In this document: positions 1-44,976 of the stretch, one piece after another
How positions within the stretch are numbered: position 1 is the first letter of the stretch
How the letters are laid out: every line of letters begins with the position of its first letter
Source of the DNA: Ectocarpus siliculosus
Lineage: Eukaryota > Sar > Phaeophyceae > Ectocarpales > Ectocarpaceae
Assembly (NCBI GenBank): GCA_000310025.1
Contig: FN648368.1
Coordinates: 1-44,976, forward strand
Length of the DNA stretch: 44,976 nt
Reading direction: 5' to 3'
Program-made: the position numbers and the translations under genes
Notes under the pieces: generated by a model
What the model saw: the letters and a program-made list of their open reading frames with translations, nothing else
Databases searched by the model: none
What the model was told of the DNA's origin: nothing

Positions 1-149
1 ACCAATCTACCGGGCTGTGTACGTTTTTCCATAATGTGTCAATGTTGGTGCCGGTATCAGGCCGGTATGGTACATGTCGTTCGTTACCTCCAAGCCGGCT
101 CAAAATGATCAAACCTTAGTCAAAACGTTTTCATGAGCCAACACATGGC

Positions 150-794
150 ATGCCGTTTTTTTGTACGTCATCTCTGTTCGTCCTCACAGAACTGGCTGTG
201 CGCTCAGGAGCATGCTTCGGGTCGGCGGTGCAGCGTACGAAAGCCCTTCAGATTCAGGTGGCTCAACATCAACCGGGGAAAAGCGCTGACACCAATGGCA
301 TCGTGGAAGAGTATGGCCTTCCGTTCGACATCCAACCGCTGCAGGAGGACCCCACGGCGACAGTGCGCAGAACGCACCCCTTGGGGAGCAATGCCGGGCC
401 TTACTACGGGCCTGACGCCCTGCACGACTGCAACCACGGGGATGACTGCCGCCAAAAGTACGGTGGGATAGACTCATGCGCCCAGCTCTCGGGGGTCAAC
501 CTCAACGCGCACGAGCAGAACCATGCGAAGAAGAAAAATTTTCTGCACATGTTGAATGTCATGAAATTTGACCGCTTTGCGTTCATGGTAACTCTGATCA
601 ACGAGACCGAGAATGAGGCAATAAACCGCAAATCGGTGGCAAACATGGTCAAGCGTGTTCGAGGCCATGGCTCGGAACGAGTAGAGATTTGCCAGGCTCA
701 GGTTTGGTTCTGCGGCAGATGCTTCTGCCAGAAGTCTCGAATGCGATCATTCGACCAGTTCGGCCGGGTCCGGCTGACCTTTGTTAAGCCATAG
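150..794 (+). CDS. Hypothetical protein fragment, possibly the C-terminus of a KDZ-type transposase
   Basis: An open frame of 214 codons ends at TAG 794. The first ~15 codons may be non-coding, because a good acceptor (cctcacag) lies near 188 and the frame from there reads as protein. Visible features are a Cys-rich patch (CNHGDDC near residues 93-99) followed by a helical stretch with NAHEQNHAKKKNFLHMLN and a Phe/Leu-rich segment ending in NETENEAIN. In KDZ (Kyakuja-Dileera-Zisupton) transposases the C-terminus carries a comparable pattern (N..EQ.N..L..M...F...L...N), so a decayed transposon fragment is my best guess. It could equally be an ordinary unknown gene whose 5' exons lie outside the window. 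No catalytic residues are visible. Confidence 0.3.
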   Translation: MPFFCTSSLFVLTELAVRSGACFGSAVQRTKALQIQVAQHQPGKSADTNGIVEEYGLPFDIQPLQEDPTATVRRTHPLGSNAGPYYGPDALHDCNHGDDCRQKYGGIDSCAQLSGVNLNAHEQNHAKKKNFLHMLNVMKFDRFAFMVTLINETENEAINRKSVANMVKRVRGHGSERVEICQAQVWFCGRCFCQKSRMRSFDQFGRVRLTFVKP

Positions 795-1377
795 CCATAC
801 TTTTGGGGGGGCTCGGATGTTGTTGTACGATGTCTCGGATGCTTTGTGGTACGGTGTCCGCTTGAGCTGAACCGCTTGCGCCATTACGTCATTTCGCCCG
901 GTTCGCAGTGGTGGGTAGAGTTAATTTTTTTTTGTAGTCTTTCGGCTGATGGTGTGTCGAGGCTGGTGGTAGGAGTATTCGGCTCCGCGTTTTGGGGGAT
1001 AGATACGTTTGGTTTTTCTTGAGGGGAATTCATTGGTTTCGCTACACGATAGGGTTGCTTCAAGAACTATTTCCGAGCCCACCGACGTTCCGTTTGTCAG
1101 CCTTTCACACCACTTCCAGTACTATCGACTGCTCGCTGTTTTTTGTGTTTCCAAGAGCGCGATGTATCTTTTGCCTTCGAGCCTTGGCTTGAAAGATGCG
1201 TATCCAAGGACAACCAGACCTGTTCCCAAATGTGAAAGTAACGAATTGTCGAAGAACCGTTTTTGATCCTATATCGAAAACAAGGCAGACCTACCTACCA
1301 TTGGGTTCAGCTCATTGCGTTCCATCCGGATGAGGGTAGAAATTATTTTGTGTTCTGTCCAAGAAAGTTGTCTGGTG

Positions 1378-1411
1378 CCCACTTGGCCACTTGCCCACTT
1401 GGCCACTTGGC
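1378..1411. repeat. 9-bp minisatellite, about 4 units
   Basis: Imperfect tandem copies of CCACTTGGC, with the second unit reading CCACTTGCC, in non-coding DNA just left of the TIR element. Confidence 0.8.
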
Positions 1412-1486
1412 AATAATTTTCAGGTTGCGTTTTGGCATTCAATACCATTTCGTCCTGGACTTGTGGTACGTACATGCCGTTTCGAG

Positions 1487-2294
1487 ATACCGTCATGGTC
1501 GGAGAGATGGCACCGGGTGCGATCGTTTTTTTAAATGTTCTTCCTTGAGTTTTTATCGCGCCCCGGTGCCATGTCTCCGACCCCGGTGCGGGAATGCAAT
1601 TAGATCTTTTTGATTACATTTTCAAGGCACCCCGGTGCGATCTCTCCGACCGGTGCGATCTCCGATGAAATACACACAGGTGTTGTATGAGTGGGAGCAT
1701 ACCGGTAACGGCAACGTAGGCTGGTACGTAACAGCTTTCCATACAGCGAGTGGTGTCGTGTTTGATGCGAGTTTGGCTATAGAGTGACGACAAGAAAGGA
1801 TGTCGTTTCCATCTGAGGTACTGGTACATACGGCATCAGTTGTCTTCCGCTTTCGTTTCGGTGTTCCTCTACGGATACCAGTACGTACGAAGCAACGTAC
1901 GAAGCAACAATAGCTTCGTGTTGTGTAAGGTGGGGTAGGATGTGGCTTGTACGTTGTGTGTCTAGTTGAGAGTATACGGTTGGCAACTTCCATACCAATT
2001 CAAATATGAAATCAACTGGCATCCCGTGTGAACCGCGACCATGCATACGTACATGCAGGGGTGGCGCTCCGCTGACACCATCCCCACATGTATAAGGAAC
2101 ACACATGTACCTCACTCCGGCAGCTGAAAATGAGCTCAATCTTTGGGTTTGGCGGTCGGTGTGCGATCTCACTGACCCCGGTGCGTAAATGGATGTAAAT
2201 CGTGCCGTTCTCGTATTTTTTTAGCAACCCCGTGCCATCTCCCCGACCGGTGCCACCTCTCAGACCGGTCCTATCTCTCCGACTATTACGGTAT
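1487..2294. mobile_element. 0.8-kb non-autonomous element with ~30-bp terminal inverted repeats
   Basis: The left end starts ATACCGTCATGGTCGGAGAG (1487) and the right end, read on the minus strand from 2294, starts ATACCGTAATAGTCGGAGAG. The two 30-bp termini agree at about 26 positions. The core GTCGGAGAGAT.G.ACCGG recurs inside both ends: about 1557-1582 is inverted relative to the left terminus, with more copies at 1630-1665, 2160-2185 and 2225-2283. This gives several subterminal repeats. No convincing coding sequence lies inside; the minus-strand frames there look like chance. A TA at each edge could be a target duplication but is ambiguous within the palindromic ends. A degenerate relative occurs at 34220-34412. 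It is probably a MITE-like or Foldback-like DNA element. Confidence 0.6.
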
Positions 2295-3715
2295 ATATTA
2301 AAGCTATGTTGTTTTCTTTCCGCGTTCACCCCTTCTAAACCAAAGCTTAACAAGCAGGCTATCGGCGAGACTATGTCGGCTCCTCTCTCCCCTCCTGCAA
2401 CTCCCCCTTCAACCAACTTCCCCTTCAACCTACATGAAGTCTACAAGTAAGTATGCTTCAGACAACGTGGCGACGACTCGCTCAAACCTGGTGTATAATA
2501 TCTCCTCAATATACCCTGCGCAAAAACTTTGGGTTTTTCTCGATAGTTTGACATGGGAAGGTGTTGAATCTAGTATCTGCCATTTGCAACCTACATGGGA
2601 GCAGATCATCTGCGATGTGTGCCTGTAAATGCAGCAGCCTACCCGCCTGGACCGATTTCCAAACATCAATTACTCCACGAAGAGAATGCGTGCATGAAAC
2701 GACTGTTTCAGAAGGCTCTTGACAGAGCGGCTTCAACGCCGCCGTTTCCGGCGCTGCCACGCTTCTGCTGTGAAAGAATGGAGCTTGGAAAATCGGTCGA
2801 GGGGGTGTGATATCTTGTGTCATACCTTGTTTAGGTGTAGCCTGAGCCGGAAATGGGTAGGCTTTCGACGCCTTATAGGGTGGCTGTGGGGGATTGGGGG
2901 AAACATGCTTCTTCAGACGTCGTATGGGTTGTTGTGCAGTGTTGTGCCTGGTTGGACGTTGGCAAGCTATCAATCTGGAAGCAGATGGCAGCGGCAGATC
3001 TGGATGCTGATGCGCCTACCTCTAGCGTTGCGGGGCAATCGGTTGTTTCTTTCGTGTACAGCCAGCGCAGAAAGCGGTTCCGGTCATCTCGAAGCTGTGC
3101 AAAGGCCTAGACCTACAGCACCTAGACTCAGCTAGATATTCCACTCGCTCTTCGTACAGCAGCAGTACACGCCCTACCGAACGGCCGGCAGCCCGGTAGC
3201 GCGCACATACAAATCGGTGCCCCCGACAACAGTCTACATTGTAGACTAATTGATTGCTTTCGGCGGTCCTGACATGTTTTTCTAGCAGCATTCTTCTCCT
3301 CCCCTACACACCATGAGTCCCCTGTGCGCGCAGGAACATACTCCACTGAACATACGAGCAGGCGGGCTCTGCAAGCCTGCACAGCTCGGGCTTCAGTGTG
3401 CAAGCTAGCAGAGCTGAGCTAGCCGAGTACCACCTCCAAACCGTCAAGAACCGCGTGCGCGCGCGCCCAAAAAGTACGGCATGCTTTCCGAACCTTCCGG
3501 AAACCCTACCCCCGAACCCCCTAAAGATCCTTTCGCACGATTGGTAATCCGACCTCCTACGGTTCTTGCGGCATAATAGCTGCCGGTTCGCAGAACTTGA
3601 GCGAGAGAGACCAGAGACTGGCGAGAGCGCACGATGGACGGGCGTATGTGCGCCGGTGCAGAGGCGTTTGTTGGTACCGGACGGCGCCATAGGGGAGTGA
3701 ACTTGGGAGGAAAAT
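2295..3715. other. Intergenic stretch upstream of the LRR gene
   Basis: There are several short overlapping frames on both strands (longest 155 codons, minus, 2506-2973) without family resemblance or a coherent splice structure. I see no gene here. The last few hundred bases (about 3400-3715) precede the LRR gene start and presumably contain its promoter, but no TATA box or other defined element is evident. Confidence 0.4.
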
Positions 3716-3931
3716 ATGGGTGTCGCCATGTCCCTAGAGGAGCTTGGTGCTCTAAGCGTTGTGGAACTCGCAGATTTAGCGCCCCCGGAGTACCGTCAGG
3801 CGTCCATCGATTTTGGCATCGATGGACACATGCTGACGAGTCTGCCTTTAGATCAACTCAGCGATGCCCTAGGTCGTGCAGGGGTGGACGATAAGCAGCA
3901 TTTGGTCTACCTGCTGGAGGAAATCGAAAAC
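3716..3931 (+). other. Exon 1 of the LRR gene: SAM-like domain
   Basis: Seventy-two codons. The segment IDGHMLTSLPLDQLSDALG followed by a Gly/Val turn and a Leu-rich helix matches the helix 3-5 pattern of sterile alpha motif domains (G..LL.L....L...G.....r..ll..i). It ends in phase 0 at a clean donor (AAC|gtgaga) that joins in frame to the acceptor at 4187-4188. Read without splicing, the frame stops at TGA 3944-3946 and would encode only a 76-residue peptide. SAM domains usually mediate oligomerisation, which would suit a receptor scaffold. Confidence 0.55.
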
Positions 3932-6900
3932 GTGAGAGAGCTGTGACGGATACCGACGAACCCGACAACGTCACACGGAACGAAGGCCCATCGGTTGCGT
4001 TGCTCATCGAACAGCGATCGTCACATGATATGTATTCGCACTCGCACACGCTAGGTGTGCAGTTGTGCAAAATGGTTTCAACACTCCTTTGAAAATACAG
4101 CCCTCCTTCCGATCTACGGAATCATAATTCGTAGCCCTCTTCAACTTGACGTGTTCTCGCCATCACCCCGATGTTTTCGATTAACCAGATTCGATGCCCG
4201 AGGATCGACCCAAGCAAGCTAGATCGCGAAAATCTTCGGGCGATTCTCGAAAGATCTGATTCCAATGACCGCGAAGAACTTTCGGGCAGGTCGGAGTGGA
4301 GCGGCGTTTCAGTGGACAGTGATGACAGAATCATCGTGCTCAACGTTACCAACAGGACCCTCTCGGGAGAGCTGCCAGCCGCGCTCTTCGAGATATCGAA
4401 CCTCGAGTACCTACACGCCACCTCGAACCTCTTCACCGGTGAGAGAGCCCATCAAATACGCCGGAAAAAACAAAATATCGCAGTAGGATATCCGTTTCGT
4501 TCTTTCGGGAAGGTGATGTATAGCAACCTAGACTGTTACTGTAGGTAAAGGGCTAGCAGTTGAAAGGCCCTGGGATTGGTTCATCCCTAGCGCACCGCAG
4601 ATATGCTCTCTTTCTGCCCCAGGCGTACACTGCAATCGGAAAGAGCAGACTTTGGTGCACGCTGCAGTTGATGACGCTGCTAATGGTCCCGACGCTGTCT
4701 CGAGGATCGCAAAGACAGCAGCGGCTTTAGGGGTAGGAGAAATTCGAGGAATGGGCCCCTTGATGCATGTGGAATAGTTCGCGTGTGGCTACAGGAGCTT
4801 TCGTTTGAAAGTCGATCACTACGATCACTACACCACACCCCCGCATCCTGTCTCAGACATATCCCGTGCTTGCCCTTCTCGTGCCTCTTCTTGGGGGGAA
4901 ATTTATGGATCTCTCCTTGTACAAAACTTCCCGTAGGCGCCATCCCCGACACCATCGGTGGTCTCAAACGGTTGGTCTCACTCAAGCTCGACCACAACAG
5001 CTTGACGGGACGAATACCGGGCTCGTTGACCCGCCTCACCAGTCTAACAGCTCTCGATTTTGCATGGAACAAGCTGACAGGAACAATCCCGATGAAGATC
5101 GGCACCATGACCTCCCTCCGCAAGCTTAGCCTAGGCGCAAACAAGGCAAGGCGCTGGATCTCGTCCCCGTTGCCGACAGCTTGAACAGGAGTAGGTTATT
5201 CTCATCGGCAAAGGGAGCAATAGTCTTCGTTCCTTCATAGTTCCGACTTCATCCCGGGCTACCTCTCGTATGTCCACCCATGTAGTAGGGCCGCAATTGA
5301 GGAACCCCACATGTAGCTGTTGGTCTCCCTCATACCGATACCTTCCGACTGTTAGGGCAACCACACGTAGCGTAGCCGGTGGATAACTTCGTCCCTCAAC
5401 GCCCCTCTGTCGTTGGTAACCTGCGCGGGGTAATATTAGCTGAACGGTGCAATCCCCAGAGAGCTGGCTTCGCTGCACTTCCTCGTCGAGCTGCGCTTAC
5501 GAGAGAACAGGCTTGCGGGAAAAATTCCACCGATGTTGGGGAACATGCAGTCACTCCAGGTACACGGATTCGAGCGAGTGCTCTATCGAACGTATACTCT
5601 CTCGACAACGCTCACACGACGACCAAGCTCGTTGAGCAGAATGACAATTGCAGAATCAATGACTCAAGGCATGCCAAGACCAACCTCTAGTCGCGGCCGT
5701 CCTACGTGCAGTAGCACCCGAAAAACAACGCAAACCGTCGAAGGCATCGTCGCTGGCCGACTCATACTGACACGCGTGCCCCTATGCAGGGTACGGTTTC
5801 AGCCGCAATGTCGCATTCACTCTCTTCTATGCTCTGCTAGCGACTCATGTCATTATCAACGATAAGTCCCCCAACCCCGGCGGGTGGTCAATGGTCTACC
5901 CGCTAAGGCATACAAAACATGAGTACGCCCCCCCCAGTAACGTCTGGTCGTCGGGAATACAGGTGCTCGACTTGACCTCGAATGTCCTTCAAGGTCATAT
6001 TCCCGAGAGCCTGGGTGAGATGACCAATCTTCGGGAGCTGTGGCTGGGGTACGTGTGTTCGTAAACTAACGGCTGGCATTCAGTCTTATAGCGATTTTAG
6101 TTTTGTTGGGCGTGCGCATTGTTTGGGTCGACCAAGTATCGTGCCTCTACTAGCAGGACTCCTGCGAAGGAGGAAGATTTGGTTAGACGTATCATGACCA
6201 TTGTTTGCTGGAAGACACTATCACCACCACCACCACCACCACCATCGCCGTCACAGCAGCAACAACAACACTAGCAGCAATGGCGACGTCGCGACCACCA
6301 CCAGGAAAACGAAATATCAAGCACTTACGCAATGCAACCACACGTAGCCGGTGGTACGGTGATTTGCTGCATGTGGTTGCACTTGCCTGGCTCTTGAACA
6401 TAGCGATGCTGAAGCAAATGCCTCGTTCCATCTACGTTTTGCTGTCGTCTCCGTTGTTTTACAGAGATAACCGAGTTGTCGGAGGTATTCCCGAGCCTCT
6501 GAGCAAATTGGAAGACCTGCAAAGTCTTGATTTGTCACGCAACAAGGTAAGTTTGTTCTCGACAATTGGGGAAAGCTGACTATGCAGGCGCTTTGTAATC
6601 AAAATGAATACGAGAAGGCAATTTGCAGAGCATGGCTTTGAGCATTCTCAATCTCGTGCAGCACTCGGAACACAAATTTTCCAGCTGCGAGACGATCCAG
6701 ATGTGATTGCTGCACACAACCTATAACACATTCAATGCCACAAACTCGTCACCCTCTTCGTCGGTTCGGCGCCAAGGACAACATACTGATGCCGTAAATA
6801 CCCGACCCTTTTTTCTAGCTCGCAGGGAAGATACACCCTCATGTTTTGAGCGCGCTCTCTTCATCTTTGGTGTACCTCAATCTCGGCCACAACGCCTTCG

Positions 6901-9900
6901 AAGGGGACCTCCCGGTTTCCCCCCTTTCTCCTCACTCTGCGGGAGGTAGGGTGCGGAGAGGATCAACCTCCGGCTCTCCATCTGAAGGACAAGGAAGGAG
7001 CAGCAGGAGGAGAAGGAGTGAGTCCGCGGCAGGGGTTGTGTCTGCTTCTCCACTCTCCTACTTGAACCTTTGCCACAACAAGTTCACTGGGCGTGTTTCC
7101 GAGGAAATAGGAAGCCTCACCTCTCTGGAGACCCTGGATTTGTCTCACAATAAGCTTGAAGGCGGCCTTCCACCCGACATTAGGAGCTGCATCTCCCTGA
7201 GGGTACTGTCCTTGTCTCGGTGTGGCCTCTCCGGGATCCTGGAAGGAGACGACGGAGGGGGGCTGGGAAGGCTGAGCTCGTTGGAAACTCTGCGACTCGA
7301 TGGAAACACTTTTCACGGGATTGTACCTGCGGCGCTCGGCAACTTGGCGCACCTCGAAGTTCTTCAGCTACAGGTTTGCTTGTGTACTGAGGTTTAGCTG
7401 TCACACAACAAACAGAGTAATCGCTGGGGTTCCATTGTTGGTGGCATAGAGGAAAGGCTTCACGCTCATTTTAACTATAGCCCAATATGACGACTCGTCT
7501 CTTCGTTATTCCTGCGGTACGCTGTTGCTTCCTTTTCGGTATTCTCCCAAGTGTAATTGTTTCAGCGGGTATCTGCCTTCGACGCTAGGGCAGCTGGATC
7601 GGTTGTGGGCACTCACAGTTCGGGACAACAATCTCTCGGGCAGGGTATGTACCCAGAATTGTTCAGCAGACGCTTTTCTTTTTCAAGAACACGGGGTGGA
7701 GCATGCCGTAGTAGACTGCAGTACTAGCGCTTCTTCCTGTTCCTTGGAAACTGGCCTTACAGTGGGCAGTCGGCACCCGGGAAAAGCGGACGCGCACGAG
7801 ATAAATTCTATAACATTTTCCTGTTTTGAATCGGTGTTCGTCGTCTTTGTTCACATTCACACGTCAAAAGCTGTGCTACTCGTGCTTTTCTTCTATAGAG
7901 TCTCTTGACTGCTCGAACTCAGAGCTGTCATAGCATCTCCAAGCTGTCGTAGGATCTCCAAATCCTGCGACCACACCTGTGGGCGTTCAATGTCAACATC
8001 CAACCGCATTCTCCCTCAGGTCCCCGAATCCCTGGGCTGCTTAACTGGACTGCGCTCTCTCCGCCTCGAGGAGAACCCCTCTCTCCGAGGTCCTATTCCC
8101 GACCAGCTGGCGTCCGGAGTGAATTGCAACGTTCGCGCGGACCAGCCAGTGCTGGACGACACGGAGGCGACCATGCTCGGTTCGAGATTGGACGAGTGGT
8201 TTCTGATGCCGCGGAAGGCACGTGGGAAAAGCTGAAAAGCTTAAACTACAGCAAAGGCTGCTAACAGACCTATCACCAACTTCACACTGCGACATTGGTA
8301 TTTTGGTCTCGGAGGGGAGCAGGATTTGGTTGGTGTTTCCAGAATATATGGCAATGAACCGAGGGATGCCGCGTTGTAGGAAAACGGGATGCCTTAGGAA
8401 AGTTGTTGACACTTGGACTTTTCGAAGAACAACCGATCGTGTCACTCACGACCAGGCTCCCTCTCGATTCAGAATGCGTATCTGTTTTCACTTTCATTGT
8501 CTTGTGGATGTCTTAACCTTTGCCGGCGCTCCAGCGGGAGACGCTGTTTGTGGGCCCACATCGTTTTGTTACACGATACCTTACGACCTTGGTACTGATG
8601 TTGTGCCTGACCTGACCCATGCCTCTCCTCCCTAATCCACCTGTTGCAGGCGTTCCAGAACTTGCAAGATTTTCCGGGCCACACCGCGGTGCGCCCTTGC
8701 TTGGTTCGTCATGCGACTACTGTAGTCCCGTATGAATGCCACGTCTTTACTGAAGCGAAGGCACGCAAGGTCGTCGTGCATCGAAAGGAGGTGGCTTTTT
8801 TTTCCCACTGCTGGGATCTGCCGCCTAACCAGGTGTGATTAAATGAGCGCAGAGAAAGGTGGGTGTTTGGGGTACTTGGCTACAAGATGCGATCTGCAGA
8901 GAATATGTATGTGTGTGGGGGGTATACTGGTGGGGGTTCCAAGTGCGGGGCCCCTCGTGAGAGCCCGCGCATGTGTTCATTGTGTCTGCGAGAGATACTG
9001 TGTATGCTGTGCTGGAAGAGCACGTGTGTATTAAGCAAGGCTATATATCATCTGCATGGGTCCTCTGGGCTAACATAGTCCCCAGACAGACATCATACCG
9101 TGGGTGGGCACGGTATCCTCCGTTGGTGGTCACGAGGGTATACAAACAGTGGGCATCTCGTGTATCATCGCCGCCACATATTTTACAGTCCCACAAAGCC
9201 AAGTCACTCATTCATCTACCCTCGTAAGGTTGTACACCGCACAAGACGTGAACCTTCCTACGCCACTTTACGCCTCTCGCCCCTCGGAAAAATACAGTGC
9301 CCGCCGAAACCAAAGCTTCTTGGTGGACCTCACCCGGACACGCCCGATCGCACCAAGCTGCGGCACATGAAAGCTTGCCTAGAGGATGCCCCATCGAGCG
9401 TAAAGTACGTCTGGGTAGACATGCTTTGTGTGCCTCTGGCGGACTCACGGAGGCGTAGAGCTGCTGGGCGATCGGTGCCCTTCTTCGTGCAAAAGTGAGG
9501 AATGAAACTGGCAATAAAAAAAACAACGAGTGAAAATCCGACAACATTTCCTGTGATGAAGCAAGCGTTGGTTGCAAATGGCAAGGTCTGCGGTCTATAT
9601 GTCTCGAGGATACATACCGATGAAGAACATGGTACCGGTATGTTCCGGTTTGGCTGTGTGGTGGGGCGCGCACAGGAGACCAAAAGGCGGGGGGTACCAC
9701 ATACTTTCCCCCAAGGTATGAGCTTGGAAGTCGCACCCCTTTCGTTCGACGAGTCCGACTGTGAGTAGTTCACCTCGAGATACCTACTTGACGTGCTTTT
9801 GGGTGGCTCCGTCAAAGCCGGGCAATTCTCGTGTACGTTGACACCAAATGATCACATCAATGGCGGTATGTCGACGACACGACCTCAACCATCTTCATAA

Positions 9901-11176
9901 CTATCCAACCCTATGCAGCCTGACGACGAATTACTGGGTAGAATCTAAAGGATTTATATCCCGCTATTTCGCTAATGTGCATATGGACACACGCATGTGT
10001 CGTTCATGGCTTTGCGAAAGCTCCGGGAGGTTCTACATCTTAGCCCACGACAGTGCCAGCCTCCAACGCCACAAGAAGCGCGGGTGGTGCCGCCTAGAGG
10101 CTCTCTGCGCTGCGTGCCCATACCAGCATTGCCAAGTCGAATCGGCATTCTCCGCGAAGGTAAACTTGTCCGGCCGTGCCTGGGGGTATGCTGCAGGAAC
10201 AACCTCCCTACTGAATTTGTATGTGTCCTATTTGCTGGATTGAAAGGAGATGGGCTGGTCTGATCTGCTGACAGTGCATAGGGCAACGAAGGCCACGAGA
10301 AAATCGCACATCCAATTTTCATAGCCGTCTCACAACACCCCGCACGGCCTTCTCGTTCTCGTGTTCCCGAAGCAGCCTGCACGGAAGTCGGCGACGGCAC
10401 GATATGTGTACGACGCAATTGAGTGCTACGTGAGCACATGGGACAATGGGGCGAGATACGAGGCACGGATAAAGAATGGTCAAGAACTGGGGGCAGCAGG
10501 GTTCCTCGGGAATCCTGTGACGGGTAAGGTAAGGCTAGGCTACGGGCGGTGGGAGCAGCCATCAGTGTCAAACTGCGGTGGGAGCTTGGCTGCGCTTCTA
10601 GCCCGGACACGGGCGAGTCTGCGGTGTCCGGAAAATTTCAACTCGGTATCGTTCGGTCCTCCCCTCCTTCCGAACGAGAAATCGCCGTGTTTCCTGTACC
10701 GCCCGTTGCTCGAAATAGGCTCTGAAATATCCTCCCACGCTCCCACGCTCCCACCCTCCGTGTCCGCGCAACCGTGAATGTGGAGCATTGAAGATCACGT
10801 CCAACGACTGTCGACGTTGCCGAGCCCCCACCCCTTCCAACGTTTCATTTGGTGTCTCAGAACCTAGTGTCGCTCGAAATCTCGTTCTCCACAGTTGAGT
10901 GACCCGACGGACCGCCAGTTCATCGCAGAGGCCGCGTTGGGGGCGATCAATGCGATGGAGATGTCCGGCCGAATGGACTCGGAGATGGTCAAGCCGTTGC
11001 GATTGACATGCAAAAGGATTCTCTACGGCTCGCAAGGCTGGGAGGGGCAGGGAGAAGACGTACAAAAGGCTCCGTCTCTGGCGTTGGAAGAGTCACGATC
11101 AGCTACTGCCGCTAGCAGCATAGGCGGCACCGTCAGCAGCAAAGGGGGGCTAGTTCTCCCCAGAATCGGTACATAG
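3716..11176 (+). CDS. SAM-like / LRR / HET-like multidomain receptor-type protein, 14 exons, 937 aa
   Basis: Exons: 3716-3931, 4189-4438, 4937-5145, 5440-5559, 5963-6048, 6465-6546, 6819-7373, 7552-7644, 8020-8217, 8650-8832, 9298-9494, 10021-10159, 10325-10528, 10895-11176 (stop TAG). All phases close and the sum is 2814 nt. Residues 1-72 form a SAM-like helical domain. Residues ~73-130 are an LRR N-terminal cap with SEWSGVSVDSD. About 130-580 are plant-type 23-24-residue LRRs (L..L.L..N.L.G.IP). About 604-776 carry FFSHCW, YVWVDMLCVP and GWCRLEA, spaced as in HET/TIR-like domains. The Ser/Gly-rich tail ends in VLPRIGT. No signal peptide or membrane span is seen, so it is probably intracellular. 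Two introns (5146-5439, 8218-8649) use GC donors. The start could also be the ATG at 3728. The role in pathogen recognition is inferred from architecture. Confidence 0.8.
5146..5439 (+). other. GC-AG intron 3 of the LRR gene
   Basis: The exon ends AACAAG and is followed by gcaagg; the intron ends taatattag before CTGAACGGT. Joining gives the LRR core GANK|LNGAIP in phase 0. No GT donor nearby restores the frame. GC donors with the AG|GCAAG context are the known minor variant. Confidence 0.75.
6222..6244. repeat. (CAC)n microsatellite in intron 5
   Basis: About seven to eight CAC units lie inside the LRR-gene intron 6049-6464, followed by a degenerate CAG/CAA-rich stretch to about 6280. Confidence 0.9.
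8650..10159 (+). other. HET / TIR-like effector domain exons 10-12
   Basis: Three exons (8650-8832, 9298-9494, 10021-10159) carry the conserved-looking blocks KEVAFFSHCWD (residues ~650-659), KYVWVDMLCVPLAD (~700-713) and SGRFYILAHD...RGWCRLEALC (731-760). Fungal HET domains have an (A/S)LSY.WG block, a (W)ID.LCI.Q block and a later GW..QE block in the same order. The match is by pattern only and no alignment could be run. In fungi HET domains are cell-death effectors; a similar role here is inference. Confidence 0.55.
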
Positions 11177-12128
11177 TCGCTGAGTCGAAGTCGGTCTAAG
11201 CAGTAGCTTACAGTTGAGACTCGGTCTGTGAACAAAATGATTTTCCGTCAGCTTGTTCCCGAAACGACATCGAAAACAACAGTGGCAACCAAACAAGGCG
11301 CGTGATCTCGACCACGCACTGACGAAGTTTGCCTACGGCCCCGACTCCACGCGTAACCAACGTGAACAGCAAGCAGGAGGCTGTTTTCGACAGAGCAGAA
11401 AACCTTCGTGATTAACGTCGAGAAGGCAAAGGTGAAAGGGCCGAGGGTCGCAAATAAAAATGATGGGTCTTATCGGCGCGGCGAGTCGACATCCGAACGA
11501 TGTTGCTTGCAGAACCAGGCACGCGCGACGGTTCGACGCTTGACGAATTTTCGGTTCGATTGAGCATGTGGAATGGAACAACGTGAAAACGTACATTGAT
11601 GGCGTGACGGACAAGCGTCCACCCCCGTGGTGTGGTCTGAACGTTTGAACAGAATGAATGTCGTTCCCTGAATTCATACACTCCGAAAAAACGAAAACCT
11701 GAAAAAGCACCGACGACTGAGGCCTAATCGAAAACCAACCCCACCCATGTCCAATACCCTTGAACAGCAACATCATCAACTTGATGGAAGAAGAGTGCGA
11801 TGTCGATATCATGTTTCCCGTTCCCATCCATCGACCTCGGAAACACGTGGAAGAGCGAGGAATCCTCCCCTTGCACAACAAAGAACTAAATCCCAAGAGG
11901 GCTAAAGGAACAAGCCAGGAAAGACTGCAAGTGAAACATGTTCGCTCTTTCCGCCTACTACAAGGAACAACAGGCACGGCTCTACCCCGATCGCCAGCAG
12001 GTGTATCGACGTCCGTCTTCGTCTCGCTCCGGCCAAAAGCTGGCGGCTTCGCCAACGGCGATGATGCGACTCATTTGGGCAAAATCTAGAATCCGCGGGG
12101 CGCGTAGGTATTCCCACGCTCTGCTCCA
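11177..12128. other. Intergenic stretch between convergent genes
   Basis: This lies between the stop of the + strand LRR gene and the stop of the minus-strand helical-protein gene, so it holds both 3' ends. A 240-codon minus frame (11333-12055) is open but has no recognisable domain and low coding character. I see no canonical AATAAA positioned convincingly for either gene. Confidence 0.4.
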
Positions 12129-14291
12129 TCAGTGGTCATCAGATATCAACAATTGGTCGAGCTCCGCCTTCAGCTGCTCGACTCGCAGGCCACTGCGCGG
12201 CACGACGTGCGGGGAGGCAGGGAGTGGCAGCACGTCACGGTGCGTTCGTACGACAACGCAAGCGGGCCGCAGAAAGGCGGCTGGCTGCGATGTTCTCTGC
12301 AGACGGAAAGTGAGGGGGGTGTTGCTCGTACACAGTCTCGTGCTGCCAGCACGTAGGCTGCACCAGCGCTAAGACCAGTTCGCACGATGCGTCCGATAAA
12401 CAAGCTGCAAAAAAACACGGGGTGGAAATGGTCATTGTCCTGCCCCCCCTGAACCAATATCGCCCCCAAGTGAGGCCTTGCCTTTACCCAGATCAACACT
12501 GCAGTCTCTAGCATAATTACAGTGCGCGACCAACCGCCAGCCCGAGATACGCCTTGGTCCACCAAACGGTCCAAACACTATTCCCGGCCCCGCACCTTGA
12601 TCTCATGATTTCTGTTCGCTTCTTCTCGTCCACGGACCTCAGCACCTCCTCGAATAGCGCCACCGCCTCTGGTAAACGGCGGACGAGTTTCCCACGCGCG
12701 GAGGAGAGGAGAAATACCCCGGATTTGAAACACGGGGGACGGGAGGGACATCGGAGGGACGAACTGAGGCCGGGCCCTGCGAAATGCAGTGTGCGGAGGG
12801 GTGCCTACTTTGCCAAGGTCTCTACTCCTAGCAGGAAGGCAGTATCTACTGATGCGTCGGTAATGCATCGCGTCCACCGCACGGCGGGGCCACAGCATAC
12901 GCTAGCTCCTTCAGCAAAGAACTCCAGTTTAGTCTCCACCCATGGACTAACGTGCAGCCTCTGGCTGGCGTGTAATATCCATGCTACGTCGTGGAGTAGC
13001 CTGTACTCAATCAACGCTGCGCCCTACACAAGGGCCCAGAGGATGCCTCTGCTCGGAAATGCCAACACTAGACATTGACCCCGGGGGAGTCTTGATTCTG
13101 CACTTAGCCTGAACCTCAACCTCTTGCAGGTTCTCTCTGTCGTCGGCCGTCAACGACTGAAGTCTCAGCGTGGGGATTGCAAGAGGCTCCTCCTATCGCC
13201 CCCTACATGGCCGAATCCGAGCGGGAGTCGACATACGTTTCTGATCTCTCCTCTATCAAAGACTGGATAGTGATTTTCAGAAATTCGGGGTTCTCTACCT
13301 TCAACAGCCTCCTTAGCCGCCGCCGCTTCTTCGTCGAAGTAGGTTGTTTCCTTGCTCTCCTCCGCGTATTCCATTTCTTCCCTTGCCTGACCCAACGTGA
13401 ACGAGACACGCGCAAGGTGGCATGGATGGCATGAGGGACATGAGAAACAATATAGATCATGCAGTGTGTGGTGATATGCATATGACGACCAAGCGGTTGC
13501 ACACAAATGCTATAGAACCTGCCCAAGATACCACGGAAGGGTTTGGAGTCAAGGGTGAGGAAGCCGCTCGTGTTTCGGCCAAAAATGTCTCATTCCGTTT
13601 CTGTCAAGCGCGTTTGTGACAGCGCTTACATACGCAAGTGCGAAGGTCGTAAGCGAGAGTCAACACACGCGACCATCCGACACGGGAACTCGAGCATGAA
13701 GTACATGCACACGGCGCCAGGGGCACGGGAAGCTGGGTGTTCCCCGATGCACCAACACACTTTCCGATCTACCGGATGTGACATAAGATACCACACCCCC
13801 TGACCATAACTCAAAGCACGGTTGCTCCACACAGCAGCAGAGAGAGAGAGTGGCGTCGCCGAAAATGGCAGCGTTGGAACGGTCTTGTCGAGAAGTTTCC
13901 GCAAAACGTACAATTGGTTCACTCTTCACCGTGGAGTAACGTGCTGACACATGGCCAGGGGTGTGTGGTATCTTGCGTACGTCACTGCGGTATGTTTCAA
14001 ACCTCGCTACCGCAAGCTCACGATTTGCTGCTATGCCTCACGACACGTACTCACGGTGACAAACAGGTCGTTGAATTCGTCCATCTTGCGTCTGAGCTGT
14101 TCGTCCGACAACAACGTGGACAGAGCTCGACGTGCTACCACGCCGAGCTCGTGCGACGCAGGTAATCCAAGTCTGCCGGGGCGTGCGCCTGCTGCTGCTG
14201 CTGCTGCTGCTGCAGGGGTGCTACCCAATGATGAAGTTCGCAATACGACCGACACGTAGCGCCCGGCGGCGCGAGAGCAAGAGCGGAGCAT
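12129..14291 (-). CDS. Small helical acidic protein with mitochondrial-presequence-like N-terminus, 4 exons, 153 aa
   Basis: Minus-strand exons are 14291-14055, 13386-13299, 12668-12596 and 12192-12129 (stop TGA). Phases 0, 1 and 2 close exactly, total 462 nt. The donors are ACC|gtgagt, GAAG|gtagag and CAAG|gtgcgg, all with AG acceptors. The N-terminus (MLRSCSRAAGRYVSVVLRTS) is Arg/Ser-rich without acidic residues, like a mitochondrial targeting peptide, followed by a GCA-encoded Ala8 run. The rest is a continuous acidic helix: RKMDEFNDLFVTAREEMEYA, AAAAKEAVEEAVALFEEVLR, and GLRVEQLKAELDQL near the end. It recalls small conserved eukaryotic coiled-coil proteins of ~100-150 residues, but I cannot name the family. 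Matrix location is inferred from the N-terminus only. Confidence 0.75.
14189..14212. repeat. (CTG)8 tract encoding poly-Ala on the minus strand
   Basis: Eight CTG units lie inside exon 1 of the small helical-protein gene. On the minus strand in the gene frame they read GCA, giving Ala8 between the presequence-like region and the helical domain. The tract is probably length-polymorphic. Confidence 0.85.
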
Positions 14292-14727
14292 GCTGCTGTG
14301 ACCGTCTACCTATCCAACAGTATTCTGTACGAGGCGAGAGAGGCAGCACTCGGCAGCGAAAAGGGGCACTCTGGTGCAGACAGATGAGCGGGTGAGGTGA
14401 GGGGAGTTCAATCACACCCCGGAAGGCGGTACGGCGGTTACAGCTGTAGTCGCATTCCGCCACCAAACCACATGTATTGCGCCGTCCAACCAGACCTGGT
14501 CGCAGCCAATAACTGACTTGTTCGTCTTTTCAAAATTCACATGCTGTATCTCTTGCCTCCTTTTGATATCTAAAGTTAGGCGTACTGTAGTTTTGTGTAG
14601 TGCGGCGCCGATCCCACTCCCCGCCCTCTGCCCTGCTGTGCTGAAATCGTCGTCTAGATCAGCCTGTGTGGTAGACAGAGGGAGTGGGCTGCAATACACA
14701 GAAGTTACGCTACGCCGAGGCTTTCGA

Positions 14728-17700
14728 ATGCTCAACTCTAGGAAGGGGAACCTCCCTTGCTTCCAATGGGAGGTAGCGCGCTTTCAGCGAGCCCACCGGG
14801 AGAAGATGGCAGCCGTTACTGCACAGACTAACAATCGGCCAACCCCCAAGCAGCAGCTGCGCCGGAAGGATGGATTCCGCAACACCGACGCGAGGAGGCT
14901 CAAGGAAGTCGACGTCGAGCGCAGGAACGCTTTCCTCGTGGAGAAAATGGTCCATATTCATCGCACTGGGGGCTTCGAGCGGAGGTACGATCGTCACCAT
15001 GACAGTTGAGCGTGTGGTATATCCACTACGTACATTTTTTATCACATGATAAACCCACGCAGGGAGATGTAGACAAGACTACTTCAAATAGTATATCAAG
15101 CTCTGAACTGTTGTTGCTCGGAACGTTGCTCGGAACGTTTTTTCGAATCTTGGAAACTGGCTCCCTCTTGTATCTACAGTATGCTCCACAGTCTGACATG
15201 TTTTTTTTTTTTTGTACTTGTGCGATTCTTCGTTAGACCTATTTCAGTTCATTGGTTCTGGTGAGAATATCCGTGACGACGCTGTAGATCTTTCTACACA
15301 CGCATGGCTGACTCCTTGTCTTCTCTACACAGTAGAGGTCTCTTGGTATGACGTTTTTTTCTTAGGCGAAGCACGCTGCGGTCGTTCGTCACATGAAGCA
15401 CTCTGATGCCATATTAATAGTGTAGTACCACTGCGGAGTATAACAACATACAATATATATGTAGTAAACATGCAACGCGGCAAGAAACAGGTAAGCCAGA
15501 CAAATCGACATCCCAAGCCACAACACTATCAACGTATACGTACCACGGGAAGAAGAGTAGGTCGATTGAAGGAATGAATGTGCCCATTCCTGCATATATA
15601 TACCCAACCCCAGCCACCCCATGTGCGCGTGTGGATTTTCGAGGGATGTTCTCGGTGTGGTTTTTTCGACGATGCGTTGTGGTGAAATTTCGAGACAAAA
15701 TAATCCGTACCGCTCCGCGCTGCTGTCTACCTGGTACTGATTTGTAGGCTAGAAAAGTTCCAAGCAAACCCAACCGCAGGCCATGTTAGTCACTACATTT
15801 TTGTGGTGGTCTGTTCGCAACCAGTTCTTGCATCGTTTACCAACGAGCGATATGGTCGATATCGACCACATTCACCACATACACATCCGGGCGCTGTGGC
15901 ATCCTCCCTCCCCTTCTGCCCCGCCAATTTTCACTCACAAGTAGCGAAGGTAGGGCCGTGTGTTCATTTTTCATTATCGTCGCAAAATCTGTTGTTGTCG
16001 GTGGACAAGTGGTCAGCTCAGATGGAAGGCCCCCGAGTAGTGATAACCGGCACGCAGCAGCACCGTATGTAGAGGTGTTTGTTTGTGGCGCTTGGATATG
16101 AGTCCGGTCTGTGCATTCTCTGTGGGGGATACGCGTATGGGTGTGATAGGTAGTACGCGGTTGGGGTCCAAGTACGGTCCCCCCGAGAGAGCACAAGGTG
16201 GTGTGCTCCTGGCACTTGCCTGAGGGGGCTTACGTGTAGGATACCATTCGCCTGAGGTAGTGTGACCAGCTTGCCTGAGGGGCTTGCGTGTCGGTTAATA
16301 ATACATGGTCCTATTCTTCATCTGTTGTTCCTGGGATATCATAGTACCCAGTCTCGACACCAGCCGCTGAGCGCAGCAGAGCGCCCCGAACAGTTTTCTA
16401 CGACAGACACGTCTACGAAAAACAACGTTGTGACAAGGTAACCGACAACATGAAACTCGATCTATTGGCATCGATGTTCGTGCCGTAATTTTACTATCCA
16501 TACCTATGTAGGTCTCAACACGAGTATCAAGATTGCAAGGCGGCGTTACAGTTCGGCAAAACGAACGCCGGGATAACACGAGCGGTCCATGAACGAAGGC
16601 AAGCACGATCAGTTGTCCACGGCGGGAGGGTTGTCGGGCAGGCCTAGCGATAAGCTCTTTCTGTGCTGATACGTTTACCTTCCGAGCCGTACCGAGAACA
16701 TCGAGATTTCATGAACGTAGCCGATGACGAGTTATCTCCAATGCAACAAAGAGCGACGTGGTCTGAGTTTATTCATTCAAACATCTCTGAGTCTGTGTGC
16801 TTGGCGGACGGTGGCATCACCTGATTGTTTGGTGCAGCAGTTTCATCAGAGGTCGAAACAGAAAGGAGGTTGACTCAATGCCTTCATTGCTTAGAGCGTG
16901 ACCCACTATATTCAGCCCTTGGGGACCCCGCCCTATGATATACCCAAGAGTCCCCGCCGAATATGTGTCGGTTGCCTTGAAATAAAACACCTGAAGACAA
17001 AAAACTGCGTTCTACCGATCAAATCGCAGGGTTTCGCTGAGGAAGAAACAACAGGAGCATATTCGAAGGGAGAACGCGATACTTTTGACACGGCTGGTAA
17101 GGTTGATCCACGCATTCACCATTAGGCACAACACAACAGTGCGTGTCGCCGTACGTTGTCGCCAACATACTTAATGCGGTCCAGTACAATGCACCGGTAT
17201 TGGCCACCTTTCTCATGGCAGACAAAAACGCCATGGCAATTGTAGAGTTCAATGGTCTGCACAACGTACGGAGACAGTTGTATTTGGTGGCATTGCCAAA
17301 GACGATCGCGTTGCTGTGACTCATTGTACATCCGCAGGCAAGCCCGAAGCGTACCGCTTTAGACTTCAACAGGTTTGAGGCCGACTTCGCCAAAAGCCGC
17401 GAGCACCACCGCCTGGCCCAATGCGACCGCACGGTGGGACACACGGCAGTATTTTCGCATTGCTCAGGGTCTAACGACACCCCCCCCGGCACATCGGCAC
17501 CTCACCTTCAGTCAGACCATCGGTCAGGACGACCTCGGCCAGCGTCCGCAGGGCTGAGTTTAGGTCGCCAGGCCAAAGTTGGTGTTGGCAAACGTATGAG
17601 TGGCACCGGTCAGAACAACAGACAGCGGGGCAACAACAACACGGCTTGTGTCGGGAAAGCCGAGGGTAGTGCGGAAATGCCATCACGCATAGCTCTGCAC

Positions 17701-19158
17701 AGGCCACACTCAGCTTTGGGTTTGCGACGGGGCGACAAGCACCACGACCTTTTCAATGCTCGCGCCGCGGATCCCGGGTGGGGGAGCAACAGGGCAAGCT
17801 TGACCTCCCGCCCACCGTCGGCGCCGGAGAGGATTGAATGGGGAAGCTGGGGGGCTGGCACCGACCCCGTTTTCTCTGCTGCCGCCAGAAAAAGAAGACC
17901 GCCGCCGTCCCTGCGAAATTGGTCCGGCGGTCGAGGCACGATGGGGTGGGGGCGCCTGTCGAGGAGGCCAGTAGGACCGGCCCACAAAGTACGCCAGCAG
18001 GTACATACCAAAGTATCAAGCGATCGCGATGATGGTCACGACGGAGAAAAGGTGTCGGCGGAGGAAAGTACGACAGGTGGATCCCAGTTCGACGAAAGCC
18101 GGGGTGGTGGTCGAGGTGGCCGTCTCTCGTCTCTCGGGCACACACTGCTCGTGGAAGCGAAGGTTCTAATTGGCGGTAGAAGAAACGCCGGAACTTCAAA
18201 CAGCTCTGAAGAAGCAGGAGGAAGTTGCATGAAGGTGAATCTAAGGTTTCTGAGCTTGGATGGGCTCATCAGGTTCCATGAAGGCGTCAGAAAGACTCTC
18301 CAAGGATTCGTGGTCGAGGCCACCCTCACCACCCCTCATCGAACCCATAACAAAGGTGGTGTCGCGGCTAAAAGCGACGGCACGGTAGGTGGTAGCAGCG
18401 TCGAGGTTGCATCTACATCTGTTGCCGTGCCGATGGTACAAGAATACTTGAAGAACGCAGAAGGAACACCAGCAGCAGGAGATGAGGCTGTAAGGTCGCC
18501 CTCAGCTCTTACCTCGTTCCGTGAGGCATGCCCCTTGGACGAGCGGGGGAACTACCCTGAGATCAACGAGCTGTTGGGGCAAGGTGAACAGCGCGATCTT
18601 TTTCAAACCCTGCTCGGAAGTTGTCGTGTCATCACACCACCAGCAGGCGGGGCTGACCGCATCATTGGCGTGGAGCTGCTGCAGGTAAACGCCGGGCTCA
18701 AGCTTGGGATATCTGTGACTACCGCCGACGCCACGCTTCTCGAGGCAAGAACACATGATCGCCCCAAACCTCCTAGTCCTCAGCCCTCGCATCGACGCCC
18801 AGAAGCGACGGAAACGTACGGAAGTAGCTCCTCACCGACCTCTGGCTTGATGGCTGACACTGGACGGTCAACAGCTGGAGGGGTGGTTGGGAGCTCGCCT
18901 ACCGGGCAACACACTGGGGGTGGTGGGTCTCACGCACGTACACATGGGGACTTTGGCGAAGGTGGCGGTGAAGGCCGTGGGAGGAAGCCGTCTATTCACA
19001 TACGGATGCCTACGGCGACGCGTCCGCCGAGCACCCCGAGGACGGGCGCCGAAGACGTATCAGAGAGTGGCGGCCGGGAAGAAAACCAGGATGACGGCGA
19101 CAACGACTACGACGACGAAGATGAAGATGAAGATGGAGATGAATCAGAAAGTTGTTGA
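14728..19158 (+). CDS. CFAP97/Hemingway-like ciliary protein with a long disordered C-terminus
   Basis: Proposed exons are 14728-14984 (donor AG|gtacga, phase 2) and 17343-19158 (acceptor gcaag|C), together 2073 nt and 690 residues. Exon 1 contains HREKMAAVTAQTNNRPTPK, then RRLKEVDVERRNAFLVEKMV. This matches the CFAP97 pattern of a P.....P segment followed by a helix R..EIE.EN..LL.KM..I. Exon 2 begins ALDFNRFEADFAKSREHHRL, like the W/F..D(F/Y) helix later in that family. The rest (~550 aa) is low complexity with RPRPASAG, RPPSAPER and a C-terminal Asp/Glu run. CFAP97 relatives act in sperm/flagellar axonemes, which fits an alga with flagellate zoids. The 2.4-kb intron may hide another exon (see 17140-17265). 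The downstream frame alone (from 17338) is open for 606 codons. Confidence 0.5.
15114..15137. repeat. Two perfect tandem copies of a 12-mer
   Basis: TTGCTCGGAACG occurs twice in a row, followed by a T run. Confidence 0.9.
16214..16293. repeat. Direct repeat of a ~24-bp motif, ~57-bp spacing
   Basis: CTTGCCTGAGGGGGCTTACG near 16214 recurs as CTTGCCTGAGGGGCTTGCG near 16271. A shorter relative, CGCCTGAGGTAG, lies between them. Confidence 0.7.
17140..17265 (+). other. Candidate phase-0 exon, possibly upstream of the 17338-19158 frame
   Basis: Between acceptor acaacag (to 17139) and donor CACAAC|gtacgg lie 42 open codons reading VVANILNAVQYNAPVLATFL and KNAMAIVEFNGLHN, which resemble an ARM-repeat helix pair. 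Splicing to the acceptor ccgcag before 17338 also keeps frame. It is incompatible in phase with exon 14728-14984, so either it belongs to a different transcript or it is a chance open stretch. The minus strand is open here too. Confidence 0.3.
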
Positions 19159-20143
19159 GCCGATCGTGGCTCCGCACGAAAGGGACCATCGATACGACGC
19201 GTCAGGACGCCCAAGATGGAGTACAAAATAGATATGCCCTCGACCACGATTGTTTGGGGAGTTCGAAGTGCTTCGCGAGTAGTCGGATCCATCCTTGCTA
19301 ATACCCCTCAATCCTATTCACCGCTAAATATCTAAACGTTGAAGGTGCTGCAGCCTGCATCGGCCTTTGTGGCAAGTCCATTTACCGGTACATAACTGTG
19401 ACGTTCGACTCCTTTCGACTACAGAGCGGTCCCGAGCACGCCGTTCGATGTTCTTGGCGGGTTGGTGCCTAGGTACGCTGTGGGGCCCCCGCCTTCGAGA
19501 GCAGTCGGTGGCGCATCCCCCAACCCTTTTGCGTGGTGTCTTCTGTGGAGTATACCCGTCGGAGAAATTTTATTTTTCTCTTAAGCGTGCTTTGAAACCA
19601 TTCGCATAGATCGGCCCGAAAACTTATTTTTTTTATCGGCAACATGCTTGTCGAGATATTGACAGAAGGTTCAAAATTCAGCACGCGCGAGAGTTTTTAG
19701 AAATGATCTTCTCTCCTTATAACGGTGTTGAATTCACCTGCTTGGACCGGCGTTTGTGCGCAAACTTTTCAGTTTTTTTATCGGCCCAAAACTCGTCGAG
19801 ATATCGCCAAAAGACTGAAGTACTTGCTTTTCTTTTTGTGTTGGGTCTACCTGTAGGATCTTGGGATTGGGGCGCCTAACTTTCGGAACATTTTTCGCCC
19901 CCCGGTCCGGACCTACAGAGCTATAAATTTCCCAACGGCACGCACGATTTTCAACTTTGGGCTGACAACCAATGAAATAACTTTGGGCTGACAACCAATG
20001 CAATATTTCGATTTAGCTCATCCTTTCACGGAAACGTGGAGGTGTGGCTTGCCTGTTCGTCCCTCCCCGCCCGTGTGGGCTTTCCACCGGGTCGTCACCA
20101 GGTCTTCGCAGACGCGCAATGCAGTAGTGACTTGTTCCAAATC
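19159..20143. other. Intergenic, AT-rich, with diverged repeats
   Basis: There is no gene signal. Two diverged copies of a ~60-bp sequence share TTTTTTTATCGGC followed by GTCGAGATAT (about 19616-19681 and 19757-19822). Confidence 0.5.
19956..20007. repeat. 26-bp tandem duplication
   Basis: TTTGGGCTGACAACCAATG starts at 19956 and again at 19982. Confidence 0.85.
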
Positions 20144-20827
20144 GCCATGAGGCCCCACGAATGGGGTGCAGAATCGCCGATGGTATTAGCAATTGGGGAA
20201 GCAGTCGTGGCGAAGCCCACGACAATCTATTGTCAAATTGGGGTTTCTGTCAGGGCTATTCGCGAAAGCACTAAAAATATTTGTGACAAATTCGTATGGC
20301 ATTAACGAGGATGTTGTGATTTTTTTGTATGGCATTATAACTAAGGATTTTGGGATATTTTGTCTTGATCGTAGTACAGAAAAAACGCGGCTTCATTTTG
20401 TGCCACACCACACGACACCACCACAACGATATCTCGAAAATCAGGCCACCTATCGTCACCGGACCACTTGGAATGTGTGCTCCGTCGTGCTGTCGCCGGG
20501 CGTGGCGGTCGTGTGGGTCACTGGCGTTGTGTGCGACGAGAGCGCACGGCGGACAAATATTTGTTGGCGCTAGCTCCTCGCGGAAGCGTCTCCATGTCTC
20601 CATCTCTGTCTCTCTGTCGAGGGACACGCGTACAGCAGTATCGCGCCGCTTATAGCGAACCGGCACGAAACACGCCGCGTTATGAACCAAACTACAAACT
20701 ACTGCTGAAGATCTCGCGACTACAAGACTGGTTGCACACAGTCAATCGCTCTGGACAGCACACGGCCCCTGCTGATCAGCAGGGGCTGGCGCTGTCAGCA
20801 GGGGCTGTCGCTGGGAGTGGAACCGCC

Positions 20828-21428
20828 ATGCCTCCAAAGAAGAACAAGTCGACGACAACGGGTAAGGGGAAAAAGCGTAAGGATAGGTCATCATCTAGAA
20901 GTTTTTTCTCCAGTGATGAAAGAGATGGGATCTCTACCAGCAACGACGATTGCGCTGTCCCGTTCCATCTTCTACCTGAAATCGTTCGTAATCGGATTCT
21001 AGAGTCATCTTGTGCAGAAGACGAAAGAGCTCGATCCGCGCAACGAGCATTAGTAGAAGCTAGAGGGCCGCAAGGCACGATGCTCAAGTCCAAGCTAACC
21101 GCGCTCACTTGCGAAAGCCGCGCGAGAGAAGCGAGAGAAAGAAGCAGATTTAAATTTAGATATTTGCGGTCAGGGCGCATTCAGGGCCGCCCGCACAGCG
21201 GCCATAGCCGCTAAAGCAGAGGCCGTCGCTGCCAAAGCTGCTCAGAAGGCGCTAAGGACACAACAACTCCTCACCAAAGCCGCGAACAGAAGAGAGTCGA
21301 TCATGGAGGCATGGATATAGAAACAGGGGGCAGATCGGGAAGTATCGAAGGAGGCACGCGCAGCACTCCTCGCAGACACAGCAGGCTCGAGCGTCGAAGA
21401 CGTCGCCGCCAGAAACCCTGCGAATTGA
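20828..21428 (+). pseudogene. Broken Ala/Lys-rich coiled-coil protein gene
   Basis: From ATG 20828 the frame reads MPPKKNKSTTTGKGKKRKD and continues through FHLLPEIVRNRILESSC into a charged helix. Between about 21096 and 21130 the coding character moves to the +1 frame, which reads AAREKREKEADLNLD, then AFRAARTAAIAAKAEAVAAK. In that frame a TAG follows MEAWI (about 21320), after which protein-like sequence continues (EVSKEARAALLADTAG) to TGA 21428. One frameshift plus one in-frame stop make this a likely pseudogene, unless a small intron has been missed. The basic N-terminus could be a nuclear or nucleic-acid binding tail. The family is not recognised. Confidence 0.55.
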
Positions 21429-21536
21429 ATCGATAAGAGATTATTAGGAATAATTGTTAAACTTACAAGTTTAAGTTGACAGGGACGAATCTTTTACGAA
21501 GTTGAACACACTGTGGATAGGAGTATTCAATGGGAC

Positions 21537-21797
21537 TTACTTGGAATTGGACTGGCGCTCGAGTCTTTGTTTCTCCCCGCTACGGGATATAGCAGCTTCC
21601 GCGTCCGATTGTCGATTTTTCGCTGCAGCAGCGTCTGCGGCTTTACGTTTAAGGTTCTGGCGCTCGAGTCTTTGTTTCTCCCTGCTACGGGATATAGCAG
21701 CTTCCGCGTCCGATTGTCGACCCTTCGCCGCAGCAGCGTCTGCAGCCTTCTTTTCAACTTCCTTCCACGTTCGACAGTAGTTTGTTGAGTGTTTTGG
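21537..21797 (-). pseudogene. Fragment coding a 35-residue coiled-coil repeat
   Basis: The minus-strand frame is open from 21797 to TAA 21537-21539 (87 codons) without an ATG. It contains two copies of a 35-residue unit, RQSDAEAAISRSREKQRLER plus KRKAADAAAAK, encoded by a 105-bp DNA tandem repeat. The composition (Ala, Arg, Glu, Gln) predicts a long helix. It resembles in style the Ala-rich helix of the neighbouring broken gene on the opposite strand. It is probably a remnant of a repetitive structural protein. Confidence 0.45.
21552..21761. repeat. 105-bp tandem duplication
   Basis: CTGGCGCTCGAGTCTTTGTT starts at 21552 and again at 21657. The period is a multiple of three, and the two units are nearly identical over their first ~75 bp. 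Confidence 0.9.
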
Positions 21798-22025
21798 TTA
21801 GATTTTTTTTTGTATCATTTTCTCCTACTTCGTTGCGTGCTTCCTTTCAGCGCTCTCCTTTCAATGTCTTTACTTTCATTTGGTGCTTATTTTTCGTCGA
21901 TTCCGCTCTTTTCTTTTTTTCCTTTTGTATCCTGCTTACAACAGTCTTTCTTCGCTTTACGTCTTCCTTTGTTCTCCTTATTCCCGCCGCTTTTCTTCCC
22001 AAATCCTCTTTCTTCCGTTTTTCAG

Positions 22026-22154
22026 AAAGTGTTCGAGCCTTGCTTCGTGCAAGGCCGGACGGACAAGCTCATGGGCTGCCAGCCTGAGGCTATTAAGAAG
22101 CGCGAGACCAAGCAGGCCAAATTCAGCGGTTCAAACAAGAAGACTAAGCACTAG
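22026..22154 (+). CDS. Probable terminal exon of an unknown gene
   Basis: A ~230-bp pyrimidine-rich tract ends in a textbook acceptor (tccgtttttcag). The following 42 codons read KVFEPCFVQGRTDKLMGCQP, then EAIKKRETKQAKFSG and a Lys-rich end, before TAG 22154. Codon choice is strongly G/C-ending. No upstream exon could be joined with confidence. It may belong to the 20.8-kb broken gene or to an element-encoded protein. Confidence 0.4.
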   Translation, partial: KVFEPCFVQGRTDKLMGCQPEAIKKRETKQAKFSGSNKKTKH

Positions 22155-22366
22155 TCAATGAATGTTGTTCCTACACGTATTCTTCCTCGCGATTTCACTA
22201 CTTGTCTTTTTATCTCTGCATCTGTCTGTGTATATTTTTGTTTTTTTTAGCATTTTAGACTAAAAGTCTCGCCAGTCGTTTGGCAGAGTTTGGCTTGCTG
22301 TTTGAATGCTTTTTGTCGCCAACTCGCCATGAGGCCCCAAGAATGGGGTGCAGAATCGCCGATGGC

Positions 22367-22851
22367 ACGTGGCGCTCCGGCGAGGGAGGGAATCGTTTCC
22401 GTTGGACAATGAGCGTCACGCGGAGATCGATATACTTCTTTTCCCAGAGGGCCAGGGTTCTACAAGATTTAACGTCTTGTCGTGGTCCGTCCAGCTTTTC
22501 TACGATATTCTCTTTGCAGTCTTTGATATTTGCACCGTAGTGTCTTTTTCTTTTCTTTTGGCGACTATAACTACATGAACAGTGCGACTTTTTCCGGCTT
22601 TCTGCGCGCCTGCCTTCCTCCCCTCTCTCGTATCCCTCATTCTTCCACAACTCGGTGTTTTTCTCGCTACTTCATCAATCCGCTTCGGGGTTACGACTCC
22701 TTCTTTTCCTCGGCCCCTTCACGTCGCGTCCGTGCCGCCGTTCGCTTACGTTTCAGTGAGCTTCGTGACCGATCTCTTTTTTTTCTTTTCACCACCGATC
22801 ATCACGGCACAACTCCCTTACATGCAGCTTGCGTGCACGCTAGACTAAACA
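22367..22851. other. Sequence inserted between the two halves of the right repeat
   Basis: This is absent from the left copy at 20144-20230. It is pyrimidine-rich on the + strand (22500-22800). A + frame (22348-22578) reads AEIDILLFPEGQGSTRFNVL and an overlapping minus frame of 131 codons covers 22255-22650. I cannot decide whether either is coding. Confidence 0.35.
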
Positions 22852-22893
22852 GCAATTGGGGAAGCAGTCGTGGCGAAGCCCACGACAATCTAT

Positions 22894-25800
22894 ACAAAGT
22901 GGAAAGTCTTTATCTGACAAGATCCTCCTTCCACTAAGGAGAATTGTTTTGGCGAGACTGCCAGGAACGATCCCTCAAAACGATGTAAAAATCTGTGGAG
23001 ATTTTTTCAGTCCGAAGAGTCTACAGAGTTACATCAAGCAGGGTCGAGGATCTCTCTCATCAGACAACTTGGAGAACTTCTCCACATGCCAACGTTGGGC
23101 ACACAACACTTCCCACGCTCCAGATATGAAAAAAACAAAATACCTTCTCACAGTACATACATCCGCAACAATAGAACTCTCTTGCGGTGAGTATAAGACA
23201 TGCGGTCAAATGCGTGCTACTTCGTACCGGAGTCACCAGGACTGCAATCAACAATCGTAGAAAATGAGGCCCCAAAACGACAAATGCAGGCGGGGCATCA
23301 GTGGTTGTATCCACTCCTTCCTTCTCTCGTAGCTTTAGGGGCAATCCAGACCGAAACAGACGATAAACATTCCTCTTCGCTAGGTCACGCACGACCCGAC
23401 CTCCTTGGGTGCCCGTTTTTGACACATGCCATTTCGTACCGGAGTCGCCAAGACTGCAATCAACAATCGTAAAAAATGAGGCCCCAAACGACAAAAGCAG
23501 GCAGCAGGGGGTGTATCCACTCCTTCCTTCTCTCGTAGCTTCAGGCGCAATCCAGACCGAACCAGATGAGAAACATGCTTCTTCGCTAGGTCACGACCAG
23601 ACTTCCTTGGGTGCCCGTTTCTGATCCACCTCCACCTACCAACCAATGCAGGTACAGACAATATATAATTGATACATGGAGCCGTTTCCCCGAGCTCTTC
23701 CGTCTCCACCAAAGGATATTCATGTGGCCACCCTTTCTTGCCGCACACCGGCATCCCGCCGTTCACAGCGCATTTTCCCCTGAACCCCCGGCTGACGCGT
23801 ATCCAAAAGACACATACAGAACATATTAATGAAAGTAGCGACGGGAAACCTAACGGCGACACACACATTCTCATTCATTCATCAGCCGGTACGAATAGCG
23901 CGGTCGGTGAAAGCAAGAACAAGAATTTCATACACGCAATACTTTCACGGGCGAGAATCGCCGCGACCATATATTGGCCTTCTCCGTGAAAATGACCGTT
24001 GAACGACGAACCCGATTCTTCACGCCCACATACTGTTCAATCGCCGTCTTCACACAAATTCGCAAGTAGCCAAACCATCGTGAAACACTCTCAACTCAGA
24101 GAGTCAGTGATGCAAGGCAGAACCAGCCCCAAAAAGTGACATCTCGCACCGTTAGCGAAAAATCTATGAAATATTTACGGTGAACCATCCATGGAAATGT
24201 TGGACCTATCGCTCAAGTACAAGCCAACGTTAAGAACAAACAACGCAGCAGGAGCAGGAGTATCAATAATCTACATACGTCAGCAAACGTGAAGCGTCGT
24301 TCCTGGCAATATTGATTTCATTTCATCTTCTAAGTGAAATTGAGAATGACGCCCCCTCTTGAGCTACGCAACCTGCCCACTACCAACAGTCAAAGCCGTG
24401 TCTCAACCATGAATGAAACGCGTATGCCAAGCTGGGAATAGGAATCAATGCATGCCCAGGCCAAGCGAAATTTCATTCACCGTGTTGGACAGTTTTCCAC
24501 TAGCCCGAGGCTGGGTTTCGTGTGATTTCGATTCCAATGAGCGGGCCGGTCTTTCTTTCATTGCGACTTCAAACGATGACACATCACTTTGTCGGTGTTT
24601 TCGATACCCCCGATCTGCTTCTACTCTTCTCGGCCTCTCGAAGACTAGTCTCAAAGTGACGCGCTGCTGTAATCTGCGAGGGTATCCGAGGGTATCCGTT
24701 TGCGGGGACCCGTTTCTCCGCCCTCTTCTAGTTTCTGTCCAAACTATTTTGCACTCCGGTATGTCGTCACGGAGCGCGACTAACATACCACAAACAAAAT
24801 ATCCTGTAACATATTACGAACGCGGAGAACCCACTTTCCCCCAAAATTTCCCAGCCCAAAGTTCCGAAATTGACGTCGCCGCCGCAATGAACTGACTGAA
24901 AGGAAGAAGGTGTTGTAAAAAAAACGGTCGGGTTCGGTGGGAGAAGGCTATATCAGAGCCTCTGTACAGCAATCCTTGTTGCCTACAACACGCTTCGTGT
25001 ATCCCTCCCGCTTTTCCTAAATGTTGGGCACGCCGGTTCGATTTCCTCTTCCAACGATTTCATTTTGGGCATAACGCGCAATCTACGAATATTGATTTGA
25101 TGTTAGCACACCTGTGTGCTATTTGCCGTTGCATGCCGTTCGTTGTTGGGCACGGACGCTCTCGTTCTGCTGCTCGCGTCACGGCAGGCGTACCGATGCT
25201 TGAAACATGTTCGTGTAGGTGAACAGATGTTTCCTTCCTTTCCCCCTAAGCTATTCGGTGTTGGTCAAGGGCTGCCCAGTGCTCGGGAGTGAGAGTGATC
25301 CTCCTCCAGAACCTGGTGGTCACGCAGTCCTCTCCAGTGGTAAGGTTGTGGACTCTTATCTCCTGGATTCATGGTGTAGACATAGAGATGAAGCAAGGCG
25401 GAGAGATATGCAGAGTAAACTATTGTAGAAACACGGCGATGGATTGTCGGCATGGTACCCGTTATTGTGGTTGTCGCAATGATCGTTTCAGCGCTCCAGA
25501 TGCGATGGTGTTGATAGTAGCGTCGGCGGCGGTGGTGATGGTGATGGCAAACGATGGGGTTGGTTTCGGAGTGTTGTTACAGGGTATTGAATCGCAGGAA
25601 CAACGCCCAGATCATCCACAAATTTTGAGTGCAAGGAACATCGTCTGTTGCCGTATTCTTCACGTGTTCGTCCTGGAAAATAGCGACGCCATTTACATTA
25701 TCTTCGAATTTGGAGTTGTCATATCCCTCACCACCGTTGCGCGTATTGGTCTACATGTACGCCTAGGCTGCGTATTGCATCAGCATCATCAGTTGGTCCA

Positions 25801-26952
25801 GTCAGACAGTTAGTTGGAAGGTGCTGGGCCAGATCGGAACGAATATATTGTGAAAACACGAACAAAACCAGGGTCACAGAGAAATTGGCGCCAGCTACTC
25901 GATGCAGAAAAGGAAGGTGGTGTGACAGGAGCGTCAACGGAGGGGTGCAGCGTGTTAGGCAAACAGAAATATTTGGCCAGGGGCGCGTGATCCGCAGTCA
26001 ACCGTCCCGCTTTTTTTGGGGAGAGGGGATGGTGATATGTCTGCAAAATATATGGCAACCTTTTTGAGGTATAAACTTAGCATGTCATAAACAGAAAACC
26101 CAAAAGGCATAGTTGTTGCTGGGATTCAACTGGTTTCAGAACTATCCTAGAGGAACCCTTGCAAACGCGAAAAAACCGGGGATGACCCAAAAAAAAAAAC
26201 AGGTTCTAAACAACGTCCGATCGATCTAACAAATTCAAATGACGCAAATTTTGGGCCGGGGAGTACGAATCCGTTGTCAGATGTTCCTTTTCACAATTGG
26301 ATATTTCCCCTATGTGTTGACAAAGGGTTAGTAGTTTCAGGGAAGGGTAATTTTTGGGCGTAGGTCACGAATTTGCCATCAGAATGTCCCAGAGTGTAGC
26401 AGTTCGGCGGTGGTAGCTCTTCAAACTGCGCTCCCTAGCGAATGAACCATTCTGAAAAAAAACTGCCCCGGCTCTCCCCAGCCGAGGTTTTGTCGAACAA
26501 CTTTCTGGGTGGCTCTACCCCCCCTAATTCGGCCAAGCGGGATCGATTTGCGAGTTGTCTGAGACGAAAAAAAAATAGCAATGCGGCGAAAAAAATTCTC
26601 GGCCATCCCCAGGCGACCTTTTTTTCGACAACTTTTGAACGTCGGTTGTGGACTTTTCAGAGGAACCAAAAACGATATTTGGTTTTGTTTATTTTTCAGC
26701 TGGGGAAGCCACGGGGCGTCTGGCTGCGGATGGCGCCCAGGGTAAACGCTACAATGCTTGTCTATTCTCTTGAGTTCCTCTCGTCTCCCCGAATATCTTG
26801 ACTCATGATTCGGGCTTCTTATCGAAGAATGGGCTCACAAATACTGTACATTTCTATTGTAGGGGAGCGGTCTAAGTGAATACCGTACAACTGAGAGCAG
26901 CGACCAGCCCGGACATTCCCTCGTTTTTTCATTGCTGGGAGTAGTATTGCTG
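22894..26952. other. Repeat-containing region without a convincing gene
   Basis: Apart from the 212-bp tandem repeat this holds scattered open frames. The longest are + 24413-24895 (160 codons, overlapped by a 113-codon minus frame) and + 25289-25813 (174 codons). Neither shows a known domain, clean splice context or consistent codon bias. A small duplication GGGTATCCGA occurs near 24680. 26420-26690 has several A and T runs typical of introns. Confidence 0.4.
23221..23630. repeat. 212-bp tandem duplication, two units
   Basis: TTCGTACCGGAGTC starts at 23221 and again at 23433. Both units continue through CTGCAATCAACAATCGTA, TGAGGCCCCAAA, CACTCCTTCCTTCTCTCGTA and CTTGGGTGCCCGTTT. On the minus strand each unit carries a related peptide (RDLAKRNVYRLFRSGLPLK and RDLAKKHVSHLVRSGLRLK). 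This suggests an amplified fragment of coding sequence or a transposon piece. Confidence 0.85.
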
Positions 26953-28627
26953 TTATAGTTTATGCGCAACCTGCAAAAAGCAGTACTGCAGCAGCATCGT
27001 TTGAATTGGTGATCAATAGCGAGCGGCAGAAGCAACCACTGTATCGGCTTACGTACCAAGTACGTGGACGGTCGCCGTACAGCACGCAACCAAGAACCAA
27101 GAACCTATTACTGCAGAGCACCCTCCGGTCGACCCACCTGACAGTGGGAGAGCCCCCCTTCCTCGACGTGGCGCGTCTCGAGCATTTGAGTGTTGTTCAC
27201 CCCCAGGGTGGTGGATAGGTTGGCCGATCGAACGAATCCCTGATTTTCATCCCGGAAGGACAGTATCTCGGATATGCGGGCACGGGTCCGGCTGTTGTAG
27301 CGTACAACCTCCGCATCGGCCTCATAACTGACGCACACACGGGAGGGAGATTGGTGCAAAAGGGATGTTAGTTGTCGCCGATACTTGGCACGTTGATACC
27401 ATCGTGCCAAAGCTTCCAGGTGTTGGCGTTACAACCGGGTGGAGAAAAAGGCGGTGAGCCGGAGAGTGGAGAGCAGCCGGCACGGCGAAGGGCGCCAAAC
27501 CATATATATATAAACGTGATTTTTCGTGCACTCGCCGGTCAGACTCAATATGAACATATGCTGGATGAGGCCCACTGACCTAACTCCATTTAGAACAAGC
27601 CAACACCATCACTCCCGTACCCTAGGTGGTAACCTCCTGAGCGATTCTGCCCCCGGCTCTATTTGTGCTAATCCCGCCGAACCGTCTTCCATCCATCCTC
27701 GTTTTCCCTCTGTGTAGACTAGACTAGACTATAGTGCATGTAACAGTGAAGAGAAAGCGATTGTTCGTGAAGGGTCCTCTCGAGGAAATGACGGCGGCTG
27801 CTCGCAGAAAACCAAACACGCAGGCGTCACCGGATCAGATTCTTGAGGTAGGGGGGCAACGCGTTTGGGTGCGCAAATGCGAGCGATCGATTGATTTGTG
27901 AATGGCTCTTTTTTGGGGGTTCTCGAGGTCTAAACCTTGTCTGCAAATACTACCAGGGAGAACGATTGCGCCCCCCCCCCTCCAATGGGGGAGCGAGACT
28001 CCCGTCACAGGACGGGGGAATGCCTGCGCGGAGTCGACGTGTACGTGGAGATAGTGTGAGGAAGATGCAATTGGCCAATCACGCAGTTTCAATCTCGACG
28101 ATACCGTTCGGCATCACTAAAACCGGTAAAAGCTACAGCACGAAAAAAACGGTATTGGGAAACGAAAGACCCCGCTTCAACCTGCACCCTTCAGCGCCAC
28201 GCAAACGTGTCCGCATGAGAGCCACGAAACCAATAGTTGTAGTCCAGGCAGTGACTGATTGATATCACAGTATCTTCTGCATAAAAACTGGGCACCGACA
28301 GCAAGACGCCCAAGAAACTCATCCCGCACCTCTCCGAAATATCTGTTGGCAAAGGTATGCTTATAGATCGTAAGCATGCCGTCGCCGACTTGGATCACAT
28401 TGAGTCCCCCGTACCTCCTCTCCGCGTCAATCTGATCCAACCCAGATATCAGTATCGATTCCAAGACATACAAAGACGGGGAGGAGCGTCAGCCATGACT
28501 ACATACATACATTACGCGAACGGTATGGAGATGAAATCACAGCCATCAAGGACCACACGGCAAGCACCACATTATTTGGATCTGGCGCTGTCCTCGTGTA
28601 CACCACAATGTGAGACGTTTCTCGGCT
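26953..28627 (-). CDS. Unknown protein with a C-terminal IQ-like basic helix (5' end not found)
   Basis: Minus exons that join in phase are 28627-28511, 28431-28182, 27412-27138 and a possible 18-nt last exon 26970-26953 ending in TAA (660 nt). Donors: CGTAAT|gtatgt, GCAG|gttgaag, CTGTCAG|gtgggt. Peptides seen are SHIVVYTRTAPDPNNVVLAV, IDAERRYGGLNVIQVGDGML, TIYKHTFANRYFGEVRDEFL, then ARWYQRAKYRRQL (basic, IQ-like) and ADAEVVRYNSRTRARISEIL. The strong charge periodicity and agreement with splice sites support real coding sequence, but I recognise no family. Upstream exons, including the start codon, remain unassigned and may lie above 28630. The last tiny exon is the least certain part. Confidence 0.5.
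27747..27847 (+). other. Possible + strand exon inside the minus-gene intron
   Basis: Between acceptor taacag and donor CTTGAG|gtaggg the + strand reads KRKRLFVKGPLEEMTAAARR, then NTQASPDQILE. It looks coding but conflicts in strand with the surrounding gene. A nested gene or chance are both possible. Confidence 0.25.
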
Positions 28628-29953
28628 CTGGGGAACCCTCCTGAATACCCAGCGCACGCTTGTTCTCGGACAGCAGCACGGCACTGACTGAACAAGTACC
28701 GACTCCTTGGTGACGGCAACCCAAGGCCAACCCTCTGTTCACTTGTTAATGTCTAGCCCATGCTATAACGGCTGATGCCCGCGCTCTGTCGCGTAGACAA
28801 CGGTGTGAAATTGCCCTAATCTGTTGGCCGGAACGGCGGGCTGATGTGTGGGAAATCGTGTGCCCATTATACAGTAGTACCAGACACATTAAACCTGAAA
28901 TGGAATTCAGGCTGCGCACGTGACGAAATTGTGTCATCGCCGAGACGGTGTTTGTCTCGATCTATGTACGTGCGTCCCCCGCAAACAGCGCGGAACCATG
29001 AAAAAAAGACGAATGGAGAGTAGACAATGGCGTTGGGTATCAACGGAACTGCGTAAACAGTCAGATCGGGCCTGACTGTGCAACCTTTCGACCTGGGTTG
29101 AATCTCAGTTGGAAAATAACACTTCGGCGAAGAAAATCATCGCCGTTCAAGGTGTTGTTCGCTAATGTTTTGGAACGGTGAGTCAACGAAACTCTCCCGA
29201 ACTCAACCAGTTTGCATGGGTACCCATTAACACCGAGCCGTTGGTACTATTGTACACTACGGATTAACTCTCGAAGTCGACATGGCACCCAAAGCCAAGC
29301 AATGTATTCGGAAGGTCGAGCGCGTTGATTTTTGGCCTGACGAAGGCAACGGATGCCGCAACCACATGAGATACTGCTGCTAGGCCAGGCCTGAAAGCGG
29401 GATGTACGGTTTCTAGCGAGGCCCTTCCCGCGCCGAGTTTCGAAGCGCCGGGAAATTCACCCGAGCCGAAGCATCTACCCCCCGACGCACACCCCCTACG
29501 CATGAAACCACAACCCAGCAACTAACGAGAGCGTTCCGAGGAAAATCGAGTATTTTACTGGCGCTACCCCGCGGAAAGGTGGGAAATGTCCGCCAGCCTA
29601 CTCTAAGGTTGCTCTTGCTCACATGAACCCTGCTGCGTTCCTCTGGCACACCGCATACTTGGAGATAGCGCCGCATGGTATCCGACCTTAACAATTTTGG
29701 CAATATGTCGGTTGATCGAAATGATTTTGGTTGGTTCGCGTTACAGTTTTTTACCAATGTCAGTCTACTATGTCGTAAGAATCAAATCCACGAGGGGATG
29801 TTGAAGACTCGATGGCCGTCTAAACAAGAGAGACAGACAGAGAGAGAGAGATAGAGAGATGTAGAAAGAGGGGCGCAAGTACAAGAAAGTCAATCCAACC
29901 TAAAGAGAGCTAGTCTAATACTGTCGAACAGGTAACAATACAGAGCATCAAGG
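28628..29953. other. Intergenic stretch
   Basis: A minus frame at 29413-29757 reads LLRSDTMRRYLQVCGVPEER with possible splice sites but no recognisable domain. A GA-rich microsatellite occupies about 29828-29862. Nothing else could be assigned. Confidence 0.4.
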
Positions 29954-29998
29954 TCACCTGGAGAGATCAAGGACCCAAGCACCTTGGATAGAATTGAT

Positions 29999-30038
<40 letters not shown>

Positions 30039-30220
30039 CCCTCCATCATGCCGTTTTCCCCTGTTCCGTGGTTCTGCATGACCCGGGATACCCCAGCGTA
30101 GTCGACGTCAAATGGGGGCAACATAATCCGGACAACGGGCGCCGAGCATAAGCGTGTAGACTGCATGGTCGGATTTCGCCGGCGACAAGGAAAAATCGAA
30201 ATCATTCGTGACGGTTGCAC
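29954..30220 (-). CDS. C-terminal part of a poly-Q protein
   Basis: The minus frame reads MLPPFDVDYAGVSRVMQNHG, then GMMEG, Q12, and INSIQGAWVLDLSR before the stop. The sequence left of the Q run looks like genuine protein, with Gly/Asn-rich low complexity flanking the Q tract as in many transcriptional regulators. It probably represents a last exon. The acceptor may be atgcag near 30165, and earlier exons to the right (30202-30564 has an open minus frame) are unresolved. Confidence 0.4.
30005..30037. repeat. (CTG)11 tract, CAG on the minus strand
   Basis: Eleven perfect CTG units on the + strand, reading as Gln on the minus strand in the open frame 29954-30220. Confidence 0.95.
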
Positions 30221-30540
30221 CTGCTGTTATTGCACATCGCTTTGGCTTGCCTACGAGGGGGTGACGGTGTCAATAAGGAATCCCTGAGCCAAAATTGCAG
30301 CAATAGTCTATGTATTTTTCGCTGTTTGGGCGCCAACGTTTCTGAGGGGGCGAGAGAAGTTTGCATCACCATCAGAGCGCAAACCAACCTATTGTGGATA
30401 TTAAAAAACAACTTCGGTCGTTCGGGTGGATGCAACCCGAAAACCACCGGTGAAGCAAGCACATCAAATTGAGCACACCCCGGCGCCCTGCGCTTCTGTC
30501 CTCTGAACCTTAACTGCTCCAGACGAAGCTTTAGCAGGGC

Positions 30541-30773
30541 TCTATGTACGTTATTCAAAGGCATATGTCAATCAACTCGTTGTTGTATACCAACCCCCGA
30601 GCTGTTTATTTCTTGTATATTTGGTGTACGTCCCAACCCTTCCCAGCTCTTGCCGCAAAGAGGACGCCGATCTCCAGGATGATCGTTGTCCCTCGTCAGG
30701 ATCCCTGTTCATCTGTTTGTTTGCTTTTTACCCCCCTTGGTGGCTCTACGTACGTTATTCAAAGGCATGTTTA
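30541..30773. repeat. Pair of ~20-bp direct repeats 207 bp apart
   Basis: GTACGTTATTCAAAGGCAT occurs at about 30545 and again at about 30752, preceded each time by a CTCTA-like context. The 200 bp between are non-coding. This may be the scar of an insertion or a short duplication. Confidence 0.75.
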
Positions 30774-31359
30774 TTGTTGAGGAGGACGATGGCCACTAGA
30801 CCACGAGTCAGCCTCAACAAAAGTTAATGCCCGTGTCCGGTCTGGCTTTGCAGCCACGAATACGTCCCCCCAGGGTTGCCATCCATGTGATCAGCGCTGT
30901 GCTCGCCAGCGGTACAAGCAGGTCATCGGCTTATTTTGCGAAGCCTATTTCCCCCAAACTGTTTCTTCCTCAAAAATTCGGGCGCACAGAAATTCATGCT
31001 CAAGGGGTGATTCGAACGCCGGACATTTGTTTTGTTTTTTGTTTGTTTGTTTTTCTTCACATTAAACTCGTGTCAGTTGCTGATCCCAAAATCTAGCAAA
31101 GACTCGGCCCGTGGTCACAAAAATGCTAAAGCCATCAGAAGATCTAAAGAACACGCACACTATTAGCAAGAAAAGGGTACACAAGCCCGAGGAGGTACAC
31201 CTACAATCCCTGCAGCACGTTTGCGTGCTCACAACTGGACATTAGCTTTTGTTCAGACGCACGATGACCACTACACCACTTGTCAGCGGGGGGGGGGGGG
31301 GGGGGGGGTTTTTGGGTGCCAAATTAAAACCCCAACGGGGAAGAAATTTTGTTGAAAAA

Positions 31360-31459
31360 NNNNNNNNNNNNNNNNNNNNNNNNNNNNNNNNNNNNNNNNN
31401 NNNNNNNNNNNNNNNNNNNNNNNNNNNNNNNNNNNNNNNNNNNNNNNNNNNNNNNNNNN
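31360..31459. other. Assembly gap of 100 N
   Basis: Exactly 100 N, the usual placeholder for a gap of unknown size, inside the G-rich tandem repeat cluster. The sequence just left of it (31300-31359) looks low quality. Confidence 0.99.
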
Positions 31460-31526
31460 ACCGTGGGGGGGGGGGGGGGGCGTGTTCGTGGCTGCCAAGT
31501 CAGACCGCACACGGGCATGAACTTTT

Positions 31527-31599
31527 GTTGAGAAGCACGATGACCACTAGACCACGAGTCAGCGCTGACTTGTAGTCTAGTGGTCATCGTGCTCTCAAC
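31527..31599. repeat. Head-to-head palindrome of the dispersed repeat end
   Basis: The left arm GTTGAGAAGCACGATGACCA continues to GAGTCAGCG and is followed at once by its inverted complement from CTGACT to TGCTCTCAAC. The arms are ~35 bp with about three mismatches or small indels. Confidence 0.85.
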
Positions 31600-31601
31600 A
31601 T

Positions 31602-32160
31602 CAAAAAAGATTATTTATCATTGCCTCCATATGTCCCGGTCCATGAGAAATCCCCTCATCACACAGAAACTCTGGACAGCAGCACACGGAACTTCGAGTT
31701 GGCCCGGGGGTTACTTGACTGTGCGCCCCTCTAATGTACGAAGTGTTTCACGAAAACTCAGTTGTCGCAAATAGTTCGGGAGCAAGACGCAAGGGCACCA
31801 GGGCATCTTGAGTGTCGTTTTCCCCGAGCTGTGCATAATACATGTATGATTTTCCAACGTTTTGATGCTGGCTGTGAGACCTTGTAAAAAAAATCATACG
31901 TATGCACACAAGAAATAGCGAGGCGGTCGACAGATTTACAATCCGCCTATTTATTGATGGTAAATGAAACTTCCAACGCCATGGGGCGTCTAATGTTCCT
32001 CGTCAAGCATCGTAACGGACGCATGGCCCTTTGCACGCCCACATCCCTGTTCCGCACGCGAGTGAGTTCGAAAGTTAGCGTTAAGATTCAAACTCGCTAT
32101 TCATGCATCGTATTCGGGTATTCTCTTATCTTGCACTAAATTAGCTGTAAATATAGCTAA
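31602..32160. other. Intergenic stretch
   Basis: Only short frames are present. A 61-codon + frame (31954-32139) has no features. I see nothing else. Confidence 0.4.
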
Positions 32161-32167
32161 TTATTAT

Positions 32168-32472
32168 AAACGCCTGTGGGACAGCAGTGGGACACCGGAG
32201 GGGAGACCGGGTGGGACGTCCCACGCCTGTTTTCGAGCGCCGCGTGGGACGTCCCTAGCGTGGTGCCATGGGGCGTCCCACGCGTCCCACGTTCTAGATT
32301 TGGTGTCCCATGGGACGTCCCACGTGTCCCACGGGACGTCCCACGTGTCCCATGCGTCCGTATGGGCCGTCCCATGGGACAGGTGGGATGTCCCACCTGT
32401 CCCATGGGCCGGCCCGCGTGTCCCATGGGCCGGCCCATGTGTCCCATGGGACGTCCCACGTGGGATCCCAAT
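32168..32472. repeat. Palindrome-dense minisatellite with a ~21-bp unit
   Basis: Imperfect units like TGTCCCATGGGACGTCCCAC are repeated. Nearly every unit contains a self-complementary core (GGGACGTCCC, CCCATGGG). Longer perfect palindromes include CATGGGCCGGCCCATG and a hairpin with 13-bp arms GGGACAGGTGGGA / TCCCACCTGTCCC and a 2-bp loop. The array is open on both strands (GTS/GTR-rich peptides), but this is only a result of the repeat. Confidence 0.9.
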
Positions 32473-33549
32473 AGTGTCAGTACCTGTCCAACGCGCGGGT
32501 AATATTTCGGTGATTGTGTGGTGCGGACAAACTGTACTACTGTAGGTACACTTCATCTTGCACTACAACAACAGACGCAACAGCCTCTTCGAAGACTCAA
32601 CGATTTCGTTTCTCTGTACTCAGCGGGCGTCGTTTGAGACGGCGAACGGTAGTACTGGCTGTAAGTCGGGCACAGATACGCAGAGATTGCACCACCTGCG
32701 CTCATTTGCTTTTCGCAGACACCTGCTCTTTCGCAGAAAGAGAGGGGAGGAGATATGACGCAGCGCCCTGGAACCTACATATTATTGACGAAACACACTC
32801 ACGATTGTGCCGGTCATGTTCTCGGGACGCATTCTGTGGGAGCTTGTTCTTGTAGTGATACTCCTGTACAGACGAAGCGGCTGAGATCTCCTCAAAAGCC
32901 CTGCTGCTGCCGTCACCGCTACTGCCACAGCTTGCTGTTGTGTGGTCAGAGGGAAAGGAGAAGGACAGAAGAAGTACCGAACGAAGCAGTTGGGCGCTCC
33001 AGTGGTGTGTGATGCCGCGCGGTTCAGCGGAGAGAGCGGGCGAATCGTTAGGTGTTGGGTGGAAGGTTCCTTCAGTTCAGGCAGCAGGAAAGCAATCCTT
33101 TCCTTCTTTGGTCTGTCTCACAATGCAGAGGAACTCTGTTCCTCGCCGCTCCGTGTACTGCTGTGGTGCCTGTCCTTTGGAACTTGACGACGGCGGAAGG
33201 AGGACGTTCCAAAAAGATCCCCGAAGGGTTCAGAGGGATCTGAAAATTAGCGACAAGACCGAAACATTTGCCAGGATCCATGACCAGCCCGCAGGATCGG
33301 CTCTTACGTGCGGCTGAAAAGTCTCCGTGTTACTGCAGTCGTAATATTTTTCCGAAATTGCATCCGCTGCAACGGCTGCCTGCTGCTGCTGCTGTCGGTT
33401 CCTTCGAGCGTGCTGCGCGCCGCCGCCGTCATTCACCTGCGTGTCTGGGCAGCTCACCGGATTGACCAGCGTTCATGCGGCCTAGAAAGTATTGCGTCCA
33501 TCAAATCAATCACGATTGGTTCCGGCGACGTCATGCGAGTGTGTATGTA
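32473..33549. other. Region without a firm gene
   Basis: Short frames occur on both strands. A minus frame at 33230-33457 contains RRNRQQQQQAAVAADAISEK and might be an exon, but no splice partners were found. Confidence 0.35.
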
Positions 33550-33656
33550 CAGTCGTGGGCGCGGTTTAGCAGTTCTTCCCTGTTTCGCGGCGGTGCCCTG
33601 AATAGCGGTTATAAAATTTCGTGACACTATGGACCGCTAAACCGGGCCCACGACTG
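33550..33656. mobile_element. 107-bp Tc1/mariner-type MITE
   Basis: The termini are CAGTCGTGGGCGCGGTTTAG (left) and the complement of CAGTCGTGGGCCCGGTTTAG (right). The inverted repeats agree at ~25 of 29 positions. A TA dinucleotide flanks each end (33548-33549 and 33657-33658), the target duplication expected for Tc1/mariner transposition. There is no coding capacity, so it is non-autonomous. Confidence 0.8.
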
Positions 33657-33726
33657 TACGTCGAAATCACGTATTTTCTCCGGACGTGCGGATTCTCAAC
33701 ATCAAAATCAAAGGTAAATAATTTCG

Positions 33727-33740
33727 TGATGACGTCATCA
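33727..33740. promoter_or_regulatory. 14-bp perfect palindrome with a CRE-type core
   Basis: TGATGACGTCATCA is a perfect inverted repeat containing TGACGTCA, the classical bZIP (CREB/ATF) site. No neighbouring gene start could be tied to it, so function is speculative. Confidence 0.3.
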
Positions 33741-34219
33741 TGAGAAACACGCCATTACCCTCCGTAGGGCATTACATTCATTTATTGGGGGGTACAGGAC
33801 CACATGCATATATTGTAGCGACAGCGAGTCTTTACAGCACATATATTTCGCTTCTAGGGTGTACAGCCGTTGGTGCTAGTGAGAATCGGGGTTGAGTACC
33901 GGAGGAGAGGAATGCAGCGCCAGGCAGTTGTTCATTTTGCACGTTTCTATGCATTTGCAAGAAATAAATGTGAAATTGCCGATTTGGGAAAATTCAGCAG
34001 GATTCGGTCCGCCCGATTCGGTACTTGTAGCACGAATAAAGTAGGAACTTGAGCCGGGAGGGGGTAATTTTCTTCACGTCCCTAAAAAAATAATAAAAAA
34101 AAAACGACATGACGCAATGTGTGTGTATGTGTGAAAAGACTGTGTGTGTTGTTATTATTCTCAAGACTGTGTGTTAGTGTCCGGGATTGCCTGTCTTTCT
34201 ATTCACATCGTCTGCTTGT
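33741..34219. other. Intergenic stretch
   Basis: No gene signal. It has an A-rich run at 34084-34105 and GT-rich sequence at 34115-34150. Confidence 0.4.
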
Positions 34220-34412
34220 GGATGACATCTCGGTGGAGATAGCAGCACCGGTCGGTCGGGTAGAAGGCACCGGGGTACGCGCAAAACAACAGAATACGAC
34301 TGGAGCTATAGTAAGGCCGATGTGTGAATTTCATTGGGCACCGCACGGACGGGTAGCTGAGATAGCACCGGGCTGCCTTGAAAACTCAAAGTATGGAATA
34401 TTTTCGCAATTC
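34220..34412. repeat. Degenerate copy of the 1487-2294 element family
   Basis: GAGATAGCAGCACCGGTCGG, GGTAGAAGGCACCGGGG and GAGATAGCACCGGGCTGCCT followed by TGAAAACTCAAAG match, in opposite orientation, the subterminal modules near 1560-1665 (GAGATCGCACCGGGGTGCCT, TGAAAATG). Confidence 0.6.
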
Positions 34413-34737
34413 TATGGTTGTTCAACAATGTACCCGAAGGTGTGCACAATGATCCGATTTACTGAATGAACAACCGAAGGCTATTAGTTTGTCCGGAAAT
34501 ACTCCGTAGGTGAAACCTACAGTACATACTGTTGTTCACAGCAGACGTGAAAATACTATCTATTTTTATATTATTTTGTCTTCACTTCAAATCAGCGCTC
34601 ACAGCACTAGTATGTGCCGTTTACTCCAACCCGTGGTCACACAGAAGGGTCCGTCCCTCTCTGCCCTCCCCTCCTGCGGTACGTTGCCTTCGATTTTTTA
34701 AGGCGAGAAAGTTCAGCACACTCTTCCCTCTGGGTAC

Positions 34738-34890
34738 ACACGAACTAGCGTTATATCCACTAGACCAGGAGGAGCGGAAGCGAAGAAAAACTAGCTTTGC
34801 AAGAAAAGCTCGCTTACGCCGGGATTCGAACTCCTGACCTGACCTCTAGAAGGTTTCGAGGATACCAACTAGACCACCGGGGCGACCGGG
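34738..34890 (-). repeat. Two tRNA-like pseudogenes (SINE-like)
   Basis: On the minus strand, GCCCCGGTGGTCTAGTTGG (A-box) is followed ~45 nt later by GAGTTCGAATCCC (B-box), at about 34806-34886. A second A-box, CCTGGTCTAGTGGATA, lies at about 34751-34785. Anticodon and acceptor stems do not pair properly (the best anticodon loop would read CTA), so neither is likely to be a functional tRNA. Confidence 0.55.
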
Positions 34891-35989
34891 CATATTGACT
34901 GACATTGAGTATTCAGCAAGACCAAGACGAAACAGTGAAACGAACGATGGTACCCCATGCCATCTCTCCCATTCGTACGGATTTTCATTATTTCTCGCGG
35001 CAATGGTGCACAGCAGACCGTTCCCTTGTCAACACACGGGTGCATACGATTGGGTTCGTCGTCAAGCCGGTGATTGTGTGGTGGTCTACATTCGTTCACT
35101 TTCATTCTATGTAGTTCCAGAACAGCTGCACAAAACTTTCACTGCCCACGGTGATCACGGCACATTGTGAGATACTGTGACAGGTAGAAAGTGTGGGACA
35201 CACCCGACCCCTACCTGGAGCAGATGTCGCCCGGTCGATGTCATGTTCTCTTTCTTGTTCTCTTGCTTGGGCTCCCCTTGGTCTCACTTGCTCACTGCGC
35301 TCGCTTCGGTGGTGACAACTGACAAGCATTGGGCAGGAAATAACACAGACAATCACAAAAACTGGTACCCCAAAAATCATTCTACAACAATATCCGTGGG
35401 TCCTGACTTCTCATGGATCCTGAGTATCCGCGGGTCCTGGGCTATTGCCCTAGAGCACCTGCGCCGCAAATCTACCTGGCAACTTAATCTATCCGTATCC
35501 TGGAGCATACGATGTGATACATGAAAGATATTTTAACCGCGGCGGGGCGTCGCCCGTTGCGGAGGATGGGCAGAAATACTGTAGACGTTAGCATGGGTTG
35601 CCATGTTGAACACATTCACTCTCACAGAGTGGCAAGTGCACAGCAGGTCAAATGCCTGCGATCGGATGACAGCTGCCAGTGCAACAAAGGAAACATGCAT
35701 ATATGCATATGAATGTTGTGGATCATGCTTAGATAACATTTATTCGTGGGGTTCCCGTGCAGTAGTCGTTCGGTGGTCAACCTTCACAAAGCCTACAGTT
35801 AGCCACAGGTGTTGGTAGCAATCCTCCTCAGTTGGAGGTCGCCTTGACACAATTTTTCAAAGAATGAACGCCCTTCTTCGAAACCAACCAACGCTTGCTC
35901 AACACATGAAAATGCATCCATTTCATTCATTGTGAAAATACAAGCTGGTCCGGCCACGACGGCCGGGACTCGCCAACATGGGCACGTGC
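34891..35989. other. Intergenic stretch
   Basis: Only short frames without domain features occur. I see no further structure. Confidence 0.4.
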
Positions 35990-36256
35990 TACTGAGTTTT
36001 ATTAGTTCGGACTTGAAATTTGACACGTTATTTGGAACGTTCTCACCAAGACGCCACCGGATGGACCCAAATATGTTTTCTTTTGTCGAGGTATGCCCGT
36101 CTTTGTGTTCCTGGAAAAGTGGAAGTGGGCCAAAGACGGGCATATCTCGACAACGAAAACAAAAAAATGCTTGGCTCCATCCGGCGTCGTCTTGGTGAGA
36201 ACGTTCAAAATCACGTGTCAAAATTTCAAGTCCGAACTCGAAAAACTCAGCGGCGT
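35990..36256. mobile_element. Foldback element with ~120-bp inverted arms
   Basis: The arms are about 35990-36110 and 36135-36256 with a ~25-nt loop (GTTCCTGGAAAAGTGGAAGT). Shared blocks are TCGGACTTGAAATTTGACAC, GAACGTTCTCACCAAGACG, CCGGATGGA and GATATGCCCGTCTTTG. The arms are ~85% complementary with small indels. Apparent frames across it on both strands are products of the symmetry. Confidence 0.85.
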
Positions 36257-36567
36257 ATCTCGATGTTCGTGCCAAGATCGATGTACAGCGAAAGATACAC
36301 ACATTGCAGGAATTCAGCCGTAACTCTTGAACCACAATGAACTACGTTGTGGTGCGGCCGTCATTCTTCGCCTGGCATCGGTGGCTACACGCACACCAAA
36401 ATTTGAGCGAAATCGGTGGACTTCATTCTGTCTTGAAAATATGGATCAGCCCAAGGCTGCTACTCCGGAACCCCATGAAAGAAAGTACTCCCAACTGACA
36501 CGCAGCTTTCACACCACCATGTTGATGGATTTCCAAGCGCAAGACGTGTGTGAGCGTCATATTCTGG

Positions 36568-36881
36568 CCATCAGTGGGATATGATCGGCTCACCGTCATT
36601 TGCTGCCGTTCAAGAGATGTGATCACATCTGACAACGTATGGGATTTATTGGCGGACCAGCTTGTATTACTTCAAAAAGTATCCATCTTCATTTAAGAGA
36701 ACCCTACGTTTGTGAATCTGGCAGCCATCAGTGGGATATGATCGGCTTGCCGTCATTTGCTGCCGTTCAAGAGATGTGATCACATCTGACAACTTATGGG
36801 ATTTATTGGCGGACCAGCTTGTATTACTTCAAAAAGTATCCATCTTCGTTTAAGAGAACCCTACGTTTGTGAATCAGGCAG
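36568..36881. repeat. 157-bp tandem duplication
   Basis: Two units start at 36568 and 36725 and differ at only a few positions. Each contains the perfect 16-bp palindrome AGATGTGATCACATCT. The high identity implies a recent event. Confidence 0.95.
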
Positions 36882-38358
36882 TCGTTTTCTACGGCCTCGA
36901 GCTGGAGGAACTGTCGTCATTTTCATATGCAACAGCGCAGTCATACAATATCATGGCACCAGACAATCAGCAGCGAAACAACTGCCACGATGAATTCATT
37001 GATAGCAGTCGGAAACCAACCGTTTTTTACACTTCCCGCTTCGTTTGTTTGCCCCCCGTCGAAACGGGCTGTGGTCATGTTATGTCCACCTCGTATTTGT
37101 TTCCACCAGCCTCTACATACACTGAAGAGTGTAGTACATGTCTCGCCACGAAAAATGGGCGGACTGTCGCCATAATACATAGGACGAGAACACACACAAC
37201 ACCAACCTACGCTGTGCCGCAGAAACGACGACGTTGAGATGCTATGCTTCAATGCAGGTGATACAGCATCGAAATCTGCTCCATCTTTCGTTGCGAGCTT
37301 CCCCGTGCTCCGACTGTGCGCACACCGGTCTGCACGATTGATAGACCCACCCTCTAGTAATCTGATTGGGGCATGTAGGGGTAGTGCCAAGCACATAGAT
37401 CGTACCACCTTCACTGTAAAGGTTTCAAGAAATCTGGGGAGTGCACGACAAAATATCACAACGGACGTCATATACTTCAAAGAATGGCCCACCCGTGAGA
37501 TGCCCGAAAAAGCAAAGCAACGTCCCCGCCACTGAAGGAATTAAACACAGACCCTTGGGTAACGTCCGTGCCTCGTACTTTCGAACACACCGTTCAAATA
37601 TACTACTGCTGCTGTAGTGCACGGCTTAGGTTGCCGCTACGCCATTGCTACTGCTGTGATATGGATCGCGAAACTACACAATGTTACATGTTACGTACGG
37701 CTACGTATTACGGCACACACAAATCAGGGATATCCCCGACAGAGCCTCCATGGTCTCCCATCGAAATACACCCGATATTTCATTGTACAATCACGAAATA
37801 TGAAATGATTCCGCTCCGTGGGTGACGAAAACAAAAAGAACCACTCGTACTACCGCTTGACATTCCGCCCCGTCGGAGCCCTATATACAATAGATAAATG
37901 CACGAATCAGTCATATCGCAGCCTTTTCCGCTGGACAAAAGAAACCAAACAAGAATGCTTGTGCCTTTCACGAAAAACGACGGGAAAATGTAGAACACGC
38001 TAATCGTTTCGGTCGTGTAAAACGCGACATGAAACTCCCTACGCGGATCGAATAAAACAAACCACCTCCAAAAATACCGTACAAATGACCCAAACGCTTG
38101 TAAGTGTCACGTGCGCTGACCGAATAAACACGAACTGAAAAATGCGTTCAAGGGGGTTGTGGGAGCATCACGCAGTACCCGCACGGTGCGCGCGTCACCT
38201 CCCCAAGCACTTCCGCCCAGGAAATAAAAGACAGTTCTAGTAGGCGTCTGTCGCCAGGGGTAGCCATTATCCCTTCGCCTCTTCGTTACACACGGTTGCC
38301 GCATCGGCGAGCACCAGCTGTATAGTTCCCACCGCCACCCCGGCCGGTGGCACAACGC
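36882..38358. other. Intergenic stretch downstream of the MYB-like gene
   Basis: A minus frame of 183 codons (36941-37492) lacks recognisable features and sits in the 3' side of the MYB-like gene. I see no supported gene. Confidence 0.4.
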
Positions 38359-38479
38359 CTAGAGAAGACCGAAGTATTCATCGGCAGTGAAACGGAGTCT
38401 CGGCGCTTCGTCGTTCTCTGGGGGTGCAGCCGCGGTCGATCTTCCGGGCCGGCTCCAAACACGACGATGACCGTGCAGA

Positions 38480-38518
<39 letters not shown>

Positions 38519-40114
38519 GGCCACGGATTGTCCTGTCCCTCCCAGCTAGCACCGCTGTTCAGGACCGGAAGCTCGCCGGAGGCACCGTGAGAGAGGGAAG
38601 CGGAACCGCTGACGCTGCCATTGTCGACGAAGGCACTGTCATGGGATAACCCCGACGATTGGGGGGCTGGAACGAGGTGCCGCCCTACGTGCGCGAACGA
38701 CGCTTCCCCGTCACCACTGCCCTCGTGGAAGCTGTAGATCCCACCGTGCCTGCCCCCACTGTGTGAAACGGAGGACATGTCCTGGACGGAGCCATGCTGC
38801 GCGGCTGTTGCTGCCTGCGAGTCGGGCGAGTCAATTGAAGACAAAGGACGACCATGACCCGCGGGAGGACACGACGGACGCAAGGGATGGTGAGGATGGG
38901 AACGTGCGTTTCGGGACGAGAAACAAACGTTTCGGCGCGGGTGAACCCAGTCTTTGGCACGCTGGCGACGACACGGCAGGTGAGAGGCAGCACTAAGGAT
39001 GTCGGCACTACTTCGACACAGAGGGCTCGGAACGATCCGAAAACCCCACGCAGAAAAAGAACGGGGCGAACATGAGGCCGGGGGCGGTTCACTGGCTGAT
39101 CAACACCACCACCGCAAGTATCCCGGGACTACACCACCACGTGACCTGAAGTTGCTAGCAACATTGTGTCAGAAAGAGGTGTGGGGCTGGCAGATGAAGC
39201 TCGAAAATTCGTGCAGAGACGTAGCAAACTCGGGAACGAGAACGGGTGTACACAGGAAGGACCGAAACGTATACAACGATTCTCGAGTAATTTTTCACTG
39301 TGCTAGTCCCCGCGAGGCAAAACTGAAACTAACAAATGCCGGATTCAGGAACGTGAGAGAAACCCGTCGATTCTCCTTCAGGTTGACTCAAAGCGAGACG
39401 CCTTCCCCGACGGAATCGAACAACCGTACCTGTCTTCGGAAAAAAATAGAATATAAAACGAAAAAGACACCACTTAAGATGGTTCTGGCGGTCCCAAAAC
39501 TAAACATGAAACTACTGGCCAGAAACAATAACAAAACACACCACCCTCTGTACATTGGGCATTTCCCTCTCGCTCTCATTTAGCTATCTGCCTCTCTCTC
39601 TCTCTCTCTGTGTCTCTCTCCCTCTCGGGGCCGGACCCTAACCGCGAACAGCCACAGGAACAGGGGGCATTGTAAAATTCTAGCAGCAATGCGCATACAA
39701 ACCTGAGGAGAATGAACTGATTCGCCTTGTGCAACGTACTGCTGAGCGTAGGCTTCGATCTGGGGCGAGCTGCGAGAGGGAACGAAGACCGCGATAGCGT
39801 CCCAGTTTCCGTAGCCGTACACCTCGAGACCGTGGAGGAACCCGTTGTGCTCGTCTTCCGTCCATCCTTCCGTGGTCAATGGGATCCTGCAAAAAGGTGA
39901 CGGCAAGAAGATTATCACACGGAACACCCCCCCGCTTTGTCGTGTCTGACGAGGGACAGTTCGTTCAAACAAATGTGGTTGGTGGGAGTTGCACCTGTGG
40001 GTTCTCCGATTGGACTGTGTTTATTCCTCACCTGGCTTCGATCATCTTAGGAACTGGGCCGGTGTAGCAGTTCGCGTCCGCAGACAAAAAAGCATCAACT
40101 CGCTCGCTCCAGGA
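38359..40114 (-). CDS. MYB-like (SHAQKYF-type) protein with a poly-Q C-terminal region
   Basis: Minus exons are <=40114-40032 (5' limit uncertain), 39886-39703 and 38814-38359 (stop TAG). Donors GCCAG|gtgagg and CCTCAG|gtttgt join in phases 2 and 0. Exon 1 ends YTGPVPKMIEAR. Exon 2 holds one MYB repeat with GWTEDEHNGFLHGLEVYGYG, NWDAIAVFV and EAYAQQYV. It has two of the usual Trp residues and a degenerate version of the plant SHAQKYF motif. Exon 3 is Ser/Gly/His-rich with Q12 and ends ADEYFGLL. Single-repeat SHAQKYF MYBs are sequence-specific transcription factors. The altered motif leaves DNA binding uncertain. The start codon was not found and probably lies further upstream (higher coordinates). 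Confidence 0.7.
38485..38514. repeat. (CTG)10 tract, poly-Q on the minus strand
   Basis: Ten CTG units inside exon 3 of the MYB-like gene. With flanking CAA/CAG codons they give Q12. Confidence 0.95.
39589..39628. repeat. CT-rich microsatellite in the MYB-gene intron
   Basis: (CT)n with single GT interruptions, in the 39702-38815 intron close to the donor. Confidence 0.9.
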
Positions 40115-41475
40115 TTAACTCATGCTTCGAGTTTGGTGAGGTTCCGATACCCCTTTCGTAAAAGCCAGTGTCGTAAGTTTGGCGGCAGTCAAGATCTCTT
40201 CTCAACACAGTTTATTGTCATTGCAGACCCCGACAGTTTGCACCATGCAGTCAACGCGTCCTCGACTCAGGCAACGGAAGGGCAAAAACCGCTGCCCTTG
40301 CTTGGAAAGTGGAGGGAACCATGGGTATGGGAGACCTCTTTCTCACTTGCTTTGCTTTTCGTCATCGAAGCATCGTTCTTTCTCTCTGCCGTGAAAAAAC
40401 AGGAAAGACAAGCGAGATGAACAACGCTGCATGAACACGAAAAAGCTCAAGCATCAACGCAAGAAAATGACAACCAGGTGTTATGTGAGCAGCTCCAAAA
40501 TAACGTGACGGCGCTCATATGTACACTACAGTGCATTCGATCCCCCCCCCCGTATTTCGCGACCATAGCTTAAGGGCCTGCTGTGGAATACAATGCTGGC
40601 CGTGCAGAAAAGGCAGTGAAGACCCCGGACCACAACGCACCCGACATAATCGTGATACTACAGGAAATCGCACGTTGCATATGCTGAATGCGGAGTTCGG
40701 CGGTATGCGGCCGCGGCTGCGAAAAGGTTCTGACGCTGTTTTCGGCTACCTTCGGGGGCGTCAGTTGCTGTTCGTGGGGGTAGCGAGCTTCTTGCGCGTG
40801 TGGATCTCTCTCCCCTCTTGCTGCTTTTCGGATTTCTTCTGCCTTTCTGGTCCCGATCAACAGATTCTTATTGATAGACACGCGTCCGGTAGGGATCGAG
40901 GGCGGCGCGGCTGGTATGCGATGCGCTCAGTCTGCTATAAAGAAAAGAAGACTCTTGAAGGCGGATAAAGGGCCTGAGGGCATGTCGCGTGAGAGTCTAC
41001 GCATGGAGTTGGCCACGGAAAGTGATGAGAGTTTTCTGCTGAGCGCACCCGCATAGCATACAGAAGTTTGCGACGAAACATGGCCAACAAACGCTCCCCA
41101 CTCTCGCACCCAACCCGAACGCACCCGACCTTCTCCTCCGACACGCGGACCTTCCTAACCGGCATCGGATTTCCGGCTTCTGAAAAGTTCAAGAAATACA
41201 ATCGCTCTCAGGCCATTTCTTGCGATGTATTTTTCTCTGGATCTTTCTTCCCACAAAAAAGACAGCCCAAACAAAGATGCACAAAAAAGATCAGCCCCTT
41301 CTTACGAGGTCTTTTTTTAGAACTGGGGTTTCCTGATGATTTTCGGTGGCGTTCGGCGCGCGGGGGCACACTGGTTTTTGAATTTCCGCCGCTCACAGCA
41401 CACACCTCGCACACCACCAAACACGACGCTTCAGCGCCACTCTGCACACAGCAGTCGCATCCCGTACAGCAGACC
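40115..41475. other. Region between MYB-like gene and the last gene
   Basis: Short + strand peptides look protein-like but do not join: ENDNQVLCEQLQNNVTALIC near 40470-40540, EKAVKTPDHNAPDIIVILQE near 40610-40670, and AIKKRRLLKADKGPEGMSRE with ELATESDESFLL before TAG 41056. They may be exons of a further + strand gene or remnants of one. A C10 run is at about 40541-40551. Confidence 0.35.
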
Positions 41476-44400
41476 ATGAATGCTAAGAAACGAGATGGCG
41501 TACAGTCTCTCCCGCTGGAGTTCAACTCGTATGCGGAGACAGTGATTTCGATGCTGCGGGACAGGAGGAGCTCCGGCCTGACGGACGCCAAGTTGCTGAA
41601 GCACCTCCAGAACGTGTGCATCGTGTACGCGTGTTTGACGGTCAAGCGCAACGCCGGGATTGTCTCCACACAGGCCAAGCACGCGGCAGCGGCGAAGGGG
41701 TACAAGGACATCGCTGTCCTTGGCTTCTTCAAGTGGCTCAAGGAAAACTTGGAGGCGGATCAATACTTCTCGCAGCCGTGGCTCACGTTCGAGGTTATGG
41801 GAAGGACGTCGATGAGCGGAGGTAAGACACAACCAACGCGGGAGAGAGAGAGGCAGGTTTTGAGTGCGTAAGAAAACCGTTATGATCGAGACAGGCTGGG
41901 TTCGGTGCCTTCATGGTGTGCTGTTCAACATGACATGCTCAACGTAGGGTGTAGGGCACCGGGTCCGGCCAAAGTTGTCTTTTTGCTGCTCTCACCAGGC
42001 CATGACGGGCTGCTGCCGCAAGAAGAACCAAGATACTTGCTGCGGTATGCATAGGATACCTTGTCAAGTCACGGCCCATTCTTTGGGCGGCAATCACAGG
42101 ATGCAACTCTTTAGTAAGTGCACCAGTCGTAGCGTAGCTTGTCGAGGCTCAGCTGTATGGCTACCCGAGCGTGGTCATATTCTTGAGCAGATCATACTGT
42201 ACTGACTCCTACCGATAGGCACATGGAGAGCAATCTTCTGTACAGCGTCGACGCAACAACAATGCACGCCCTCCAGCAGGGTATGTTTGCTGCTACTGCT
42301 GACCATTAACTGCTACTGCTGCTGTTCGACTTTTGCCTACCCCATGTTGCTGCGACGCAGACGCGGTCCTCTTCACCCACGGCAAAAAATTGTGGAAGCG
42401 GTTCGACAACATCATGCGCGCCTTGAAGAAGTTCTACAACCCCGTGTGGGACAGGTGTGTCGGTTGTCTTGTTTTGTGTACGTGCTAGAAGCGCCAGTAC
42501 AGCTGTCGCGCTGCTATTTTTGATGTGTTTCGTGTGGGTGTTCTCCTGTTCTTTTGGGGGTTGCACTGCTGCTGTGGATGAGCAGTAGACTGTAATCACG
42601 CCCTCGCAAGAGGTGCTCGTCGGCGGCGGCGTATCTACTCCTGTATGTGACGTAGCTCACGTAGTGCGGAAGGACTGCGCGTACACGCCACAGAAGCACC
42701 CATGAACAACTCCCATAGGCAGTACTCAACAAAGAAGCGAGGTCGAACAAGGCGGATATTCAATATGAATGCTGGCTGTGTATTTTGTTCTGAAGGATAG
42801 GCAATACTCAACAAAGAAGCGAGGTCGAACAAGGCGGATATTCAACATGAATGCTGGCTGTGTATTTTGTTCTGAATGAGTAGTCTATCTATGAAAGTAC
42901 AAATCAGTATTGTTGCGTGTAATTTGCGTCGACATGTTTCTCTAAAAAATGTCTACATGCGCGCGCGTGTGCTTGTTGTGTGTTGGCATGGGCATCGACA
43001 GCGCTGCCTGCCGGTTTGATGTTCTTGGTTTCATTCCGTGTACCCATGGCATTGCAGAACTACATTTCCAGATGTCCACTGCCCGATCACCATGCATGAA
43101 TACGACGGGCAACTGTGTTGAAGAACTGCTTAGTCGTGTAGGCCCTTTCTTTTCGCGGCCCCTCGCTGGAATCTCCCCCTCTCCCTTGAAAAAGAAAACA
43201 CACCACAGGTGGGAAAAGCTCTCGAGATTAGTAAGCGGCCCCAGCGCGTAGAACATGTTGTGAGCAATAATAAAGAAGCCCCCCCGCAGTGTTTCTCCCG
43301 AATATTTTTTATTGCGCATGGAAGTTGTCACGGTCGGACACACAATGCTGTTGCACCCTACGCACCAAGTCAAAGCTTTCGTAACAAACCCTTGTGCGTT
43401 TCGAAGTTTGTCGCTTTGCCGTCGTCACGCCGACCCGCTCCCGTGTCAGCGTACCATGTAGAAGATAAGAACGACAACCATGTGCATGACGGTACGCTAT
43501 TGGTTTTCTTTGGCCGAATGGCATGACTCTCGGAAAAATGTAAACCTCGACGAAATATGCAGTGGCGTGTATACCTGACATAGTTTCCGGGCCACAGCCT
43601 TTCGATCGGAGGTAGCGTGACCAGTGGCGAAAGGGCATCAAGTGGCGCCCGTCATATGTGGCACCTTTGCACGTACACATGAGCGAGAGTGCCTGCGTTA
43701 CGAGAGCTTGCAATCTCACCCGTTCTTCCAACCTCTCCCTGCCCTGCTCGCGTGCATCCCTGCCCCAGTTTCGTCGAAGGACAACCTGGGGACCAACTAC
43801 CGTCGGGCAGCCAAGACGAAGATGCCATCGAGTACCTTCTAAACGGAGTTTACCACACGATATCCAATACCGGAAACGAAGAGAACCCGATCGAATTGGA
43901 AGAGAGGCGTGGCGGTGAGGGGGGGGATTCGGAGGACGAATCTGGGGAGCCGTCACCGGGGAGAGCGAGGACGGCGGGAGTGGGAAGCAGAAGACCACGG
44001 AGGGAGCAGTAGAGCCACAGGAAAGCAAGGGAGATGACTCACCGGGCGGTGGGGGGGGGGGGATGAAGGAGCGAGACGGCGATCAGCAGGGCGACGGGGA
44101 TGGCGCACCCTCCGAAGCACTCGCAGGTGAAGAGGGAGGATTTCCGGAGAGGCCGGAGAAGTGGATTCACCCGTTTCTCCTAACATTCTGTGTGATCGGA
44201 AGGCCTAGCAGCAGCGAAGACCCTGACCTCCGGACCGCACGCAAAACGTCCGGCCCCAAGGGCCGCGGAGCCTCAGGGCCGAAGGGTCGCGGAGGAACGC
44301 GGAAGGCGAAGAAGGGGTCTCCCGCCACCAGCGACGAAAGCGGGTCGGAGGCGAGCGGTGCGTATTCTGAGGTTGATCTGTCGTCCAGCGCAATCCGGAT

Positions 44401-44976
44401 GTTCGCAGGGGCGGGCGAAGTTCAAAGTCGAGCGCCGGTAAAGAAGGAGACTGCTGCTGTAGCGGCCGCCAACGCGCAACTGCAGGCCCGCCGCGTCCAG
44501 GAGACCAACACAGGCAAGTTGGTGACGGCCGTGGAAGCTCTGTCGGCGGCTGTTGTGTCGAGGCAGACTTTGGACGAAGAGGCCGCAGCCAGGGCTCGAT
44601 TGGCGGACGCTCCGGATGCCAAAAGGGCGAGAATAGAAGACCTCAAGGGGATTTTGGAGTATACACACAGCGAACCGAAGAGGATGGCACTGCGAGCCGC
44701 AATATCGGCCGCGTTCGAGAAGCCTGACAGCGAATACTTGGCCAAACCCATCTCGGCGGCGACACCACCCGCCGCAGGAGCTGCACTCCGCACGACCGCT
44801 TCTACGTCGCCTGCTGCGGCAACACTCGCGGCTACGGCAGGGGTCGGAGGCAGCCCTGCCCCCATGCCGTCCTCGCCGGCGGTAGCTACACCCGCGTACG
44901 CGGCCGGCGTAGCTGACAGCCCTACGTCCGTGTCATCAAACACTACGGCAACGCCTACTTCCTCTGCCGCGGTAGA
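41476..44976 (+). CDS. Unknown nuclear-type protein, 5 visible exons, runs off the window, one apparent frameshift
   Basis: Exons are 41476-41821, 41999-42044, 42219-42280, 42361-42454 and 43769->44976. Phases 1, 2, 1 and 2 join cleanly with GT-AG borders. The first four give a ~180-residue helical domain: YAETVISMLRDRRSSGLTDA, GFFKWLKENLEADQYFSQPW, HMESNLLYSVDATTMHALQQ and KLWKRFDNIMRALKKFYNPV. Exon 5 starts with an acidic linker (EDAIEYLLNGVYHTIS), then has a basic Gly-rich stretch (GPKGRGASGPKGRGGTRKAK), Ala-rich helices and a Pro/Ala/Ser/Thr tail still open at 44976. The initial frame of exon 5 stops at TAG 44012, while protein-like sequence passes to another frame at about 43958-43975. 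No family is recognised. The basic patch suggests a nuclear or DNA-binding role. Confidence 0.6.
42718..42881. repeat. 82-bp tandem duplication in an intron
   Basis: Units start at 42718 and 42800 (GGCAGTACTCAACAAAGAAG and GGCAATACTCAACAAAGAAG) and are almost identical, both ending in GTGTATTTTGTTCTGAA. Confidence 0.95.

What the first reader, a model, noticed from the sequence alone, without database searches (positions are those of the whole stretch)
3716..11176. SAM-like + LRR + HET-like receptor architecture in a brown-algal-type gene
The spliced model joins an oligomerisation-type N-terminus, a ligand-binding LRR array and a C-terminal domain with FFSHCW, VWVDMLCVP and GWCRLEA blocks in HET/TIR-like order, with no NB-ARC or ROCO module and no membrane span. 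Known brown-algal candidate receptors are LRR-ROCO and NB-ARC-TPR proteins. A direct LRR to HET-like fusion would be a different, perhaps undescribed, immune or self-recognition design.
Basis: partly seen in the sequence, partly recalled or inferred. Interest (0 to 1): 0.8.

Follow-up and report, generated by a model that had tools for sequence, protein, structure and literature searches.

The report
SAM-LRR-HET/TIR-like receptor gene in alga
A probable algal gene joins a self-assembly (SAM-like) module, a leucine-rich sensing array and a cell-death-type HET/TIR-like domain that keeps the position of a known catalytic glutamate, a layout that works on paper like the neuron-death enzyme SARM1 but has not been shown to be expressed or active.

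Summary
LRRs are certain (Pfam E 5.7e-42). The C-terminal domain is most likely HET-like: Pfam HET is its only hit, E 0.0023 on the trimmed domain, below the curated cut-off. A bacterial HET protein aligns around WVDxLCVP with a score reached by 1 of 2,000 shuffles; a joint alignment pairs all three blocks. Glu756 of GWCRLEA falls in a column that is Glu in 24 of 24 correctly read bacterial TIR domains, the TIR NADase column. A TIR-only profile does not separate it clearly (14 of 1,000 shuffles as high). Exon 1 has no Pfam match; its predicted fold matches SAM domains best, without significance. No NB-ARC, ROCO or membrane span was found. HET domains in Ectocarpus and their TIR kinship are published (PMC4986451); my searches listed no SAM-LRR-HET protein. 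Best reading: a cytosolic LRR sensor that clusters a HET/TIR-like effector through SAM, by analogy with SARM1. Fusion, expression and activity are inferred; the weakest joint is the exon 9-10 GC-AG splice.

The parts
3716..3931 (+). Exon 1, aa 1-72: SAM-like helical domain, start ATG at 3716
   Evidence: In-frame stop six codons before the ATG, at 3698-3700. AF2 single-sequence model pLDDT 76, six short helices; top Foldseek rows are SAM domains but E >= 0.67; VIA Z up to 6.4 to Shank SAM. No Pfam match.
4189..8118 (+). Exons 2-8 (4189-4438, 4937-5145, 5440-5559, 5963-6048, 6465-6546, 6819-7373, 7552-7644) and the start of exon 9 (8020-8217): about 17 plant-type LRRs, aa ~123-565
   Evidence: Pfam LRR_1 E 5.7e-42, LRR_8 7.9e-41; 12 regular repeats by pattern, about five degenerate ones by eye
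8119..8721 (+). Linker, aa ~571-627, crossing the GC-AG intron 8218-8649 that joins the LRR to the HET-like part
   Evidence: Exon 9 tail scores 0.27 bits per codon in frame with exon 9 left out of training, other frames -0.17 and 0.04; donor GCACGT; the exon 10 open frame has no Met
8722..10152 (+). HET/TIR-like domain, aa 628-773, in exons 10-12 (8650-8832, 9298-9494, 10021-10159)
   Evidence: Pfam HET E 0.0023, 18.7 bits against cut-off 22.5; alignment to bacterial HET L030; coordinates
10082..10102 (+). GWCRLEA: Cys753 (10088-10090) and candidate catalytic Glu756 (10097-10099)
   Evidence: Column is Glu in 24 of 24 correctly read TIR rows and in the bacterial HET; coordinates
10153..11176 (+). 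C-terminal tail, aa 774-937: rest of exon 12, exon 13 (10325-10528), exon 14 (10895-11176), stop at 11174-11176
   Evidence: One chance-level Pfam row, DUF2095 E 0.17

Best explanation
It is an open, probably intact protein-coding gene for a probably cytosolic protein of order SAM-like, LRR, HET/TIR-like. Most likely the LRR array senses a ligand or a host protein and keeps the effector domain quiet; the SAM-like domain brings several copies together; and on activation the clustered HET/TIR-like domains signal, probably by NAD+ cleavage through Glu756, leading to cell death or a defence response. Shown here: the open 14-exon model, the LRRs, the HET-like block order and the glutamate position. 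Inferred: the fusion transcript, SAM assembly, ligand sensing, autoinhibition, NADase activity and the defence role.
For: Model and LRR. HET: only Pfam hit of the trimmed domain, E 0.0023, against a best E of 0.14 among nine controls (reverse and eight shuffles). Smith-Waterman 61 to a bacterial HET over 56 residues around VWVDMLCVP, 1 of 2,000 shuffles as high. In a joint alignment the S and W of block 1, the D of block 2 and the E of block 3 share columns with the HET protein, and Glu756's column is Glu in 24 of 24 TIR rows; AbTIR reads WTNYE against that part of a TIR profile. SAM-like fold: with SARM1 SAM among the rows. Literature: SARM1's SAM domains form an octamer and its TIRs act when brought together (PMC7688312, passages); [quoted passage not shown] HET keeps the functionally important glutamate (PMC9153377, passages).
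Against: HET stays under Pfam's curated cut-off, and its E-value improved only as I trimmed the query (0.055, 0.014, 0.0023). TIR-only profile: 1.2 bits, 14 of 1,000 shuffles as high. The pairwise alignment with the bacterial HET covers neither FFSHCW nor GWCRLEA; with looser gaps 3 of 2,000 shuffles reach its score. SAM has no sequence match; phmmer prefers a response regulator at E 0.05, and Z 6.4 for a small helical bundle may be only a common arrangement. Exons 8, 10 and 11 score negative on codon use. The LRR-HET join uses a GC donor. No transcript, orthologue or selection evidence. The enzymatic activity of HET was described as still to be established in PMC10197012 (passages).
Confidence: 0.5

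Rival explanations
1. The protein is a scaffold, not an enzyme: LRR and SAM-like parts bind partners, and the HET-like domain recruits other proteins by homotypic contacts, as proposed for fungal HET domains.
For: Dyrka et al. propose recruitment of HET proteins (PMC4986451 section 16); not all TIRs have the glutamate or hydrolyse NAD+ (PMC9153377 passage); TIR-only profile similarity is weak.
Against: Glu756 is kept in the catalytic column; searches found no second HET-like or TIR_2 domain in the genome as a partner, though they can miss divergent or exon-split copies.
Confidence: 0.25
2. Two genes, not one: an LRR protein ending at the in-frame TGA 8233-8235 and a separate HET-like gene downstream.
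For: The joining intron has a GC donor (GCACGT) and exon 9 reads on for only five codons to a stop.
Against: Exon 10's open frame has no Met, so a second gene needs a further 5' exon; exon 9's tail looks coding up to the donor (0.27 bits per codon); another GC donor, after exon 3, is used to keep the LRR register (by eye), so such sites seem to occur in this gene; by eye, a GT donor in exon 9 (GGA|GTGAAT) would also join in frame.
Confidence: 0.17
3. The C-terminal domain is an unrelated fold and the HET/TIR blocks are coincidence.
For: HET is below cut-off; no PDB sequence match to a TIR; the isolated exon 11 model is poor, pLDDT 58.5.
Against: exon 11's low-confidence helix-strand-strand-helix order would fit the middle of a TIR fold.
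Confidence: 0.08

Closest known systems
SARM1 / TIR-1 (ARM-SAM-SAM-TIR)
   Same: Repeat solenoid, SAM-type oligomerisation module and C-terminal TIR-superfamily domain with the glutamate position, no NB-ARC
   Different: LRR in place of ARM, one SAM-like domain at the N-terminus instead of two in the middle, HET-like rather than canonical TIR
Fungal HET-domain proteins and HET-NACHT-WD40 NLRs (HET-E)
   Same: HET-like block order FFSHCW / VWVDMLCVP / GWCRLE
   Different: Domain is C-terminal, no NACHT, LRR instead of WD/ANK/TPR; no LRR motifs were found in fungal NLRs (PMC4986451 abstract)
Ectocarpus siliculosus HET-annotated protein gi 298709304 (Dyrka et al. 2014, Fig. 6 legend)
   Same: HET-like domain in a brown alga, aligned there with TIRs; it might even be the orthologue
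   Different: Its sequence and other domains could not be read here, so this is untested
Plant TIR-NB-LRR receptors
   Same: LRR plus TIR-superfamily domain; a cysteine neighbouring the glutamate matters for a second activity of plant TIRs (PMC9153377), and Cys753 sits three before Glu756 (that the two cysteines correspond is my recollection of the plant WCxxE motif)
   Different: No NB-ARC, reversed domain order, SAM-like module
Brown-algal LRR-ROCO and NB-ARC-TPR candidate receptors
   Same: Repeat-array candidate receptors; LRR shared with ROCO
   Different: No ROC-COR or NB-ARC match; exons are not shuffled 72-bp phase-2 LRR cassettes

Membership tests
HET domain (PF06985) | Score over Pfam's curated cut-off (22.5 bits) | tested here: not met
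   18.7 bits on the trimmed domain, 16.2 on the C-terminal part and 14.2 on the whole protein
HET domain (PF06985) | Three conserved blocks in order, as in a protein over the cut-off | tested here: met
   S and W of block 1, D of block 2 and E of block 3 share columns with bacterial HET L030 (44.3 bits) in a joint MAFFT alignment; the pairwise local alignment covers the middle block only
HET domain (PF06985) | Triggers cell death or incompatibility | not testable with these tools
   Needs an expression assay
TIR domain | Significant profile match | tested here: inconclusive
   Own profile of 24 bacterial TIRs: 1.2 bits, 14 of 1,000 shuffles as high; no Pfam TIR hit
TIR domain | Catalytic glutamate position kept | tested here: met
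   Glu in 24 of 24 TIR rows, in HET and in this protein; one row misread on the wrong strand, L055, was in the alignment but left out of the count; W at the start of the motif in 13 of 24
SAM domain | Sequence family match | tested here: not met
   No Pfam match up to E 10
SAM domain | SAM helical fold | tested here: inconclusive
   Best structural rows are SAM domains, top Z 6.4, rmsd 2.4 over 60 residues, but Foldseek E >= 0.67 and the model rests on one sequence, pLDDT 76
LRR protein | Tandem LRR motifs over cut-off | tested here: met
   LRR_1 133.1 bits, LRR_8 138.1 bits
SARM1 | ARM repeats and tandem SAM before a TIR | tested here: not met
   LRR and no ARM match; a single N-terminal SAM-like exon
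NLR / NB-ARC receptor | NB-ARC or NACHT nucleotide-binding module | tested here: not met
   No such Pfam match in the 937 aa up to E 1
Brown-algal LRR-ROCO | ROC-COR module and 72-bp phase-2 LRR exons | tested here: not met
   No ROC/COR match; LRR exon lengths 82 to 555 bp, mixed phases

The most novel reading that the evidence does not exclude
An alga has independently assembled a SARM1-type machine: a SAM-clustered, LRR-gated HET/TIR NADase in one chain, with no nucleotide-binding switch. This would be a receptor-effector class outside NLRs, joining LRR sensing directly to a HET-type death domain.
Probability: 0.25. Interest if true: 0.8.

Novelty: new variant of a known kind. Interest (0 to 1): 0.55.

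Why it matters
If the fusion is expressed and active, it shows that HET/TIR cell-death domains can be wired straight to an LRR array and a SAM assembler without an NB-ARC or NACHT switch. It would give brown algae, whose pathogen sensors are so far candidates, one gene with a directly testable enzymatic read-out (NAD+ loss, E756A). It would also help settle whether HET domains are NADases.

Tried and rejected
Paralogue search: the C-terminal 299 aa found 5 places, all exons of this gene; the SAM exon found only itself. PF06985 in the own genome gave none, but its control rang in 0 of 14 genomes, so it is uninformative. The GWCRLE DNA pattern gave 11 hits against 9 for the reversed control. The 2-kb neighbourhoods of all ten other hits and 7-kb ones of five held no WVD-type block; a few loose FFSY/FFSH-like strings turned up in four of these loci (L016, L017, L020, L021) and were judged chance. 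The WVDxxCVP-type pattern gave 2 hits (control 1), the other judged a chance frame by eye. The best LRR relative outside the window, C8:339275 (37% identity), showed none of the three blocks in open segments of 45 aa or more over 9.9 kb, so LRR similarity alone does not mark a family of such receptors; a SAM-like exon was not looked for there.

Relatives elsewhere: none confirmed by tblastn in viral contigs (12 pattern stretches) or genome contigs (93 stretches), and no match in plasmids up to E 10. PF06985 in Accumulibacter genomes: 0 of 5; in 399 genomes of the order of one of them: 1. For the C-terminal part PADLOC and PHROGs gave none and NCBIfam one chance-level row at E 0.15. Exon 11 fold: poor.

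Literature: the listings (titles and abstract starts; some lists capped at 12 to 20 of up to 325) named no SAM-LRR-HET or LRR-HET protein in algae. The library lacks most subscription papers, and Zambounis 2012 is not held. The TIR survey PMC7075850 does not contain the word HET (term search). Passages of PMC6652019 gave nothing on algal HET proteins.
Full report
Observation. I re-spliced the region independently. Eleven introns are GT-AG and two GC-AG. The alternative long exon 12 is in frame, but its extra part is unlike the coding exons (-0.44 bits per codon). Codon scores are positive in the model's frame for 11 of 14 exons; exons 8, 10 and 11 are negative, and the sample is small.

LRR part. 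Pfam scores are far over the cut-off. Twelve repeats of the plant-type form LxLxxNxLxGxIP were matched by pattern, most at 24-residue steps, and about five more can be seen by eye. Introns cut the repeats at different places and phases, with exon lengths from 82 to 555 bp, unlike the 72-bp phase-2 LRR exons reported for brown-algal ROCO genes (PMC11378527, passages).

N-terminus. No sequence family matches exon 1, and phmmer against the PDB gives the response regulator DesR at E 0.05. The AlphaFold model of the exon, from one sequence, has pLDDT 76 and six short helices; the other four models score 45 to 65. The best structural matches are SAM domains of Shank, L3MBTL3 and Polyhomeotic (Z 6.4, 6.3, 6.1), with SARM1 SAM at 5.4, but Foldseek E-values are 0.67 or more. 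I call it SAM-like.

C-terminus. Pfam HET is the only non-LRR family found in the protein, at E 0.055 in the whole, 0.014 in the last 366 aa and 0.0023 in the 146-aa domain, under the cut-off each time. Of nine control sequences two had any hit, the better at 0.14. One HET gene over the cut-off was found in 399 bacterial genomes. Its local alignment with this domain scores 61, reached by 1 of 2,000 shuffles; it spans 56 residues including WVD-LCVP in both, but not the first or third block. With looser gap costs 3 of 2,000 shuffles reached the score, and that alignment did not pair the first block. A joint MAFFT alignment with 25 bacterial TIR pieces (one misread) places the S and W of FFSHCW, the D of VWVD and the E of GWCRLE in the same columns as the HET protein. 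The last column is Glu in 24 of 24 correctly read TIR rows. A profile of nine of these TIRs matches AbTIR, SARM1, RUN1 and others, and AbTIR reads WTNYE at that place; the SARM1 and RUN1 alignments were not printed. That a conserved glutamate is catalytic in SARM1 (E642) and putatively in RUN1 (E100) is from PMC7282519 (passages); that it is the same column rests on these alignments and on recollection. A TIR-only profile does not recognise this domain convincingly: 1.2 bits, 14 of 1,000 shuffles as high.

Is it one gene? The joint between LRR and HET is intron 8218-8649 with a GC donor. In favour of a fusion: exon 9 stays coding-like to the donor (0.27 bits per codon with exon 9 left out of training), exon 10's open frame has no Met, and another GC donor, after exon 3, keeps the LRR register. 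Against: a stop lies five codons beyond the donor, exon 10 itself scores negative, and there is no transcript.

Genome context. The window is the first 45 kb of contig C51 in a 189-Mb, 492-contig genome. The HET-like and SAM-like parts appear single-copy at the sensitivity used. No TIR_2 domain rang in the genome while the control rang in 4 of 14. NB-ARC gave 32 rows, none on C51 (its control rang in 11 of 14, over the cut-off in 3).

Mechanism. In SARM1, SAM domains hold an octamer and the repeat domain keeps the TIRs apart until activation (PMC7688312, passages). Fusing SARM1 SAM to plant TIRs enables NADase activity and cell death (PMC7282519, passages). The present protein seems to have the same three jobs in one chain with LRR in place of ARM. 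I therefore favour a SAM-clustered, LRR-controlled HET/TIR-like effector, probably an NADase (about 0.5 for the whole reading). Fungal HET domains are sufficient for cell death, but their enzymatic activity was described as still to be established (PMC10197012, passages).

Novelty. HET domains in stramenopiles, including one Ectocarpus protein, and their relation to TIR were published in 2014 (PMC4986451, section 16 read). My searches (listings only, some capped) named no SAM-LRR-HET protein. I file this as a new variant of a known kind.

Noticed in passing
window 14401-15006 (+): Open frame with a sub-threshold match to Hmw_CFAP97 (E 0.00046, 21.3 bits against 25.6), a ciliary protein family; plausible exon of a flagellar gene.
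   Followed up: partly
window 17320-19158 (+): Longest stop-to-stop frame of the window, 612 aa, with no Pfam match at E <= 0.01.
   Followed up: partly
window 120-791 (+): 224-aa open frame near the contig's first base with no Pfam match at E <= 0.01; may be a piece of a mobile element, by eye only.
   Followed up: partly
L059 3210-6396 (G000:C8, about 339.2-342.4 kb): Another plant-type LRR gene, the best LRR relative outside the window (37%), without the HET-like blocks in the 9.9 kb read.
   Followed up: partly
L030 (bacterial genome G159, C36): The bacterial HET protein lies beside a frame beginning ARRVFFSF that looks TIR-like by eye and a further frame; possibly a small defence cluster.
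   Followed up: no
G000 contigs C21, C2, C6: Groups of NB-ARC matches, several in long open frames.
   Followed up: no
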